A stretch of DNA of 64,000 bases from a virus (IMGVR_UViG_3300009375_000001:1-64000); one strand, 5' to 3'; counted from the stretch's first letter, positions 1 through 64,000 are shown. The notes: a model not told the origin generated them from the letters alone. Numbers and translations are program-made.

Positions 1-188
1 CAAGTAGTATATGTTGTATACCACATACCATCCCAACGTTTATATATGTTTTTATCCAGTCCAACAGACTTAACTTGAGCATACACTTTTAGTATATCTC
101 TCAATGTTTGCTCTGCCTTCTTAGCATCGAATTTCCTCTCATACAATTGGACTGTTTGCATTTCTTTATAAGCTTCTTCTAAATTCAT
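1..188 (-). CDS. Partial unknown protein (N-terminal 62 residues)
   Basis: A reading frame opens at an ATG at 188 and runs off the left edge with no stop (62 codons visible). It begins MNLEEAYKEMQ and has an acidic/basic, probably helical N-terminus followed by an aromatic stretch (RWDGMWYTTYT). A GGAG ribosome site lies nine bases before the ATG, and a late-promoter box lies just upstream at 211-218, so it is probably a late gene. It follows the predicted injected-protein operon on the same strand but does not itself start with that operon's MKxF leader. I do not recognise the family. Confidence 0.6.
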   Translation of the reverse strand, partial: MNLEEAYKEMQTVQLYERKFDAKKAEQTLRDILKVYAQVKSVGLDKNIYKRWDGMWYTTYTT

Positions 189-210
189 TTCTTTTCTCCA
201 AATATACCAA

Positions 211-218
211 TATTTATA
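211..218 (-). promoter_or_regulatory. T4-type late promoter box
   Basis: Exact TATAAATA on the minus strand, between the end of the gene at 223-1521 and the ATG at 188. T4-like gp55 recognises this -10 box with the sliding clamp. It would start a transcript for the partial gene at the left edge. Confidence 0.6.
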
Positions 219-222
219 ATAA

Positions 223-1521
223 TTATACTTTCAATTTTTGATTGCTTGTTTTGAAGTCTTTCTTCCTCATCACAGTTTTAGCAACCAAATCAAACTCATC
301 CATATCTGGATCGTATTTTAATACAAATGGCATATTTATATCTGTTTGTAAATCATTCAATACTGCTTGAGCATCGTCACCCATCTTAGCAATTTTCTTA
401 CCATGTTTCTTATATGTTTGTTTGAATAGACGTGTCAATTCAGCAACACTAATTTCTTTACCGTTACGTTTATCGTTCACCCTATCAAGGAAATGACGAG
501 TAAATTCAATATCAATACCAACTTTAGCAAAGATTTTGTCAGCAAAACGTTCAACATCGTTTAAGTTTGCTTTAGTGATTTGCTCGTCAAATTGTTCGAA
601 ACTTTCATAACGTGTTTTTCTATCAAGAACTTTCTTTAATTCTTTAACACTAATACCAACCATTTGTGCCGCTTTTGATAAAGCAAGTCCTTTAGGATTG
701 GCGATAATAACACCTGATGATTGTTGTGCTTGAGGATTTTTGTTGTAGTTCTTAACCATTTTATGGTAAATCTTCAATGCCTGTTTATACTTCTTTTCGT
801 GTACAGCACGGTTGAAGGTATGCATCGTTTTCTTACCAATGATTGCTTTGAACATATCTTTCAATGTTCCTTCGTCTAATTCGCCTGGAGTGTTTTTCTT
901 GTATTCTTTAGTAGTTTCGTCAGTACCCATTTCAAGATATTCATTGATACCCATACCAGACTTAACATCATTGAAGAATTTCTCACCATCTTGTTTAGAA
1001 GCAGATTTAGGAAGTCCTTTCATAAATGATTTCATATCACCATTCTTAACGTGGTTTCGCATATCAGTACCAGATACGCCAGCTTTACGATTACCAGAAC
1101 TAATCACTTCAAATTTATCAAAGTTATATGATTTCTTTGGATCTTCGTGGTTTATATAAGGTCGCATACTCTTTTCAAATTCATCTGCCCTATCACTACC
1201 TACAACCATAGTTACGTCTTTATAACCTTGGTCAGATAACCATTTTAATATTTGAAATGGTGTTTTTAATGTAGTATTCTTAACGATAGTTGCTTTAGGG
1301 AAAAACTTCTTTAACCACTTAGTTTTTGTATTATAATCTAATGGGTTCTTTTTAGGCTCATTGGATTGTGAGGTAAACACCATTCCAATACCACCTTTTG
1401 ATTTCTTAACAACGAAGTCAATCAACTCACCGTGTCCTTTAGTTATAGGATTAAATCTACCAAACGTAAACACGACTGGTTTATTCTTTGCTTCTTCTAA
1501 ATGTTGTTTAAATGTTAACAT
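223..1521 (-). CDS. Nucleotidyltransferase-domain protein with capsid-targeting-like leader
   Basis: 432 aa. Residues 1-10 (MLTFKQHLEE, then A11) match the T4 internal-protein leader, with a good gp21-type cleavage site L-E-E|A. The next ~140 residues look like a HxGH-class nucleotidyltransferase: GRFNPITKGHGEL is the adenylyl/cytidylyltransferase signature, VVGSDRADEF follows, and ISSGNRKAGVSGTDMR looks like the nucleotide-binding loop. The last ~130 residues (FTRHFLDRVNDKRNGK through KTVMRKKDFKTSNQKLKV) form a separate conserved-looking basic domain of unknown role. It is the last gene of a coupled operon (1-base TAATG overlap with the gene before it). Inferred role: packaged in the capsid and injected, where it would transfer a nucleotide to an unknown host or phage target. 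The substrate cannot be told. Confidence 0.75.
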   Translation of the reverse strand: MLTFKQHLEEAKNKPVVFTFGRFNPITKGHGELIDFVVKKSKGGIGMVFTSQSNEPKKNPLDYNTKTKWLKKFFPKATIVKNTTLKTPFQILKWLSDQGYKDVTMVVGSDRADEFEKSMRPYINHEDPKKSYNFDKFEVISSGNRKAGVSGTDMRNHVKNGDMKSFMKGLPKSASKQDGEKFFNDVKSGMGINEYLEMGTDETTKEYKKNTPGELDEGTLKDMFKAIIGKKTMHTFNRAVHEKKYKQALKIYHKMVKNYNKNPQAQQSSGVIIANPKGLALSKAAQMVGISVKELKKVLDRKTRYESFEQFDEQITKANLNDVERFADKIFAKVGIDIEFTRHFLDRVNDKRNGKEISVAELTRLFKQTYKKHGKKIAKMGDDAQAVLNDLQTDINMPFVLKYDPDMDEFDLVAKTVMRKKDFKTSNQKLKV

Positions 1522-2525
1522 TATAACTTACTCCTTTGTGATATCGGCATCTTCCAGAACGAACCGTCCTTCATTGCCTTTGCCTTCTTAACACTCCACA
1601 TTGTTTGGATTTTCATAGTTTGTCCGTACATTTTATGAAATAATTTTGCCACTGTTTTTGCTGATTTATCAAATGCTTTCTTATCTTGTTTTAAAGCGGC
1701 ATCAATCATAGCATCATTATGCTTACGCATTGCATCATCACTCTTATTCTTACCAGCAACTTTACCCGCTTTAGATGCAGTACCTTGATTTTTAAAACCT
1801 TTTATACCAGATTGACTATCGTCACGTTTTATTGCTTCTTTTAATGGATTAAATTTTGCTTTTACTTTATTACCAATACCCAATACAATTGCACCAATAA
1901 ACTGAACAGATGATGGTCCAGGCCATGGGAACGATAATCCAATAACACCAGTGATGAATAACGTCAATAACTTAGCACCTTCAGGACCACCGAAGATAGT
2001 TGCCAACGAGAACTTACCAGCAAGTGCAGAAAGAATATCACCCATATCAAAGTCATAACCAACATCACCAGTGAATGTCATATTGAACCAAATATATATT
2101 AACATACCCGATACAACCACACCACCCATACGTTTGGTTTTTTTGTGTGTCTTTAGATACTCATCCAACTTTGCTAATTCTTTAGTAGTCCATTTACCAA
2201 CAACTGTATTTGACATATAATCAAATATAACTTTTTGAACCGTTTTAAATGCTTTCCAACCAGCTTTCATGATCTTAAAGATTCTATCAAAAGACCATTT
2301 TATTGCCTTGAAGAATTGAAATACAACCTTTTCCTTAAAGAAATTAACCATATCATTAAAGTTCTTTTTAAGAATAACGGCAACGTTTTTAACAAACTCT
2401 ACCTTTTTCTTAATAAAACTAGGCATAGCAAGTTCATTAAGGTTAGTACCATTTTCATAATGTGTAAGGGCTTCTACAAATAAATTGTATTCATAATCCT
2501 TATCAAATTGTGCAAATGATTTCAT
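1521..2525 (-). CDS. Predicted internal/injected membrane-active protein
   Basis: 334 aa, function not recognised. It starts MKSFAQFDKD, resembling the leaders of its neighbours, but lacks their [L/I]xE at residues 8-10; weaker candidate processing sites are FVE|A at 16-18 and LNE at 29-31. Residues 35-130 are strongly basic and amphipathic. Hydrophobic segments follow at about 133-151, 185-199 and 206-219, the last two flanking a Pro/Trp-rich turn, then a Lys-rich C-terminus. This suggests a membrane-inserting protein, possibly one that passes from the head into the cell envelope. The stop is one base before the next gene's ATG and it shares the late operon with four other predicted internal proteins. 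Confidence 0.65.
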   Translation of the reverse strand: MKSFAQFDKDYEYNLFVEALTHYENGTNLNELAMPSFIKKKVEFVKNVAVILKKNFNDMVNFFKEKVVFQFFKAIKWSFDRIFKIMKAGWKAFKTVQKVIFDYMSNTVVGKWTTKELAKLDEYLKTHKKTKRMGGVVVSGMLIYIWFNMTFTGDVGYDFDMGDILSALAGKFSLATIFGGPEGAKLLTLFITGVIGLSFPWPGPSSVQFIGAIVLGIGNKVKAKFNPLKEAIKRDDSQSGIKGFKNQGTASKAGKVAGKNKSDDAMRKHNDAMIDAALKQDKKAFDKSAKTVAKLFHKMYGQTMKIQTMWSVKKAKAMKDGSFWKMPISQRSKL

Positions 2526-2526
2526 A

Positions 2527-3126
2527 TTATTGTTTAATTCTATACTTCTTAATAAGTTTATCCATCACTTTAACGTGTTCTGCAGTCCATCTAGCATTAC
2601 TTGGGTTTACGAACTTTGGACCTAATTTATCAACATACTTACTCCACTCAATAGCAGCCTTTACGTTGTCTGCGTCAATAAGTCTGTCCAACTTATTTTC
2701 CATATCCTTTTGTGGAGATAGTCCTTCGGTAACATATTCTTCTTTAAGTTTCCTTAATGAGTTATTTGCTAATATTGAAATGAAGTTGATTTTAGCATTA
2801 ACTAATGATTGTAATGCTTCTTTAGGTAAAGAATCAATCATTGCTCTCATCTTTTTATATGTATCACTTGATGGGTCGATTTTCTTAATTCCTGCATAAT
2901 CTTTCTTTAGTTGTGCAAGTTGTTTAGAAGTAAATTCCATTTCATTAAGTTCAACCCCTTCTTTCATTGCTTTGATTTTCTTCCACACATCGTCAAGTTC
3001 CTTACGAACTTCCATTTGATTAGGTGAATTTGAAACCATTTTCATCGCTTTCAAAAATAGTTGAACTTTCTTTTTTTCTAATGAAGATAGCGATTCTTCT
3101 TTTATATGTTGTTTGAATGTTTTCAT
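2527..3126 (-). CDS. Predicted internal head protein, unknown function
   Basis: 199 aa, helical and charged, with no enzyme motif. The leader MKTFKQHIKE (residues 1-10) places I-x-E exactly where T4 internal proteins are cut by the prohead protease. The segment ELNEMEFTSKQLAQLKKDYA near residue 60 has another LNE, so further processing is possible. The ATG overlaps the previous gene's stop (ATGA), showing translational coupling. No cysteines, signal peptide or membrane segment were seen. Packaging in the capsid is inferred from the leader and the operon context; what it does after entry is unknown. Confidence 0.65.
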   Translation of the reverse strand: MKTFKQHIKEESLSSLEKKKVQLFLKAMKMVSNSPNQMEVRKELDDVWKKIKAMKEGVELNEMEFTSKQLAQLKKDYAGIKKIDPSSDTYKKMRAMIDSLPKEALQSLVNAKINFISILANNSLRKLKEEYVTEGLSPQKDMENKLDRLIDADNVKAAIEWSKYVDKLGPKFVNPSNARWTAEHVKVMDKLIKKYRIKQ

Positions 3127-4007
3127 AATGGCACCCTTACCTTAATTGAACCACCAGTAATAGTATCAATAACTGATCCAGATAGTTTTGGTTTATAGTA
3201 TAATTCTAATGTGTCTATGTTGAAAAAGAAATATTTCATTTTATGTGCAGATAGTTTTGCTTCTAAACCAGTTTCTATTTCATCATATCCTTTTATCTTT
3301 GTGTATTCTGTAGTCGCTAACGTCTTTAATTTACTAAGTATATCCTTATCAGTTAGTTTACCAATAGTTTTACCTTGGAAAATAACTTTTTGGTTTTTAA
3401 AAACATTAATATCTAGTTTTTCATAACCAGCAGCAACTGAAGGATCGAACCCTTTTAAATGCTTTTTAAGTGATGTCATTTCACCACGGTCGATTTTTGA
3501 TAACATTTCATCATTGTTAATTTCATCTATATAGAATTTTGCAACCTTATATAAAGCCTTAATTTCTTTTAATGTATTAATTAATGCACCACGACTGTCA
3601 ACACCTAATCTAAAATTATATGCAAACAAATTCTTATCTACTTTTGTTGCCTTAACTTCAATTTTATGTGTACCTAATTCAACATCAAAGTTTGAACGTC
3701 CACCACCAATAGTTACGTTATCAGATAAGTAAGCAAGTAAAACTTCGCCAGGACCAACCCCTTTAGGCACATCATTAAATATCTTTGTAAAAATAGCTTT
3801 ATTTTTAGTAAGTGCCTTATTAAATTCAGTAACAAACTTTTCAGGTGTAGTTGCTGAAATTTTACCAACGTCTTTAGTTATTTTATGTTTTGCGTTAATT
3901 AACTCTCTTAATTCTTCGGTTTTACTTTTATCAGCGGCTAATGTCAAAACATCACTTGATGATTTTGTACGTGCCTTTTCAGTAATAAACTCATTAAATT
4001 TTTTCAT
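3123..4007 (-). CDS. PD-(D/E)xK nuclease-like protein with capsid-targeting leader
   Basis: 294 aa from the ATG at 4007. This start is chosen because GGGTG lies nine bases upstream and the protein then opens MKKFNEFITE (residues 1-10), the T4-type leader with I-x-E at 8-10; an upstream ATG at 4022 has no ribosome site. Residues 103-121 carry GRSNFDVELGTHKIEVKAT, i.e. D108...E117-V-K119 on two strands, the layout of a PD-(D/E)xK nuclease core, preceded by a GPGE turn. Inferred: a packaged DNA nuclease injected to act on host DNA or rival DNA. The remaining catalytic residues cannot be assigned by eye, so the nuclease call is moderate. Confidence 0.65.
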   Translation of the reverse strand: MKKFNEFITEKARTKSSSDVLTLAADKSKTEELRELINAKHKITKDVGKISATTPEKFVTEFNKALTKNKAIFTKIFNDVPKGVGPGEVLLAYLSDNVTIGGGRSNFDVELGTHKIEVKATKVDKNLFAYNFRLGVDSRGALINTLKEIKALYKVAKFYIDEINNDEMLSKIDRGEMTSLKKHLKGFDPSVAAGYEKLDINVFKNQKVIFQGKTIGKLTDKDILSKLKTLATTEYTKIKGYDEIETGLEAKLSAHKMKYFFFNIDTLELYYKPKLSGSVIDTITGGSIKVRVPL

Positions 4008-4009
4008 AT

Positions 4010-5233
4010 TTATTTCACCCATTGTTTTACTGCATTGAAGTTATTTTTACTAAACTCCAATCTATTAACTAATTTAACTGCACTGTTTGATAATGTATCA
4101 ATAGCAACAAAACCCTCTGGTCCTGTAGTCTTATAACCAGTATCAGTCTTAATAAATGCAGGTATTTGATTGACTGTTTCTAATTTCTTAACAATTAACA
4201 TTTTAATATCAATAACATCATCGTGCCATTGTAATGTATGTGAGAATGTACCAGCAGATTTACGGAAATCTTTAATAACATCTTCTAATTGTTTTTTCTT
4301 CTTCTCTTTACCCTTTTCGCTCTTTAATTTAGCAATTTTCTTTTCATAATCTGCACGGATAAAGTCAATGAATGTACCAACAGATTTCTGTTTATTAGTA
4401 AACCTTTCACCACGTCTAACTTGTGCATTTATATAAATCTTAACCATCTTTGACACTTCAGTCTTACCAAATAATATACTCATATCTTTATCATTTAATA
4501 ATTTCAACTCTTTATGTGCGTGTTTTAGTTTTGTCTGAATTGTCTTATATTCAGTAGTGGTTAATGTAGCAGAACCAGAAACATCCCTAAAGTTTGTGTC
4601 AGTAAACCAAACATCTTTATGTTGTGTAAATGCTTTTAGATTAATTTTAAACTGTGCCTTTAAATTACTGATTGCATCACCAGTGTATGTGGTATGCCAA
4701 ATAACACCAACTTTAGATGAAGTTATTTTACTTTCTAAATCACCACCTGTAGGTACTGCATATGTAATTGTGTTGGGGGTAAATGTAGTGTATGTTTCAC
4801 CATCAATCTTTTCTTTTTTAAGGTCTTCTGGTGAAAACATAAAATCACCTTGATATATACCTTTTTTTATAATTTTAGGGAAATGTTTTAAAGCGTCTTT
4901 TAATTTGGTGGCAAGACCACCTGAATGGTTCTTATCAATATCTGCGTCTGTGTAATTGATTTTTGGTGTTTTATTGAATAATGATTTAGTACCTACAAAA
5001 AACTTACCGTTTTCTGGGTCAATACCAGCAACCACAGCTGGTGCTCCATCAACCTTTGCCTGAATATTTACTGCACGTTTAGAGTGTCCTTCTAAAGAAT
5101 GTGTAACATCATCTAAAATTTTAAGGGCAGATTCTGCTCCTGATTTACCAAAATCAAAGATAGCATCCTCTACGTGCTCTAAATGTGTTAGAGGGACTGC
5201 CTTTTCTTGTAAATAGGTTTTGAAACTTTTCAT
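4010..5233 (-). CDS. Ligase-like nucleotidyltransferase-fold protein with capsid-targeting leader
   Basis: 407 aa. Leader MKSFKTYLQE (L8-x-E10|K) as in T4 internal proteins. K60-V-D-G63 resembles motif I (KxDG) of covalent nucleotidyltransferases (DNA/RNA ligases, capping enzymes). VGTKSLFNK (80-88), YQGDFMFS (127-134) and SKVGVIWHTTY (173-183) sit where motifs Ia, III and IV are expected. Lys-rich helices fill residues 260-330. It is the first gene of the injected-protein operon, with a late promoter box at 5266-5273. Known: KxDG enzymes form a lysyl-AMP or lysyl-GMP intermediate. Inferred: an injected ligase or a protein/nucleic-acid adenylylating enzyme. It could also be a non-catalytic relative; similar large proteins occur in marine phages without assigned function. 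Confidence 0.65.
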   Translation of the reverse strand: MKSFKTYLQEKAVPLTHLEHVEDAIFDFGKSGAESALKILDDVTHSLEGHSKRAVNIQAKVDGAPAVVAGIDPENGKFFVGTKSLFNKTPKINYTDADIDKNHSGGLATKLKDALKHFPKIIKKGIYQGDFMFSPEDLKKEKIDGETYTTFTPNTITYAVPTGGDLESKITSSKVGVIWHTTYTGDAISNLKAQFKINLKAFTQHKDVWFTDTNFRDVSGSATLTTTEYKTIQTKLKHAHKELKLLNDKDMSILFGKTEVSKMVKIYINAQVRRGERFTNKQKSVGTFIDFIRADYEKKIAKLKSEKGKEKKKKQLEDVIKDFRKSAGTFSHTLQWHDDVIDIKMLIVKKLETVNQIPAFIKTDTGYKTTGPEGFVAIDTLSNSAVKLVNRLEFSKNNFNAVKQWVK

Positions 5234-5265
5234 TTTTACACACCGTAAAAAATATCTAATAACAC

Positions 5266-5273
5266 TATTTATA
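5266..5273 (-). promoter_or_regulatory. T4-type late promoter box for the injected-protein operon
   Basis: Exact TATAAATA on the minus strand, 33 bases upstream of the ATG at 5233. It lies at the 3' end of the MTA/SAH nucleosidase gene and marks a switch from the replication block to a late operon. Confidence 0.7.
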
Positions 5274-5886
5274 ATAAATTCGGTTTAAGTATATCCTTCA
5301 AAATGTCAATAGAGTTATCCATTGCAATATTCAAGTTATCAAACATAACATCGACACTGACCCCATCAACATTATCACTAACCCCTTTGATTATAATTGT
5401 GTTAATATTAAAACTTTCACATACTTTCGCAACTGCGAAACCTTCCATATCAATAAGATCATACGTTGTGTTTGGTGTTTCTGTTGCAAATGTATCACCA
5501 GTTATTAAACTCTTAACTTCAACATCCAAGTATGTTGGTACAGAACATTCTACTTTATTATACAACACATCTTGATATTCTTCAAATGGTACAAAAGTAT
5601 CCCACTGTCTTACTTTATTGATTACAAATGCAGAGCCAGGTTCAACCTCTTTTATTCCACCTGCAATACCAATATTAATAACAGCATCTACATTATATGA
5701 GTAAATAAGTGTTGTTGTTGCCTGTGCAGACAACACTTTACCTATATCAGAATGTATTAAAATAATGTTCTTATTCTTATTTGTCCATATTTGTTGTCCA
5801 CCATAAACAACTTCTTTTTTAAGGTGCAACGAGGTTACTATTTTACAAACTTCCTCCTTCATTGCACATACTATACCATACTTCAT
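5269..5886 (-). CDS. mtnN: 5'-methylthioadenosine/S-adenosylhomocysteine nucleosidase
   Basis: 205 aa. Family hallmarks are all present: GIVCAMKEE at the N-terminus (catalytic glutamate), SDIGKVLSAQATT, INIGIAGG, TGDTF, the DMEGFAVAKVC substrate-binding segment and KGVSDNVD with the catalytic aspartate. The enzyme hydrolyses MTA and SAH to adenine and a thioribose or homocysteine, relieving product inhibition of SAM-dependent reactions. The start overlaps the gp41 stop (ATGA), so it is expressed with replication genes. It is slightly shorter than bacterial homologues. As a phage-borne metabolic gene it may help salvage adenine or support methylation during infection. Confidence 0.9.
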   Translation of the reverse strand: MKYGIVCAMKEEVCKIVTSLHLKKEVVYGGQQIWTNKNKNIILIHSDIGKVLSAQATTTLIYSYNVDAVINIGIAGGIKEVEPGSAFVINKVRQWDTFVPFEEYQDVLYNKVECSVPTYLDVEVKSLITGDTFATETPNTTYDLIDMEGFAVAKVCESFNINTIIIKGVSDNVDGVSVDVMFDNLNIAMDNSIDILKDILKPNLL

Positions 5887-7274
5887 ACTTTAAAATCCTT
5901 GAATGCTTTTTGCTTCTTTTCTCCTTTACTTGTAGCAAATACACTTTGATTCACATCATCTTCAACATCATTACCCATTATGTCTTTTTGTGCATCTTGT
6001 TCTACATCATACCACTTCATTTTTGCTTTGTTGATACCAATAACAAATCGTTTGTTCATATTTTCATCACCATAACGATTCTTTAACTGTTTAACCATTA
6101 CTTGGTTTAATTCTTGTAATTCCTCAGTTGCAATTAAGGCAAGGAATAAGTCAGCAGTAGCAGGTAAACCAAATGATTCAGATGTATCTTCAAGACCCAT
6201 ATCAGATGAACTAAAACCTGTTCTATTAACCTGTGTAGCAGACCAAATAGGAACGTTAAATTCAACAGCAAGTCCTCTTAATTCTTCTGCGATTGCTTTA
6301 ACATATGTATAACTATTAACATTATTAGAACCGTTTAATCTTTGTGAAGCACAAATGTTTAGATAATCAATATAAATGATGTCTGGTACAAAGTTCTTTT
6401 TCAATGCCAATTCTTTTAATAAATGTCTGAAATGACCAGCATGGGCAGTTGATGTAGGGTATTCCTTAACGATTAACTTACCTTTAGTTTTTGATTGAAT
6501 ATTCTCAATTTTCTTAGAATAGCGTTCAAATGACAAATCCTTCAAACTATCAACTTCAACATCCATTAGGTTAGCATCAATACGTTCAGCAATACGTTCC
6601 TCTGCCATTTCAGCAGTAATGTATAATACATTTTTACCAAGTGTTAAATTTGATGCCGCCATATGACACATACCGATTGTTTTACCAACACCAGTTCCCG
6701 CCATTAAAATGTTCAATGTTTTACGTGGAATACCACCTTTAGTAATCTTGTTTAGATATTCAATATCAAACGGAATACGTTCCTCTTTACGTTGATAAAA
6801 CTCAAATCGTTCTTCTGCATTGTCAAGGAAATCATGTCCAATATGTGTATCAAAAGAAACTGCAAGTGCATTTGATAATAATTCAGGAATAGACCCTTCA
6901 GATTGTTTACTATCTTCGTCGTCAATAATATTAATTGACTCCATAATAGCATTATAAACGGCTTTATCTTTACAAAACTTCTCAGTTTCATCAAGCAACC
7001 AATCTTCGTTAGTTTCTTCTTTAGAAAGTGAATTTACTAAAGCAGACGTTTCATCATACGCATTAGAAGATAAATCGTTACGTTCATCAACAGAAATTGT
7101 AAGTGCTTCTTTAGTTGGTACTGCATTATATTTAGCGTAAAATCTTTGTATCTCATTAAATACAATTTTATCACTATTTGTTTGAAAGTAATCGTCCTTT
7201 AAAAAAACAATTACTTTTCTTGCATAGTCTTCATTATATATTAAATTGGATAGAATTGTATTTTCAATCGACAA
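5883..7274 (-). CDS. 41: Replicative DNA helicase gp41 (DnaB-like)
   Basis: 463 aa, close to the T4 gp41 length. RecA-type core with Walker A AGTGVGKTIG, Walker B DIIYIDYLN and a C-terminal arginine-rich region; the N-terminus (ENTILSNLIYNEDYARKVIVFLK) is typical of this family. It is the hexameric 5'-3' helicase of the phage replisome. The only start that keeps the conserved N-terminus is a TTG at 7274, preceded by a GGGGTG ribosome site; it overlaps the preceding small gene by 11 bases. Order uvsX-small genes-41 is as in T4, where gene 40 lies between. Confidence 0.93.
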   Translation of the reverse strand: MSIENTILSNLIYNEDYARKVIVFLKDDYFQTNSDKIVFNEIQRFYAKYNAVPTKEALTISVDERNDLSSNAYDETSALVNSLSKEETNEDWLLDETEKFCKDKAVYNAIMESINIIDDEDSKQSEGSIPELLSNALAVSFDTHIGHDFLDNAEERFEFYQRKEERIPFDIEYLNKITKGGIPRKTLNILMAGTGVGKTIGMCHMAASNLTLGKNVLYITAEMAEERIAERIDANLMDVEVDSLKDLSFERYSKKIENIQSKTKGKLIVKEYPTSTAHAGHFRHLLKELALKKNFVPDIIYIDYLNICASQRLNGSNNVNSYTYVKAIAEELRGLAVEFNVPIWSATQVNRTGFSSSDMGLEDTSESFGLPATADLFLALIATEELQELNQVMVKQLKNRYGDENMNKRFVIGINKAKMKWYDVEQDAQKDIMGNDVEDDVNQSVFATSKGEKKQKAFKDFKV

Positions 7275-7476
7275 AAGGACACCCCGAGTTATTAAGTATT
7301 TCTTTAGTTATTAAACTTGAAAGTATTTCATTAATTTCAACATCGTAACTTGAAACATCAATGTTTTCTTCAACTGCATTGTAACTATATGATATATTAT
7401 TACCAACCAAACCTAAATCAAAGATGGCAATTTCAGTACCATCTTTAGTACGTATATAAAATAATTCATTATCCAA
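7264..7476 (-). CDS. Small hypothetical protein upstream of gp41
   Basis: 70 aa, acidic, no recognised family. Starts at a TTG (7476) with an AGGAG ribosome site six bases before; the nearby ATG is out of frame. Its end overlaps the gp41 start, and its start lies inside the end of the 53-residue gene before it, so the three are translationally coupled. The sequence is beta-rich with a ...NNSGCPFVD terminus. The position corresponds to T4 gene 40, but no similarity to gp40 is claimed. Confidence 0.55.
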   Translation of the reverse strand: MDNELFYIRTKDGTEIAIFDLGLVGNNISYSYNAVEENIDVSSYDVEINEILSSLITKEILNNSGCPFVD

Positions 7477-7630
7477 CTATCTCTCCTGTATCTGTACGTT
7501 TCTGCGCCCGTGTTGGTAGATTATATGTCCAATACCCCCAACCCTTTTCTTCGCAAATCTTTTCTGCACGTTTCTTTTCTTCTAAATCTGCATCACTTAA
7601 TGTATATCTTCTAGCAGTCTTTTTACTCAT
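7469..7630 (-). CDS. Short basic protein between uvsX and gp41
   Basis: A 53-codon frame not large enough to be called automatically. ATG at 7630 overlaps the end of uvsX (stop at 7623-7625); stop at 7469-7471 overlaps the next gene. It begins MSKKTARRYTLSDADLEEKKRAEK and contains KGWGYWTYN. The charged helix followed by an aromatic patch and a tight fit between two overlapping genes argue that it is real. Function unknown; the upstream genes suggest a replication or recombination setting. Confidence 0.55.
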   Translation of the reverse strand: MSKKTARRYTLSDADLEEKKRAEKICEEKGWGYWTYNLPTRAQKRTDTGEIVG

Positions 7631-8666
7631 CCTCATCTCCAGTAGTAATTAAATTTCCTTGTCCAATTGCAAACTTAGTTGTTACATATTTTTGGAACTT
7701 TTCATTTTCTAAAATATCTTCCCAAAATTCACCTTTTTCAGTTTCTACAACACGTACTTTCTTATCTTCGACTTCACCAGTTTCAATATCAACTTTAGAG
7801 TACCAACCATTAGACGGTTTAACTACAAACCCACCTTCAACAGCAACTTCAAGTAAACCAGACCACCTTTTAATACCACCTTCCCACGTTACGGATACAG
7901 GAATTTTAGACTTTTCCTTTACAAAACGTGATTTCTCAACATTAATAATAAAGTCATAACCTTCAATTTCTGTTCCCTTTTTATTTTGTCTACGTCCAAT
8001 AATCCAAACATTATCAGCAGAATACATAACACCAGTACCACCCGATACAACTTGTTTAGAAAACATTTCTTGTGTTTGATAAGTGTGGTTAATTGCAATT
8101 AAAGGAATATCCTTTAACGTTAGATATGGTGTAACCATTCTAAATAAAGATTTCAACTGTTTTGCTCTTGTCATATCAGCAACAGATTTTTGGTCTTTCG
8201 CATCATCCATTTCTTTCTTAGATGCAAGGTTACCAATAGAATCAATCATAATATAAACGTTATCACTATTATCCATTTCTTCTAATTGGTTAACAATATC
8301 AAACTTCAACTCTTCAATATTTTTAATAGGAACGTGTAATACCCTATCAGTATCAATATTAAGTGACTCAAAATATCCTTGTGGTGTACCAAACTCTGAA
8401 TCATAGAATAATGCGATTGCTTCAGGATACTTATCAAGGTATGCTTTCATCATTACAAGACCAAATGCAGTCTTAAAGTGTTTAGATGGTCCTGCAAGAA
8501 CTGTTAGTCCAGAAGTAATACCACCTTTAACATCACCACTCAACGCTACGTTGATCATTGGTACACTTGTTGGAATAACATCCTTGGCATTAAATAATGC
8601 AGATTTTGATAATTGGGTTGATTTAATTGTACCTGATTTCTTCAGACGTGTCAATAAGTCACTCAT
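7623..8666 (-). CDS. uvsX: RecA-like recombinase UvsX
   Basis: 347 aa from the ATG at 8666 (MSDLLTRLKKSG). This start has a CGGAGA ribosome site and lies downstream of the promoter at 8706-8734; an in-frame extension to 8717 would begin within that promoter. Walker A is GPSKHFKT, the UvsX form of the P-loop; Walker B is VYIMIDSIGN. GGTGVMYSADNVWIIGRR and NVEKSRF correspond to DNA-binding/ATPase core segments. UvsX forms filaments on single-stranded DNA and drives strand invasion and recombination-dependent replication, loaded by UvsY (28331-28741). Confidence 0.95.
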   Translation of the reverse strand: MSDLLTRLKKSGTIKSTQLSKSALFNAKDVIPTSVPMINVALSGDVKGGITSGLTVLAGPSKHFKTAFGLVMMKAYLDKYPEAIALFYDSEFGTPQGYFESLNIDTDRVLHVPIKNIEELKFDIVNQLEEMDNSDNVYIMIDSIGNLASKKEMDDAKDQKSVADMTRAKQLKSLFRMVTPYLTLKDIPLIAINHTYQTQEMFSKQVVSGGTGVMYSADNVWIIGRRQNKKGTEIEGYDFIINVEKSRFVKEKSKIPVSVTWEGGIKRWSGLLEVAVEGGFVVKPSNGWYSKVDIETGEVEDKKVRVVETEKGEFWEDILENEKFQKYVTTKFAIGQGNLITTGDEDE

Positions 8667-8705
8667 AATATATTTCTCCGATTTGTAATTTGTAATATGT
8701 GTTAT

Positions 8706-8734
8706 ATTATAACACAAAAAGATGCAGAATGCAA
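8706..8734 (-). promoter_or_regulatory. Sigma70-type promoter of uvsX
   Basis: -35 TTGCAT (8729-8734), 17-base spacer, -10 TATAAT (8706-8711). Predicted start near 8699, giving a leader of about 33 bases with a GGAGA site before the ATG at 8666. Confidence 0.75.
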
Positions 8735-8743
8735 GAAAGATTA

Positions 8744-9190
8744 CTATCTTTTGACGGGATTATCTTTCAATTCTTGTAGATTAAAAGGTTTACGCATATT
8801 ACCCCAACGTGTGAAATAAATGATAGGATATTTTGGAAACATTTTCAAAAAATCAGCAGGTGTTACACCAACACTTTCTGCAACAACTTTATGATCTGTA
8901 GGTAAAGACGCCTTCTTATATATCGCTCTACCCTCAACTAAAACCTCTAACCGTTTAGTTGTAGCAACAAAACCATTTAAATCCATTACCTCGGATGCAA
9001 TTGCTTCACTCCAAACATCACCAATTATGTAACCATCTTCATCTAACACATATTCCTTATCACCCTCGATAGAAGAGTATTTATTTCTAGCGCCTAGATT
9101 TTGTATATTAGTCTGAAAATTATCGACAAACTCAGAAAAGTCTTTCCCTTGACTTTCGTTTGCAATATCTTCTACGTTAATTTTTGGCAT
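8744..9190 (-). CDS. Hypothetical protein between gp43 and uvsX
   Basis: 148 aa, not recognised. N-terminal half acidic (residues 1-60), C-terminal half richer in aromatic and basic residues (FPKYPIIYFTRWGNMRKPFNL). Ten bases after the polymerase stop region and before the uvsX promoter, so probably the last gene of the gp43 transcript. No motif for an enzyme, membrane segment or zinc site. Position suggests a replication accessory, but nothing in the sequence proves it. Confidence 0.5.
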   Translation of the reverse strand: MPKINVEDIANESQGKDFSEFVDNFQTNIQNLGARNKYSSIEGDKEYVLDEDGYIIGDVWSEAIASEVMDLNGFVATTKRLEVLVEGRAIYKKASLPTDHKVVAESVGVTPADFLKMFPKYPIIYFTRWGNMRKPFNLQELKDNPVKR

Positions 9191-9199
9191 ATTATTTCT

Positions 9200-11698
9200 C
9201 TAAAAAAATGAATCTAATGTACTCTTTTCTTCCCAATCCCAACCAATAGGTTCTAAGATACCTTCTAATGGTTTTATAAAAGACTTATAAAATTGTGTAT
9301 CATAATCAATCCACCTTCCTAAACCAAATTCTGGCGGGATACCACTAACAAATGAAATAACATTTTGTGTATGTGGGTTTGGTACTTTCAAGTAAATGAA
9401 TTTAATTTTAGTACCATCTGTTATATCTTCAATATTATTAATACCGTGTTGTTTTTTAAGTTTATTAAACAACTTAGCACCTTTAACATGAATTGGTACA
9501 CTTTTATCTCTATTCTTATATTTAGTAAATTCATTTATACCACGTGGAAATGAAATATCCTCAACACTTAAAGAATTAAATTCACCTTTATATTTATGCA
9601 CTAAATCTTTTAACTGTCTTTCACTTCCAGTCAACATAATACCAACTGCTTCTTTTAATTTACCACGGACGTTTGCAGGCGTTGATGATTTAACAATTTC
9701 AAGTCCCATTACTTTCATTTTAGGTTCTGCATAACGTACACCTTCATTATCATAGACGTTTAATGCATAACGTTTCTTAGCAGTCCAAATACCACTATCA
9801 CTAATTGCTTCTCGTCCCATTTGCATTTTTTGTTCATATGCATTTACATAATCACCAAGTTCCTCATACGACTTATCAATAAAAGGTTCAATAGTTTTCT
9901 CTGCAATAGTATCAAGAAAATCTACAACCTTTTCTTTTATTTGTTCTTTACCTGCAAATGCACCATTTACAACATTTTCCAAACGCAAATAAACAGAATC
10001 TGTATCAATAGCAACCACATAATCATAATCAGTGGTTTTACAAATATTATTTAAAAATTCATTCAACTTCTTTTCAATCCATCGAATAGATAATTGTCCA
10101 CCTGTTGTAATTGCTTCAGCATTACGTAGATCGTAGTAACGAAACCATTGATTACCAATTGCACCATAGGCAGAGTTCAATTGAATTTTACGGGCCATTT
10201 GAATGTTATTATACTTAGATATTTCATTCGTAGTATCTTCACCATTTTCTTTACGTTGTTGTGCGTCAAGCATTTTACCCTTAAAAACTTTACGTTCCTT
10301 GTAAATCTTTTCCATTAACTCGGGCAAGAAACCTCTCTTATCCCTACGATACATTGTACCGTTCGGTGCAACTGTCAGGTTTTCGTCCTTCAAATCACCT
10401 AATTGTACCGAACGGTTTAATAATGAATTAACGTTAACACCAGACTTATACCCAGCAATAGTTTCAGGTGAAATGTTGTATTGCATAATAAGGTGTGGAT
10501 ATAGACTGTTTAAGTCGAAAGATACAATCCAACTATGTTTCCCTAAAATTGGCGATTTAACATATGCACCTTCATACTTTTCATTCTTTGATGTTTGTTG
10601 TTTTGGTGGTGCAACAATATGTTGTCTACGTAAATAATCATGAATAATAGAATCCCACTGCTTTACAGTACCAAACACATCTTGATAATTAATCTTCGCA
10701 TCATAACTCATAGTTAACAAAAGATCCATCAATTTCATTTTTTCATCTAAACGTTTAACAAGTTCTACGTCTTTAATATTGTAGTCAATAAACTTTTGAT
10801 AATTAACCCTTGAAAGTTGAAGCAATGAACCCTCTTCTTCATATGATAACTTCTTTTCACCAAGTTCTACGTGTCCAATCCAATCTAGTTTATATGACTC
10901 CTGCATCTTATATGTGAACTTTTTATACAATTTCATATAGTCCACTACCTGCACACCAAACATGTCATATACAACATATTCCTTACCGAAATTTGATGTT
11001 AATTTACGTTCCTTAATCCACCCAAAAGGGGAAAACCTTTTAGTTTCTGCTACACCAAAGATACGTGCATATCTATTAATAATATACGGTATATCAAAAC
11101 CTTCAACGTTCCAACCAGTCACAATATGTGGTGGTGTAAGTTCCCAAAAATCTAAGAATGATTTCAGTAAATCTTCTTCACAATCGTGTTGTGTGTACAC
11201 AACCTTTATTTCATCTTCAGTAAATTCGTGTCCGTATTCCCACGGTTCTAAACCCCACGTGAAATAAGTATCTTTAATATTATCATATACTGTAATAGCA
11301 TTAATAATACTTTCTGCCTTATCTGGGTGTGGGAAACCTTTATCAGATTCAACCTCAATATCAATATTATATACCCTAACTAATGTTGGGTCAAATTCAA
11401 CATCACCTTGCCAATTTTCATAAATGAACTGTAAATCAAAATGCTCAATACCATATACATTAAACCCACCAACATCATTATATTGTTTAATAAAGTCACG
11501 TGTTTCTTTAATAGTGCCTGGTTTTATTGGGTAAACCTTTTCACCCTCTAATGTGGTATATTTTGTATCACCTGTCTTTCCTGGCACAAACATAGTTGGT
11601 TTAAAATCAACCCTACGGATGAAATCACTCCCATCATCATTAATACCCCTACTTAAAACTTTATTTCCTAATACATTTACTGATGTATAAAATGCCAT
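9200..11698 (-). CDS. 43: Family B DNA polymerase gp43
   Basis: 832 aa, intact. Exonuclease Exo I at 112-117 (IDIEVE), and further exo motifs (GWNVEGFDIPYIINRY and YNIKDVELVKRL). Polymerase motif A FDLNSLYPHLIM near 393, motif B KIQLNSAYGAIGN near 503, motif C AIDTDSVYL near 563, and a KKRYALNVYD thumb/KxY-like segment. This is the phage replicative polymerase with proofreading, clamped by gp45. Starts at ATG 11698 with an AGGA site; the zinc-ribbon gene ends a few bases upstream. Some marine relatives carry a split polymerase; this one is a single frame. Confidence 0.97.
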   Translation of the reverse strand: MAFYTSVNVLGNKVLSRGINDDGSDFIRRVDFKPTMFVPGKTGDTKYTTLEGEKVYPIKPGTIKETRDFIKQYNDVGGFNVYGIEHFDLQFIYENWQGDVEFDPTLVRVYNIDIEVESDKGFPHPDKAESIINAITVYDNIKDTYFTWGLEPWEYGHEFTEDEIKVVYTQHDCEEDLLKSFLDFWELTPPHIVTGWNVEGFDIPYIINRYARIFGVAETKRFSPFGWIKERKLTSNFGKEYVVYDMFGVQVVDYMKLYKKFTYKMQESYKLDWIGHVELGEKKLSYEEEGSLLQLSRVNYQKFIDYNIKDVELVKRLDEKMKLMDLLLTMSYDAKINYQDVFGTVKQWDSIIHDYLRRQHIVAPPKQQTSKNEKYEGAYVKSPILGKHSWIVSFDLNSLYPHLIMQYNISPETIAGYKSGVNVNSLLNRSVQLGDLKDENLTVAPNGTMYRRDKRGFLPELMEKIYKERKVFKGKMLDAQQRKENGEDTTNEISKYNNIQMARKIQLNSAYGAIGNQWFRYYDLRNAEAITTGGQLSIRWIEKKLNEFLNNICKTTDYDYVVAIDTDSVYLRLENVVNGAFAGKEQIKEKVVDFLDTIAEKTIEPFIDKSYEELGDYVNAYEQKMQMGREAISDSGIWTAKKRYALNVYDNEGVRYAEPKMKVMGLEIVKSSTPANVRGKLKEAVGIMLTGSERQLKDLVHKYKGEFNSLSVEDISFPRGINEFTKYKNRDKSVPIHVKGAKLFNKLKKQHGINNIEDITDGTKIKFIYLKVPNPHTQNVISFVSGIPPEFGLGRWIDYDTQFYKSFIKPLEGILEPIGWDWEEKSTLDSFF

Positions 11699-11702
11699 AT
11701 TT

Positions 11703-12029
11703 TTATTCTTCCTCTTTCATAAAACCATTTCCTTCACCCATACACTGCTTCGTTAAGGGATTCCACCAACCACCATCTGAGCACATTTTCTCTGTCATTC
11801 TATCTTCAGACCATCTCTGTTGCTCTTTCTTAACAATGAATTCTTTTGTGGTTTCTATTTCTTCAACTTCATCTTTCTTATTTTCTTCTTTAATACTTTT
11901 ATCTTTTAATTCGTTTTCTGAATATCCACAAAATGGACACCAAGGACTATTTGGAGTTGTATCAGAATACATAGTCCACATTTCTTCGCATTGACTACAC
12001 TTAAATGTAGTGCTTGTTAATCTATACAT
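11703..12029 (-). CDS. Zinc-ribbon protein upstream of DNA polymerase
   Basis: 108 aa from ATG 12029, which overlaps the stop of the oxygenase gene; a longer frame needs a TTG at 12056 with no ribosome site. FKCSQCEEMW...PWCPFCGYSE gives two CxxC knuckles about 20 residues apart, a classic zinc ribbon at the N-terminus. A Glu/Lys-rich linker follows, then a second region with MCSDGGWWNPLTKQCMGEG. Zinc ribbons of this kind bind nucleic acid or act as protein adaptors; the partner is unknown. Tight coupling to gp43 suggests co-expression with replication genes. Confidence 0.65.
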   Translation of the reverse strand: MYRLTSTTFKCSQCEEMWTMYSDTTPNSPWCPFCGYSENELKDKSIKEENKKDEVEEIETTKEFIVKKEQQRWSEDRMTEKMCSDGGWWNPLTKQCMGEGNGFMKEEE

Positions 12030-12645
12030 TTTCCAATTCGCCAGGATAATGAACAAACGTTTTAATCATATATTTCGTACCTTCTATAACAGGTTTTGCT
12101 TCATGTGGATAACCAAACCAAGTAGGAAATATTAATAATCTACCTGCAACTGGTTTACATTCTATTCCTTCAAGGTGGTCTGTAAAGGCAGTTTCACCAC
12201 CTTCTTCCACTGTGTTAGGATAGAATAAAAATGCCAACATTCTATTAGAAGAATTACTATCGTGTGAATCTACGTGTTTTTTATAAAAATGCTTTTCTTT
12301 GTCGTATTGGTGCATTCTCCATTCTTCAAAAATATTACTGTCTGGAATAGAAATATCAGGAACACCCAATAAACTCATATCGTATTTGTATCTTCGCAAA
12401 TACCCCATAACCATACTATTTAATGAGTGCAGAATCATTTTCCATTTATCATCATTATCAGCGACAACAGAACAATTCATTTCTATTGCTTGTCGGTAAT
12501 CATTAAATTCTTCACTGTCACCAACTTTACTCATAATATGGTGTTCTGATTGATTTTTAAATTCTTTTATTATTGTGTCACATAAATTCAGTGGTACGAC
12601 ATTATCGTATATCTTAACAAAGTCTTTCAATTTCAAATCATTCAT
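12022..12645 (-). CDS. 2-oxoglutarate/Fe(II)-dependent oxygenase (prolyl-4-hydroxylase-like)
   Basis: 207 aa, full-length for the family. Iron ligands HVD (in YKKHVDSHDS) and the distal His in WFGYPHEAKPV, with the 2OG-binding Lys in GTKYMIKTFVHY; GGETAF and PVAGRLLIFPT are the conserved core strands. These enzymes hydroxylate a protein or small molecule using oxygen and 2-oxoglutarate. They are common in marine T4-like phages; the substrate is not known. Lies directly upstream of the zinc-ribbon and polymerase genes with overlapping stop/start. Confidence 0.85.
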   Translation of the reverse strand: MNDLKLKDFVKIYDNVVPLNLCDTIIKEFKNQSEHHIMSKVGDSEEFNDYRQAIEMNCSVVADNDDKWKMILHSLNSMVMGYLRRYKYDMSLLGVPDISIPDSNIFEEWRMHQYDKEKHFYKKHVDSHDSNSSNRMLAFLFYPNTVEEGGETAFTDHLEGIECKPVAGRLLIFPTWFGYPHEAKPVIEGTKYMIKTFVHYPGELENV

Positions 12646-12646
12646 A

Positions 12647-12940
12647 TTAATGTACTATATTAAATTTTGTCTTGACCTTTGTATTTTTACCTTCTTCTCT
12701 TTCAATAACATATGCATTTAAAAACCTTTTAAGATTAATTATAGTACCATCATCCATCTCTGCGATGCCCCCATAACCCTCAAGTATAGATTCCACTAAT
12801 GAAATTTTATCTTCAACAGGGCCATCTGAAACCATTTCAAAGGTAACACAGTTATCTAAATCTAACCAGTCAAAACATAAAGAAACATCATAAAACCTTG
12901 CATCTTCATAATCATCAAAATTCTCATCTAAATCAATCAT
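12647..12940 (-). CDS. Small acidic hypothetical protein
   Basis: 97 aa from ATG 12940, chosen because GAGG lies six bases upstream; the longer frame needs a TTG at 12952. Very acidic N-terminal half (MIDLDENFDDYEDARFYDVSL), then a short alpha/beta-like stretch ending in basic residues. It overlaps the end of the DexA-like gene by eight bases. No family recognised. Confidence 0.5.
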   Translation of the reverse strand: MIDLDENFDDYEDARFYDVSLCFDWLDLDNCVTFEMVSDGPVEDKISLVESILEGYGGIAEMDDGTIINLKRFLNAYVIEREEGKNTKVKTKFNIVH

Positions 12941-13532
12941 TCTTATCCTCAAGTGTTTGTTGAAATTGGTAAATTGCTAATTCCATTTTAAGATATTCAC
13001 GGGCAGCATCGTGTAGGCAATCGTGGTGAATAAACCCTTTAGGATTTACATCAACATCATGTCCTAAAAGTGTTTCTACCACTGTTTTTGAGTCGTGTAT
13101 ATTCCAATACCTCCACGGTATTTCCATTGCACCTGCATCACCAGTAATACGGAATAAGTCGTGTAATAAAGCAAAGTCAAAATGACTTCCTCTAGAATAG
13201 AATTTTGCTTTATCGAAATCGATACCCTCTTTTTTAAACCAATTAAACATTGCAGGCATTAACTTACTCCAATGCATATCAGTTTTAAGTGGTTTTAGAA
13301 TTCGTTGAGCGTCGGGGCCTTGTTTTTCCCACCAATCCAAAGTATCTTTGTATATTTTGCGTCCATCTTTTACTTGACTAGCAACATCAAGTTTTGCATA
13401 AAAACCGTGTTTTATTAAATCTGCAAACTCATAATCCTCAGCAGAATCTACAGCGACCATACCAACAGATAAAATTACAGAATTATTTAAACTACCAAGG
13501 GTTTCTAAATCTAATACAACCGTATCTTTCAT
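12933..13532 (-). CDS. dexA: DnaQ-like 3'-5' exonuclease (DexA-type)
   Basis: 199 aa. DEDDh exonuclease motifs: Exo I VLDLETLG (D8, E10), Exo II SRGSHFDFALLHDL, Exo III HHDCLHDAAREY with the catalytic His and Asp. Length and layout fit T4 DexA rather than a polymerase epsilon subunit. It would degrade DNA from the 3' end, in repair, nucleotide recycling or host DNA breakdown. It has its own strong promoter at 13563-13591 and heads the operon running to uvsX (12940, 12645, zinc ribbon, gp43). Confidence 0.82.
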   Translation of the reverse strand: MKDTVVLDLETLGSLNNSVILSVGMVAVDSAEDYEFADLIKHGFYAKLDVASQVKDGRKIYKDTLDWWEKQGPDAQRILKPLKTDMHWSKLMPAMFNWFKKEGIDFDKAKFYSRGSHFDFALLHDLFRITGDAGAMEIPWRYWNIHDSKTVVETLLGHDVDVNPKGFIHHDCLHDAAREYLKMELAIYQFQQTLEDKND

Positions 13533-13562
13533 ATTCTTCCTTTATTGTGGTATTTAATGTAT

Positions 13563-13591
13563 ATTATACCATAACAAAAATGAATAGTCAA
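13563..13591 (-). promoter_or_regulatory. Sigma70-type promoter of the dexA-gp43 operon
   Basis: -35 TTGACT (13586-13591), 17-base spacer, -10 TATAAT (13563-13568). Predicted start near 13556, 24 bases before the dexA ATG. Confidence 0.8.
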
Positions 13592-13604
13592 GTTTTTATT
13601 TGAT

Positions 13605-14027
13605 TTATTTTATTTCGGGTATATGTTTGAAAACATATTCAGTTGATAGATCACGTGCTTCCATAAGAGCATCTTTGACTTCTTGTTTTGAACCACCAAA
13701 GTATGCCACTGCGTGTCCTTCTTTAATCATTTGTTCATTGATGTTCAAATCACCAATTAACATTTCACCAAGAACTCGTCCAAACTTACCTGTGCCGTGT
13801 GATTTAATAGTAAACTTATTATCGTTGTATTCTAGTATTTCAACAAGTCTATGTTTAGCACCTTTACCATAACGTTTTTCTACCTTGTCCCTAGTCCTCG
13901 ACTCTGGGGTATCAATACCCATGAGTCTAATTCGTTTTTGTATCCATACATCAAAACCGAGGTCGATATAAGCGTCCAAAGTATCACCATCAACAACACG
14001 CTTGACTTTCGCATTATACTCAAACAT
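13605..14027 (-). CDS. Staphylococcal-nuclease-like endonuclease
   Basis: 140 aa. SNase (thermonuclease) fold: VKRVVDGDTLDAYIDLG, the RIRLMGIDTPES loop with the catalytic Arg, GKFGRVLGEML with the second Arg, and INEQMIKEGHAVAYFGG. No signal peptide, so it would act inside the cell, or in the virion if packaged. It ends just before the dexA promoter and its start overlaps the upstream coiled-coil gene (TAATG), tying it to an operon that has a late promoter at 15193-15200. It may degrade host DNA. Confidence 0.85.
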   Translation of the reverse strand: MFEYNAKVKRVVDGDTLDAYIDLGFDVWIQKRIRLMGIDTPESRTRDKVEKRYGKGAKHRLVEILEYNDNKFTIKSHGTGKFGRVLGEMLIGDLNINEQMIKEGHAVAYFGGSKQEVKDALMEARDLSTEYVFKHIPEIK

Positions 14028-14737
14028 TACCTAGTAATTCCTAAAATCTTAGCAATTTGAGCATCTAATACACCAGAACGATTTGGCCAATGAATATATG
14101 CTTTGTCTGGATTACTCTTCAAGTTCTTCAACAATGGAATGATTAATTTTTCCAATGCTTTAAGTTTATTTGCCTTAAAATCTTCAAACTCTTGTTTCTT
14201 TGCTTCAAGGTCTTCTTCAACTTGTTCTTGTCTTGCCAACAAATCAGCAAGATTGTTATTAACGTCACCAAAATCAACGCTACCACTTCCGTCAAAATCC
14301 AACTCACGAACTTCTCCTACTTGTGTTTCAATAGTTTCAAGTTTATCTGTGATTTCTGACAAATCAATATCAACACTTGGTGCATTAACGGTTGTTTCCC
14401 TTGATAGTAACTCATCAACCTTTTCTTCCAATGGTGTTAAATCTGGCATATCACCAGCAGTCAAAGCATCAACTTTTTCTAATGCTAAAATTTGGTCTAG
14501 TTTATTATCAAGACCACTCAAATCAACATCTACTGTTTCTGAATTCTCAATACCATCTGTTGGTATTAAAGCAAGAATAGCATCTAATTTTGCCGTAATT
14601 GGACCTAAATCGGCACTTACTGCCTCTGACGTTTTTTGTGCGACGACATCTGTATCACCGTCATCATTATCCGAAAACGAGAACCCCCATTCAAAATCAT
14701 CATCTATATCAAATTGTCCATTTTCTGAATCTGCCAT
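14027..14737 (-). CDS. Acidic coiled-coil protein with a Ca2+-binding-type loop
   Basis: 236 aa, not assigned. Residues 1-35 are very acidic; 42-145 hold repeats of 'LSGLDNKLDQIL' type predicted to form coiled coil. D147-F-D-G-S-G-S-V-D-F-G-D158 matches an EF-hand/dockerin calcium loop (D1, D3, S5, S7, D9, D12). A Lys/Glu coiled coil follows, then a C-terminal domain (EKLIIPLLKNLKSNPDKAYIHWPNRSG) that looks conserved. Good GGAG site. It is between a membrane-anchored coiled-coil gene and the SNase gene in a late-promoter operon; a virion or envelope-associated role is possible. Confidence 0.55.
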   Translation of the reverse strand: MADSENGQFDIDDDFEWGFSFSDNDDGDTDVVAQKTSEAVSADLGPITAKLDAILALIPTDGIENSETVDVDLSGLDNKLDQILALEKVDALTAGDMPDLTPLEEKVDELLSRETTVNAPSVDIDLSEITDKLETIETQVGEVRELDFDGSGSVDFGDVNNNLADLLARQEQVEEDLEAKKQEFEDFKANKLKALEKLIIPLLKNLKSNPDKAYIHWPNRSGVLDAQIAKILGITR

Positions 14738-14746
14738 ATATTTCTC

Positions 14747-15160
14747 CTAAAAGGGCATAAAACTTCTCATCATCCCAGCAGGGCTGAATTTATCCGACAT
14801 ATTACCTACAGAACCATTCATTCTCCATATCTGTTCGTTCATAATAACAATGTCGTTTCTTAAATCTTTCATATCTTTACTCATAGTAATACCAGAAGAA
14901 TCCATACTTCCCATATGTGTTTTCATTTTGTTTGTTGTATTATTCATTGCGTCCATATCTTGGTTAATAGACTCCATTGAATAAGCAATTGTATTCATAT
15001 TTTCTCTAATAGAATGTAAATCTTCTTGTCCTTGCTTGAAGGATTCTGTCCATGATTCCATATGACTATTTACAACTAATCCAGCATACACAAAAACTAC
15101 TGCTACTGCTAATTGTGAAATAGTTGTTATCCAAGTACACGTGGCAGAAGTACAAACCAT
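14747..15160 (-). CDS. Membrane-anchored coiled-coil protein
   Basis: 137 aa. One hydrophobic segment at about residues 11-30 (ISQLAVAVVFVYAGLVV) preceded by Cys-containing residues, followed by a long Met/Asn-rich coiled coil (residues 35-125). Topology: short N-tail, one membrane span, large soluble domain. AAGGAG ribosome site; exact late promoter box 33 bases upstream at 15193-15200. A spanin- or imm-like envelope role is conceivable but unproven. Confidence 0.5.
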   Translation of the reverse strand: MVCTSATCTWITTISQLAVAVVFVYAGLVVNSHMESWTESFKQGQEDLHSIRENMNTIAYSMESINQDMDAMNNTTNKMKTHMGSMDSSGITMSKDMKDLRNDIVIMNEQIWRMNGSVGNMSDKFSPAGMMRSFMPF

Positions 15161-15191
15161 ACACCACTCCTTATTAAATTAAACAATACTA

Positions 15192-15401
15192 TTATTTATA
15201 TCTTCTATCATTTACACTTCTAAATAAACAACTAATAATAATGTATATAGCAGTTAGGAAAACAAACCCTGCAAATACTATAATAAGTGGGAATGCCACA
15301 ACAGTCAATACCATAAGTACAAGTAGGGCGAGGATTATATCAGATAGGGTGGCGTCTTTAGATGTAAATTGTAAATTATCATAAAAACGTTTGTATTTCA
15401 T
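15192..15401 (-). CDS. Small membrane protein after regA
   Basis: 69 aa from ATG 15401, which overlaps the regA stop by one base (TAATG); a longer TTG frame inside regA is rejected. After a basic start (MKYKRFYDNLQF) there are hydrophobic spans at about residues 20-58 (two closely spaced helices), ending in a basic tail (RSVNDRRYK). Function unknown. A late promoter box (15193-15200) lies at its stop codon and serves the next gene. Confidence 0.55.
   Translation of the reverse strand: MKYKRFYDNLQFTSKDATLSDIILALLVLMVLTVVAFPLIIVFAGFVFLTAIYIIISCLFRSVNDRRYK
15193..15200 (-). promoter_or_regulatory. T4-type late promoter box
   Basis: Exact TATAAATA on the minus strand, upstream of the coiled-coil membrane gene starting at 15160. 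It separates early (clamp loader/regA) from late (coiled-coil, SNase) expression. Confidence 0.65.
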
Positions 15402-15829
15402 TATCTTGTACCAATAGTATATTTGGGCACCAACTCCCAATTTCGTTTATCTTTAAACGATATCACTTTAAACTGTCCAACGTGTCCCATTGGTTCTAAT
15501 TGTTCTTCGTTAACAACAGTCAATAAATTCCACTCAACAAGCAATTTCACAATAGAATTTCTTCTTTCAATATCAACACTTTCAATAGAAGAAGTTTTTC
15601 CATCTAAAGCAAACAACTCTTTAAAATGTACTATATAATATCTGCCACGTTTATGTAGAATATGTGCAGTCTGAAATAACACCTTATTTTTATTAGATGC
15701 AACACCAATACGTGTTAATGTTTCTTTTATTTTAAGAAAGTCATCATCATGTTCAAATGACACTTCCAACATTTTATCAAGTGACCAATCATATACATCA
15801 CTTGTGTTTTCCTCTTGATAATTCATCAT
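15401..15829 (-). CDS. regA: Translational repressor RegA
   Basis: About 142 aa. Recognisable RegA core: DFLKIKETLTRIGVASNKN, LFQTAHILHKRGRYYIVHFKELFALDG and the C-terminal FKVISFKDKRNWELVPKYTIG. RegA binds the initiation regions of early mRNAs and blocks their translation, limiting replication proteins late in infection. Start placed at the ATG at 15829 with AAGG six bases before it; the next codon is also ATG, and the automatic GTG start at 15835 is unlikely. It overlaps the end of gp62, as in T4. The ~20-residue N-terminal extension before the RegA core is longer than in T4. Confidence 0.9.
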   Translation of the reverse strand: MMNYQEENTSDVYDWSLDKMLEVSFEHDDDFLKIKETLTRIGVASNKNKVLFQTAHILHKRGRYYIVHFKELFALDGKTSSIESVDIERRNSIVKLLVEWNLLTVVNEEQLEPMGHVGQFKVISFKDKRNWELVPKYTIGTR

Positions 15830-16217
15830 TACCACCCTTGTTCATTTTGCTTCTTATAAAGTCAAAATGATCTTCAGACAATAATGGTAAAACCTCAACT
15901 GCCCGTTGCTCATTATAATTATAATACTCTTGTATAAGTTCAAGATTAGAGGTTTTTTTAGTGTTTTTTGCCCACTTATTATACCTCTTCTTCTTTCTTA
16001 TAGTATTTATAAGATAATCATATTGAAGCACACTATCAAGGTCATAGTAATGATTCATTTCATTTGTATATAAAATAGTATCAGGCGACATACTTAAAGA
16101 ACGGTTTATTAAAAACGTATTCTTAGTATAATCTTTTTCATCCATATCCCCTGTTCTAATTAGGTTTTTATGACCATAATTTAAATCAGGTATTATATCT
16201 TTAAACAGATTTGCCAT
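15798..16217 (-). CDS. 62: Clamp loader small subunit gp62
   Basis: 139 aa, shorter than T4 gp62 but like the compact forms in marine relatives. Identified by MANLFKDIIPDLNYGHKNL, LINTIRKKKRYNKWAKNTKK and position immediately before regA. With gp44 it loads the gp45 clamp. Its 3' end overlaps regA by more than 30 bases. The order 45-44-(MazG, thioredoxin)-62-regA departs from T4 only by the two inserted genes. Confidence 0.8.
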   Translation of the reverse strand: MANLFKDIIPDLNYGHKNLIRTGDMDEKDYTKNTFLINRSLSMSPDTILYTNEMNHYYDLDSVLQYDYLINTIRKKKRYNKWAKNTKKTSNLELIQEYYNYNEQRAVEVLPLLSEDHFDFIRSKMNKGGNDELSRGKHK

Positions 16218-16518
16218 ATAACTTATCCATCATTTCACGAACTGCATTATCGGGTGCAGAACCACTAGGGTGCATAATACATTTACCATTCTTAAAGAAA
16301 TAAGTGACTGGATGTGATGGTGCAGGGAATGTCAATTGCTCTTTTACCATTCTTACAGTTACATTAGGATAATCCTCAAAAAGTGGTTCTAATACTTCTG
16401 GAATGAAATATTCACAAACTGGACAACCATCTTTAGAATGAACAATAACAACATCATCCTTTTCTTTCACAATATTAAGTGCCGCCTTTTCTGTTACGAC
16501 TTTTAGTTTAGTTTTCAT
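16201..16518 (-). CDS. Thioredoxin-like protein
   Basis: 105 aa. Thioredoxin fold with redox motif CPVC in HSKDGCPVCEYFIPE, and the cis-Pro region SHPVTYFFKNGK. Probably a cytoplasmic disulfide reductase, e.g. electron donor for ribonucleotide reductase or an accessory of DNA enzymes. GGAG ribosome site. Sits between MazG and gp62 in the clamp-loader operon and overlaps gp62 by 17 bases. Confidence 0.8.
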   Translation of the reverse strand: MKTKLKVVTEKAALNIVKEKDDVVIVHSKDGCPVCEYFIPEVLEPLFEDYPNVTVRMVKEQLTFPAPSHPVTYFFKNGKCIMHPSGSAPDNAVREMMDKLYGKSV

Positions 16519-16520
16519 AT

Positions 16521-16817
16521 TTACTCCTTAACAAACATACCTTCTGGTGTTAAATACCCCTTACGATCTTTGATTTCATTATATGCTTGGTCAATGCAAT
16601 CATCCATACGAACACCATAAGTTAAACAAACACCCCTTAATGTTACGTAAATATCACCAATTGCATCCATCACTTCGTGTTTATTATCTTTATTCAAAGC
16701 ATCAAATAGTTCTGTAAGTTCTTCCAATGTTTTAATTGCTTGTGTCATAGGTTTACCATTTTCAGTAATACCCCTATCATTAAACCATTTATCAATATGC
16801 ATATTTTTATTGCTCAT
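16521..16817 (-). CDS. MazG-like nucleotide pyrophosphohydrolase
   Basis: 98 aa from ATG 16817 (MSNKNMHIDKWF), selected because the GGAG site fits and the ATG overlaps the gp44 stop (TAATG). Motifs KTLEELTELFDAL and HEVMDAIGDIYVTL give the ExxE...ExxD metal-binding helices of all-alpha NTP pyrophosphatases. These hydrolyse dNTPs or (p)ppGpp-like nucleotides; in marine phages MazG is thought to modulate host nucleotide pools. Its position inside the clamp-loader operon is notable. Confidence 0.82.
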   Translation of the reverse strand: MSNKNMHIDKWFNDRGITENGKPMTQAIKTLEELTELFDALNKDNKHEVMDAIGDIYVTLRGVCLTYGVRMDDCIDQAYNEIKDRKGYLTPEGMFVKE

Positions 16818-17764
16818 TATTTCCACTCCGCTTCTACCATTACTTCTGTTAAAAAGGCAACTAAATTAATTTCCCTATCTGCGACAAACGCCTGTTTATA
16901 TTGATACTCACCAATTAACAATACAACTTGAGGTATTGATGATGGTTCTAAATAATCATACATATTATCATAAATGGTTCTAAAAATACGGACAGGGTCT
17001 GTATCGATATTTTCCACTACCCACTGTCGCATTGATCCAAAATCCTTTTCTTTAAGGTTCTTCATCAACCGTTTTACATTAGTTTCACCAACGTTAGCAA
17101 GAATACCTTCATCAATAATACCACCTGCAGAATAACGTTGAAGTTCATTTAAAATTCTACGTATATCTGGGTAATGTTTTTTAATTACCTCGGCAACCAC
17201 TTTAGGACTAGAAACTTCAACATTTTCTTCTTCTAAAATAGAAAGAATTCGTTTCATTAAACTACCCATCATTTCAGGCATTTCTTTTTTAGTGCTACGG
17301 AAATCAATGAATGTAGTTCTAGAATGAATTGGTTCAATGATTTTATCTTTGAAGTTACACGTTAAAATGAAACGGACGTTTTTACTAAATTGCTCAATAA
17401 ACCCACGTAGAGCAGGTTGGAATGAGTTTGGATTTAGATAGTCTGCTTCATCAAGTATGATGCACTTTTTACCACCATCAAACGATACCGTACTGGCAAA
17501 TGATGCAATCTCGTTTCTTAATGTATCGAGGTTACGATCAAGTGAACCATTAACAACAAGTGACGTATATCCTAATTCGTTACATAGTGCCTTAGCAACA
17601 GTAGTTTTACCTGTTCCTGCAGTACCAGATAATAACAAATTAGGCATGTCACCATTTTCAACAAATTCCTTGAACGTTGATTTTATATCATCTGGTAATA
17701 TACAATCATCAATTTTTTGTGGGCGATATTTCTCCACCCATAAGAATTCATCTTGTTTATCCAT
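16817..17764 (-). CDS. 44: Clamp loader ATPase gp44
   Basis: About 315 aa from ATG 17764 (MDKQDEFLWVEKYRP), overlapping the gp45 stop. AAA+ motifs: WVEKYRPQKIDD, Walker A SGTAGTGKTTVAK, Walker B CIILDEADYLN, sensor 1 FILTCNFKDKI and arginine-finger-like IHSRTTFIDF. It hydrolyses ATP to open and load gp45 on primer-template junctions. A TTG start at 17788 inside gp45 is rejected. Confidence 0.94.
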   Translation of the reverse strand: MDKQDEFLWVEKYRPQKIDDCILPDDIKSTFKEFVENGDMPNLLLSGTAGTGKTTVAKALCNELGYTSLVVNGSLDRNLDTLRNEIASFASTVSFDGGKKCIILDEADYLNPNSFQPALRGFIEQFSKNVRFILTCNFKDKIIEPIHSRTTFIDFRSTKKEMPEMMGSLMKRILSILEEENVEVSSPKVVAEVIKKHYPDIRRILNELQRYSAGGIIDEGILANVGETNVKRLMKNLKEKDFGSMRQWVVENIDTDPVRIFRTIYDNMYDYLEPSSIPQVVLLIGEYQYKQAFVADREINLVAFLTEVMVEAEWK

Positions 17765-18416
17765 ATGTAGAATCACTCTCCAATGCAACCCAATAAACTA
17801 AATCACCACAAGTAAACTTAGAAATGTTCTTAGATGAAATTTCAACCTCATAATCATTCGGTAACATCTTCATACGTTCTGTTAGGAAATAAAAGTTGAA
17901 ATTTTCAGCACCATCATAATCACCAACTTCAATTGAATATGTATTAGATGTACTATTACGTTTATCCTGTACTTCTGCAACAATCTTATCATCAACATTC
18001 TTAATACACAAATCACTCAAACCTAAAGTACCAGTTGCACGTTGTAGTTTGGACAAATTACTTTCAGTCAGTGTGAATTTAATTTCAGTAGCAGGCATTG
18101 TAATTTCCTTTTCTGGATATACAATAATTGATTTATCTGCATACCAATAAGAGGTTGTAGATTTACCATCGGTAATTGTAACCGAATTATCACCAAATTC
18201 CAATTCGGGTGCTTCAAACAATGATAATGTAGCAAGGAATTCGTTTAAATCATAAATACCAAATTCATTAGGAAAGTCTTCCTCAACTTTACTTTGTGCA
18301 AGGACGTTCTTTTGAACGCTCATTGTATCAATAGTAGAACCATCCTTAATTAGAATTGATTGGTTAATGGTAGCGAAGTTCTTTAGAACCCCAATTGTAT
18401 TTTCACTTAATTTCAT
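17757..18416 (-). CDS. 45: Sliding clamp gp45
   Basis: 219 aa, the usual gp45 length. MKLSENTIGVLKNFATINQSILIKDG at the start and the two-domain PCNA-like beta pattern are typical. It tethers gp43 to DNA and, with gp55, activates late promoters. AAAGGA ribosome site and a dedicated promoter at 18448-18476. First gene of the operon 45-44-MazG-thioredoxin-62-regA. Confidence 0.92.
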   Translation of the reverse strand: MKLSENTIGVLKNFATINQSILIKDGSTIDTMSVQKNVLAQSKVEEDFPNEFGIYDLNEFLATLSLFEAPELEFGDNSVTITDGKSTTSYWYADKSIIVYPEKEITMPATEIKFTLTESNLSKLQRATGTLGLSDLCIKNVDDKIVAEVQDKRNSTSNTYSIEVGDYDGAENFNFYFLTERMKMLPNDYEVEISSKNISKFTCGDLVYWVALESDSTYG

Positions 18417-18447
18417 TTATATTTCCTTTATAATAATTGTTAGGTAT

Positions 18448-18476
18448 ATTATAACACACAAAATACCCAATTGCAA
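18448..18476 (-). promoter_or_regulatory. Sigma70-type promoter of the gp45 operon
   Basis: -35 TTGCAA (18471-18476), 17-base spacer, -10 TATAAT (18448-18453). Predicted start near 18441, 25 bases before the gp45 ATG. Confidence 0.75.
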
Positions 18477-18478
18477 GT

Positions 18479-18841
18479 TTACTCAAAAATTGTATCCGAA
18501 TCAAACTCACCATTTTTCTCATCAAATGCAGTAGCAAGAATAAGGTAATGAATGGATTTAATCAAATCCATTTTATTTTTACCCTTCTTTTTCCCATACC
18601 TCATTAGGTATTTAATTGCATTATCAACAGAGGTAGTACCTAGTGTTCCCCTCGATTCAAACACATCCAACGTCTGAACGTCGTTGTCTTCGTTTGTATA
18701 GTGTGATGTATATGTCCCTCTGATGTAATCGTCTACGTCGTCTAGCACCCTACCTTCACCATATTTAAAATTAAATGATTCTCTTTCCAATAATTGATGG
18801 TATGCATCGTGCAACTCATCATATTCCATATCACAACTCAT
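18479..18841 (-). CDS. DUF3310-like small protein
   Basis: 120 aa. The C-terminal TSVDNAIKYLMRYGKKKGKNKMDLIKSIHYLILA follows the DUF3310 pattern (N-aiKYlxRxgxKxg...DlxKaxxYL), a helical domain in many phages sometimes labelled nucleotide kinase without proof. N-terminal half is acidic and unassigned. GGAG ribosome site. Follows the CobS-like gene and a terminator-like hairpin at 18870-18891. Confidence 0.6.
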   Translation of the reverse strand: MSCDMEYDELHDAYHQLLERESFNFKYGEGRVLDDVDDYIRGTYTSHYTNEDNDVQTLDVFESRGTLGTTSVDNAIKYLMRYGKKKGKNKMDLIKSIHYLILATAFDEKNGEFDSDTIFE

Positions 18842-18869
18842 ATTTTTCTCCTATATTTTAATTGTAACA

Positions 18870-18891
18870 ACACCCCGAATTATCGAGGTGT
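18870..18891 (-). terminator. Terminator-like hairpin after the CobS-like gene
   Basis: Nine-base-pair inverted repeat with a 4-base loop between 18911 and 18841. On the minus-strand RNA it pairs fully through one G-U; on the plus strand it has one mismatch but is followed by TTTTATTT. Direction is therefore ambiguous; expected to end the transcript coming from 20101. Confidence 0.5.
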
Positions 18892-18910
18892 TTTATTTAG
18901 TGTTTATTAT

Positions 18911-20101
18911 TTAAGCAGTTTTGTAATCTTCAACATCCTCAAACGTAGTTTCAGTACCATACTCACTCGTACCAACACCAGCATCAATCTTTTCATAAAG
19001 AGAAAGGAATGATTCTTTAGTTTCGTCATCAAAACGTTCAATAGACATCTTAATTGCTTTTTCTTTATTTCCGAAGATTGAATAAGACTTTAGAATATCA
19101 ACCAGTCGGCGAGTTGAAATAATTTCATCAACACCACCGTCTTCAAAAGTCTTACGAATAATGTCGCCCCACATTGTAAGGTTCGGAATAAACGCATCAA
19201 CTTCGGCAGAACGCAACCCAAATCCTTCAGCGGCTTTGGTAAGAATCTTTTTCTCAATTGCTTCGGAAGGGTATGCCTGGTATAAAGTAATTGAAAAACG
19301 GTCAAGGAATGCTTCATTCAGAACGTTAGTACCAACAAAACGTCCATCATCAGAACCTTTACCTTTAGTATTCGCAGTAGCAATCACCGTGAAACCATCA
19401 GCGGGCTCAACCCACTCACCACGTTTCTTAATAAAATAACCCTTTCCTTCAAGGACTGATTGAAGTGCCATAACTTTAGAAGACGCAAGGTCAATTTCGT
19501 CAAGCAAAAGAACAGCACCACGTTTCATTGCTTCAACAACTGGCCCGTATTGGAACACAGTTTCACCATTCACAAGTCGGAAACCACCAAACAAATCATC
19601 TTCATCCGTTTCAGCAGTAAAGTTCACTCGAATCATTTCACGTCCAAGTGACGCACAAGTTTGTTCAATTCCAAACGTTTTACCGTTTCCAGACATACCA
19701 GTCAGGTAAACAGGAAAAAACAATTTAGATTTAATAATTTTCTTAATGTCATTCGCATTACCCCAAGAAACATATGTCTTATCAACTTTAGGGATAAAAC
19801 TAATTGACGCATCAAGTTCCATCGCACCAGTCGTACCAACTTTTTTCTCAGCAACGGTTTCATTAACAACAGTCTTTGCAACCTCTTGAACAACTTTAGG
19901 TGGGGCAATACCAGCACCAGTGGTTGGAATTTTATAAACACCACGGGCAACACGGTTAGTTGAACCATCAAAAACTACTTGTGGAACACAAACATCATAG
20001 GTCGATTTAATAACCTTGGCTTGTCCTTTCGTAATCTCAGTAGTACCGAACAACTCTTCAGCAGCGGCACCAAAGTCATTAATATTAACAATTTTACTCA
20101 T
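18911..20101 (-). CDS. MoxR/CobS-like AAA+ ATPase
   Basis: 396 aa. Central AAA+ domain: Walker A TGMSGNGKTFGIEQ near residue 134, GGFRLVNGETVFQYGPVVEAM, Walker B VLLLDEIDLA near 195, sensor FTVIATANTKGKG and EAFLDRFSITLY. This is the CobS/MoxR family common in marine T4-like phages. Such ATPases remodel a partner carrying a VWA domain; the gene just upstream (20223-22466) is such a partner. A cobalt-chelatase role is not supported because no other cobalamin genes are here. Both genes share a duplicated promoter segment. Confidence 0.85.
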   Translation of the reverse strand: MSKIVNINDFGAAAEELFGTTEITKGQAKVIKSTYDVCVPQVVFDGSTNRVARGVYKIPTTGAGIAPPKVVQEVAKTVVNETVAEKKVGTTGAMELDASISFIPKVDKTYVSWGNANDIKKIIKSKLFFPVYLTGMSGNGKTFGIEQTCASLGREMIRVNFTAETDEDDLFGGFRLVNGETVFQYGPVVEAMKRGAVLLLDEIDLASSKVMALQSVLEGKGYFIKKRGEWVEPADGFTVIATANTKGKGSDDGRFVGTNVLNEAFLDRFSITLYQAYPSEAIEKKILTKAAEGFGLRSAEVDAFIPNLTMWGDIIRKTFEDGGVDEIISTRRLVDILKSYSIFGNKEKAIKMSIERFDDETKESFLSLYEKIDAGVGTSEYGTETTFEDVEDYKTA

Positions 20102-20138
20102 ATTTACTCCTTTTTTATTTAATTAGTTGGAACTTCCT

Positions 20139-20182
20139 CGAACCAACACTGATCATTATACACGAATTTAGTATCATGTCCA
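20139..20182 (-). promoter_or_regulatory. Promoter with duplicated initiation region (CobS-like gene)
   Basis: -35 TGGACA (20177-20182), 16-base spacer, -10 TATAAT (20155-20160). A 25-base segment (20139-20163) spanning the -10 and the first transcribed bases is identical to 22482-22506 in front of the VWA gene. The leader then forms a GTTGG/CCAAC stem. The shared segment may be an operator or mRNA-binding site co-regulating both genes. Confidence 0.65.
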
Positions 20183-20222
20183 GCATTTTTTCACATTTAT
20201 TTCCACATTATTCAAATGGTTA

Positions 20223-22466
20223 TTAGGCAACCATTTGAACAAATTCATTCAACAACATCTTGTTAACCTTACGTCCTTTTGAAAACTTTTTAAATGCAGT
20301 TCTCAATTTTCCTTTATTAACAGAACCATCATCTTTACGAGCAACTTCATCAGGCATTTCAACTTCTTTATCCATAACTCTATCATTAACCATAAAGTAT
20401 TTATCATAACCTTCAGAAGCCATAGAAACATAACCATTTTTGGTTAGTTTTTTCTTAACAACGGCACCCTCTTCCCATTTAAAATTACGCTCAATTGCAT
20501 ATTTAATAGTACGTTTATCAGTCAAAAAGAAACCAATCACATTAACCTTACAACGTTCACCCAATGCAGTTAGTAACGATTGTGTCATACCATTCCTATT
20601 ATATTCATCAGTAACAGCAGAAACAATTTTCTTTGTTTTTGGGTCACGGATTGCAAGGTGTGATCTTCCTTCACCCCATCTAGTTGGATATTTAGTACAC
20701 GTTTCATCAACACTGTAGTATCTATCATTTCCATCAGAATCACCATCAGTTAGGAAAATAACATTAACCTTTTCTTTTCCACATTCACGTTTGAAATTTT
20801 CAACTTGTTCATATGAAGCAATAATACACTCGTTTAATGGTGTCGAAGCAAGTCCAAAACCAATAGGTGTTTGAATTGAATCATATCTTGAATAACTAAC
20901 AGAAAGACCAAGTTTATAGAAGTTAATAATTCCATCATTAAACTCACGTGCATTCATCTTTTCATTGAAAAACTCAACCAAAGTCATACGTCCCAACTCT
21001 AGGTGATCAAAAGCAAAATTACCGTTGTCTTCAGTTTGGTAAAAACGTGTTTTATTTGGCTTATAATCACCAATACCACTAGAGTTAGTGAAAGCATAAA
21101 CACGGAACGGAATACCAACTTTTCGTGCAAACATCGCCAAGGTAATTGTTTGTTTTACAGTACCTAATATTTTGTCTGCCATTGAACCCGACCAATCAAC
21201 GTACATAACCAAAGCGTGGTTTCTACCATCTTTTACAGTAGCAACCCTTTTGAAAATATCCTCTTCATATTTGTAGGCGTGCATTTTGTTAGTATCAAGA
21301 ACACCAGTCTTACCAACAGAAGTGCGACGATGGGCAGTAGCGGCCTGTTTCATTTCAAATTCTTTAACCATATAATTTACAACAGGCAAAGTATCCTTTT
21401 TCCAAGCAACAATTTGATCGTCGGTTTTCTTTTTAAAGATTTCACCGTTGTCACCCCAATAGTCATAATTAACTGAACGTCCATAAAACTCATTCAAAAC
21501 ACTCCCAACATTTTTATAACCAATAACAGTGTTTTTTAAATCAATGTTAGGCAAATCAACATAGATTGGGTTTGAAGCATTTTCATCATTCATTTCACCC
21601 AAACGGTCATCAAAGTTTTTTTGTGTTTCTGAAGCAGGTGGTTGGTCAGTTTTTCCACTACCATCACCATTACCATCTTCACCGTCTTCATCACTGTCAT
21701 TACCTGAACCACTTTTACCATCTTCACCATCTTCACCGTCTTCATCTTCTTCATCACCGGCACCACCTTCACCATCTTCATTATTATCTTTAGGTGAAGG
21801 ACGTGGAGAAGCATTAGAACCACCATCACTTTCCTCAAAATCATCAATGTCAAAGTCTTCATCACTGTCAGAAAACTCCATATTATCAAAGTCAGTGTTT
21901 AGTTCCTCATTTTTGGCATATTCAGCAAGTTCAAGTGTTAAATCCAACACATCTTGGAAGGTTTTAGTAGAAGCAACTTTATCAACAATACGGGCTTCTT
22001 CCTCAGTAAAAGTAACTTCGGCACGTGAACCCAACTTAAAACGTAGGTTAATACGATCAAGGATACCAAATTCATCCATATCACGTCCACGGAGTCCAAA
22101 GAAATCCTTCATATTTAATTCATCATACATCCCAAAGAATGTTTTATTCATACCTGCATATTTCACTTTCATAAGACGTTCAATTCGAGCGTCCTCAATG
22201 ACGTTAGCATAATCTTTAAGGTTTGGGTTTTCTTTAACGAATTCTTTCCATTCTTCAAATGGTGTGTAAAGAGCGTGACCAACTTCGTGTCCAATCAACC
22301 CTTCATATAATACGTTTGACATATCTTCCCAAATTGGAAGATTCAAGACACGGTTCTTAACATCAAAAGAGGCAGTTTGTACCTTTTTGTGTTGAACCGT
22401 AATGTTCTCTGTCGCCATTAGACGAGCAAGAGTGTTTTTCGCTTCAATATTTACTTTATTTGTCAT
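20223..22466 (-). CDS. CobT-like protein: metallopeptidase-type motif plus VWA domain
   Basis: 747 aa. HEVGH at residues 60-64 (LIGHEVGHALYTP) is a zincin-type motif in a helical N-terminal domain with further conserved YANVIEDARIERLMK. Residues ~185-290 are a very acidic Asp/Glu/Gly/Ser linker. From ~415 a VWA domain: MIDAS D-W-S-G-S-M near 423 and IFLTDGDSDG near 568. VWA proteins of this type are partners of MoxR/CobS ATPases, encoded just downstream at 18911-20101. Likely a two-part ATP-driven remodelling or metal-insertion machine; the client is unknown. GGAG start site; promoter shares 25 bases with the ATPase's. Confidence 0.82.
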   Translation of the reverse strand: MTNKVNIEAKNTLARLMATENITVQHKKVQTASFDVKNRVLNLPIWEDMSNVLYEGLIGHEVGHALYTPFEEWKEFVKENPNLKDYANVIEDARIERLMKVKYAGMNKTFFGMYDELNMKDFFGLRGRDMDEFGILDRINLRFKLGSRAEVTFTEEEARIVDKVASTKTFQDVLDLTLELAEYAKNEELNTDFDNMEFSDSDEDFDIDDFEESDGGSNASPRPSPKDNNEDGEGGAGDEEDEDGEDGEDGKSGSGNDSDEDGEDGNGDGSGKTDQPPASETQKNFDDRLGEMNDENASNPIYVDLPNIDLKNTVIGYKNVGSVLNEFYGRSVNYDYWGDNGEIFKKKTDDQIVAWKKDTLPVVNYMVKEFEMKQAATAHRRTSVGKTGVLDTNKMHAYKYEEDIFKRVATVKDGRNHALVMYVDWSGSMADKILGTVKQTITLAMFARKVGIPFRVYAFTNSSGIGDYKPNKTRFYQTEDNGNFAFDHLELGRMTLVEFFNEKMNAREFNDGIINFYKLGLSVSYSRYDSIQTPIGFGLASTPLNECIIASYEQVENFKRECGKEKVNVIFLTDGDSDGNDRYYSVDETCTKYPTRWGEGRSHLAIRDPKTKKIVSAVTDEYNRNGMTQSLLTALGERCKVNVIGFFLTDKRTIKYAIERNFKWEEGAVVKKKLTKNGYVSMASEGYDKYFMVNDRVMDKEVEMPDEVARKDDGSVNKGKLRTAFKKFSKGRKVNKMLLNEFVQMVA

Positions 22467-22481
22467 ATTTCTCCTTTAATC

Positions 22482-22525
22482 CGAACCAACACTGATCATT
22501 ATACACTAATTCGCCCCCTTGTCGA
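22482..22525 (-). promoter_or_regulatory. Promoter with duplicated initiation region (VWA gene)
   Basis: -35 TCGACA (22520-22525), 16-base spacer, -10 TATAAT (22498-22503). Segment 22482-22506 is identical to 20139-20163. Overlaps a small CCCT/AGGG inverted repeat (22517-22529) followed by T6 on the plus strand, which may be a weak plus-strand terminator. Confidence 0.65.
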
Positions 22526-22592
22526 GGGTTTTTTAGAATTTAATTTCTAATGTAAGTTATTGATTATTAAAGAAATATATGAAAAGTGTGAA

Positions 22593-24266
22593 TTAATTAT
22601 CAGAAATTTTACTAAAATTCTTGTCTTTTGTTATTTTTATCACCCTACCAAACTTGTCTATAATCTGTTGTCCTTTGTGTGATATAACAAATGCATTAAC
22701 CTCGCTACCAAGTGCATTTAAGATACCAAGAAAATCTTCAATACCAGTGTTATCTAAAGAACTATCGAAAATTTCATCAAGTATTAAAAGGTTTGTAGAT
22801 ACTGAAGATTTCAACTTGGCAATTTCCCTCCAAGTAAATAACAATGCAAGGTCAATTCTTAACTTTTCACCTTCAGAAAATGAACCATATGCAAATTCAT
22901 CACGTCCACGTGATTTAATAGTTTCATTGAAATTTTCATCAAGATTAAAGTTAATATAAAAATTAAGCGAAGATAGGTACTTATTAATTAATTGATTAAT
23001 TAGTGGTAAATAGTTTTTAATAACAACAGTTTTAATACCACTATCCTTCAATAATTCTTGCACAGTATTTAAATCGTGTTTTTCCTCTTGCAATTCATAT
23101 TTTGTATCGTGGTGTTGATCTATTTCAACTTTCTTTTCCTGTAGGTCTTTATTATCAACCACCTCAACAACTTCATTTAATGTTTCAGAAATTTCATTAT
23201 TTACACGTGTACAAGTATCATTAAGATTTGTTATTTGGTTTTGTTTATTAACAATACTTTGTAAATCCGTCTGTATTTGATCTAATGTTTTTGTGGTTTC
23301 TGTTAACTTTGCAGTAACTTCTTCTAACCCCTTTTCAATACCCTCACGTTTAGTAGTTAAACTTTCACCCATTTCATCCATATGGTTTTTATCAATTTCC
23401 TGACCACAAGCAGGACAAGATGAGTTTGTAATAATAAGTCTAAGTTGTTTATTAATTGTTTCTATTTTATTATTAAATGTGGTTTGAAAATTATTAAATG
23501 AATTCTTATCACGTTTAACCTTTTCAAAATTACTTGTTGCAACCTTTAACTCAGTTATTTCATTTTCCAATTTAACAATATCTTCATTACACGTATCAAT
23601 AAACACCTTTTTCTTATCAATTAAAATATGCTTATCTTCATTTAACTTATGTAAATGTTCCTCTTGCAACTCAATATGTTGGTGTAATAATTCTATTTTA
23701 TGTGTAATGTCTTTTAAATCGTTTTTATTTTCTGAAACACGTTCTTTAACCAAATCATTCATAACACCAAAGATTTGAATATCTAACAATTCTTCAATAA
23801 TAGAACGTCTTTCACCAGCCTTTAATCTCATAAAAGGAACAAATGAACCACTACCCAATACAACAATTTGTCTGAATGATTTTTCATTCATCTTTAATAC
23901 ATATCTTTCAAGGAATTCTTGACTGTCTTTAGCGGCCGCATCTTGGTCTTGCATAACACCATCTACGTATATTTCGAACTTTGCAGGTTTTAGACCACGT
24001 TTAATTTTATATTCTTTACCACCTGTCTTAAAGTCCAACTCAACCATACAGTTTTTTCTATTAATAGAATTAACCAACTGACCTAGTTTAATTTTTCTAA
24101 ATGGTTTACCAAACAAACCAAAACTAATTGCATCCATCATAGTAGATTTACCTGCACCATTAGTACCAATCATTAATGTAGTTTTAGTATCATCTAAAAT
24201 TATTTCAGAAAACTTATTACCTGTTGAAAGAAAATTCTTCCACTTAACATTAGTAAAATGTATCAT
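22593..24266 (-). CDS. 46: Recombination endonuclease subunit gp46 (Rad50-like)
   Basis: 557 aa, as T4 gp46. Walker A GTNGAGKST, zinc hook CPAC near residue 282 between two long coiled coils, signature SFSEGEKLRIDLALLFTWRE, Walker B NLLILDEIFDSSLD. With gp47 it resects DNA ends to make 3' tails for UvsX. Start overlaps the gp47 stop by four bases. Confidence 0.95.
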   Translation of the reverse strand: MIHFTNVKWKNFLSTGNKFSEIILDDTKTTLMIGTNGAGKSTMMDAISFGLFGKPFRKIKLGQLVNSINRKNCMVELDFKTGGKEYKIKRGLKPAKFEIYVDGVMQDQDAAAKDSQEFLERYVLKMNEKSFRQIVVLGSGSFVPFMRLKAGERRSIIEELLDIQIFGVMNDLVKERVSENKNDLKDITHKIELLHQHIELQEEHLHKLNEDKHILIDKKKVFIDTCNEDIVKLENEITELKVATSNFEKVKRDKNSFNNFQTTFNNKIETINKQLRLIITNSSCPACGQEIDKNHMDEMGESLTTKREGIEKGLEEVTAKLTETTKTLDQIQTDLQSIVNKQNQITNLNDTCTRVNNEISETLNEVVEVVDNKDLQEKKVEIDQHHDTKYELQEEKHDLNTVQELLKDSGIKTVVIKNYLPLINQLINKYLSSLNFYINFNLDENFNETIKSRGRDEFAYGSFSEGEKLRIDLALLFTWREIAKLKSSVSTNLLILDEIFDSSLDNTGIEDFLGILNALGSEVNAFVISHKGQQIIDKFGRVIKITKDKNFSKISDN

Positions 24267-25309
24267 AGTGCAATTGCCTCTACATATATTTCATTTAATA
24301 TTTTCTTAACTTGTTCTTCATTATCAATATTCATACCCTCAACATATTTGTTCAATGTAGTAATAGTATCTTCAGTATCAAACTCAACTTGTTCTGTTGA
24401 TAATAAACCGTGGTCTTCAACTATTGTTAATGTTTCAGATTCACGTTCAATCTTTTCAACTAATAAATTAAAATGTGCAAAATCCCCTTTACTTGTTACA
24501 ATTAATTTTACAATTTGTCCTTCATAATCATCATTTAATTGCTCGTCTTTCTTTTCTTCATCATAATTAACTTTGACGTGTAATTTATAAGGATTTACAA
24601 TTTGGTCACATTCTAACGTTTCAGTATCAAAAATATGAAAACCACGATTGTCGTTATAATCACTCCAATTAATTTCGTATGTGTTACCTAGATAAAATAC
24701 ATGACCGTCATCAGATTTTGTGTGAAAATGACCAGAATAAACTGTATCATATCCTTTAAGGAATTTAGGGGAACGTGAGTGATACATTGAATTTACACCT
24801 TTGTGCATTTCAAAACCACTTAAATCAAAATGTCCCCAAGCAATTGTTGAATTAGTATTTTTAACAAATTCAAGAACTTTTTCTTCATTATCATTATTAA
24901 TCCAAGGTATCATATCAACCTTAAAACCATCTGGTAATTCTAATGTTTTTGGTTCTGAATATGCAACAATAGGATTTAATTTATCATCACCAATATCAAA
25001 TAACTGCTCTACAGAATTAACTTCAACAGTATTTTTATAATATGTGTCGTGGTTACCAACAATAGTATGCATAGTGATACCATTGTCAATCATTGGTTTA
25101 ATAAACTCTTTACGCATACGGTTAAGAGTGTCAAAATTTACGTACTTACGTCTGTCCATCAAATCACCACAATGAATGATTGTTTTGATGTCATTCTCAA
25201 TTAAGTATGGAAAGAAAGTATTAGTCCAAAACTTATAAAAATAGTCAGAAAATGCTTTACTGTCAGACCTTGCACCGAAATGCGTATCAGTGATTACAGC
25301 AACTTTCAT
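24263..25309 (-). CDS. 47: Recombination endonuclease subunit gp47 (Mre11-like)
   Basis: 348 aa. Calcineurin-like phosphoesterase motifs: ITDTHFGAR, IIHCGDLMDRR, TIVGNHDTYY, WGHFD and YSGHFHTKSD, which carry the two-metal site. Nuclease partner of gp46. It begins directly after the gp55 stop and ends within the start of gp46, so 55-47-46 form one operon. Confidence 0.95.
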   Translation of the reverse strand: MKVAVITDTHFGARSDSKAFSDYFYKFWTNTFFPYLIENDIKTIIHCGDLMDRRKYVNFDTLNRMRKEFIKPMIDNGITMHTIVGNHDTYYKNTVEVNSVEQLFDIGDDKLNPIVAYSEPKTLELPDGFKVDMIPWINNDNEEKVLEFVKNTNSTIAWGHFDLSGFEMHKGVNSMYHSRSPKFLKGYDTVYSGHFHTKSDDGHVFYLGNTYEINWSDYNDNRGFHIFDTETLECDQIVNPYKLHVKVNYDEEKKDEQLNDDYEGQIVKLIVTSKGDFAHFNLLVEKIERESETLTIVEDHGLLSTEQVEFDTEDTITTLNKYVEGMNIDNEEQVKKILNEIYVEAIAL

Positions 25310-25921
25310 TTACACACCCATAAAGAATGATAAATTATTTTGCTTCATTTCTTTTTCTTTAATCTTCGCTTCCCTTTTTGCTTTTTTCTCTGCTTCTTTC
25401 TTTTCCATATCGTCAATAAATTCTTTAATGTGAATATGAAAATCTACAGACCCTTTATCATTAATAAAGTCAAATGATTCTTTGTCGTGTTCTTGTAATT
25501 CGTCCATTTGCTCAAAACCACCTGCAGTATCAAAATACTTGTACTTCACATACTGTTGTTTTTTCTCTTTTTGAATTCTTCTAAGGAATGCATAGTAAAT
25601 AATTTGTGTAAAATATGCAAAAGGATTATCAGATTTTTCTGGATTGAAATTATGCATATATGCTAAACAATTTTCTAACCCATCACTAATCATATCATCT
25701 TTATAAGTGTAGTTAATAAAATTAGGTCTAAAAGAAAGACGTTGAGCAATTTGAAGAAAACACCTAGCAATATAATCAGTTACATAAGGTTTTGGTAAAC
25801 CTCTTTCTTCTTTATCTTTAATATCTGCTTGATATTCGATTAAAGCCGCTAAGAAATCCTTATTATTAATGTAATGATTTTTATTATCCTTATCGACTGG
25901 TGTTTTAATTTCTTTTGACAC
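25310..25921 (-). CDS. 55: Late sigma factor gp55
   Basis: 203 aa. Matches the gp55 core: INNKDFLAALIEYQAD, DDMISDGLENCLAYMHNFNPEKSDNPFAYFTQIIYYAFLRRIQKEKK, a reduced sigma region 2. It directs host RNA polymerase to TATAAATA late boxes with gp45. Start is a GTG at 25921 with AAAGGA seven bases upstream. C-terminus is Lys/Glu-rich and ends NNLSFFMGV, where T4 gp55 binds the clamp through a similar hydrophobic tail. Promoter at 25957-25985. Confidence 0.9.
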   Translation of the reverse strand: MSKEIKTPVDKDNKNHYINNKDFLAALIEYQADIKDKEERGLPKPYVTDYIARCFLQIAQRLSFRPNFINYTYKDDMISDGLENCLAYMHNFNPEKSDNPFAYFTQIIYYAFLRRIQKEKKQQYVKYKYFDTAGGFEQMDELQEHDKESFDFINDKGSVDFHIHIKEFIDDMEKKEAEKKAKREAKIKEKEMKQNNLSFFMGV

Positions 25922-25956
25922 TGTATATCCTTTATTAATGTAGTTTTAATAGATTA

Positions 25957-25985
25957 ATTATAACATAGAAATGACTATATGTCTA
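25957..25985 (-). promoter_or_regulatory. Sigma70-type promoter of gp55
   Basis: -35 TAGACA (25980-25985), 17-base spacer, -10 TATAAT (25957-25962). Start near 25950, about 29 bases before the GTG. Confidence 0.65.
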
Positions 25986-26005
25986 GCAAGTAACTAGAAT
26001 TAAAT

Positions 26006-26200
26006 AAAATGAAGACAGGGTTACGAAGTAACCCACATATGGGCACGAAGTGTCCATATGTAGATTGAAGAACCATTTGATACACTTCAGGTCACTGGAG
26101 TAGCTTAATGTAGTTTAAAATTACATCGACTACACCAATCGAAAACACTTCACTTCGTTACGTGTTTTCGGGTCTTGCTTCGCAAGACCGTCTTCATTTT
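26006..26200 (-). ncRNA. Multibranched hairpin domain: structured RNA or replication origin
   Basis: Part of a 625-base gap (25922-26546) without a gene. An 11-bp perfect stem (26006-26016 with 26190-26200) encloses six hairpins packed end to end: 26018-26034 (7 bp), 26036-26060 (7+3 bp), 26066-26089 (5 bp), 26097-26136 (compound), 26140-26170 (9 bp), 26171-26189 (8 bp). Three of them are closed as C-GAA-G on one strand or C-TTC-G on the other, triloops known to be unusually stable in single-stranded DNA. No reading frame spans it. Transcription from 26513-26541 would read it as RNA on the minus strand. Function not recognised. Confidence 0.65.
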
Positions 26201-26247
26201 CTTAATCTATATTTTCTTCTAGTATCTTGAAGTTAACTTCTATACAC

Positions 26248-26433
26248 ACTATAATCCCTAGAGATAGGTTACGGATTCCTATTTGCCACTGAATGTCAAT
26301 TCACCCATCTCTACTGGACTATATGATACCATTATGTGGTGAGAGTCCTGACACGATTATTTTAATTATTTAGCCATTACACGTTGGCATCAAATTACAG
26401 ACCTCAATCTAATTACGTTTAAGATATTATAGT
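26248..26433 (-). ncRNA. Second structured domain upstream of the hairpin cluster
   Basis: Non-coding. Long-range pairing ACTATAAT (26248-26255) with ATTATAGT (26426-26433) encloses TAGAGAT/ATCTCTA (26259-26265 with 26307-26313), hairpin 26290-26303, a GGACT/AGTCC stem (26316-26320 with 26344-26348) holding an ACCA/TGGT hairpin (26328-26340), and GCCA/TGGC (26373-26388). Many nested stems in AT-rich DNA suggest a folded RNA, but each alone could occur by chance. Confidence 0.4.
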
Positions 26434-26487
26434 CTGCTCACTTCACTTTCGCTACTATCCTAGTTTTCACGTTCTAGGCAGAATTTG

Positions 26488-26495
26488 TATTTATA
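26488..26495 (-). promoter_or_regulatory. Late promoter box in front of the structured region
   Basis: Exact TATAAATA on the minus strand, just inside the transcript expected from the sigma70-type promoter at 26513-26541. The structured region may thus be transcribed both early and late. Confidence 0.5.
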
Positions 26496-26512
26496 TGTGT
26501 AATTTTCAATAT

Positions 26513-26541
26513 ATTATACACTATACTTATACAAAAGTCAA
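26513..26541 (-). promoter_or_regulatory. Strong sigma70-type promoter of the non-coding region
   Basis: -35 TTGACT (26536-26541), 17-base spacer, -10 TATAAT (26513-26518), one of the best matches in the window. Start near 26506; the first gene downstream, gp55, is about 585 bases away and has its own promoter. Confidence 0.8.
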
Positions 26542-26546
26542 GCGAT

Positions 26547-26849
26547 TTATGTGATTATTTTCTGACTTGGTAGATCAATTGGAGAAAACATACTTTGATA
26601 TTGTTCTGCGATTTGTGGGTTTGCTTCTGCAATGAATAAAATGTCTTGAAGTGCTAAATGTATAATATTGTCCTTACAACTCATTAAAAATGGTGTAAAT
26701 CCTAATTGTGCGCCCTGGTCATCGTGGGATACTACACCAATCGTCTGTGGGTCTTTGATAGTGATTGCCATATTTTCTTCATTCATTTCAATTAGGTCAC
26801 AAATAACTTCTGTGCCTGTATGTTTCATATGTACTACTGATATATTCAT
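26547..26849 (-). CDS. Conserved-looking small phage protein
   Basis: 100 aa. The pattern (short beta strands, TGTEVICDLIEMNEENMAITIKDPQTIGVV, then a variable loop and LQDILFIAEANPQIAEQYQSMF) resembles a small beta-barrel family seen in many marine phages near replication genes, perhaps Sm-like; this is by eye only. Start overlaps the uvsW stop (ATGA). No catalytic motif. Followed by the large non-coding region. Confidence 0.5.
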   Translation of the reverse strand: MNISVVHMKHTGTEVICDLIEMNEENMAITIKDPQTIGVVSHDDQGAQLGFTPFLMSCKDNIIHLALQDILFIAEANPQIAEQYQSMFSPIDLPSQKIIT

Positions 26850-28324
26850 AATTTAATGCTCCTTAGTTTGTAATCAAATTTTTCTGTGTTATAAATTTTT
26901 ACCCTTTCAATGAAATGTTTCAATGAAAAGTTTTTGTGTTTCTTCCAAGACAAATCGTCACTCAAATCAAATAACGTTGCTACTTCCTTTCCTTCAGATT
27001 TTCGTAAACCTCTACCAACCGATTGTAAATTCCTAATACGGGATTTACTAGGATGAGCAAAAATAATGTTATGAAGATTGCGAATATTGATACCAGTAGA
27101 ATAAGTCCCATATGAAGCGACGATAATAGCATTTGTACTACTCTCGGTGATTGCTCGTATTTCCTCACGAACATCGACTCCAACGTTTCCCGATACGAAA
27201 AATATTGGTCGTTCTGGTTCTTTCTTTTTAAGATATTCATATAACTTCTTTCCGTGCTTTTCTACGAATTGAAATAACACTAATGTGTTTTTAGTTCTAC
27301 TCAAAGACAAGTCACAAATAAATTTATTTCGTTTAGGGTGGTCAATCAACCAATCAATTTCTTCTTGGTATGTTAATTGTTTTACAAATTTGCGTTCATC
27401 ATCTTTATATTTCAACATGATTGCTTCAATATGTAATTTTGTAATTGTTTCATCGTCCATTAATTGTTTCGTTGTGATAACTTTTTTAACAGCACCAAAC
27501 AATCCCTCAAGCACTAATTTATGCGTAGTTGTACCATCAAGTGTACCAGTAAAACCAAACTTATATTTACAATCTGTCATCTTAGTTAAAATAGACGTTA
27601 ATGATTTTGCTTTGAAGTTATGTGCTTCATCACCAATAACACAACCAAATTGTTCAAAGAATGGTTTCTTTAATTTGTAAATAGATTGCCACGTTGTGAT
27701 TACGATTTGTTTATCAGTTTCTTTTTCTTTGCCTGAATAGATTCTATGAACGTTGTCGTCAGAAAACGTAGGGTCTAGTTCAGAAGCATAATCAGCAAAG
27801 TCTTTGTATAGTTGTTCAACAAGTGATGTTGTAGGTACAATAATAAGAATTTTACGGTCTTGTTCTTTACGGTAATATTGTGTTAACCCATATATCATAA
27901 ACGACTTACCAGATGAAGTTGGTGATAGTAAAAGTGCCCTATCGTTGTTAATTGCGTGATTAATGGCTTTTATTTGATACTCGTATGGTAATATAGGGGA
28001 CGAATTAACGTGGGGATTTAACCCCTTAACGAAGTCCTCAGTGGATTTAAGGGTTTGAATAATGTGTTTTTTAGGGTATTCTAGTGTATATTCACGTCGT
28101 TTTGCAAACTCAATAATATAGGGTAAAAGACCTACATAAACCTCACCACCAAATACATTGAACAAACGTATTTTACCGTCCCATGCTCTAGCACGATATG
28201 CTGGCATAAATTTATAGCCAGGTACTTCAAATGTAAAGAAATCGGATAATTCATGTCCAATACCTGACTCACATTCTACATTTAAAAATACATCATCTTT
28301 GATGTGTACTACTATATCACTCAT
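26846..28324 (-). CDS. uvsW: Recombination/branch-migration helicase UvsW
   Basis: 492 aa, T4-like length. SF2 helicase: N-terminal domain, Q-like YEYQIKAINHAI, motif I SPTSSGKSFM, motif II IGDEAHNF, motif III FTGTLDG, motif VI-like LQSVGRGLRKSEG. UvsW unwinds Holliday junctions, R-loops and D-loops, switching origin-dependent to recombination-dependent replication in T4. Directly downstream of uvsY. Confidence 0.94.
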   Translation of the reverse strand: MSDIVVHIKDDVFLNVECESGIGHELSDFFTFEVPGYKFMPAYRARAWDGKIRLFNVFGGEVYVGLLPYIIEFAKRREYTLEYPKKHIIQTLKSTEDFVKGLNPHVNSSPILPYEYQIKAINHAINNDRALLLSPTSSGKSFMIYGLTQYYRKEQDRKILIIVPTTSLVEQLYKDFADYASELDPTFSDDNVHRIYSGKEKETDKQIVITTWQSIYKLKKPFFEQFGCVIGDEAHNFKAKSLTSILTKMTDCKYKFGFTGTLDGTTTHKLVLEGLFGAVKKVITTKQLMDDETITKLHIEAIMLKYKDDERKFVKQLTYQEEIDWLIDHPKRNKFICDLSLSRTKNTLVLFQFVEKHGKKLYEYLKKKEPERPIFFVSGNVGVDVREEIRAITESSTNAIIVASYGTYSTGINIRNLHNIIFAHPSKSRIRNLQSVGRGLRKSEGKEVATLFDLSDDLSWKKHKNFSLKHFIERVKIYNTEKFDYKLRSIKL

Positions 28325-28330
28325 TATATA

Positions 28331-28741
28331 CTATACTTCACCTTGTGTAAATTTCATAAAATCTATCGCATTCTTAATTGCAAAACCACGAACAGAAAAC
28401 ATTTTACAAATCTCTTCTAAATACTTAACCATTTCTTCTTGCATAACAACACGTGCTTCTGCTTCAACAACCATTGGGTCTACTTTTACATATTCTTTAA
28501 CTTCCCTATCTTTAAGTACATACTCATATGGATCTGGATCGTTTCCATTATAATAGTTAGTTCTACCCAATGATACTCTATATAGGTCGGTTTTTAATTT
28601 CTTTAATTTCAAACGTTCCCTTAAAAGTAATTTTAAGTATTTATTATGTTTATTTGGGGTTGCTAATGACTCTTTAGCAAGTACAGTTTCATTTATGTAT
28701 AGGTCTTTATCGACCTGTTTTTCAAGTTCTTCTAAGTTCAT
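28331..28741 (-). CDS. uvsY: Recombination mediator UvsY
   Basis: 136 aa (T4 UvsY 137). MNLEELEKQVDKDLYINETVLAKES at the N-terminus, the central GRTNYYNGNDPDPYEY and the C-terminal SVRGFAIKNAIDFMKFTQG match UvsY. It loads UvsX onto single-stranded DNA. The -10 box of its promoter ends six bases before the ATG, so the mRNA would start at the initiation codon (leaderless); no further in-frame ATG occurs near the start. Confidence 0.87.
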   Translation of the reverse strand: MNLEELEKQVDKDLYINETVLAKESLATPNKHNKYLKLLLRERLKLKKLKTDLYRVSLGRTNYYNGNDPDPYEYVLKDREVKEYVKVDPMVVEAEARVVMQEEMVKYLEEICKMFSVRGFAIKNAIDFMKFTQGEV

Positions 28742-28747
28742 ATACCT

Positions 28748-28776
28748 ATTATACCATAATATATTAAAAAAGTCAA
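28748..28776 (-). promoter_or_regulatory. Sigma70-type promoter of uvsY, predicted leaderless
   Basis: -35 TTGACT (28771-28776), 17-base spacer, -10 TATAAT (28748-28753). The expected start is at or next to 28741, the A of the uvsY ATG. Confidence 0.75.
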
Positions 28777-28779
28777 ATT

Positions 28780-29271
28780 TTAGGTATCAACTGTCATATA
28801 ATCGAATTGTAGTGTTATGTCTGTTATTACCTCTTCTGCCTGATCGTTGTTAAATTGGATCTCGCCTAGAATAGTAGGAAATATATTATGAAATGTAAAT
28901 ACAGTATCTGATGTATTTTTATTGTTAGATAAAATATGCAAACTACCTGTAGTTCTTATATCTACTTTTGAGTCTACCCTTTTTGAAGTGTCTGGGTGAT
29001 TAGTCATATTTATCCAGTTTAACAGTTCCATATAATTACTAAAATCTTCATCAACTAAGAATGTACACATTAATGGTGCATAAATCGTTGTAGTTGTTGG
29101 TTGGTATGTATGACCATGTATTGGATTTGGGATTGGTACTTCGTTTGCCGATATTGTTGGAATATTTGCAGTAGTCAACCAAAAAGTAGTGCCTGGAATT
29201 GCATTAATAACTAATTTGTAATTAGTTGATTTAGCAAAGTTAATTTTTTGTGGGGATAATCTTTCACTCAT
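28780..29271 (-). CDS. 3: Tail completion / sheath stabiliser protein gp3
   Basis: 163 aa. Resembles T4 gp3: STNYKLVINAIPGTTFWLTTANIPTISANEVPIPNP, then YAPLMCTFLVDEDFSNYMELLNWI. This protein caps the tail tube and joins sheath terminator gp15. It is also distantly like tail-tube proteins (gp19/gp54), the main alternative. Order 23-3-uvsY-uvsW-55 is that of marine T4-like phages. A late box lies five bases upstream of the ATG and there is no ribosome site, so its mRNA is probably leaderless. Confidence 0.75.
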   Translation of the reverse strand: MSERLSPQKINFAKSTNYKLVINAIPGTTFWLTTANIPTISANEVPIPNPIHGHTYQPTTTTIYAPLMCTFLVDEDFSNYMELLNWINMTNHPDTSKRVDSKVDIRTTGSLHILSNNKNTSDTVFTFHNIFPTILGEIQFNNDQAEEVITDITLQFDYMTVDT

Positions 29272-29276
29272 ACCAT

Positions 29277-29284
29277 TATTTATA
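29277..29284 (-). promoter_or_regulatory. Late promoter box of gp3
   Basis: Exact TATAAATA on the minus strand, five bases before the gp3 ATG and after the gp23 terminator. Standard spacing puts +1 at the A of the ATG. Confidence 0.6.
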
Positions 29285-29300
29285 ATGTTTTATTTCATTG

Positions 29301-29328
29301 AATAAAAAACCCCCAATTAAGGGGGTTT
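29301..29328 (-). terminator. Intrinsic terminator after gp23
   Basis: Stem AAACCCCC (29307-29314) / GGGGGTTT (29321-29328), 6-base loop; on the minus strand followed by a U-rich tail. It is identical in stem and loop to the terminator at 49661-49684. Confidence 0.85.
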
Positions 29329-29362
29329 AACGGTTTCCCAAGGTAGGGGAACTTTTTAACTA

Positions 29363-30556
29363 TTACAGGTTAGTAACAGTAAACTTACGGAAGTAAGGGT
29401 TTGCACCAGCAGCACCAGAAGCAAATGGATTCATAGTAATTCCGTAACGAGTCTTGAAACCAAGACGTGGTTGGAAGTCCTCTTCACCAATTGATTTCAT
29501 CAACTGTAATGGAACGTATGGGCAGTAGAACATACCAGCATCATACATATTTGAACCTTTAAAACCAACGATTACTGAATCACTAGAAGCAAATTGGTCA
29601 ACAAATACCTTAAACTTACCACCTAATGTACCAGCAAACACGTTGTCAGTAACGTCAGGTTGTGAACCGTTGTCAAGTGACATATTAGGTTCAGCAAGTG
29701 AAGAAGTCATATCTAGAGCAGATGCAACATCTGGAGATACGATTAACCAGTTACCACGACCACGACCAGTGTTCTTAGCAATTAAGTTTGCTTCCTTGTT
29801 AATCTGTACAAGTAGTGACTTATAACGTTCACCACCCCAACGAGCACCACGGTTATCAACTGCATCAGCAACGTCGAAAGTACCAGCAGTAGTAGTACCA
29901 GCAGTAGCACCAGCAGTAGCTTGTGAACTAATAGTATTGATAATCTCACGGTTGATTTCAGCAAGAATTTCACCTGAAAGAATGTTACTTAATTCAGACT
30001 CAGCGTCTAAACCATGAATTGCTTTAAGGTCTTGTGCAAGTTCTAAAGAGTACTTGGCTTTAAGTGCCTTAGTTTTAGCAGTAACACTTGACTTTTCAAT
30101 TGAGAATGACATCTCATTGTAAGTAGTTGCACCACCATCAAAACCACCAAGATTCTCACCTTGTGCAGTAGTCATTGCGTCAGCAGTACCATCGTCACCA
30201 GCAAAATCTGTATCTGGAGCACCTGCAGTAGTAGTAAGAGCTTCAGCACCAGTAGCGGCGTTACCAGTGTAATGAGATTTCATTGCAAAGATAAGACCAG
30301 TTGGACCACTCATTGGTTGTACACCAATTGTGTCATATGCCATAAGTTTAGGCATAGTACGACGAACTAATGAAATAAGAACTGGATCCCAGTTATCTAC
30401 ATTAGCACCTGTAACATTAGCTTCATCTAAAGCTGTCTGTTGATTTTCTAAAAGACGAAGTGTAATAGCTCGTTTTGTAGCATCTTTAATTGCAGGTACA
30501 TCTGCGTGCTCCATAACCGGCTCCCACTTATCTTTAATTTCTTCTGATAAAAACAT
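29363..30556 (-). CDS. 23: Major capsid protein gp23
   Basis: 397 aa, short as in marine T4-like phages. LENQQTALDEANVTGANVDNWDPVLISLVRRTMPKLMAYDTIGVQPMSGPTGLIFAMKSHY is diagnostic. T-L-D-E45|A46 fits the gp21 cleavage rule [L/I]xE|A, so mature gp23 would begin near residue 46. HK97-like fold by family. Followed by a strong terminator; preceded by the scaffold gene. Confidence 0.96.
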   Translation of the reverse strand: MFLSEEIKDKWEPVMEHADVPAIKDATKRAITLRLLENQQTALDEANVTGANVDNWDPVLISLVRRTMPKLMAYDTIGVQPMSGPTGLIFAMKSHYTGNAATGAEALTTTAGAPDTDFAGDDGTADAMTTAQGENLGGFDGGATTYNEMSFSIEKSSVTAKTKALKAKYSLELAQDLKAIHGLDAESELSNILSGEILAEINREIINTISSQATAGATAGTTTAGTFDVADAVDNRGARWGGERYKSLLVQINKEANLIAKNTGRGRGNWLIVSPDVASALDMTSSLAEPNMSLDNGSQPDVTDNVFAGTLGGKFKVFVDQFASSDSVIVGFKGSNMYDAGMFYCPYVPLQLMKSIGEEDFQPRLGFKTRYGITMNPFASGAAGANPYFRKFTVTNL

Positions 30557-30587
30557 TTTGTTTTCTCCTTAATATTAACTATAAATG

Positions 30588-31685
30588 TTAAGCACCTAAG
30601 ATGCTTTTCGTGGTTGTTGATGAAAGCGAATCAACGATGCGTTTCATAGAATCGCTCATCTCTCCGTCATTAGTGTTTACTTCTGTGTTACCTTCAGCAA
30701 TTACTTCTTCTTTCTTTTCTTCAGAAGGAAAGTAAGTTTCCTTCAAAGTTTCTAACTTTTCAGTATAAGATTCAGCGTCTTCAAATACAACACCTTCAGC
30801 AAGAGAATTTAACTTCTCTACTTGTGTCATAGTCAAATCTTCAGAAACTGTACCAAAAATTTCTTTAGCAGTTGCTTCATCTAAAGACTTACGTGCTTCA
30901 ATGTTTTTATTCATTTCAGCATCTAACTCTTCTTTAAGACTAGCAATTTCATTTGCTTGTTCGTCAAGGATGTTATGTTTGTCCTCTGGAACTTCAATGT
31001 AATTTTCTGCGAATAATGTTTGTAGACCACCAACGAAACCTTCTAAGATTTCATTTTTAAGACCATTTTCAACAGCAAGTTTATTTTCTTCAACCCACTC
31101 GTTTACCATGTAGTCCAAGTAACCGTCTAACTTAGCAGTCACATCTTCTAAAAGTGCGTCTGTTTTTTCAGTTAATTCTGCTTCCATTTTTTCTTCGATA
31201 GCAGATAGGTTTTCTTTAACTTTTGCCTTAACAGCAGTTTCAAATACTAAAGTTGTACGTGCTTTAAAGTCTTCAGTCAATTCTTGACCGTCGAATAATG
31301 CGTCCATATCTTCTTGAACGTCAACTTCTAATTCCACTTCTTCTTTAGCAACTTTTTTGTCTTCTTCAACTTCGTCGTCTTCGTCTGCATCATCAGCGTC
31401 TTCGTCGATGTCGTCTTTGTCTTCATCTTCGTCGTCATCTTCCATAACTTCACCAGAGCCAGGAATTACCTTTTTCTTTTTAGTTACATTTTTCGCTTTA
31501 GGTTCAGCAGCACCTTCTGTTACATCATCAGTATCTTCAGCAACAATTTCTAAATCGCCAGATTCTAATAATGCATCAACTTCAGACGCCTCAATTGAAG
31601 TATCAGATGTAGCATCTTCAGAAATATAAAATTCCTGTGCTTCATCTAAAACTAACATTTCGCCAGTTTCTGTTTTTAACTTCAT
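30588..31685 (-). CDS. 22: Prohead scaffold (core) protein gp22
   Basis: 365 aa. Very acidic residues 80-120 and a long Glu/Lys helical C-terminal two-thirds, as expected for T4-like scaffold. Located between protease gp21 and capsid gp23. It forms the prohead core and is cut to small peptides by gp21. Late box at 31747-31754. Confidence 0.85.
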   Translation of the reverse strand: MKLKTETGEMLVLDEAQEFYISEDATSDTSIEASEVDALLESGDLEIVAEDTDDVTEGAAEPKAKNVTKKKKVIPGSGEVMEDDDEDEDKDDIDEDADDADEDDEVEEDKKVAKEEVELEVDVQEDMDALFDGQELTEDFKARTTLVFETAVKAKVKENLSAIEEKMEAELTEKTDALLEDVTAKLDGYLDYMVNEWVEENKLAVENGLKNEILEGFVGGLQTLFAENYIEVPEDKHNILDEQANEIASLKEELDAEMNKNIEARKSLDEATAKEIFGTVSEDLTMTQVEKLNSLAEGVVFEDAESYTEKLETLKETYFPSEEKKEEVIAEGNTEVNTNDGEMSDSMKRIVDSLSSTTTKSILGA

Positions 31686-31746
31686 CTTAGGTTCTCCTAA
31701 TTATTTTTGATTATAATCTTCAATTAGTTTTATTTCTAATTACTAT

Positions 31747-31754
31747 TATTTATA
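31747..31754 (-). promoter_or_regulatory. Late promoter box of gp22/gp23
   Basis: Exact TATAAATA on the minus strand, 62 bases before the gp22 ATG. Confidence 0.7.
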
Positions 31755-31784
31755 AAACTTATTACTTTAACAAACAACAAATTA

Positions 31785-32426
31785 TTACAGTTTATTGATA
31801 AATTCATTGAAAATACGTGCTTCTAACGCCGTTAAACGGTTTTTGCTAGTTTTTTCAACTTCTTTTTTCATCTCTGCAATTTCTTGTTCTTTAATAATAC
31901 CATTATCCCAAACCCATTCTTTACCTTCCATAATACCATTTACAAAGGCATCTGGTGCAGATGGATCTGCTACAATGTCAGCGGCAGTAGCAAGATAAAA
32001 GTCACCTTGTACTTCCTGAATTCCTTTCTTATTTGCTTTCAGTGTTCCCATACCTCTTGACGAAACACCAAGTTGGGCACCTTCATTAATAAGATTCTTA
32101 ACAATATTTCCGTGTGGTGTATCTGTAATCTTTGCCTTACCAATATAATTTGAACCATCTTTCTTTAGTTCTGTAATCATATGTGATACACGGTCAAGAT
32201 TAATAGTAGGTCCATCAGGATGTCCTAACTCACCAAAAGCACGTTTCTTGTCAATGTATGTTTCTGTGTAACGTTTAACTTCCTTTTCCATAATAGAGCC
32301 AGGATAAACACGTCCGTTACGATTCTTCAAATCTGCTTGTAAAAACACACCTTCTATGTATAAGTCTTTTCCTTTACCTTCTGTTAGGTAATTTACTTGC
32401 TCATTAATTTCAGATATTAGTCTCAT
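31785..32426 (-). CDS. 21: Prohead core protease gp21
   Basis: 213 aa. Herpesvirus/T4-type serine protease: LYIEGVFLQADLKNRNGRVYP, FGELGHPDGPTINLDRVSHMI with the catalytic His, GVSSRGMG with the catalytic Ser. YLTE|G at residues 13-17 is a self-processing type site. It cleaves scaffold, gp23 and internal proteins after [L/I]xE, relevant to the leaders of the 223-5233 cluster. Confidence 0.93.
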   Translation of the reverse strand: MRLISEINEQVNYLTEGKGKDLYIEGVFLQADLKNRNGRVYPGSIMEKEVKRYTETYIDKKRAFGELGHPDGPTINLDRVSHMITELKKDGSNYIGKAKITDTPHGNIVKNLINEGAQLGVSSRGMGTLKANKKGIQEVQGDFYLATAADIVADPSAPDAFVNGIMEGKEWVWDNGIIKEQEIAEMKKEVEKTSKNRLTALEARIFNEFINKL

Positions 32427-32431
32427 AATTG

Positions 32432-32905
32432 TTATCCTTTATATGAAATAGATCGACCACCACGACGTTTTCTGGCGGCACCCATTTTTCCACTTTTACC
32501 TGACATATCACCACCACCAAACTTTCTGTGACGTTTTTTCTCAAGTCTTTTGCGTTTTACTTTAAATGAAGATTTTCTTCTTTTAATCTTCATCTTCATT
32601 TTTTCTCTACGGTTACGACCTCTGTTACGACGTTTTTTCAACTGTGTTTTGTGTACTTGTCTTTTAGAGCGTCCATTGAAACCACGTGCTTCTTCAATAT
32701 CTTCGTCAGATACTAAAACGTATTCTTCACCCCCTATAACCCAAATGGCGTCACCATTTTCTGCTTCAAATTCACCTTCAATATCTTCTTCAATATCAAG
32801 GTATTCGTCTTTTTCTTCTTCGGAAAGAGAATTCCATTCATCTTCAGAAAATGCAAAATATGTTTCCTGTGTAGTTTCTTCCCTTAAAGTATTGAATGAT
32901 TTCAT
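32432..32905 (-). CDS. Prohead protein with cleavable leader and highly basic tail
   Basis: 157 aa. MKSFNTLRE|E at residues 1-10 resembles the internal-protein leader. Residues 20-72 are strongly acidic; I70-E-E72|A73 is a further gp21-type site. Residues 73-157 are extremely Arg/Lys-rich (for example KKRRNRGRNRREKMKMKIKRRK over residues ~89-110), with a Gly/Ser tail. The layout suggests a precursor whose acidic half masks a DNA-binding half until cleavage. Between gp21 and the gp68-like core gene. Related in position to T4 gp67/gp68; the basic tail is unusual. Confidence 0.75.
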   Translation of the reverse strand: MKSFNTLREETTQETYFAFSEDEWNSLSEEEKDEYLDIEEDIEGEFEAENGDAIWVIGGEEYVLVSDEDIEEARGFNGRSKRQVHKTQLKKRRNRGRNRREKMKMKIKRRKSSFKVKRKRLEKKRHRKFGGGDMSGKSGKMGAARKRRGGRSISYKG

Positions 32906-32917
32906 ACTAACTCCAGT

Positions 32918-33229
32918 TTACATTGAACGTCTACATTTTTTATATCTTTCACGAGAACGTGCTAAATCAGGATCGTTACTTGCCATTTCGCCATCAGCAA
33001 CGTCTTCTTTATTCTTATCGTAAATTGCTTTTAAGTGTTTACATTTATCACGTTCTTCTTCAGTAACTTCTTCAACGTCTTCTTTCGCAAACAAAGTAGT
33101 TGCAATAGAACGTTTCATTGTGTCTAATTTGTCTGCAACACGTGATGCCAATTCACTATTAAATGCACTTTTAAAATCATTCGCTTTTTTAGATCTTGCA
33201 TATTTGATCATTTTTTCTAAATTATTCAT
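32918..33229 (-). CDS. Prohead core protein, gp68-like
   Basis: 103 aa. ANDFKSAFNSELASRVADKLDTMKRSIATTLF is the helical pattern common in small prohead core proteins encoded between portal and protease (T4 gp67/gp68 region). C-terminal half is charged, with KCRRSM at the end. GGAG site eight bases after the gp20 stop. Assigned mainly on position and pattern. Confidence 0.6.
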   Translation of the reverse strand: MNNLEKMIKYARSKKANDFKSAFNSELASRVADKLDTMKRSIATTLFAKEDVEEVTEEERDKCKHLKAIYDKNKEDVADGEMASNDPDLARSRERYKKCRRSM

Positions 33230-33237
33230 AATTTCTC

Positions 33238-34737
33238 CTAATATGTATCGTCTGCATCACCATCGTCGTCTGTTGGTGTATTTTCTTTTTCTTTAGCCAT
33301 CAATTTATCCATGGCACTAATTTCTTCATCAGTCTGCATAAGAATGTTTTTACGAACCCATTCTATAGAATAATAACGACCAATCATTTCACCATTAGTA
33401 ATTGTATCAAGCATTTCTAGTCTAGTATTCATCATTTCAAGTTTCTTTATTTCACTAAAGTAACCATCATCTGCAAAAATAAAATCAATATTTTCTTTAT
33501 ACGAATTCCACTCACCATTACTTATAATACCTTTGGCAATAAGTTGTGTTCTCAATAAAGTATAAAATAAATCCGAAAAACGTTTTCTTAGTTTAGTAAC
33601 AAACTTTGTAAACTTAATTTCATCTCTACTAATTTCACCACCACGACTGAAGCCCCAAGTTTGTTCTTGTTCCATACGTGATGGAGGTACATGAAGTGAT
33701 TGATATACTTTCTTTTGAAAATACATTACATCTTCCATATCACCTAAATTTTGTCCACCAGGCAATGTAGTAACTTCTGTCCCTCTACCACCTTCTTTAC
33801 GTGGTAACCAGAAATCTTCCATCATTGACATAGTATCTTTACCGTCTTTGACTTTACCTGAACTAGCATCATAAACCATTTTGTTTTTGAACTTGTTCAT
33901 AATGTTTCTTAGATATTGCTCTGCCTTTGTTTTAGGTAGATTACCAACATCAATATAAAACACACGACGCTCTGGAGCACGTGTAATTCTGTAAATCACC
34001 ATCGCATCTTCTAACATACGAAGTTGATTAATAGGTTTCATTGCTTTATGTAAATAAGACAATGTAACTTCTTTATCGCTGTCAAATAAACCACTATCTG
34101 CAACGGCAATAGTTTCATCTGCAACTTTAAGTGTTTGAAGACCTCCTACACCTGTTGTGGTGTATAACCAGTATTCTTCTACATCTTTAATTATTTCTAT
34201 ACCGTTTTTATCTTTATCTTTTGTAACTTCTTTAACTTTTTTGATATCTAGAGCATCAATATATCTCAACTCTTTAATACCTTTTTTGACATTTTCATTG
34301 TCAAAAATAATGTGATAGTGAATTGCACCATCAACGTACCAACGCTTAAAAATATCAGGGCCTGCATTATTGAATTCTAACTTTTTACAAATAGTTGCAA
34401 ATTCTTCTGCAATAGTCGTTTTAATATTTTCAGATACATCTAATTTTTCTAAATGTATTTGTACTGCGTCTTTATATGGATCTAATACAACTGCTTCATT
34501 AACCACATCATCAATAGCAAGTTCTGCTTCTGGGTTTTGTGCAGTATTTCTGTATTGTCCAATTAAATCTTTCTGGTTTTTGAAAGATATATCAAAATTA
34601 GTGGAGAAGGCATTAATACCTCCTCCGTTGATAACAGTGGAACCGTCATTTAAATCCGGCGGTACAAAAGAGTTTGTCCCCTTTTCAATTACCGCCGAAC
34701 CTAACTGTTTTTCGATCTTATAACCAAATAATTCCAT
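33238..34737 (-). CDS. 20: Portal vertex protein gp20
   Basis: 499 aa. Diagnostic segments: YRNTAQNPEAELAIDDVVNEAVV, ITRAPERRVFYIDVGNLPKTKAEQYLRNIMNKFKNK, TLPGGQNLGDMEDVMYFQKKVYQSLHVPPSR. It forms the dodecameric portal for DNA entry and exit and nucleates prohead assembly. Late box 32 bases upstream. Confidence 0.96.
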   Translation of the reverse strand: MELFGYKIEKQLGSAVIEKGTNSFVPPDLNDGSTVINGGGINAFSTNFDISFKNQKDLIGQYRNTAQNPEAELAIDDVVNEAVVLDPYKDAVQIHLEKLDVSENIKTTIAEEFATICKKLEFNNAGPDIFKRWYVDGAIHYHIIFDNENVKKGIKELRYIDALDIKKVKEVTKDKDKNGIEIIKDVEEYWLYTTTGVGGLQTLKVADETIAVADSGLFDSDKEVTLSYLHKAMKPINQLRMLEDAMVIYRITRAPERRVFYIDVGNLPKTKAEQYLRNIMNKFKNKMVYDASSGKVKDGKDTMSMMEDFWLPRKEGGRGTEVTTLPGGQNLGDMEDVMYFQKKVYQSLHVPPSRMEQEQTWGFSRGGEISRDEIKFTKFVTKLRKRFSDLFYTLLRTQLIAKGIISNGEWNSYKENIDFIFADDGYFSEIKKLEMMNTRLEMLDTITNGEMIGRYYSIEWVRKNILMQTDEEISAMDKLMAKEKENTPTDDDGDADDTY

Positions 34738-34768
34738 AACTTACCTTAACTGTATAATATTGTAATAA

Positions 34769-34776
34769 TATTTATA
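34769..34776 (-). promoter_or_regulatory. Late promoter box of gp20
   Basis: Exact TATAAATA on the minus strand, 32 bases before the gp20 ATG. Confidence 0.7.
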
Positions 34777-34788
34777 ACAGTTTATAGA

Positions 34789-35301
34789 TTAGTTGTTACC
34801 ACTATTATCGTGAGTAATAGAGAAAGTAACAGTGTACTCTTGAACAGCATCAGTAGTTTCCCAAGAAAGGTCAATAGCACCAATCTCTGAAGGCCAACCG
34901 TAAAGGTCAACTTCTGAATCTAGCAAGTCACCTAATGCTCTATCTTTAGGTGTAACTGTTAAAGTCCTATGATGATCATCAGGTGTGTTGCCATCACTAC
35001 CAAAAGAATGGAAACCTTGGATCTCTGATTGCCACTCTAATAACTGGTGTCTGATTGACATTCTCTCGTCGTTGATAATAGTAACAGTCCAGTCTTGGAA
35101 CGTTCTGTCGCCAGGAACTTTTAATTTACGGTTCTGATATGGAACTTCAACAATACCAACAGAAGTTGCTGGTAAAGAAGCGGCTTTACATACAAACGTT
35201 TGATCCTGACCTGCTAACCCAATAGATACTTCAAACAGATTAGGGCGTGCATAGTTAGAAGAACCACTTTGGAGTTGTGAACTAAAGTTATCGTAATTCA
35301 T
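34789..35301 (-). CDS. 19: Tail tube protein gp19
   Basis: 170 aa (T4 gp19 163). ARPNLFEVSI, FVCKAASLPATSVGIVEVPYQNRKLKVPGDRTFQDWTVTI and the C-terminal GAIDLSWETTDAVQEYTVTFSI are typical of tail tube subunits. Stacked hexamers form the DNA channel inside the sheath. GGAG site; directly after gp18. Confidence 0.93.
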   Translation of the reverse strand: MNYDNFSSQLQSGSSNYARPNLFEVSIGLAGQDQTFVCKAASLPATSVGIVEVPYQNRKLKVPGDRTFQDWTVTIINDERMSIRHQLLEWQSEIQGFHSFGSDGNTPDDHHRTLTVTPKDRALGDLLDSEVDLYGWPSEIGAIDLSWETTDAVQEYTVTFSITHDNSGNN

Positions 35302-35316
35302 TTCAATTCTCCTATA

Positions 35317-36924
35317 TTATACCTGACCGATAACTTCAGAGAAGTCAACGCCAGTTTTAGTTGCAACAAAATTCAACGTAATGTAGTTAATTGATTTTGA
35401 TGGTTTAATGAACATACTTGCAACAAACTGGTTACCATCGATAACTTCAGGAGTGTTGTTAGTTTCGTCACATTGAACATAAAAGTCGTACATACCTTGT
35501 TTACCCTTAATTCCTGCAAGGAATGGGTTTACCATATTTACGAAGTTTCTACGAGTGTACTTGTTATTAAACTCAAACAAGAAATACTTAGCAGAAATTG
35601 CAATTGCTTTCTCAAGTACAATAAACAATCTACGAACATTGATTCTATCAAATGCAGAAGGTTTTGTAAGTAAAGTTCTATCACCCCAAAGTACAGTACC
35701 TTGGCCTGGGAAAGAAACAATTGGGTTAATACCATTCGGAAGCATATACAATTGGTCACGATGAGCAGTAGATGGGTTGTATGCCAACTTAACTACACCT
35801 TTAATTTGACCACGGTTTAGACCAGCAGGTGACCACCAAGCGTCACGATTTGCATCAGTGTATGCAAGTAGACCTGCAGTATCACCACTAAAGCCAATCC
35901 AACGATAAGTATCATTATACTTGTCATATGTGTACTTGTAGTTTGCGTCTAAAGAACCGTAAGATGAAGCAACGTTAAACGATGTATCTTTACGTGAAGC
36001 AATAACGTTTGCAACAGCATTAGATGCTCCACCAACATTTACTACGTCTTCTTTAGCAGGCGAAAGCATCGCCATACAATCTTTACGTTGTTCTGCAACT
36101 TGTTCAACCATATACTTTTCAACAGCATAACATACTGCTTTAGGTTCATTAGAAACACCACCAGCAATTAAGATAGAAACGTTTATATCATCAGCATTAG
36201 ATAACTCGTCCCAACCTAATTTGTAGTCGTCTTCACCAACACCAGTATCAACACCATCAGCAAAAACAACACTATTTACACCATTAGTGATGTTGCTACT
36301 AACTGCTAAAATTAACTTTGATGTATCGTTAATAACCTTTTCAACGAAAATATTATTTCCGTCTGCATTCACATTACCATCAGTTAAAGAAACGATATGT
36401 GCTTCTGCAACTTCACCATCAACTAAAACAGCAATTGCCATTTCATCATTTGATGAACTAGGTGATACATCAAATGCACCAGCATATGACCAAGTGGCAT
36501 AACCAGTTTCGTCTGATGTTTCAACTGTAATTGAGTTACCATATTCGCCTGGGTAACGTGCATAAAAATCTTCTGTTAATGTACCTGAATCCATTTGTGT
36601 TTCAAAATCTTCAGAATTCTTAATCAAAACACCTGTTCCAGATGCGTTAGCATTTGTAGCAGTAGCATCAACTACACGTACAACTTGTAGTGAATTTGCA
36701 TAAGATAAGAAAGCCGCAGAAGTTAAAAACGCTGGGTATGAAGTTGCATCTGGTTTACCAAAGGTACTAATTAGATTGCTCTCTGAAACCACTAAAGTTG
36801 CATCAAAGCAAGGGCCCCAAGTGAAACGACCAACTGTAGCACCAAGGCTAGTAGCAACTGCAGGGATAGACGTACTCAAATCGATTTCTTTCGTTTGAAC
36901 GCCTGGACTTAATTGAAATCCCAT
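35317..36924 (-). CDS. 18: Tail sheath protein gp18
   Basis: 535 aa from the ATG at 36924 (MGFQLSPGVQTKEIDLSTSI), preferred because GGAG is seven bases upstream; the ATG at 36930 lies one base from it. Conserved SPGVQTKEIDLS, TVGRFTWGPC, PAGLNRGQIKGVVKLAYNPSTAHRDQLY, INVRRLFIVLEKAI. Contractile sheath subunit. Confidence 0.95.
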   Translation of the reverse strand: MGFQLSPGVQTKEIDLSTSIPAVATSLGATVGRFTWGPCFDATLVVSESNLISTFGKPDATSYPAFLTSAAFLSYANSLQVVRVVDATATNANASGTGVLIKNSEDFETQMDSGTLTEDFYARYPGEYGNSITVETSDETGYATWSYAGAFDVSPSSSNDEMAIAVLVDGEVAEAHIVSLTDGNVNADGNNIFVEKVINDTSKLILAVSSNITNGVNSVVFADGVDTGVGEDDYKLGWDELSNADDINVSILIAGGVSNEPKAVCYAVEKYMVEQVAEQRKDCMAMLSPAKEDVVNVGGASNAVANVIASRKDTSFNVASSYGSLDANYKYTYDKYNDTYRWIGFSGDTAGLLAYTDANRDAWWSPAGLNRGQIKGVVKLAYNPSTAHRDQLYMLPNGINPIVSFPGQGTVLWGDRTLLTKPSAFDRINVRRLFIVLEKAIAISAKYFLFEFNNKYTRRNFVNMVNPFLAGIKGKQGMYDFYVQCDETNNTPEVIDGNQFVASMFIKPSKSINYITLNFVATKTGVDFSEVIGQV

Positions 36925-36983
36925 TGTCATTCTCCTATATTAAATAAAATAAATTTGTCGAAACATTATTATTTCGATACTAT

Positions 36984-36991
36984 TATTTATA
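36984..36991 (-). promoter_or_regulatory. Late promoter box of gp18/gp19
   Basis: Exact TATAAATA on the minus strand, about 60 bases before the gp18 ATG and after gp17. Confidence 0.7.
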
Positions 36992-37003
36992 AAATAGGAG
37001 TTT

Positions 37004-38593
37004 TTAAAACAATATGTTACCAAACTCTTCTTGTGTTGTCCATACCTCACCCCCCTCTACAAGAACTTCTTCAGTACCTCCGTCATCTATAAAACCAAAT
37101 GGTGCTAAATCTTGTTCGATTTGATTAATTTTAGTTTGATATAAACGAACACGTAGTTCCATATCAGTCAATTCTTTGAATTCTGGTTGAGTAGATAACC
37201 ACCCAAACATAACAAGACCCATTACCATATCATCGTGTCCATTACCTTCTGCGGCCCAAGACTTTCCTTTAACAATAAACATTGATAATTCTGAAATTGT
37301 ACTCATATCATTAATAATCAATTTATCTTGCTCGATTAAATCCTTCAAATTAGAACAACCAATTGCTTTAACCCTACTTGTCATTTTACGACCAAGTTTA
37401 TTATGAACACCAGATTCATTAATAGTATTATCATATTCTAAATCATAATGAAGAATATTGGCAACTTCAGCGCCAGGACCATTTGATTCAATAATAACAG
37501 TAGCATTATTATAAGCCTCTGCAGTAGTCATAATATAATGTGGAAATAATAATGGTGAAATTTCGTTTGACCTATAAGTGGCAACTTGTTTAAATGGTAA
37601 TTTAGAAACATCAATAATATTCATTGTTGAATAGTCTTGACCCCTACCTTCAGCAACATCAATAGCAATTACATAAGAGTTACCTTCAACAGTTTCTTCA
37701 TAAACTTTTAATTCATCTTTCGTATAGATAGGATCTTTCATCACCAAAGAATGTAATTTAGCAGGAGCAATTAACGTACCTGCAGAACCTAAGAATTCAC
37801 ATTCAAATTCTTGTTTAAATTGTTCTTCAGACGTGTTTTGAATTGTTTCTTCCCTCCATTTATCATCACGGCCAGGAACGTCCCAGTAATTAATTTCAAA
37901 TGCTTTGTATGTGTTTCTTTTTTCAACAGCGTCCATCCACATTTTATAGAAATGGTTCATACCATTAGGTGTTGATACAATGATTACTTTAGAATCTTTA
38001 CCTGAAGAAATTGTAGGATATACTGAACGGAAGAAATCTTCTGCCATACTTTGTTGTACGAACGCAAACTCATCAAGGAAAATCAAGTTAAATGAATAAC
38101 CACGAATTGAACTGGATGATGTAGAACCGGCCATAATTCTAGAACCGTTTTCAAGTTCAATAGAACCTTTGTTCCATTCCATCACACCTTGCTGTAACCA
38201 CATCGGCAATTTTTCATATGCCATTTGAAGGCGTCCAAGCAATTCACGTGACGTTGCTGATTTATTTGCAAGAATAGCAATATTCTTTTGGTCATTGAAA
38301 AGAACATAATGAAGCATAAACGCAAGTGATGTTTGCGATTTACCCGACTGACGTGGACACTTAACAATTGTGAAACGTGATTCGTAAAGTGTATTAATAA
38401 GTTTTTCTTGGAACGGATACAATTCAAATTTCATCAAACCTTTATCAAGGTTTACAATATGAATGTAGTTCTTTACAAAGTAAATAGGGTCGTCCCTACA
38501 CTTCACATATTCTTTGATTTGTTCTTCGGTGTAGTCAATATCGACGTTTTGACGTTTAAGGTTTGGATTACCGAGATATATTGTCTTTGCCAT
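37004..38593 (-). CDS. 17: Terminase large subunit gp17
   Basis: 529 aa. ATPase: Walker A KCPRQSGKS at residues 78-86, Walker B LIFLDEFAF with D174-E175, coupling motif VSTPNG. RNase H-like nuclease: VIAIDVAEGRGQDYS near 312 and VIIESNGPG. It cuts concatemers and drives DNA into the portal. C-terminus somewhat shorter than T4's. Confidence 0.96.
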   Translation of the reverse strand: MAKTIYLGNPNLKRQNVDIDYTEEQIKEYVKCRDDPIYFVKNYIHIVNLDKGLMKFELYPFQEKLINTLYESRFTIVKCPRQSGKSQTSLAFMLHYVLFNDQKNIAILANKSATSRELLGRLQMAYEKLPMWLQQGVMEWNKGSIELENGSRIMAGSTSSSSIRGYSFNLIFLDEFAFVQQSMAEDFFRSVYPTISSGKDSKVIIVSTPNGMNHFYKMWMDAVEKRNTYKAFEINYWDVPGRDDKWREETIQNTSEEQFKQEFECEFLGSAGTLIAPAKLHSLVMKDPIYTKDELKVYEETVEGNSYVIAIDVAEGRGQDYSTMNIIDVSKLPFKQVATYRSNEISPLLFPHYIMTTAEAYNNATVIIESNGPGAEVANILHYDLEYDNTINESGVHNKLGRKMTSRVKAIGCSNLKDLIEQDKLIINDMSTISELSMFIVKGKSWAAEGNGHDDMVMGLVMFGWLSTQPEFKELTDMELRVRLYQTKINQIEQDLAPFGFIDDGGTEEVLVEGGEVWTTQEEFGNILF

Positions 38594-38617
38594 AATATAA
38601 ATTAACCTTTATTTTAG

Positions 38618-38815
38618 TTACCTATCTAAAATATCATTACAAATAACTTCACGTTCTTCGTCAGTATATGACTCCCATTTTTGTAATTCTTCAATAGATA
38701 GTTTGCATATTTCACAACCAGTAAAATCATTATTCATTTTGTGGTTATTTGGGTTTGGACAAGGGGACATTGCGACGCATTGACTAATAAATTTTGCTTT
38801 TTGGTTTTCATTCAT
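38618..38815 (-). CDS. Small Cys-containing protein between terminase genes
   Basis: 65 aa. C13, C19, H25 and a CEIC knuckle (residues 34-37) could form one zinc site (CPNPNNHKMNNDFTGCEIC). C-terminal half is acidic and helical. Overlaps the next-upstream gene by eight bases. Unknown function; position between gp16 and gp17. Confidence 0.5.
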   Translation of the reverse strand: MNENQKAKFISQCVAMSPCPNPNNHKMNNDFTGCEICKLSIEELQKWESYTDEEREVICNDILDR

Positions 38816-39131
38816 TATATTTATCCTCTAATACATCTAATCTTTTATTTACTTTCTTCCATCTTGACATATCACCTGCTTCGTGTTTCAATATTTCTTG
38901 TCTAGCAAAGTTCCTCACTTTTTCTGGCATTTCTTTTCTTTCTTGTACAAATGATAATATCTTATCTTGATTGTCGTGTAATGTTTTGACTTCTTTTATA
39001 ACGTCCATAATATTCATAGCAATGAACATTGTACCTGCGATACCAACAACCATACCTAATGATTGTAATCGTGTTTCTCGTCTATGTTTATATAATACTT
39101 CGTTTTTAATTTGTTGGTTTAAATTTGTCAT
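38808..39131 (-). CDS. Small single-span membrane protein
   Basis: 107 aa. Basic N-terminus (residues 1-22), hydrophobic segment 24-44 (LGMVVGIAGTMFIAMNIMDVI), then a charged coiled coil to the end. Overlaps the gp16 stop (ATGA). Not recognised; its place inside the terminase block is unusual for a membrane protein. Confidence 0.5.
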   Translation of the reverse strand: MTNLNQQIKNEVLYKHRRETRLQSLGMVVGIAGTMFIAMNIMDVIKEVKTLHDNQDKILSFVQERKEMPEKVRNFARQEILKHEAGDMSRWKKVNKRLDVLEDKYNE

Positions 39132-39607
39132 TTTATATCTTTGCCCTTTAACATTGCTTGTAAATCGGCAGTCGAACCAACATATAGATTATTATGAGTG
39201 GTCGTATTACCGCTTGGTTTTTCCCCTTTCATAATCTGTAATTCTTTCTGTATTTTCATCAACTCCATAGTTGAATCTGTTACTGTCTTTATTAATCCAC
39301 CAGCAACTTCGTATGCTCTTGGATGTTCCATTTCTTTTGCTAACTTAACAATACCTTCTAGTGCTTCGTTTCCACGTTCGACTAAATTGTATAAATTATC
39401 TCTAGCATATTCATAATCGACATTCAAATCACCTGTATCTGCATTAGACTTAACTTCAACTCTAGGTGCAATACCACGTTCCTTACCTGAACTTAAAACT
39501 TCAACTTCGGTTACTTCTACGGTTTCTGGGTGTTCAAATTCAGCAATAATATCATCTGCTAAACCTAACTCCTCATCAAGTTTTTCTGCAATGGTTTTCT
39601 TTGTCAT
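39128..39607 (-). CDS. 16: Terminase small subunit gp16
   Basis: 159 aa (T4 gp16 164). DYEYARDNLYNLVERGNEALEGIVKLAKEMEHPRAYEVAGGLIKTVTDSTMELMKIQKE is diagnostic of gp16 oligomerisation helices. It regulates gp17 and recognises DNA for packaging. Confidence 0.9.
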   Translation of the reverse strand: MTKKTIAEKLDEELGLADDIIAEFEHPETVEVTEVEVLSSGKERGIAPRVEVKSNADTGDLNVDYEYARDNLYNLVERGNEALEGIVKLAKEMEHPRAYEVAGGLIKTVTDSTMELMKIQKELQIMKGEKPSGNTTTHNNLYVGSTADLQAMLKGKDIK

Positions 39608-39622
39608 AATATAATTCCATAA

Positions 39623-40438
39623 TTAAACAGGCCAATTAACTTCGGTCACTGTGTCTGTATCTGTAGAATCGTCTGGGTTATCTGGATGACCAACTTCAAC
39701 TTTAGTTGTCCAGACGTCATTTACACCAGCAGTTAATGGATCAACTGATTCTTTAACTTGTTCCATAATTGGTGCATTTGTCAAATCAAAATCACCATCA
39801 TCACCTGCAAGTTTGTAGTTTGCAATGATTTCTTTAATAATTTTACCATCTGTAATAGGTGGATACATATTACCCTTCATTACAAAATCTAATGTCCAAT
39901 TTACAATACGATGTTCACCGAAATCACCTTCAAATTCATCAGTCATAGTAACACCACTAAGTACAATAGGAACATCACGTTCTACATTAAGTTGTGGTAC
40001 TTCTTCAATAACAACATTAAAATCTGGTTGAAAATAAGGTAATATTTGTTCAATTATTTGTAAACCATCGTCCATATAATCTACGTAAATATCTAACGTA
40101 AAGTTAAAATTATATGGGATAGGAGAAAAGTGTTTGTATGCTTTATCTGAATCTTCATGGTCATAACGATATTCATTCATTTGATTACCGGCACGTGTTA
40201 AATCAATTTCAACACCATTCATAATAAATCCCATACGTGGAACTTGACGATTCTTTTTGGTATCTTTAATTAATCTAGCAAGATATTTCTTTTGTGATTC
40301 ATATGCAATAGGAACTTTAATATCTTTAATTAAAGTACCATCTGATTCTTTTCTTTGGACGTGAATATTATTAAATACTGAAGCAAAAGCAACAATAAGT
40401 TTACGAGTAGAACCGTGATAAAAAGTAGTACCAAACAT
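39623..40438 (-). CDS. 15: Tail sheath terminator gp15
   Basis: 271 aa (T4 gp15 272). Start MFGTTFYHGSTRKLIVAFASVFNNIHVQR; KVPIAYESQKKYL and VPRMGFIMNGVEID match family landmarks. It ends the sheath and connects tail to neck. Sits between gp14 and gp16 as in T4. Confidence 0.9.
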   Translation of the reverse strand: MFGTTFYHGSTRKLIVAFASVFNNIHVQRKESDGTLIKDIKVPIAYESQKKYLARLIKDTKKNRQVPRMGFIMNGVEIDLTRAGNQMNEYRYDHEDSDKAYKHFSPIPYNFNFTLDIYVDYMDDGLQIIEQILPYFQPDFNVVIEEVPQLNVERDVPIVLSGVTMTDEFEGDFGEHRIVNWTLDFVMKGNMYPPITDGKIIKEIIANYKLAGDDGDFDLTNAPIMEQVKESVDPLTAGVNDVWTTKVEVGHPDNPDDSTDTDTVTEVNWPV

Positions 40439-40442
40439 AATA

Positions 40443-41054
40443 TTATCCTATTGTTCCAAATGGGTTCATTTCTTCAAAATTAAGAACGTCGTCATCTTCT
40501 AAATCCCAATCAGGGGTATTAAGTTCATTATTTAATGAAGTTTGAATATCTGCTTCAAGACCTTCAATTTCTGTATCTGTAACATCAATACTTTCGTGGT
40601 CATATTCCCAAGGTTTAAGATTAACTTGCCAAACGTGTTGTGGACCATCGGGAGTTGGGTAAAAAGAAGAATCGTTACCAACAAACGTTACTTCAAATAA
40701 TGCTTCTAGGTCACCAAAATATAATAAATCACCTGCAATTGGTGTATCATCATCTGTAGAAACTGTTTCTTCTGCAAACTCTTTCTTTGTGAAAGATACC
40801 TTCATTTCATCGGTTACTTGTACTCCAAACTTTGAATAGAAGTCACCAATATCACCATAATCTTGGTATTCATCTACAAGAATATTTAATGTCCATACAG
40901 TATCAAAATGTGAAGTTGGATCCTCACCAAAAATAGGATCTAAGTTTTTGTACTTACGTGGTAGGTACTTGGCTTCAAACCCAATAACTTGTACTATTTC
41001 TTCCACCATTGATTTAATCATTGGTGATTTTGACATATTGTCGAACATACCCAT
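40443..41054 (-). CDS. 14: Neck protein gp14
   Basis: 203 aa, shorter than T4 gp14 but similar to marine forms. VIGFEAKYLPRKYKNLDPIFGEDPTSHF and DIGDFYSKFGVQVTDEMKVSFTKKEF mark the family. Forms the neck with gp13. Four-base gap to gp15. Confidence 0.85.
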   Translation of the reverse strand: MGMFDNMSKSPMIKSMVEEIVQVIGFEAKYLPRKYKNLDPIFGEDPTSHFDTVWTLNILVDEYQDYGDIGDFYSKFGVQVTDEMKVSFTKKEFAEETVSTDDDTPIAGDLLYFGDLEALFEVTFVGNDSSFYPTPDGPQHVWQVNLKPWEYDHESIDVTDTEIEGLEADIQTSLNNELNTPDWDLEDDDVLNFEEMNPFGTIG

Positions 41055-41058
41055 TATA

Positions 41059-41937
41059 TTAACCTACAAGAAAGTTAGTTGGTATTTCGTAATTCAATGA
41101 GAATTCTTCTTCTAATCTTTGAATTTCTTCATTTGCTTCATCAAATAACTGTTGACCATTTACAACAATTCCACCAGGCAATGGCATACCATCAAATTGC
41201 TTCATATTAGAACCCCATTGCTTTTTAAGTAATGCAGTCACATATTTTTTAATCCATTCGTCGTTATATACGTCAAGTGCGTATGATGTAGATTCATCTG
41301 GTTCAACTGCAACAAATGCCCTAACAATAATTCTACTACCATTGTACCATTTGCTTCCAGCAGTAGTACATTTAGATTCTGTGTCGTATGCTGTCCAAGT
41401 TTCAGAAGCACCTGTACAAGCAGTTTCGTCTGTGTAAGAAGTATCTGAACAAACACCTTTAACATTACATGATGGACCTAGAATAGTTCCAGAATGAGAG
41501 TATAAACGATTATTTGCTTTATTGTAAGTGAATGTACGGTCTGGGTTGAAGTAATCAGAAATAAGATCTAAATGTTGCATAGTCATTTCAAAATATTGCA
41601 TATTGACTTTAGTCATATCAAACATCTGATCCATCATAATTCTATAACGAACATCATTCATCGCTTCAGAAGAATATGCACCAGGCTCATAAATACGTGT
41701 AACTGCAACAATACCATCATCTAATGTTAAGTATTGGTTTGCTTCATCTGTAGCAACAAACCTAATTGTAATAAACTTTTCTTCAACACCATCGAAATGT
41801 CGTTCAACGAATAATTGAATAGCATCGTCAATACGGTCATATGCTTGAGTGTCGTCCACTTGTATTTCTACCTTTGGATAACCCAATCTACGATATGCGT
41901 ATTCTTTTAATTCTGTTGCTGATTGTAACTTTGCCAT
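41059..41937 (-). CDS. 13: Neck protein gp13 with a cysteine-repeat insertion
   Basis: 292 aa. N-terminal ELKEYAYRRLGYPKVEIQVDDTQAYDRIDDAIQLFVERHFDG is typical gp13. Residues ~155-200 hold an insertion with C-S-D...T...C...TW spacing (CSDTSYTDETACTGASETW, then a half-repeat ending KCTTAGSKW) that recurs in the tail-fibre genes at 53291 and 56983. The rest resumes the gp13 C-terminus. Near-late-box TAATAAATAG lies upstream but is not exact. Confidence 0.87.
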   Translation of the reverse strand: MAKLQSATELKEYAYRRLGYPKVEIQVDDTQAYDRIDDAIQLFVERHFDGVEEKFITIRFVATDEANQYLTLDDGIVAVTRIYEPGAYSSEAMNDVRYRIMMDQMFDMTKVNMQYFEMTMQHLDLISDYFNPDRTFTYNKANNRLYSHSGTILGPSCNVKGVCSDTSYTDETACTGASETWTAYDTESKCTTAGSKWYNGSRIIVRAFVAVEPDESTSYALDVYNDEWIKKYVTALLKKQWGSNMKQFDGMPLPGGIVVNGQQLFDEANEEIQRLEEEFSLNYEIPTNFLVG

Positions 41938-41956
41938 AATTCTTCTCTTATATTAA

Positions 41957-42310
41957 CTATTTATTAGTCCTTTTTAGATTACAATGTTGATAGTCGCAAT
42001 GCGATTCTACATCAACTTGCCACTTCCACTTAAAACGTAAAATAGTATATGTGAATGCAAGAATAGACAAACTAAACATACCTTGTATCAATACACAAGC
42101 AATAGCAAAATCTGTCGGTTCTAATATTTGTCTGATGAACTCGAAATTGTATGAATGAAGTGTCGAACTAATACCACCTAGTAGTATTGACGAACGAGCA
42201 TAAACTGAATAAAACTTTCGATGTTTTAGAGCAAATAAAAATCCACCAATACCAAGTGTAGCACCTAGTATTGCCAAAAGCATCTCTAAATCAAATAAAA
42301 AACTAATCAT
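41957..42310 (-). CDS. Small multi-span membrane protein, possible holin
   Basis: About 117 aa from ATG 42310 (a GTG at 42322 is the alternative). Three hydrophobic segments at about residues 9-30, 40-55 and 69-90 (numbered from the ATG), with a basic, Cys/His-containing tail (ESHCDYQHCNLKR). Overlaps or abuts the XhlA-like gene. Holin-like topology and pairing suggest lysis, unproven; no endolysin is in the window. Confidence 0.5.
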   Translation of the reverse strand: MISFLFDLEMLLAILGATLGIGGFLFALKHRKFYSVYARSSILLGGISSTLHSYNFEFIRQILEPTDFAIACVLIQGMFSLSILAFTYTILRFKWKWQVDVESHCDYQHCNLKRTNK

Positions 42311-42314
42311 ACCA

Positions 42315-42569
42315 TCATCCACCCTTTATCCAATATATTACTAAACCAATAACAGCAGATGCCACTAACCAAAAGAATCGTTCACCATTACCAATCTGTA
42401 TTTGATTGGTTGCGATATCGACATTTTGTGATGAACTCTGCTCAAGTAACTTATCTACCTTACCCTCAATGACCTCTGTCTTATTATAGACAGTTTTCAT
42501 TTGCTCCTCAAGTCTAGTAATTCGTTCTTTCATAATATCAATCGAGTCCCTAATTTCTTTATCTTCCAT
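42315..42569 (-). CDS. XhlA-like coiled-coil/tail-anchored membrane protein
   Basis: 84 aa. Residues 1-50 form a coiled coil (RITRLEEQMKTVYNKTEVIEGKVDKLLEQ); residues 63-81 are one membrane span (RFFWLVASAVIGLVIYWIKGG). This is the haemolysin XhlA layout, often next to a holin. Late box at 42617-42624. First gene of the neck/terminase block in transcription order. Confidence 0.55.
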   Translation of the reverse strand: MEDKEIRDSIDIMKERITRLEEQMKTVYNKTEVIEGKVDKLLEQSSSQNVDIATNQIQIGNGERFFWLVASAVIGLVIYWIKGG

Positions 42570-42616
42570 AGGGTTTCCTTGTTATATTGTCGTTATACAT
42601 ATTAACGTAATTGGTA

Positions 42617-42624
42617 TATTTATA
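42617..42624 (-). promoter_or_regulatory. Late promoter box of the XhlA-like/neck operon
   Basis: Exact TATAAATA on the minus strand, 48 bases before the ATG at 42569, within the divergent gap to hldE (42570-42642). No clear plus-strand promoter for hldE was seen, only AT-rich TATATAAAAT. Confidence 0.6.
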
Positions 42625-42642
42625 TAAAATGGATAGTTAGTG

Positions 42643-43887
42643 ATGAATGAAAAGAAAATTATAGTTATTGGTGATGTAATGGTGGACGAATACTGGAATG
42701 GCAGTTGCACACGGATATCACCAGAAGCACCTGTTCCAGTAGTGGACGATATATCGGTTTCTCATAGACTTGGTGGTGCAGCCAACGTTGCACTTGCCAC
42801 AAAGGTATTTACCCCCGATACAAGGTTATATGGGTGTGTGGGGTATGATAAAGGCTCTATGATCCTAACACATAAATTAACAGAAAATGACGTTAAATAT
42901 AACTTTAGATATTCTTATGAAAATAAGACTATTACTAAAATTAGAATTATGTCGGACAAAAACCAATTAGTACGTATTGATCACGGTAATGTGGAATATC
43001 CACAAAATAACACAATAGATTATCAACCTGATGTTATTATCGTTTCTGACTATAATAAAGGTACTATATGTGGTGAGTATTTAGACTATTTAATGGATTT
43101 TTCTTGTCCAGTTATTATTGACCCTAAAGGTACTGATTGGATAAAATACAAAGGTGCTTATTGCTTAACACCAAATAAGAAAGAGTTTGAAGAAGTGTAT
43201 GGTGAATTTAGTATAGAATTAGCACGTGATGTGGTTTTTCTTTTAGACTTAAAGGGTATATTGGTTACCCTTGGTGCTGAGGGAATGGTATGGGTAGATA
43301 AGGATAATCATATTAAATTAAACTCTGAAGCAAAAGAAGTATATGATGTTACAGGAGCAGGTGATACTGTTATAGCAACGTTTGCTTCTTTCTTACACGA
43401 AGGTGTTGAAACTGCTATGAGAAAGGCAACCAAAGCGGCTGGTGTAGTAGTAGGTAAAGTTGGTACTGCTGTTCCGAAATATGAAGATGTTATTGAAAAG
43501 GTTGTGTTTACTAACGGTTGTTTCGACATTATACATAGTGGTCATATTGCCTTATTAAAGGAATCTGCTAAATTGGGAGATAGGTTAATTGTTGGTATTA
43601 ACAGTGATAAGTCGGTAGAGCGTATTAAACGAAACCCTATTAACAATGAGGAAGATAGAAAACTTATTTTAGAAGCAATTGATGGTGTCGATGAAGTTGT
43701 TATTTTTGATGACGACACACCAATTGAGTTGATTAAAAAAATCAAACCAAACGTGATAGTGAAAGGTGGTGACTACACAGTTGAAACTGTTGTAGGTGCT
43801 GATATTGTAGATGAAGTTGTTATATTTCCAACGTTAGAAGGAAAGAGTACAACAAATGTGATTAAGAGGATTAAAGATGTCGACTAG
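42643..43887 (+). CDS. hldE: Bifunctional heptose-7-phosphate kinase / heptose-1-phosphate adenylyltransferase HldE
   Basis: 414 aa from ATG 42643. N-terminal PfkB-type kinase: IVIGDVMVDEYWNG, RLGGAANVALA, PNKKEFEEVYG, and DVTGAGDTVIATFAS with the catalytic Asp. C-terminal cytidylyltransferase domain: VFTNGCFDIIHSGHIALLKE (HxGH) and GKSTTNVIKRIK. Both halves of the E. coli enzyme are present, in a shorter protein. It turns heptose-7-P into ADP-D-glycero-D-manno-heptose (the intermediate phosphatase step needs GmhB, not seen). One of only two plus-strand genes; partner HldD is at 44229-45095. Confidence 0.93.
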   Translation: MNEKKIIVIGDVMVDEYWNGSCTRISPEAPVPVVDDISVSHRLGGAANVALATKVFTPDTRLYGCVGYDKGSMILTHKLTENDVKYNFRYSYENKTITKIRIMSDKNQLVRIDHGNVEYPQNNTIDYQPDVIIVSDYNKGTICGEYLDYLMDFSCPVIIDPKGTDWIKYKGAYCLTPNKKEFEEVYGEFSIELARDVVFLLDLKGILVTLGAEGMVWVDKDNHIKLNSEAKEVYDVTGAGDTVIATFASFLHEGVETAMRKATKAAGVVVGKVGTAVPKYEDVIEKVVFTNGCFDIIHSGHIALLKESAKLGDRLIVGINSDKSVERIKRNPINNEEDRKLILEAIDGVDEVVIFDDDTPIELIKKIKPNVIVKGGDYTVETVVGADIVDEVVIFPTLEGKSTTNVIKRIKDVD

Positions 43888-44236
43888 AATTCAAAAGGGT
43901 TGGGGACACGAACTGATACATGAAAGTAATGAGCAATATTGTATGAAGGAACTGCACTTCTACAAGAAAGGTCATAAATCATCAATGCATTTCCATAAAA
44001 ATAAAACCGAAACGTGGGTCATTATGGAAGGGAAAATACAGATTGAATTTATGGATATGTCAGATTCTTCAACACACGTAACTATAATGGAAAAAGGTTA
44101 TGTAATAACTATTCCACCTATGAAACCACATCAAGTAACTTGTTTAGAAGATAATACGATAGTTATGGAATCATCTAGTAAAGACGAATCATCCGATAAC
44201 TATCGTATTAGACCTGGCGATAGTCAGGTCATATGA
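43877..44236 (+). CDS. Cupin-domain protein
   Basis: 119 aa. Cupin motifs: GWGHELIHES, SSMHFHKNKTETWVIMEGK (HxH...E) and IPPMKPHQVTCLED with the distal His. Resembles the C-terminal cupin of mannose-6-phosphate isomerases and sugar-nucleotide pathway enzymes. GAGG ribosome site; overlaps the hldE stop by 11 bases, so co-expressed. Likely a sugar isomerase/epimerase-type or sugar-binding enzyme in the heptose cassette. Confidence 0.75.
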   Translation: MSTRIQKGWGHELIHESNEQYCMKELHFYKKGHKSSMHFHKNKTETWVIMEGKIQIEFMDMSDSSTHVTIMEKGYVITIPPMKPHQVTCLEDNTIVMESSSKDESSDNYRIRPGDSQVI

Positions 44237-44250
44237 TTTGTTCATATGAC
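44228..44250. terminator. Shared convergent hairpin holding both stop codons
   Basis: Nine-bp perfect inverted repeat (GTCATATGA / TCATATGAC) with 5-base loop. The plus-strand cupin stop (44234-44236) and minus-strand hldD stop (44229-44231) lie in its arms. No T-tract; may act as a convergent terminator or RNA 3' protector. Confidence 0.5.
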
Positions 44251-45095
44251 GACATATTTGCCTTGGTGTATTTTTGATAGTGTTGTTGCAGTTCATCTGG
44301 CATATTAATATATTCAATATCACTATCACTGACGCCAATTTCATCTTTTGCTAATTGAAGGAAAGATCTTGCTTCGCCAGTACCAATATTATATACACCA
44401 CTTTTACATATTTCCATTAAATGTATTGTTTTATCAACTGCTTCGTCTATATGAATAAAATCACGTTTATAATCATCAGAACCCTTGAATAATTTAATTT
44501 TACCAGTAGACACATATTGTTCTTTCATCCAAGCAGTTGGTGATTTCATACCAACTTTATGTGTTTCGAATTCACCATCAGAATAAACATTAAAATACCT
44601 AAGACCAATCATTTTACATTTCTTCATTAAAGGTCTTGCATATTTATCTGCCTGTAGTTTTGAAAAACCGTACATATTGTTTGGTTGGTAGTTGTCTTTT
44701 TCATCATGGAAATATTCTTCTTCACTTCCATAAACAGATGCCGATGATGCATATAATAAATTAATTTTATGTTTAGCACATATATTCATTATATTGCAAG
44801 TAAATTGATAGTTGTTAGACATTAAGTATTTACCATCATTGCAAGTTGTTGATGACTCAGCACCAAAATGGTATATTTCTGAAACCATGTCGTTTTCTGC
44901 TAATATTGATAAAATTTCAATAAAATTTTCTTTATCAATATAATCACTAATCTGAAGATCTTTAATATTATTAATTTTAGTTCCGTCTGTTAGGTCATCA
45001 ACTAAAATAATGTTAGTCACCCCACTATCATTGAGTTTTTTAATAACCCTACTACCAATAAACCCTGCTCCACCTGTTACTATAATATTTTTCAT
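44229..45095 (-). CDS. hldD: ADP-L-glycero-D-manno-heptose-6-epimerase HldD
   Basis: 288 aa, a little shorter than bacterial HldD. NAD(P)-binding VTGGAGFIGSRVIKKL, DDLTDGTKINNIKDLQISDYIDKE, SSTTCNDGKYLMSNNYQFT, YASSASVYGSEE, YGFSK catalytic Tyr/Lys, LRYFNVYSDGE, and C-terminal INMPDELQQHYQKYTKANMS match HldD rather than UDP-glucose epimerase. Final step to ADP-L-glycero-D-manno-heptose. Start overlaps the carbamoyltransferase stop (ATGA). The C-terminal helix seems truncated. Confidence 0.9.
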   Translation of the reverse strand: MKNIIVTGGAGFIGSRVIKKLNDSGVTNIILVDDLTDGTKINNIKDLQISDYIDKENFIEILSILAENDMVSEIYHFGAESSTTCNDGKYLMSNNYQFTCNIMNICAKHKINLLYASSASVYGSEEEYFHDEKDNYQPNNMYGFSKLQADKYARPLMKKCKMIGLRYFNVYSDGEFETHKVGMKSPTAWMKEQYVSTGKIKLFKGSDDYKRDFIHIDEAVDKTIHLMEICKSGVYNIGTGEARSFLQLAKDEIGVSDSDIEYINMPDELQQHYQKYTKANMSSYEQII

Positions 45096-46873
45096 TTATT
45101 TTTAACCTCAATTATTAAATTATTATCTGGAATATAGAGATATTCAATATCACTATTGGCAAGTGTACGAATGGCGTCATCAATAGTTTCAACAAGTGGT
45201 TCGCCACCAAGATTGAAAGATGTATTGAATAAAATTGGCACTCCAGTTTCTTTGTAGAAGTGGTCAATCATTTCATAGTAAACTGGATTTTGATGTTCTT
45301 TTACAGTCTGAATTCTACAAGTACCATCTACGTGAATGATTGCTGGAATTTGTTCTGCATATTCATCAGTTGAACAATTCATAGCATACATCATATGTGG
45401 TGACTCTTCAAGACCTCTCATATCAAACCACTCATGTGCGTGTTCGTGTAATATTGAACCTGCAAAAGGTCTAAAGTATTCTCTACGTTTAACTTTATTC
45501 ACATAGTCTTTACCATCAAGTGTACGTGGATCGAATAGGATAGAACGGTTACCTAAAGCACGAGGACCATTTTCGCATCTATCTTGGAATAATGTAACAA
45601 TATTACCTTTTAGAATTAACTTAACTGCATCAGTGGAGTACTGTTCATCAAACACACCAGTCGCACCATATTTCTTAGCAATTTCAATAATTTCTTCAGT
45701 AGTATTCTTTTGTACAGGACCAAGATATAACGATTCTGCAAAATCTCTAACTTTACTATCTTTATTAATAGAATGGTGTACCAACATGGCGGCTCCCATT
45801 GCTGTACCAGCATCATTAGAAATAGGTTCTACATAAATGTTAATGTCCTCATCTTTCAATTGTTCTAAGTACCAATAGTTTGCTACACAGTTAAGACCGT
45901 AACCACCAGAAATAACAACGTTCTTCTCTCCACTCATTTTAACTGCTTTACGGATTAAATCTAATACCATTTGTTGAGATTCAGTCTGTACTGCATATGC
46001 CATATCTCTACGGTTTTGTAGTAATGTTACGTCACCTGATATTTGTTCTTCACTAGAAGTTAAATACTTATACTTACCAAAGTTAACTAATGCACCATTC
46101 GGATATGTTGGAATAATTACATTTCTATCTGCCGTTTTCCACTCACCACCTGCATCTGTATAGATATTAGGGAATTTATCATTTGGTTTACCGTAAGGAA
46201 ATAACCCCATTGTCTTTCCTGCTTCAATAGGTGACCAACCACAATATTGTGTAACTGCTTCATATGACTTAACAATACCTGCAGTATCATCAAGAATCAA
46301 TTCATGTGTTCCTTCTTCACCTTCACGTTCACTAGAAACTTCTGGTAAATGAGCACCTTGCCATGGACCTCTACCACCTTGGTGTTTATATAACGTTTTA
46401 AAATCTGCAGGATATTTACAATTAATAATACTTTCTAATTCCCAAGTCATTTCTTCATTACCATTAATATTCATTGGAATGAATGTACCTGCTCCGTCTA
46501 CAATAACTGATACTGCAGTTTCAAAACCAGAACGGTAAAATGCACAGGCAGAATGTGACTTATGGTGCCATTTGTGTAAATCTAATACTTGATTTTCTGG
46601 GTCATCAATTAAACGTAATTTACGTGCTAGACCAGTATAAACACTATCACCACTAAAATCAACTCTAGAATCATCTGGTTGTGTATGTGAAATTACAAGA
46701 TAATCTAACTTATCTGTGTAGTCTAAAATCTTAACCATAGAAGCATATGGTCCACCATCATATTTCTGTCTACTTAAACGCTCTTCCTCAATAGCAAAAA
46801 CAACCTCTCCATCCTTTAATAGACATACACCACCGTTATGTCCTCTAGCAATACCTGCAATCCACTGACTCAT
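45092..46873 (-). CDS. NodU/CmcH-type carbamoyltransferase
   Basis: 593 aa, full length. Kae1-like N-domain: IARGHNGGVCLLKDGEVVFAIEEERLSR, HKWHHKSHSACAFYRSGF metal-binding His, VIVDGAG; YrdC-like C-domain: FQDRCENGPRALGNRSILFDPR and LFNTSFNLGGEPLVETIDDAI. Transfers carbamoyl from carbamoyl-phosphate via carbamoyl-AMP to a hydroxyl of a sugar or other acceptor. Flanked by HldD and a GT9 glycosyltransferase, so a sugar acceptor is likely. Confidence 0.92.
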   Translation of the reverse strand: MSQWIAGIARGHNGGVCLLKDGEVVFAIEEERLSRQKYDGGPYASMVKILDYTDKLDYLVISHTQPDDSRVDFSGDSVYTGLARKLRLIDDPENQVLDLHKWHHKSHSACAFYRSGFETAVSVIVDGAGTFIPMNINGNEEMTWELESIINCKYPADFKTLYKHQGGRGPWQGAHLPEVSSEREGEEGTHELILDDTAGIVKSYEAVTQYCGWSPIEAGKTMGLFPYGKPNDKFPNIYTDAGGEWKTADRNVIIPTYPNGALVNFGKYKYLTSSEEQISGDVTLLQNRRDMAYAVQTESQQMVLDLIRKAVKMSGEKNVVISGGYGLNCVANYWYLEQLKDEDINIYVEPISNDAGTAMGAAMLVHHSINKDSKVRDFAESLYLGPVQKNTTEEIIEIAKKYGATGVFDEQYSTDAVKLILKGNIVTLFQDRCENGPRALGNRSILFDPRTLDGKDYVNKVKRREYFRPFAGSILHEHAHEWFDMRGLEESPHMMYAMNCSTDEYAEQIPAIIHVDGTCRIQTVKEHQNPVYYEMIDHFYKETGVPILFNTSFNLGGEPLVETIDDAIRTLANSDIEYLYIPDNNLIIEVKNK

Positions 46874-46874
46874 A

Positions 46875-47936
46875 TTATAATTCTCCTAAAAGGTTCTTTG
46901 TATTAAATTTATATTCTGGTGTATTACTACCTGCAGGAATAGACCCACAACTACCACCACACTCTTCTGTTGGTGTAAAAGAACCTTCAAACCTTTCACC
47001 TTTACCTAGAAACGAAACTACAGAATCAACTACAAGTTGCTCTTGTTCTTCGTCCATCATCATTACTTCATCATTTCCACGATCACGTTCATCATCTATA
47101 GAAACTCTAATAGGGGAATAAACCCTTTTATCTTTACCAATATCTACAATATCAAACCCATCAAAGTTTGGGTAACTAATATTTTCTGGGAATGTAGACC
47201 CTGTTACTACCGTTGCAGTTTTACCTAGAGATTTTGCGATATGTTGACCTACAGAGTCGCACCCTAAGAAATGGTCTGCAGAATTAATAATGGATGCCCA
47301 TAATCTAATATCAGGTATTTGTGGGAATGCTACCATATTTTTCTCATCTGTAGATACTGTTATTGGGTATTCGCTCATTACAATAACTAAATACTCTTTT
47401 CTTAGTTTCTCAATAATGTTAATAATATTTTGTAATTCAAAAGAGCGGCTGGATTGGTCTACTAAAAAATCACCCATTTTTGAAATAGAACGTCCAAATG
47501 GTTGAACTACTACTACCTTATTTTTCCCAATAGATGACTTCATCTCTTGTATTGTTTGGTGACCTTGAATTAATTCATTTTTATTTAGTTTTATAATTGG
47601 ATCTGGTAAAACCCTTGGTTCGACTAACTCATTAATTATTATATCAAACGCTTGTGCTAAATTGCACTTCTGATTGAAATATTCATTAACCCTATATGGT
47701 TCAGGTGATACTATATCTTTATCTTTAAGGTGGTTTTCAAATAAACCTTTATGCCATGATTCATAAGCACGTTTGTGTAGATTTGGATGTCCCCTATAGA
47801 AGTCCATACCTGCTTCACAAACAATAATAAAATCATCATCACCAGATTCTTCTGCATATTTATTCAATGCTGGAATTGAACACAGAACACGTCCTGCACC
47901 ACCGTTTATAAAAAACGCTTTAGAGCGATTGCTCAT
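46875..47936 (-). CDS. GT9 (heptosyltransferase-like) glycosyltransferase
   Basis: 353 aa. GT-B fold, glycosyltransferase family 9: FINGGAGRVLCSIPALNKYAE, VVVVQPFG, and ADHFLGCDSVGQHIAKSLGKTATVVTGSTFPENISYP, where family members bind ADP-heptose. C-terminal CGGSCGSIP adds an odd cysteine cluster. With HldE/HldD it suggests a heptose donor and its transferase. Two promoters precede it (47977-48005 and 48019-48026). Confidence 0.82.
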   Translation of the reverse strand: MSNRSKAFFINGGAGRVLCSIPALNKYAEESGDDDFIIVCEAGMDFYRGHPNLHKRAYESWHKGLFENHLKDKDIVSPEPYRVNEYFNQKCNLAQAFDIIINELVEPRVLPDPIIKLNKNELIQGHQTIQEMKSSIGKNKVVVVQPFGRSISKMGDFLVDQSSRSFELQNIINIIEKLRKEYLVIVMSEYPITVSTDEKNMVAFPQIPDIRLWASIINSADHFLGCDSVGQHIAKSLGKTATVVTGSTFPENISYPNFDGFDIVDIGKDKRVYSPIRVSIDDERDRGNDEVMMMDEEQEQLVVDSVVSFLGKGERFEGSFTPTEECGGSCGSIPAGSNTPEYKFNTKNLLGEL

Positions 47937-47976
47937 TTTTCACCTCACTTGTTAATAATATAATCATAATAGAGTT

Positions 47977-48005
47977 ATTATACCCTATTTTTATGTAAAA
48001 GTCAA
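47977..48005 (-). promoter_or_regulatory. Sigma70-type promoter of the GT9-carbamoyltransferase-hldD operon
   Basis: -35 TTGACT (48000-48005), 17-base spacer, -10 TATAAT (47977-47982). Start near 47970, 34 bases before the ATG with an AGGTG site. Confidence 0.8.
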
Positions 48006-48018
48006 CCTTTTGTGAAAT

Positions 48019-48026
48019 TATTTATA
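48019..48026 (-). promoter_or_regulatory. Late promoter box upstream of GT9
   Basis: Exact TATAAATA on the minus strand, overlapping the stop of the halogenase-like gene; the operon may also be expressed late. Confidence 0.5.
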
Positions 48027-49611
48027 CACCACTATAAATTGTACGTTTTAGGAATTCATAATGTGTAGGTAATGAATTGATATAATCTTTGTTTAATTCT
48101 ATTTCTTCAGATATTAGTTGTTCAATTTCTTTAGACCTAGAATATGGAACATTCATATTATCTTCACCATAAAACATTTCTATACCCATTTTAGTTATTG
48201 GGTTATATCCAAATCCTGCCATGATAAAAGACATACCATTTTTTCTTGGTGTTTCCCCAGACCAATCTGAATATAGAGTTATCTTTTCAGGTACATAATC
48301 TATTAAACCTTTCCACTCGTCTGAAGAATCATCAGTATATTTTATATCTTCAGTTACATATTTCCAATATGGTGTATCATCACGTTCTGACATAGCATAA
48401 TGGGCTGCTATAAATGAAGTGAATTTTTGCATTCCAACTCTAATATTTCTATTAAAAATTTCTTTATCATAACCATTTACACCACAATTACGTCTTTGTA
48501 ATGTTTGTATTAGTGCAAATATACTATTATGTGTCAACATTAAACCAGTTGCTTCTATTGGTTCTATGAAACCGTTTGATAGACCAATAGCACATACGTT
48601 TTTAACCCAACTTCGTTCACGTATGCCTGGATTAATATCAACGTGCATTGCTTTAATTGATTCTATTTCCTCTCTACTATGTTTAATATCCCTATCATTA
48701 ATCAAATACTCTCTAAACTCATTTTCTGCTTCTTCTTCAGTTAAAAACTTAGAACTATACACGTACCCTGTGCCTATCCTATCCCACAGTGGGGTATTCC
48801 ATACCCAACCAGAACTTAATGTAGTTGCATTTGTTGAATGTTCAAGTTCTTCGTTTTTATTAACATAAGGTATTCTTATTGCAATTGCCTTATCATTAAG
48901 AAGTTTATCTGTAAATGAAATATAAGGTTCGTTTAATACCCCATCTAGTAGTAATGATCTAAACCCAGTGCAATCTATAAACAAATCTGCAGTAACAGTA
49001 TCACCACCAGATAGAATTAATTTATCCACATCGCCATCTTCATTTTGGGTTACTGAAATTACTGTATCTATTGTTTGTGTAACCCCTTTTGGAATACAGT
49101 AATATTTTTTCAAATAATCACCAAATAGACCTGCGTCCATATGATATGCTGTATCTTTATCAAAATTCCAACCACGTATTTTAAAATCTCTAGTTAATTT
49201 ATTATTTCTAATCATTTGATCAGAACCAAGTGCAAATGATGTAAATTCATCTTTATCTGCACCTATCAATGCCTTTTTAGTAAACCAATCTGCAGCTATA
49301 TAATCATCAAAGAAATTAGATTCACCAAATGGATAACGTATTCTTGTACCTTTACCGTCCCAATTAGTGAAATCTATTGATGTTTTATATACGGCATTAC
49401 ACTTCTTCATCCAGTCGGAATCTTTAAGACCTAAGTCTTTTAAAAATATATTAATTGAATTAATGGTGGATTCACCAACACCTATGGTGGGGATATCTGT
49501 TGATTCAATTACTGTAATTTCTAAATCTGGGAAATTTTTCACTAAACTAGATGCAGTCATCCATCCGGCACTACCACCACCTACTATAACTACTTTTTTA
49601 ATACTTTTCAT
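48022..49611 (-). CDS. Tryptophan-halogenase-family flavoenzyme
   Basis: 529 aa, typical length. FAD-binding VIVGGGSAGWMTAS (residues 8-21), IPTIGVGESTI (40-50), K76 in NAVYKTSIDF aligned with the catalytic Lys of PrnA, GWVWNTPL (268-275) for the WxWxIP motif with Ile replaced by Thr, and SNGFIEPIEATG (345-356) with the catalytic Glu. Family enzymes chlorinate or brominate Trp using FADH2; altered motif means the substrate or even activity is open. Such genes recur in marine phages. Ends in the GT9 promoter region. Confidence 0.85.
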   Translation of the reverse strand: MKSIKKVVIVGGGSAGWMTASSLVKNFPDLEITVIESTDIPTIGVGESTINSINIFLKDLGLKDSDWMKKCNAVYKTSIDFTNWDGKGTRIRYPFGESNFFDDYIAADWFTKKALIGADKDEFTSFALGSDQMIRNNKLTRDFKIRGWNFDKDTAYHMDAGLFGDYLKKYYCIPKGVTQTIDTVISVTQNEDGDVDKLILSGGDTVTADLFIDCTGFRSLLLDGVLNEPYISFTDKLLNDKAIAIRIPYVNKNEELEHSTNATTLSSGWVWNTPLWDRIGTGYVYSSKFLTEEEAENEFREYLINDRDIKHSREEIESIKAMHVDINPGIRERSWVKNVCAIGLSNGFIEPIEATGLMLTHNSIFALIQTLQRRNCGVNGYDKEIFNRNIRVGMQKFTSFIAAHYAMSERDDTPYWKYVTEDIKYTDDSSDEWKGLIDYVPEKITLYSDWSGETPRKNGMSFIMAGFGYNPITKMGIEMFYGEDNMNVPYSRSKEIEQLISEEIELNKDYINSLPTHYEFLKRTIYSGV

Positions 49612-49660
49612 TGTTCATATACCTATCATAATATAAAATTTCATTAATATATATAAACAC

Positions 49661-49684
49661 AAAAACCCCCAATTAAGGGGGTTT
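49661..49684. terminator. Intrinsic terminator after the tail-fibre block
   Basis: Same AAACCCCC-AATTAA-GGGGGTTT hairpin as at 29307-29328, between the fibre chaperone stop (49712) and the halogenase start. U-rich tails on both strands, longest on the plus strand. Confidence 0.85.
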
Positions 49685-49711
49685 AATTTTTTATAGTGTT
49701 TGATACTTTAA

Positions 49712-50482
49712 TTAATTTACATTATTTGGTAATTGAGCGACCACTACATCATCATCGCCAGTTCTATCACTAATATTAATTACATCTACATCAGGATCTG
49801 CAAATACTGAAGCATCTGCTTCATCTGGTGCCTGTGGAATAACAATTAAATCTGCAGGTACACCGTCCCAATCGTTTGGAAGATCGCGTAATTGTTGTCT
49901 ATAATCAATCCACTTTTGTTTTATACTATCTGGCATATCTTCAGATGTAGCTGCATCTGATGCCTCTAAATCATCATTTCTAACACCTCTAATAAACTCC
50001 ATATTCCAATTATCCCTACCCCATTCGTTGTTAGGGAAATCGTCACCACAACGACCAGTTTCATAAGTCAAGTCTGCCCACTCACTTCCGTTGTAACCTT
50101 CGGCAACTGAATTTTGATCATAAACTTCTGAAATGTGTGTTGGGTCTTTGATTACATTATTTTTTTGATTTTCTGGACCTACTGCAACCTCATAAACTTT
50201 TGGTTTATCATAACCTACAGGACCAATTAAAGTACATCTAATACAATTTTCAACAGATTCATCACAATCTAATACTAATTCGTAAAAATCTAGTGGTGTA
50301 GGTTGTTCACATAAGTTGTCCATATCTTGTACTTCCTTAACCATATGTGTTTCTTTATCCATGAATAACATCAAATGGCTAGGACCAACGTATGTATGTG
50401 TTGACGTTTTACCTTCTGAATCGTCTGTACCATAACGTTCATTTGGAATTTTATATGTAATTGTTTTTGTTAATTCTGACAT
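49712..50482 (-). CDS. Tail fibre assembly chaperone-like protein, copy 2
   Basis: 256 aa. Paralogue of 51512-52249: both begin with ITYKIPNERYGTDDSEGKTST and contain a KQxWxDYRQQLRDLP motif, the hallmark of phage tail-fibre assembly chaperones (Phage_tail_APC type). The middle is diverged. Follows its adhesin gene at 50502-51482; probably folds or caps that fibre tip. Acidic C-terminus. The N-terminal 64 coding bases (50399-50462) are identical in both copies. Confidence 0.7.
   Translation of the reverse strand: MSELTKTITYKIPNERYGTDDSEGKTSTHTYVGPSHLMLFMDKETHMVKEVQDMDNLCEQPTPLDFYELVLDCDESVENCIRCTLIGPVGYDKPKVYEVAVGPENQKNNVIKDPTHISEVYDQNSVAEGYNGSEWADLTYETGRCGDDFPNNEWGRDNWNMEFIRGVRNDDLEASDAATSEDMPDSIKQKWIDYRQQLRDLPNDWDGVPADLIVIPQAPDEADASVFADPDVDVINISDRTGDDDVVVAQLPNNVN
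50399..50462. repeat. 64-base direct repeat in chaperone genes
   Basis: Identical to 52175-52238. It encodes the conserved N-terminus of the two chaperone paralogues, whereas flanking sequence differs, so it marks recent duplication or gene conversion. Confidence 0.85.
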
Positions 50483-50501
50483 TTTCTATACTCCTAATAT
50501 T

Positions 50502-51482
50502 CTATTGGTATGATACTTTAAGTAAACCACCAGCGCCAAATCCACCCCAACAACCTGATCCACCAGAAAAACCACCATGGGCACCACCACCGCCAGGGAA
50601 ATATGCATGACCCCTACAACAACCCCTTCCTGTGGTTGTACAATGGTTAGTATCCTGACCTTGCGAACCTGAGCCAGAGAATGGACCAGTTGGACCACCA
50701 CGTGTTGTTGATAAGTGAGAACAACATGAGTATCCTTTATTAATCATTCCTGGCGTACCTGTAAATCCATAGTCTGCTCCGAAGAAGCCTGGAGTACAAG
50801 ATTGGCATTGACCCCAACCACCAGATACCACATGACCGATTGTACATTGAGCACCAATAGAACAATCATAACAAGAACTTAGCTTATCCCAAGCAGTCCA
50901 ACCACCTTCTCCACCAGTAGCACAGAAGTTACTTAAACCTGGCCCAGTAGCGTATGAAGTACAACCAGTATGACAAGGTTGACAATGTCCACAACAGGCA
51001 CATTGTGAAGTACCACCGGCACATAAAGTGTATGCCGATACACCAGCAGTAAAATCTACACCTTCTTCAAGTGTTTTTGAGGCATAGTTACCACCCCAAC
51101 CACCAACACCAATGTCGTGGTCATAACCACCTGATCCGCCAGGACCACCACCACCTAAAACTTCAAATTTAATTGATTTGATACCTTCGGGTGCAGTCCA
51201 ATGTAAACAACAACCACCATTGGTAACAGTCCAATGGTTAGTGTTATATAACATAAATTCTTTATATGGTTTTGAACCACCACCAGCAGCAGCTAAAGCG
51301 TCAACACCTGCTTGAGTTGTGTCTTCAAGACATTGTACTTGACCAGTTTGAGTTGCTTCAATTTCTCCCTGTTTTGTACAAACATCGCGCAAAGTTTCAA
51401 AAGTCGTATTCGCTAGAAATTCTAACGTTTGGTCGACATCTTTCGCCATTTGGTTCATTTTACCAAGTGTTAAAATATCCAT
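50502..51482 (-). CDS. Gly/Cys-rich tail adhesin, copy 2
   Basis: 326 aa. N-terminal ~95 residues (MDILTLGKMNQMAKDVDQT..., helical) and the last ~25 (GCWGGFGAGGLLKVSYQ) match the copy at 52264-53241. Between lie Gly-rich stretches (GGGGPGGSGG, PGGGGAHGGFSGGSG) and about 23 cysteines, many as CxxC or CC. Resembles polyglycine receptor-binding tips of the T-even gp38 kind but with far more Cys. Inferred host-recognition protein; disulfides or metal sites probably stabilise it. Paired with the chaperone at 49712. Confidence 0.7.
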   Translation of the reverse strand: MDILTLGKMNQMAKDVDQTLEFLANTTFETLRDVCTKQGEIEATQTGQVQCLEDTTQAGVDALAAAGGGSKPYKEFMLYNTNHWTVTNGGCCLHWTAPEGIKSIKFEVLGGGGPGGSGGYDHDIGVGGWGGNYASKTLEEGVDFTAGVSAYTLCAGGTSQCACCGHCQPCHTGCTSYATGPGLSNFCATGGEGGWTAWDKLSSCYDCSIGAQCTIGHVVSGGWGQCQSCTPGFFGADYGFTGTPGMINKGYSCCSHLSTTRGGPTGPFSGSGSQGQDTNHCTTTGRGCCRGHAYFPGGGGAHGGFSGGSGCWGGFGAGGLLKVSYQ

Positions 51483-51511
51483 TTGTTATTCCTTATTCTA
51501 AATAAATTATA

Positions 51512-52249
51512 TTATGTAATGTTATCTGGTAACTGTAGATCAATTGATTCTTGATCTGACTGTGTTCTATCTGCAATCCTAACAAGGTCTTCAATTAAAT
51601 CCAATCCATCTGGTTGATCAGGTGCAGTAGGATAACCTATTAAATTGTTAGGGATATTGGTAGTTAAAGATGGCAAGTCTCTTAATTGTTGTCTAAAGTC
51701 TAACCATTCTTGTTTTAAAGATTCTGGCATATCTTCAGCAATTTTACCATCTGTAGGGTGTAATAATGCATCCCTAATAGTTCTTACTGAAGCATCATCC
51801 CTATCTGCAGTATCACCAGTTCTATATTCTAATGGTTTCCATTCCATTGTATCTAAATTAATACAATCATTATCCATTGCTTTAGGTAGTGAATAAACTT
51901 CCCTTAAATGCATTGGATCTGCAATTGCAGGATTTGGTAATTCTGCAACACCATTATCAACTTCAAGTTGTCTTTGTGATGGAATACCACCATAAATTAG
52001 TGCAATTCTTAATGCATTTTCATCTGATTCTGTTGCATCAATTTCAACCACAGTGTAGTTTTTTGGTGTTGGTCTATCAGGTAATTCATCTTCTGCGAAT
52101 GCATCTACAATTCTAGTCACATCTTCATTATTAATAACCCAACAAATTAATTTATCTGGTCCGTTATATGATACTGTTGACGTTTTACCTTCTGAATCGT
52201 CTGTACCATAACGTTCATTTGGAATTTTATATGTAATTAATTTTTCCAT
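51512..52249 (-). CDS. Tail fibre assembly chaperone-like protein, copy 1
   Basis: 245 aa. Same N-terminal segment as copy 2 and KQEWLDFRQQLRDLP (conserved aromatic-Arg-Gln-x-Leu-Arg-Asp). Central part differs strongly from copy 2, consistent with adaptation to its own fibre (52264-53241). GGAG site and 14-base gap after the adhesin. Confidence 0.7.
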   Translation of the reverse strand: MEKLITYKIPNERYGTDDSEGKTSTVSYNGPDKLICWVINNEDVTRIVDAFAEDELPDRPTPKNYTVVEIDATESDENALRIALIYGGIPSQRQLEVDNGVAELPNPAIADPMHLREVYSLPKAMDNDCINLDTMEWKPLEYRTGDTADRDDASVRTIRDALLHPTDGKIAEDMPESLKQEWLDFRQQLRDLPSLTTNIPNNLIGYPTAPDQPDGLDLIEDLVRIADRTQSDQESIDLQLPDNIT

Positions 52250-52263
52250 TATTCTTTCTCCTA

Positions 52264-53241
52264 TTAAGCGTAAGTGACTCTAACTAAACCACCAGCGCCA
52301 AATCCACCCCAACAACCTGATCCAGAAGCAGTCGCATGACCTTGACCGCCACCGCCAGGGAAGGCAGAATGACCACCACGACAACCTGAACATTGTGTAC
52401 AAGCATGACCACCAGAACCAGTTCCAGAAACTGCAAATGGGCCTGTAGGACCACCAGAGTAACCTCTTACCTCATTACAACAGTTGTAACCTCTTGTATA
52501 TGATCCTGTAGTACCTGTAAATCCGTAATCTGCACCATAAAACTGTGTATGAATAGACTGTGTAGACCAAGAACTATCATATGTTGATGCACAACATTGA
52601 ATATGACCCATATGGCAATCATAACAATTTGACATCTTATCCCATGGTGTTGAACCACCTAAACCACCTACGGCACAGAAGTTACTTAAACCTGGCCCAG
52701 TAGCGTATGAAGTACAACCCTGTCTACGTGACATACAACATTGGCAACAACATGAGCACTGTGAAGTACCAGCGGCACATAAAGTGTATGCTGATGAACC
52801 CGGCACGAAATGACCTTGTTCTGCATAAATGGTTTTGGATGCATATCCACCACCTTGTCCACCTACAGTAACTTCATGGTCACCACCAGAAGAACCGCCA
52901 GGACCACCACCACCTAAAACTTCAAATTTAATAGTTTTAACGTTCTCTGGAACAGTCCAATGTAAACAACAACCACCATTGGTAACAGACCAATGGTTAG
53001 TGTTATATAACATAAACTCATTCATACCCATACTACCACCACCAGCAGCAGCTAAAGCGTCAACACCTGCTTGAGTTGTGTCTTCAAGACATTGTACTTG
53101 ACCAGTTTGAGTTGTTATGATGTCTGATTGTGTATCGCAAATGTCCTTTAGAGTTTCAAATGTAGAATTTGCTAGGAATTCCATCGTTTGGTCTAAGTCT
53201 TTTGCCATTTGGTTCATTTTACCAAGTGTTAAAATATCCAT
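52264..53241 (-). CDS. Gly/Cys-rich tail adhesin, copy 1
   Basis: 325 aa, paralogue of 50502-51482. About 23 Cys, including a dense cluster (SQCSCCCQCCMSRRQGC) and GGGGPGGSSGG, FPGGGGQGH glycine runs. N- and C-termini conserved between copies, centre variable, as expected of a receptor-binding tip. No membrane or signal segment. Late box at 53278-53285 starts this four-gene block. Confidence 0.72.
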   Translation of the reverse strand: MDILTLGKMNQMAKDLDQTMEFLANSTFETLKDICDTQSDIITTQTGQVQCLEDTTQAGVDALAAAGGGSMGMNEFMLYNTNHWSVTNGGCCLHWTVPENVKTIKFEVLGGGGPGGSSGGDHEVTVGGQGGGYASKTIYAEQGHFVPGSSAYTLCAAGTSQCSCCCQCCMSRRQGCTSYATGPGLSNFCAVGGLGGSTPWDKMSNCYDCHMGHIQCCASTYDSSWSTQSIHTQFYGADYGFTGTTGSYTRGYNCCNEVRGYSGGPTGPFAVSGTGSGGHACTQCSGCRGGHSAFPGGGGQGHATASGSGCWGGFGAGGLVRVTYA

Positions 53242-53277
53242 AGTTCTTCTTTGTCCTTCTTAAATATATTTTTTAAT

Positions 53278-53285
53278 TATTTATA
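53278..53285 (-). promoter_or_regulatory. Late promoter box of the adhesin/chaperone block
   Basis: Exact TATAAATA on the minus strand, 37 bases before the ATG at 53241. Confidence 0.7.
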
Positions 53286-53290
53286 ATAGT

Positions 53291-56200
53291 TTATACGTCC
53301 CAAACATCTTTCAATGTAATAACACCTTTCATGTTGTTTGTAGAACCGTTAAACCTAGAAGATTCATACACTAACGAATCTGGTGTACCTTTCTTCCATG
53401 ATTGTGTAGTAAATTCCCAAGAGTCATTTAATGAGTGACCTTGGTATGATTGCCATTGTACTAAAATACCGTTCTTAAAGTTTGTACCTGCAGAATTGTT
53501 AGCAGAGAATGGTGAATCATCAGTATTACCTTCTGGTCCAAATAATGCATAATCTGTATCGGCAGCATTAATAGAACCACCTGTATATGTAACAGGTCCA
53601 GCAACAATAATTACTGGTGTTTTGTATGCACTGCCTGGATTATCAATTTGTACGTTTGAAACATTACCAGCACCACCTAATGAAGCAACACCCGATGCAC
53701 CATAACCAGTAGGCTCAGGATGAGCGTCTACTACAATAACACGTGTTTGTCCGTTAATATAATCATGCCAATCTTCAACGATTGTAACTGCACCAATACC
53801 ATTATTAAGACCAACAGTTCCTTCAAAACCACCACCAACAGTATTAGTAGAATCTGTTCCTACAGTTCCTGAAGGGTCTGTTACTAGAACTAAAGGTTCG
53901 TCATAATCTGCACCACGTGAAGTAAAGTTAATATCACTAACCACATTGTTGATTCCTGTACTTAATATAGCACCAGAACCAGTTCCTTGAGGGTCATTGA
54001 TAATAAGTTCTATATCTACATAGTCACTACCTGCACGGTTTACAGAAACTTCTGTAATAGCACCTTGTGGTACTTCAGCAGTCCAAGTATTACCAGTCGT
54101 TGTACAAGTAGGTTCGTCAGTAACCAATGCATCAGAACAGAAGGCAGGAATTGTAACTAAAGAAATAGTTGCTGTTGCACTCGCACCAGAACCATATACA
54201 CGATCAATCTCAACACCCAAATCATCGTAAATTGGTGTTCCAGTTGGGTCGAAAATAATAATTTCTGTATCTAATGAATAGCCAGAACCAATACTGTCAA
54301 CTGTAATTGTATCAATAGAACGGTTTGTTACTACATCTGCATATGCACCCTCGCCAGGACCAGAAACGTCGATTGGTTTAACTGTGTCAGTGGCAACATA
54401 CCCTTTGCCTGGACGGTCAACTGCGATGTCAATAATATTACCAGAAGCATTTACCGTAGCAATACCACGCATACCACCACCAGTAGAAGTTACCATATCT
54501 ACAAATACTGTATTTTCACGAACCCATAGAGTTGCACCACCACCAGTCTGTGTATCTGTAATTTTATATTCTTTTGTTAATTCTGTGTCATCTACAATAG
54601 TGTAACTAAACACAGCATTCTGTGGAATATCACCAGAATCAAATGCACCATCTTCATTAGTAACTGTATGAGCACCTATATCTAAGTTAGTAAATTCAAC
54701 AGTATCACCAACGTTAGCAGAAATAATTGAAGGTTGAAATGCATTATTTTGAATAGCAACTGAAACTGTCTTAGGTGTTGTATCTGTATAACCAGTACCT
54801 TGATTAGTTAATGAAATAGAATCAATACCACCGTCTGCATATGATACTTGAATTGCACCAGAAGTAGTTTCGTTACCACCAGTAATAGAAACTATATCTG
54901 TTACTAAATAACCAGAACCACCGTTTGTAACAACAACTTTATCTAATTCATTAGTTTCTGTAAGTAATACATGAGCAACTGCGTTACCACCAAGACCAGC
55001 ACTGAAATCAACTGTAATAGAAGGGTTAATTTGATATGAATCTGCAACACTACCGTGATCATGGGCACCAACTTGTGAATCAAATACAAAATTCTCAGTA
55101 AATGAATTCCATGAAATTGTAATATCGTGTGAATGACCACCCTCTACTGTAGTAGAAACTACTGTAGTACCAGACTTAATAGTATTAATTTCTGCTTGTG
55201 AAAGTTGTAAGTTATGTGTGTGTCCGTTACCACCGTCTGGTACAACAACGTTCCAGAAACCCTGATACCCAGCACCACCACCAACTACCTTAATAGAATC
55301 AACCATTCCATTTCTTAACGTGAATGTCGCTTCTGCTTTAGTTTCTGTAGAACCTGTAACGTCAACAGCACCCAAATCAAATGCTCTAGCGAATGTGTTT
55401 TCTGAATATTTAGAACCACCATTAGTAATATTTACATCAGAAACACCATCGTCATAAACTGCATTTAAAATTGCACCAGTACCTAATGTTTTATTTGCGT
55501 CAATAGTATAACCGTAAGTATCAACAACACCAGAATCATCTGTAATAGAAACTTTATATGTAAGACCATCAGAAAGGTCTGTATCATAAGACTCGCCAAC
55601 AATATCATACTCGTAAGTTCTACTGAAGTCGTCTAATAATGATACAGATGCATTTGAATAGTTCTCACATTTGGTTGGATCATCAAAATCACTACCGTCT
55701 GAATCGATACCAGATGCACCGTCTGATACAACAACACCCCAACCTGTCACAGAAGAAAGACCATCATGACAGTAAGAAGAATGTGGTGTAAACATAACTG
55801 TTTCATAATCCTCTGCATATTGACCAGAAATACCATCGTTGTAAATAGTACCATCTAGGTTAGAAACTTTAACCATATCACCAGCGTCAATACCATCAAA
55901 TAATAATGCATTAGAGTTACCACGACGAATAATTAATTCTGGGTTATCTGTATCTGCAATTGATGTATTATTCAAAATAGTTAGATCAACACCTGGCGCA
56001 CCGTCTGTCTCATGAGCAGTAGCTCTAAAAGATTCAATACCAGTCTCTGAAACTGATTTAAATATACTATATGCCTTAACCTTTTCAACTGAAGTAGAAC
56101 CAGTTCCTAATTCTTTATCCAATTTAAGATGCTGAACAAATGGACGTGGTTCACCGTCAATTTGCATAGACTCACCAAAAGATATAATATTACCTGACTT

Positions 56201-56863
56201 ATCGTAAGCAATGTGATGGGTTTTATTAGCACCTTCTTCTGCAAATGCGATTTGACCATCTTTAGTATATTTGTAGTCTGCAAACCCAATCTCACGTGTC
56301 ATTGTTAGATCTGACATCAATAAATTCGTTTGATGGATAGAGTAACCTGAATCGGCAGCACCAGAAGTGTACTGTGAAAGTTGAAGAATCATATCATCAA
56401 TTGCCTGTTGGATAATTGCATCTTGATTCTGTACGTGGATAGTATAGTCTGATTGTAACTGCGTCATTTGAGTAGTTACATTTGTTTCTAATAAGTTAGA
56501 AGCAGTTGATAATGTAGTACCGGCATCGTTTGCCCAAGGAACAAATACAGTATTAATAAAACCAGCAACTTCATCGTTCATGTAAGTTTCTACAGCATTC
56601 ATAGCAGTATTTGTTCTTACGACAACTTCATCTTTAAACGTATTTTGTTGGTTTTCTAATGGGGTAGTTACATTTGAATTTAACCAAGCCTTCATGTTGC
56701 CCGCCATAGCGTTCAACTTAGTTGGAATCATCACTGCAGGGGTGTTAGTATAAATTTCTACTTCTTCAACGAACTCTGTAATATCAATACCAGTAAAGGT
56801 GATATCTGGAATATCGTTAAATTGGTCAACTTGCGTTGATATGGTTGATAGTGTTACAGACAT
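53291..56863 (-). CDS. Large tail fibre/structural protein with metal-type modules
   Basis: 1190 aa. N-terminal 160 residues helical (attachment and coiled coil). Then YTKDGQIAFAEEG, Gly-Ser-Gly-Tyr repeat strands (TNGGSGYLVTDIV, NQGTGYTDTTP), a His module with GHTHNLQL, GGHSHDI and GAHDHGS (about 55040-55230), a cupredoxin-like segment at about residues 700-775 (NNAFQPSI...VGDTVEFTNLDIGAHTVT) lacking the Cys-His-Met loop, and one CSD...TC...GNTW cysteine repeat near residue 920. Late virion gene with two late boxes. Probably a long fibre or baseplate-attached adhesin; no enzymatic domain seen. Confidence 0.72.
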   Translation of the reverse strand: MSVTLSTISTQVDQFNDIPDITFTGIDITEFVEEVEIYTNTPAVMIPTKLNAMAGNMKAWLNSNVTTPLENQQNTFKDEVVVRTNTAMNAVETYMNDEVAGFINTVFVPWANDAGTTLSTASNLLETNVTTQMTQLQSDYTIHVQNQDAIIQQAIDDMILQLSQYTSGAADSGYSIHQTNLLMSDLTMTREIGFADYKYTKDGQIAFAEEGANKTHHIAYDKSGNIISFGESMQIDGEPRPFVQHLKLDKELGTGSTSVEKVKAYSIFKSVSETGIESFRATAHETDGAPGVDLTILNNTSIADTDNPELIIRRGNSNALLFDGIDAGDMVKVSNLDGTIYNDGISGQYAEDYETVMFTPHSSYCHDGLSSVTGWGVVVSDGASGIDSDGSDFDDPTKCENYSNASVSLLDDFSRTYEYDIVGESYDTDLSDGLTYKVSITDDSGVVDTYGYTIDANKTLGTGAILNAVYDDGVSDVNITNGGSKYSENTFARAFDLGAVDVTGSTETKAEATFTLRNGMVDSIKVVGGGAGYQGFWNVVVPDGGNGHTHNLQLSQAEINTIKSGTTVVSTTVEGGHSHDITISWNSFTENFVFDSQVGAHDHGSVADSYQINPSITVDFSAGLGGNAVAHVLLTETNELDKVVVTNGGSGYLVTDIVSITGGNETTSGAIQVSYADGGIDSISLTNQGTGYTDTTPKTVSVAIQNNAFQPSIISANVGDTVEFTNLDIGAHTVTNEDGAFDSGDIPQNAVFSYTIVDDTELTKEYKITDTQTGGGATLWVRENTVFVDMVTSTGGGMRGIATVNASGNIIDIAVDRPGKGYVATDTVKPIDVSGPGEGAYADVVTNRSIDTITVDSIGSGYSLDTEIIIFDPTGTPIYDDLGVEIDRVYGSGASATATISLVTIPAFCSDALVTDEPTCTTTGNTWTAEVPQGAITEVSVNRAGSDYVDIELIINDPQGTGSGAILSTGINNVVSDINFTSRGADYDEPLVLVTDPSGTVGTDSTNTVGGGFEGTVGLNNGIGAVTIVEDWHDYINGQTRVIVVDAHPEPTGYGASGVASLGGAGNVSNVQIDNPGSAYKTPVIIVAGPVTYTGGSINAADTDYALFGPEGNTDDSPFSANNSAGTNFKNGILVQWQSYQGHSLNDSWEFTTQSWKKGTPDSLVYESSRFNGSTNNMKGVITLKDVWDV

Positions 56864-56901
56864 TGTTCGTTATCTCCAATAAATTAATTCTTATTTAATA
56901 A

Positions 56902-56927
56902 TATTTATAATAATACAACTATTTATA
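56902..56927 (-). promoter_or_regulatory. Two late promoter boxes
   Basis: TATAAATA at 56902-56909 and again at 56920-56927, both minus strand, 39 and 57 bases before the ATG at 56863. Confidence 0.65.
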
Positions 56928-56954
56928 ATAGTTATTCTATTTTCTAATTCTTTA

Positions 56955-56976
56955 TGAGGGTGATTGCTCACCCTCA
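56955..56976 (-). terminator. Hairpin after the giant tail gene
   Basis: Nine-bp stem TGAGGGTGA/TCACCCTCA; on the minus strand the loop is GCAA, a GNRA tetraloop. Just past the stop at 56983. U-tract is weak on the minus strand (better on plus). Confidence 0.65.
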
Positions 56977-56982
56977 ATTATT

Positions 56983-59900
56983 TTATACAATTGTTAATGC
57001 AGTTACTTCAGTAAACGTTTGACCGTCTAAGTTTGTTACTCTAACATCGTAAGTTCCTGCACTAAGTGTAGGTGAAACTGTAATGTTATTTGCATCAACT
57101 ACCGTAACGGCAGGTGTATCAGCAACCGTAGTAGTACCTGATGAAATAAACTCAACTACCGTATCTGCAACAAAACCAGCACCAGTAATAGTATTAATAT
57201 CAACTACCGTAATAATACGCAATTGATCAGTAACTGTAAATGGTGCATCAGTAAATGAAGCAGTATCACCGTCAGAGTTAGTAACAGTTAATACTTGTTC
57301 ACCAAGTGGTGTAGTTGGAGCAACCTCAAACTTAATCTTATATGGTAAGTTGATGTTCTGAACGTTAGTTTGTTCAACACCACCTAAAATTACTGTGTAA
57401 TCCATATCAATACCATCACCAACAATCTCTACCCATTGACCACCCATTTCATCAACAACAGTCACATCCCATGTACCACGAGGTGCTTCACAATCTGTTT
57501 GATTGTTAACCGTTAAGAATGGTATATCAGTAGTACAATGCTCGAAGTCTTCTTCAATCCAAGTTCCTCTAGGTCCTTCACAAACTGCTTGAGATGTTTG
57601 AATACCATCAGAACAATAGCCTGGGTCACCAGGCGTCCACGTATTACCTGCAGACGTCCAAGTATTACCAGCATTAGTCCAAGTATTTAGAGCAGTCCAA
57701 ACGTTAGTTGGTGTCCAAGTACCACCAGCAGTTCCACATTCAGTATTAGTTGTACTAACACCATCGGAACAAGTACCGTTCGTCTCGTAACACTCACCAG
57801 AAGTAGTAGAAGTTCCATCAGAACAAGAACCACCAGAATCAATACAACCTAATTGGTTATCATTATATACTGGGTCAGAACAAGTACCAGAGGCAGTACA
57901 AGTATATTCAAACGAGTACGAAGGGTCAGAACAAGTACCAGCACCATTACAACTATATTCAGATGTATATAACGAGTCAGAACACGAACCTGGCGTTGCA
58001 ACAGTCCACCAACCAAATACAGTTTCACAATCTATTTGAGTTGTGTAATCTATATTACTACAATGAGCAGGGTCTGTAGGATACCAAACACCAACAATCT
58101 GTTCACAAGCGGCTTTAATTGTATATTCTTCAGTACCAAAATTAGTAGTACAAGAAGGAACAATAGAAGCAACACTTCTGTGACCAGTAGTAACATCAAA
58201 TGTAGATAATGAAATAGGTGGGTTCATAATTTCGTTACCACGTCTATTAACGTCGTAGTAATCTTCAATTACAGACTCACCGAATGATTCCATAGTTCTA
58301 TGACCACAAATAGGTTGTCCAGTGTAGTCTGCGTTTTCCATATCTAAATGATTAGAATTCCATCTTTCTTCACCACCAATTGGAACACCCATAACATTCA
58401 TAGAACGAGCAAGTAATAAATACTCGTCAGATGAAAGGTTAGGAATTGTCTTAACTGAAACATCGTCCCAATATGTGTAACCATTTCCAGTAGTAGAAAG
58501 TGTCAAGTAACAAGTACCAGCAACAGGTGATTTGAATACAAAGTCACGTGCTTCGTCGAATAGTCCATTAGTGTCAGTATCTTCTATAACTAAAGAACCA
58601 TACTCCGAACTATCTGGAGTTGGACCTAGTTTAAGAATAGAATCTGTAGGTCTGTCAACTTTAACTGCAACCTTGTAACTCATATTGGCTTCAATTTCGA
58701 AATTGATATGTGCAATACCACGGTTGTTTGGACCAGTACCAGAAGTATAAATTTGTTTAGTATTTTGATCAACATATGCAACACCATCTTGTTGTGAAGC
58801 AAACGTCCAATTTTCAATAATTTCACGTACTGAAACATTATCAATAGAACCTTCAAAACCAACATTAGAATAGTATGGGTTATTTTCCTCTGGGTTGTTA
58901 TTATCAACATCACCGATAAAGTGAATCTTTTGATCATATGAACCAGCACGAACGTGATATACTTTCTCACCCTCTTGGTTTAAACCAGTAGTATCGTAAT
59001 CAATAACAGGAATATCTTCCTCAACCAATTTAACACTATTAATAGCACCAGAATCGTTCATATTTAATACTAAATCTGTAGTAATTTCACCAATAAAGTT
59101 AATATGGCGAATACCAGACTTATTAATAGTACCCATTGTGTTTCCGTTGATTACAAAATCAATACTAGGTGTATTAATAGTAGTAGAAACCAACGTTAAT
59201 TCATCGTGTCCTTCAGGATTTGATTGTTCTGTTATCGTATATTGATTAATACCACCAACATTTAACCACTTAATTGTAAATTCGTGTGTATATGTTTCTG
59301 CATGATAACCATCGGTTTGCTCGAATGTTAAACTGTTATTTGTGCTTTCTTGTAACCATTGACCCTGCGACTCAGTCATTTGGAAAGTGTGTGGATGTGT
59401 ACCAGTAGGGCCAGGTCCAACTTGGAAGTTAAGGATATTATCTTCAATTAAATCACAATCAATAGTTAATTCATATTTAACACCACCAACTAATGCGTTA
59501 GATAGTGTGTAAGTAGAAGTATCATTAGAAGCAGAGTTAAATATCAGTTGTCCATCGATAATTTGAACAGTATCACTTGAATTAGTCCAATTAACTAAAT
59601 CAGTATCTGTAATATCGAAGTTCCAATTAGAAATTAACTGATTTGGGTTAGTACCCAATGTTACTCTCATACGTCCAGTCATACCATTATTATCGTTATC
59701 TACATCTGCAAGTGAGTATTTAACTTCGTATAGTTTACCAGTATCAATAGAAACTGTTTGAGAAACTTCAGTAGAAGAAGCAATAGAACCATCTAAATAT
59801 GCTTTTGCACCATCAGATGTCCAACCTTCACCCATAGACCAAGCATTCTGACCAGTAACACGTTCTTTAATAGAAATGTTATCAATCTTACCTTTACCAC

Positions 59901-62900
59901 TATTAACTAATCTAAGAATAGTAGTATTTGCAGGAGCAACTAGAGTTTCAGAATAATGACCAACTAAAGTGTTAGAAATACCTTGAACTATCGTGTCACC
60001 ACGCAATTCTGCAGTAATAGAACCAATTTCAGCACCATATTGGTCTTTAAATGATTCAATAATATCGTATTTAACTTCGTATGTAACACCTTCGGAAATA
60101 GAACCAGTCACAATCTGCTCAATATAAGCGGCATCTGTAGTATTAGTAAATGCAGAACCACCTTGAATCTGCCAAGAACCTGTTTCAGTCCATACAACTT
60201 CTTTAAATGTTACATTGTCTAAAATAATATCAGAACGTTGATCAATATCTACACTGAAGTAAACTTTAGCAAGTCCACCAATATCATTAGTAACAAGGAA
60301 TTGCTCAGAACCAATACCTGGCACCATCGCAAGAGGGTCGATATAAGATACAGTACCTAATTCAATATTCATTGCCTGTATTTCTGGTACAGCGCCAGGA
60401 CCAGTAGCAGTAAGTGCATTATTAGTACCTAAAATATCTGCTTGAGTTCCTTTTACTGGGAACGCATTTTCTGGGGCAGGTTGTACTTGGAAGTAATCTG
60501 TAGATGTACCATTATCAACAACAATCTTATCCTTAATATGTAATGGAGTGTACATATTGTCTTGACCGTGATGGAAGTAAACAACAATATCATCACCAGC
60601 GTTAATAACAGGCATATCAAGGATATTGAATTGTCCCATCATTGAAGCGTGCCATGCACACTGATAGTACATAGTATCTGGCGCAACTTCTGGAACAGTC
60701 CATACTAACTCTTCGTATTTTGGAACACCAGAATCGTCATTACCCCACATATCAGTTCCTTCAGTCTGAACACCAGCACCTTCTTCTGCACGTGAGTTTT
60801 GAACACCTAATAAGTATTCACCAAAGTATGCACCTGGCGTGAAATGCGAACCGTCATCTGTTGTAACGTAAAGTGGGTGTCCAGCAGAGTTAATCTTAAA
60901 CGTGTATGTACCACCACGATATAAATTAATCGTTCTGTTAGTACCTTCAATCATACCAGATTTATCAAAACGGTATAAACCACCATCATGTGTCATATGG
61001 TAAGCACCATTAACCTCGCCAGGTGGTACAAAAGGACCTAATCCAGTTGCACCATCTGAACCTGTCAAACCGAAATCTTCAGGAATAGTCCAAGTAAATT
61101 CTTTTGAGAAGTTACCAATAAATTGTGATTCTCTCCATTGTGCTAAGCCTGGGTCATTAGTAGGGTTAAGTGCTTCACAGTTAGATTTAACGTCTTCACC
61201 ATTATAATACCAACCATCAACGTCTAATTCTTCACACCAACCACCTAGTCCCATACAAACAGGGAATGGTTCTGAACCTACCCACGTTCCTGGCTCTTCT
61301 TCAGTATTAACGAAGTCATTATGGTCACCAGCAGTAATTGTTAGACCGTGATTTGCTCTCATAGAAACACAATTGTTTCCATCGTTTTGTACCATACCTG
61401 CTTGAACAAGGTTATCCCACCCAGCACCAAGCATTGCTTTAACACCAGCGGCGTGCATATACATAGGTGTTGGGTTACCAGTTACTGGGTCGTTTAATGT
61501 AATATGACCAGATGGATTCCAAGCATTATTAGTAAACTTATATGTACCACCACGGAATAATTCAAAACCACCGTTAATACCATCATTACCACCGAAGTTG
61601 TCATAAGTGGCACCTGCTCTTTGATAAGGGAAGTAAGAATCTGCAGTATGATCCCACCAAGACCATAACCAAGGCGAGTCTTGAGCACCTTCAACTGTTG
61701 TAAGTGTAGGGTCGTTCCAAGTTACAGTAGTGTTAGTATCTACTGTAATTTCCATATTATCTGTCGGACCATAACCATCACCTAAAGCAACAACCGTATG
61801 GTCGTTCATAGCACCAGGCAATTCAGATGGTGTATATGGTTGTTCACCAGAAGGCAACTGTACAATATCACCAACAGATAAACCATGATTGTTTGATTTA
61901 ACTGTATTAGGACGACTCCAAAGAATTTCTATACCTTCAACATAAGGCGAACCAATATGATTAGTAATATCACGGTCAACTTGGAATCTGTAAGATGCCA
62001 AATCGGCAACCACTTCATACTCTTCAATAACATTATGGATTGTTGGGGTAGTACCGGCAGAATTTTCTAGTGGGTAAATAACTACTTCAGTTAATGCGAA
62101 GTGGTCTGCATCGATTACATAATCAACCCAGTAGTTTGTGTTACCGTGGTGGATTCCGTTATATACGTTTTCAAAGTGTACTCTATCGCCAGGAATTAAT
62201 CCATGAGCGTCTGACTCAATACCCTTTTCTTTCTTAACATAACCATTAATATCAGTAAATGGTGTTGCAATAGCAGATGGGTTTAAATCATCACCACCCA
62301 ATGCGAAGTCATATTTACCAACAGTGAATTGGTTACTGCCTGGATACCAAACTCTACCCATATCGTGGATATGTTGGTCAACTTCAATAATTAAATATGT
62401 ATCAGTAGCAGGGTCTAAACAACCAAATTCTACTGTATGGAAATGTTGTGGATCTGAAGTACCAAAGTCTGAAGTTCTAATAATGGTATTACCAGAAGTT
62501 GCACTCCAAGTACCATCAATATCTTGTGTTACATTTTGTAAAGGAGCGGCTTTTAGTGTGGCTTCATCGGCTTCAGTAATTAATATTTCATGATAGTGAC
62601 CAAAGTTTACTAATTCTACTTTAGTACCACCAGTAATATCGTAATAATTTTCCATACCGTGTGTATGTGAACCTGTCATACCAACAAGGAACATTGCACC
62701 GCCACCATTATTTGCACTTGCGTCCCAATCAAAAGTTGCAGTATGAGTATGACCTGCATCTTCAGAAGTAACAATCATAGTTGCTGTACTTGCTTGAATT
62801 TGAACATATTCTGCAGGTGTGATTTCGGCAGTATGAGTATGACCAATTTGATTTACATCATCAAAGAATACATCTACTCTTTCATTACCTTTTGCAACAG

Positions 62901-64000
62901 CAGTAATAATATAATCTTCCCAACGACGTTCACCAACACCAACAGAACCATCACCAGAACCGTAACCAGAACCACCCGAAGTTAATGTAACTGAATATAC
63001 AGAACCATCTATGATAGCATTAGCAGCGCCGGCTACTGTTGGTGAACCACCTATGAAAGTAATAGTTGGTGGTGTGTGATAACCCGAACCCATATTTGTA
63101 ACTGTAATTGTATCAATTTCACCTGTAGGTGTAATTGTGCAACTTGCTTCTGCTTGAATAGTATTAATAACTTCATACCAAGTTTCTAATGCAGTTTCAC
63201 AAGAAGTTTGATCTGTGTATGTAGGATCTGTACATGAAGAATCTGGACCTAATTGACCAACATCTGGTGCAGAAATTTGAATTGTTGGTGTTGATTGATA
63301 ACCGGCCCCCACTTCGCTTAATTCAATACCCGACAATCCACCATCAAATTCTAATGTACCAGTAGCACCAGAACCACCACCACCAGTGATATAAAGTAGT
63401 GGTTTAGATGTATAATTCTGACCGTTTGCAGTTAATTCTAAACCACTTACTACACCAGCAGTAACATTTGCTGAAGCAGTTGCAGAAATGGTTTCTGCGT
63501 CAACACCTCCGGCAAAAGTAACAATCATTGGTACACCTGCTTCTGGATTAGTTTCTACATCGCCCGATTGCATACTAATAACATTACCAATAGATAAATC
63601 GTGGTATAATGATTCAACAGCAGTATATGGCGCACCACCAGTAGTTGAAAGTGTATTAGGTAATAATAAGTTAATAAAGTATGAGTTAGATAATGATGGT
63701 AACGAAACCATAGAACCATAGTTAATTGCCATTTTAACAGTATCGCCTGGATTCAATCCGTGGTCAATAGAGTAAACATATCTATGATTAGTTTTTGTGG
63801 TCATTCTACCTTCTTCAAGAGGGTGGAAAGTACAATGGTAATAAATGTCGTGGTATCCATCAACAACCCAATTCCATGTTTCGCCTGGGTTTAAATCTGG
63901 TGAAGTGAATGAAATGTTATCATCAGATACTGCGTTGTGTACCAAATAGTTACCAACTGGGTTAGTAAAGATAAGTGTATCACCTTCACGTGCTTCTACG
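56983..64000 (-). CDS. Giant tail adhesin with cupredoxin-like, His-x-His, CBM-like, Cys-repeat and IPT/TIG modules (5' partial)
   Basis: At least 2338 residues; the frame is open through the right edge, so the N-terminus is missing (apparent start at 63945 is a TTG inside the frame). Order (numbering from codon 63945): cupredoxin-like domain at the edge with H3, C38, H41, M48; Gly-Tyr repeats ~150-330 with one Cys repeat; two His modules ~365-540; a second cupredoxin-like domain ~1000-1110 (H1023, C1096, H1099, M1102); CBM-like jelly rolls ~1210-1900 (repeated DNVSVRE, TYEVKYDI); nine Cys repeats ~1930-2160; two IPT/TIG domains to the end. A virion fibre for host or glycan binding. Confidence 0.78.
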   Translation of the reverse strand, partial: VEAREGDTLIFTNPVGNYLVHNAVSDDNISFTSPDLNPGETWNWVVDGYHDIYYHCTFHPLEEGRMTTKTNHRYVYSIDHGLNPGDTVKMAINYGSMVSLPSLSNSYFINLLLPNTLSTTGGAPYTAVESLYHDLSIGNVISMQSGDVETNPEAGVPMIVTFAGGVDAETISATASANVTAGVVSGLELTANGQNYTSKPLLYITGGGGSGATGTLEFDGGLSGIELSEVGAGYQSTPTIQISAPDVGQLGPDSSCTDPTYTDQTSCETALETWYEVINTIQAEASCTITPTGEIDTITVTNMGSGYHTPPTITFIGGSPTVAGAANAIIDGSVYSVTLTSGGSGYGSGDGSVGVGERRWEDYIITAVAKGNERVDVFFDDVNQIGHTHTAEITPAEYVQIQASTATMIVTSEDAGHTHTATFDWDASANNGGGAMFLVGMTGSHTHGMENYYDITGGTKVELVNFGHYHEILITEADEATLKAAPLQNVTQDIDGTWSATSGNTIIRTSDFGTSDPQHFHTVEFGCLDPATDTYLIIEVDQHIHDMGRVWYPGSNQFTVGKYDFALGGDDLNPSAIATPFTDINGYVKKEKGIESDAHGLIPGDRVHFENVYNGIHHGNTNYWVDYVIDADHFALTEVVIYPLENSAGTTPTIHNVIEEYEVVADLASYRFQVDRDITNHIGSPYVEGIEILWSRPNTVKSNNHGLSVGDIVQLPSGEQPYTPSELPGAMNDHTVVALGDGYGPTDNMEITVDTNTTVTWNDPTLTTVEGAQDSPWLWSWWDHTADSYFPYQRAGATYDNFGGNDGINGGFELFRGGTYKFTNNAWNPSGHITLNDPVTGNPTPMYMHAAGVKAMLGAGWDNLVQAGMVQNDGNNCVSMRANHGLTITAGDHNDFVNTEEEPGTWVGSEPFPVCMGLGGWCEELDVDGWYYNGEDVKSNCEALNPTNDPGLAQWRESQFIGNFSKEFTWTIPEDFGLTGSDGATGLGPFVPPGEVNGAYHMTHDGGLYRFDKSGMIEGTNRTINLYRGGTYTFKINSAGHPLYVTTDDGSHFTPGAYFGEYLLGVQNSRAEEGAGVQTEGTDMWGNDDSGVPKYEELVWTVPEVAPDTMYYQCAWHASMMGQFNILDMPVINAGDDIVVYFHHGQDNMYTPLHIKDKIVVDNGTSTDYFQVQPAPENAFPVKGTQADILGTNNALTATGPGAVPEIQAMNIELGTVSYIDPLAMVPGIGSEQFLVTNDIGGLAKVYFSVDIDQRSDIILDNVTFKEVVWTETGSWQIQGGSAFTNTTDAAYIEQIVTGSISEGVTYEVKYDIIESFKDQYGAEIGSITAELRGDTIVQGISNTLVGHYSETLVAPANTTILRLVNSGKGKIDNISIKERVTGQNAWSMGEGWTSDGAKAYLDGSIASSTEVSQTVSIDTGKLYEVKYSLADVDNDNNGMTGRMRVTLGTNPNQLISNWNFDITDTDLVNWTNSSDTVQIIDGQLIFNSASNDTSTYTLSNALVGGVKYELTIDCDLIEDNILNFQVGPGPTGTHPHTFQMTESQGQWLQESTNNSLTFEQTDGYHAETYTHEFTIKWLNVGGINQYTITEQSNPEGHDELTLVSTTINTPSIDFVINGNTMGTINKSGIRHINFIGEITTDLVLNMNDSGAINSVKLVEEDIPVIDYDTTGLNQEGEKVYHVRAGSYDQKIHFIGDVDNNNPEENNPYYSNVGFEGSIDNVSVREIIENWTFASQQDGVAYVDQNTKQIYTSGTGPNNRGIAHINFEIEANMSYKVAVKVDRPTDSILKLGPTPDSSEYGSLVIEDTDTNGLFDEARDFVFKSPVAGTCYLTLSTTGNGYTYWDDVSVKTIPNLSSDEYLLLARSMNVMGVPIGGEERWNSNHLDMENADYTGQPICGHRTMESFGESVIEDYYDVNRRGNEIMNPPISLSTFDVTTGHRSVASIVPSCTTNFGTEEYTIKAACEQIVGVWYPTDPAHCSNIDYTTQIDCETVFGWWTVATPGSCSDSLYTSEYSCNGAGTCSDPSYSFEYTCTASGTCSDPVYNDNQLGCIDSGGSCSDGTSTTSGECYETNGTCSDGVSTTNTECGTAGGTWTPTNVWTALNTWTNAGNTWTSAGNTWTPGDPGYCSDGIQTSQAVCEGPRGTWIEEDFEHCTTDIPFLTVNNQTDCEAPRGTWDVTVVDEMGGQWVEIVGDGIDMDYTVILGGVEQTNVQNINLPYKIKFEVAPTTPLGEQVLTVTNSDGDTASFTDAPFTVTDQLRIITVVDINTITGAGFVADTVVEFISSGTTTVADTPAVTVVDANNITVSPTLSAGTYDVRVTNLDGQTFTEVTALTIV
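57473..58163 (-). repeat. Cysteine-repeat array inside the giant tail gene
   Basis: About nine degenerate units of form C-[ST]-[DN]-x(3-4)-T-x(3-4)-C-x(4-6)-G-x-W, ~20 residues (60 bases) each, e.g. CSNIDYTTQIDCETVFGWW and CSDGIQTSQAVCEGPRGTW. Between 57620 and 57720 a shorter tandem run NTWT[NS]AG (18-21 bases) occurs. Units also appear at 41339-41475 (gp13), 54083-54142 and 63175-63240. Confidence 0.75.

Follow-up and report, generated by a model that had tools for sequence, protein, structure and literature searches.

In the 64,000-nucleotide window analysed here (bases 1–64,000 of a 90,356-base viral contig from a marine T4-like phage), we found a late operon of five genes which very probably encodes T4-type tagged head cargo, that is, enzyme-like proteins which would be packaged, cut by the gp21 protease and injected. 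The tagged operon itself was confirmed as a real feature of the DNA. Capsid targeting and removal of the tag by gp21 are strongly supported at the level of sequence comparison, because the tag behaves as a modular unit, the position of its cleavage triad is conserved, the phage encodes a gp21-family protease and tagged relatives are found in virions. The nearest relatives of the contig are IMG/VR contigs, the best named-phage match to its DUF6267 protein is in the Methylophilales phage Melnitz (40%), and its gene families are common to Pelagibacter phage HTVC008M and cyanophages.

Four neighbouring late genes start with a leader of the form M-[K/L]-x-F-x-x-[H/F/Y]-[L/I]-x-E, and ORF translation bore out the original prediction that [L/I]-x-E is placed at residues 8–10 of these four proteins. 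All five genes and their leaders lie on the minus strand. Gene 1 (4010..5233; leader MKSFKTYLQE at 5204..5233, predicted to be cut after E10) encodes a DUF6267 (PF19782) protein with KxDG, QGD, EG and K motifs. Gene 2 (3123..4007; MKKFNEFITE at 3978..4007), which starts at an internal ATG of the ORF 3123–4022, carries a PD-(D/E)xK-like motif (E..D..IEVKATK), gene 3 (2527..3126; MKTFKQHIKE at 3097..3126) encodes an uncharacterised domain common to many leader-type genes, and gene 5 (223..1521; MLTFKQHLEE at 1492..1521) encodes a cytidylyltransferase-like (CTase) domain followed by a second module. The fifth protein, from gene 4 (1521..2525), is of membrane type and starts, again as predicted, with the leader-like sequence MKSFAQFDKD (2496..2525), in which F4 and F7 are kept and D8 and D10 replace [LI]8 and E10. 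An aromatic or hydrophobic residue at position 4 and an aromatic residue or His at position 7 are present in all five operon proteins, and the [L/I]-x-E end in four of the five. Across the 90,356-base contig, the pattern M..[FYLIMVW]...[LIVMF].E was found at the start of 4 of 81 ORFs, all four in the operon. The T4 internal proteins were used as positive control: MKTYQEFIAE, which had been quoted as the T4 leader, is indeed the start of both IPII and IPIII, whereas IPI has a 19-residue leader, MKTFKEF...ITE.

The five genes abut or overlap, as had been claimed, with spacings of +2, -4, +1 and -1 nt from gene 1 to gene 5, and are preceded by one late promoter, TATAAATA (5266..5273, minus strand), 40 nt upstream of gene 1. 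This sequence represents a real late-promoter class, because 17 of its 21 sites in the contig precede an ORF by no more than 150 nt, where 1.2 would be expected. Only a PNP-like gene (5269–5886) separates the operon from the gene for a gp41-type helicase, and in other phages of the group DUF6267 and the CTase are likewise found downstream of gp41.

Comparison of related loci indicates that the leader is a modular tag. A leader search across related marine phages, proposed as a check on the original prediction, was run with the pattern M-x(1,2)-[FYL]-xx-[FYHWML]-[LIVM]-x-E on 87 related loci, a redundant set, and matched 180 of 1,307 gene starts compared with 4 of 5,776 internal Met, a chance rate of 0.07% per Met; on these counts, chance was rejected as the source of the tag. 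The tagged genes collapse to 92 non-redundant proteins with 31 unrelated mature families, enzyme domains included. Residues outside the search pattern are also conserved (K2 in 52/79, T/S3 in 57/79, K5 in 51/79, and Q6 too). When 160 pairs of unrelated tagged genes from the same locus were compared, DNA identity was 0.65 over the 30-nt tag and 0.31 both in the 30 nt after it and in the 20 nt before it, and in one locus (L051) two unrelated genes are identical over the tag (30/30 nt). Because identity drops at the tag edges, the tag has probably been swapped between genes, which may be compared with the leader shared by T4 IPII and IPIII.

In T4, gp21 cleaves after L/I-x-E, and mutagenesis of IPIII assigned residues 4 and 7 to targeting and residues 8 and 10 to processing (PMC9026906). 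The window encodes the presumed cutter, a gp21 prohead protease (31785..32426; Peptidase_S77, E=1.3e-36 by Pfam; phrog_207, E=9e-79 by PHROG), as well as the gp22 scaffold protein (30588..31685; identified by Pfam/PHROG), which forms the core that tags should bind, and the gp23 major capsid protein (29363..30556), all on the minus strand. Sites of the gp21 type are present in the phage's own gp21 (LTE16↓G, the arrow marking the cleavage point) and gp23 (LDE45↓A). An [LIVMF]xE triad precedes the domain in 30 of the 33 DUF6267 proteins whose start could be read (IMG/VR proteins found by similarity to the window, a set therefore biased to tagged relatives) and in 27 of 29 CTase proteins, compared with 19% of random 14-residue windows. 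The distance from triad to domain is mostly 4–8 residues, and usually 4–7 in DUF6267, although leader length varies from 8 to about 25 aa, the shortest leader being that of the HTVC008M DUF6267 protein (MYNDLLVE↓DKNTH, 8 residues). Gene 3 contains a further site of the gp21 type, LNE↓M (2941..2949, minus strand), immediately N-terminal to its conserved domain. By analogy with T4, the gene 4 protein should be targeted but remain uncut at residue 10, since its leader keeps F4 and F7 and has D10, and Asp at position 10 of T4 IPIII retained targeting and blocked processing (PMC9026906). A homologue of gene 4 in another locus (L098) bears a full leader, MRLQQYLIEE, and in L051 the C-terminal part of gene 4 stands as a tagged gene of its own.

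Tagged proteins are found in published virion proteomes, which had been made without reference to the tag. In S-CREM2 (PMC10665884; genome OR473000), 52 of 219 CDS were detected in virions, and of the 5/219 that bear the leader four were detected, against 48 of the 214 others (Fisher p=0.012). These are gp6, a SAM lyase (MKDFDSFLEE; PF23780, E=2e-19), gp13 (MKDLHSFLTE), the kinase gp14 (MKRFDAFLTE) and the CTase gp154 (MKNFSSFLTE). Significance was lost with a looser leader pattern (6 of 16 in the virion, p=0.15), and the authors of the proteome stated that contamination could not be excluded. In the S-CREM2 protein gp12, annotated as Cas9, an extension is followed by LRFASFMAE↓A, and S-N03, MA01 and S-B68 preserve this FSxFxxE↓A. 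The CTase detected in S-SM1 virions (PMC3037559) starts with MKKFSAFLNE, and a kinase reported in S-CRM01 virions has the leader MISFDQFLSE. The support from S-SZBM1 is weak: its CTase (MRFRQFIIE↓A) was among the 30 proteins found in the virion, the small tagged proteins gp191 and gp192 were not detected, and enrichment was 1/3 with the loci pattern (p=0.36) and 0/5 with the first pattern. Pooling S-CREM2 and S-SZBM1 gave p=0.007.

Homologues which keep the gene order and lack the leader had been named as evidence that would count against the original prediction, and such homologues exist for DUF6267 in six cyanophages (S-SM1, S-SZBM1, S-CRM01, MED4-213, ACG-2014a and ACG-2014h) and for the CTase in two (MED4-213 and ACG-2014h). 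Because leaderless homologues keep the gene order, the tag belongs to lineages rather than to genes, being gained and lost by lineage, and because they exist, head delivery is not required for DUF6267 or the CTase in every phage. A lineage-bound tag sharpens the prediction, as the same family should be virion-borne where tagged and absent where untagged; the leaderless DUF6267 of S-SZBM1 (gp141) was not among the virion proteins. The same cyanophage homologues could also be taken to mean that the operon consists of ordinary late metabolic or repair genes, intracellular only, whose common starts are due to coincidence or old duplication. We find this scarcely credible, as the mature parts are unrelated and yet the tags are nearly identical in DNA, and as the chance rate is only the 0.07% per Met given above.

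The strongest single observation is the triad at the fusion joint of gene 5, which is preserved while the letters vary. The second module of gene 5 is a stand-alone gene in L096, with the leader MKSFKEYIEE↓GTLKDIIK, and the fused joints read PGELDE↓GTLKDMFK in the window, PGELEE↓GTLKD in L047 and PGEIME↓GTLKD in L048 and L049. Gene 5 is a fusion of two tagged genes and would encode a polyprotein of two once-separate cargoes, with a predicted internal cut at the conserved LDE↓GTLKD (871..879, minus strand). The joint also bears on the possibility that the leader has another job, such as translation start, membrane or tail targeting or partner docking, and that its likeness to T4 is incidental. 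Packaging in this phage is deduced from sequence, which leaves room for such a role, and A/T-rich starts such as ATGAAAACATTT might aid translation; nevertheless the triad and residues 4 and 7 are conserved at the protein level despite variable leader length, and tagged proteins occur in virions of relatives, and we regard another job as quite improbable. A role in translation start is impossible at the gene 5 joint because the triad there is internal to the fused protein, and the leader was rejected as a translation signal on the same observation.

The T4 capsid-targeting sequence (CTS) is textbook knowledge, and the CTase was known from cyanophage virions, so the original description of an undescribed system holds only in part. 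What stands is that our literature search found no report of the tag in marine phages or on DUF6267, which is weak evidence as subscription literature was thinly covered. The leader resembles the CTS of T4 IPI–IPIII in its 10 residues, in the aromatic positions 4 and 7, [LI]8 and E10, in the gp21-type protease and in being attached to unrelated mature proteins. In contrast to IPI–IPIII, the tag is here on an entire enzyme-like operon behind gp41, with unrelated mature parts (neither Pfam nor PHROG found similarity to the mature parts of IPI, IPII or IPIII in the operon proteins), one product is a polyprotein in which two cargoes are joined and a cut site lies between them, and the leaders of relatives have 8–25 residues. 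T4 Alt, a head-packaged ADP-ribosyltransferase which gp21 processes and which acts immediately after injection (PMC9026906), is alike in being an enzyme carried as head cargo, with packaging here deduced from genes; it differs in being one enzyme rather than several, and no ADP-ribosyltransferase was found in the operon. In the Dar antirestriction system of P1, too, the head is loaded with several anti-defence proteins, one of them via an N-terminal signal (PMC9024508), but P1 is another type of phage, with another signal, large proteins and stepwise loading. A review has already suggested that the CTS could package varied proteins in T4-like phages (PMC9026906). The virion enzymes of S-CREM2, S-SM1, S-SZBM1, S-SCSM1 and S-CRM01 include the same CTase family, with the same leader where checked, and the accessible parts of the reports describe cyanophage virion enzymes as unexplained or possible contaminants and name no targeting signal.

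New here are the enzyme operon, its spread, the tag-swap signature, the polyprotein whose internal site is conserved and the connection to virion enzymes that had lacked an explanation. The tag offers an explanation for recurring enzymes in cyanophage virions that were suspected contaminants, it now allows injected proteins of abundant ocean phages to be predicted from sequence, and it places hundreds of hypothetical proteins in a functional context, among them DUF6267 with its 466 phage records. The T4 paradigm would in this way become a general, testable rule for spotting pre-loaded counter-defence proteins.

The mechanism that we propose, in which packaging, cleavage, injection and function are inferred for this uncultured phage, is as follows. 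During prohead assembly the tag would dock on the scaffold core, mainly through F4 and the aromatic residue or His at position 7, and pull the protein into the head, where gp21 would cleave after [L/I]-x-E to release the mature enzyme and would additionally cut the gene 5 polyprotein at its internal LDE, giving two cargoes. The enzymes would then be delivered with the DNA to the next host and act ahead of phage gene expression. The cargo (DUF6267, the HxGH nucleotidyltransferase and a possible nuclease, together with SAM lyase, RNA ligase and polynucleotide-kinase-like relatives elsewhere) would most likely counter host defence, through RNA repair, NAD/nucleotide metabolism and anti-restriction. 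Within the injected-enzyme reading of the original prediction, capsid targeting and gp21 processing are supported by sequence and published virions, and injection and the enzymatic activities are its conditional part. A broader model, on which our expectation is evenly divided, is that an open, interchangeable effector locus lies behind gp41, in which any protein with a 10-residue tag would be head cargo, protease-cut polyproteins included, and DUF6267 would be a new nucleotidyltransferase family for instant RNA/nucleotide repair. Alternatively, tagged proteins may enter the head and be processed there, but stay as parts of the assembly core or as DNA-condensing proteins, their enzyme-like domains being unused in the host. 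T4 IPIII does play a role in head assembly (PMC9026906), and gp22 and gp67 are core proteins cleaved by the same protease. Nevertheless, we consider a purely structural role unlikely, given that the cargo varies greatly among relatives, including SAM lyase, RNA ligase, nucleotidase, kinase and lysozyme, and that catalytic-type motifs are invariant in DUF6267.

The gene 1 protein matched DUF6267 with 366.5 bits (cutoff 27), and K60-x-D62-G63, Q128-G129-D130, E373-G374, K387 and R391 are invariant in 24 sequences. Such motifs, in such order, are expected of ligase/capping nucleotidyltransferases. Intein-like joints are found directly after KxDG in two homologues (L026 and L034), and inteins prefer active sites. 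Structure prediction, also proposed earlier as a check, gave a good model for DUF6267 (pLDDT 85), in which residues 1–13 are disordered, in line with a tag, and a poor one for gene 2 (pLDDT 44). Foldseek found no match of the DUF6267 model to the PDB at E≤0.001, a profile search against the PDB gave chance-level matches only, and hhalign aligned EGYV with T4 Rnl2 at a probability of 0.3%, which is not significant. Because no solved structure matches significantly, the assignment of DUF6267 as a ligase/capping-type nucleotidyltransferase stays a prediction. The gene 2 motif was seen by eye, Pfam gave no match, a search for relatives returned near-identical copies only, and we claim no fold because the single-sequence model is too poor. 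PADLOC returned no match. Gene 5 matched the cytidylyltransferase-like family PF01467 with 27.8 bits (cutoff 21), its HxGH-type motif being TKGHG. Among the enzyme-like motifs listed originally, the HxGH-type and KxDG motifs are backed by this match and by invariance, respectively, and PD-(D/E)xK stays a motif. Tagged cargo elsewhere includes RNA ligase, SAM lyase, P-loop kinase/zeta-toxin-like plus CTase, deoxyribonucleotidase, protein kinase and lysozyme, and RNA repair and anti-restriction are the probable common themes. In S-PM2, DUF6267 and the CTase are fused, which suggests that the two may act jointly.

Several related loci encode tagged proteins of great length (L066:6004-8562, L062, L064 and L089-L092), in which cytidylyltransferase-like (CTase), P-loop kinase/zeta-toxin-like and nucleotidyltransferase domains are joined, and which may be further cargo polyproteins. 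In a further locus (L098:5714-10049), six clustered genes carry tags of the MK[LF]..Y[IL].E type, one of them encoding an RNA ligase (PF09414, E=7e-25). Two DUF6267 homologues (L026, 9887-11053; L034, 9896-11032) are interrupted, immediately C-terminal of the KxDG motif, by intein-like C-terminal halves, with the joints VLAHN/SPAVF and LIHN/SPAFI, in that order.

The product of gp12 from cyanophage S-CREM2 (OR473000 7704-10313), detected in virions and labelled Cas9, has no Pfam match and bears an extended tag, LRFASFMAE/A (slash, predicted cut); the Cas9 label looks doubtful. At KF156340 142471-143022 and NC_023587 142764-142976, the label ribonucleotide reductase has been given to one gene for a CTase and to another, small gene of the tag type, apparently a misannotation that has spread.

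Within the window, the PNP/MTA-SAH nucleosidase-like gene (PF01048; 5269-5886) directly upstream of the operon lacks the leader. An island of sugar- and surface-type genes (42640-49611), flanked by head/neck genes and tail genes, contains kinase/HldE-like (plus strand), epimerase, carbamoyltransferase and halogenase-like genes, as named by eye.
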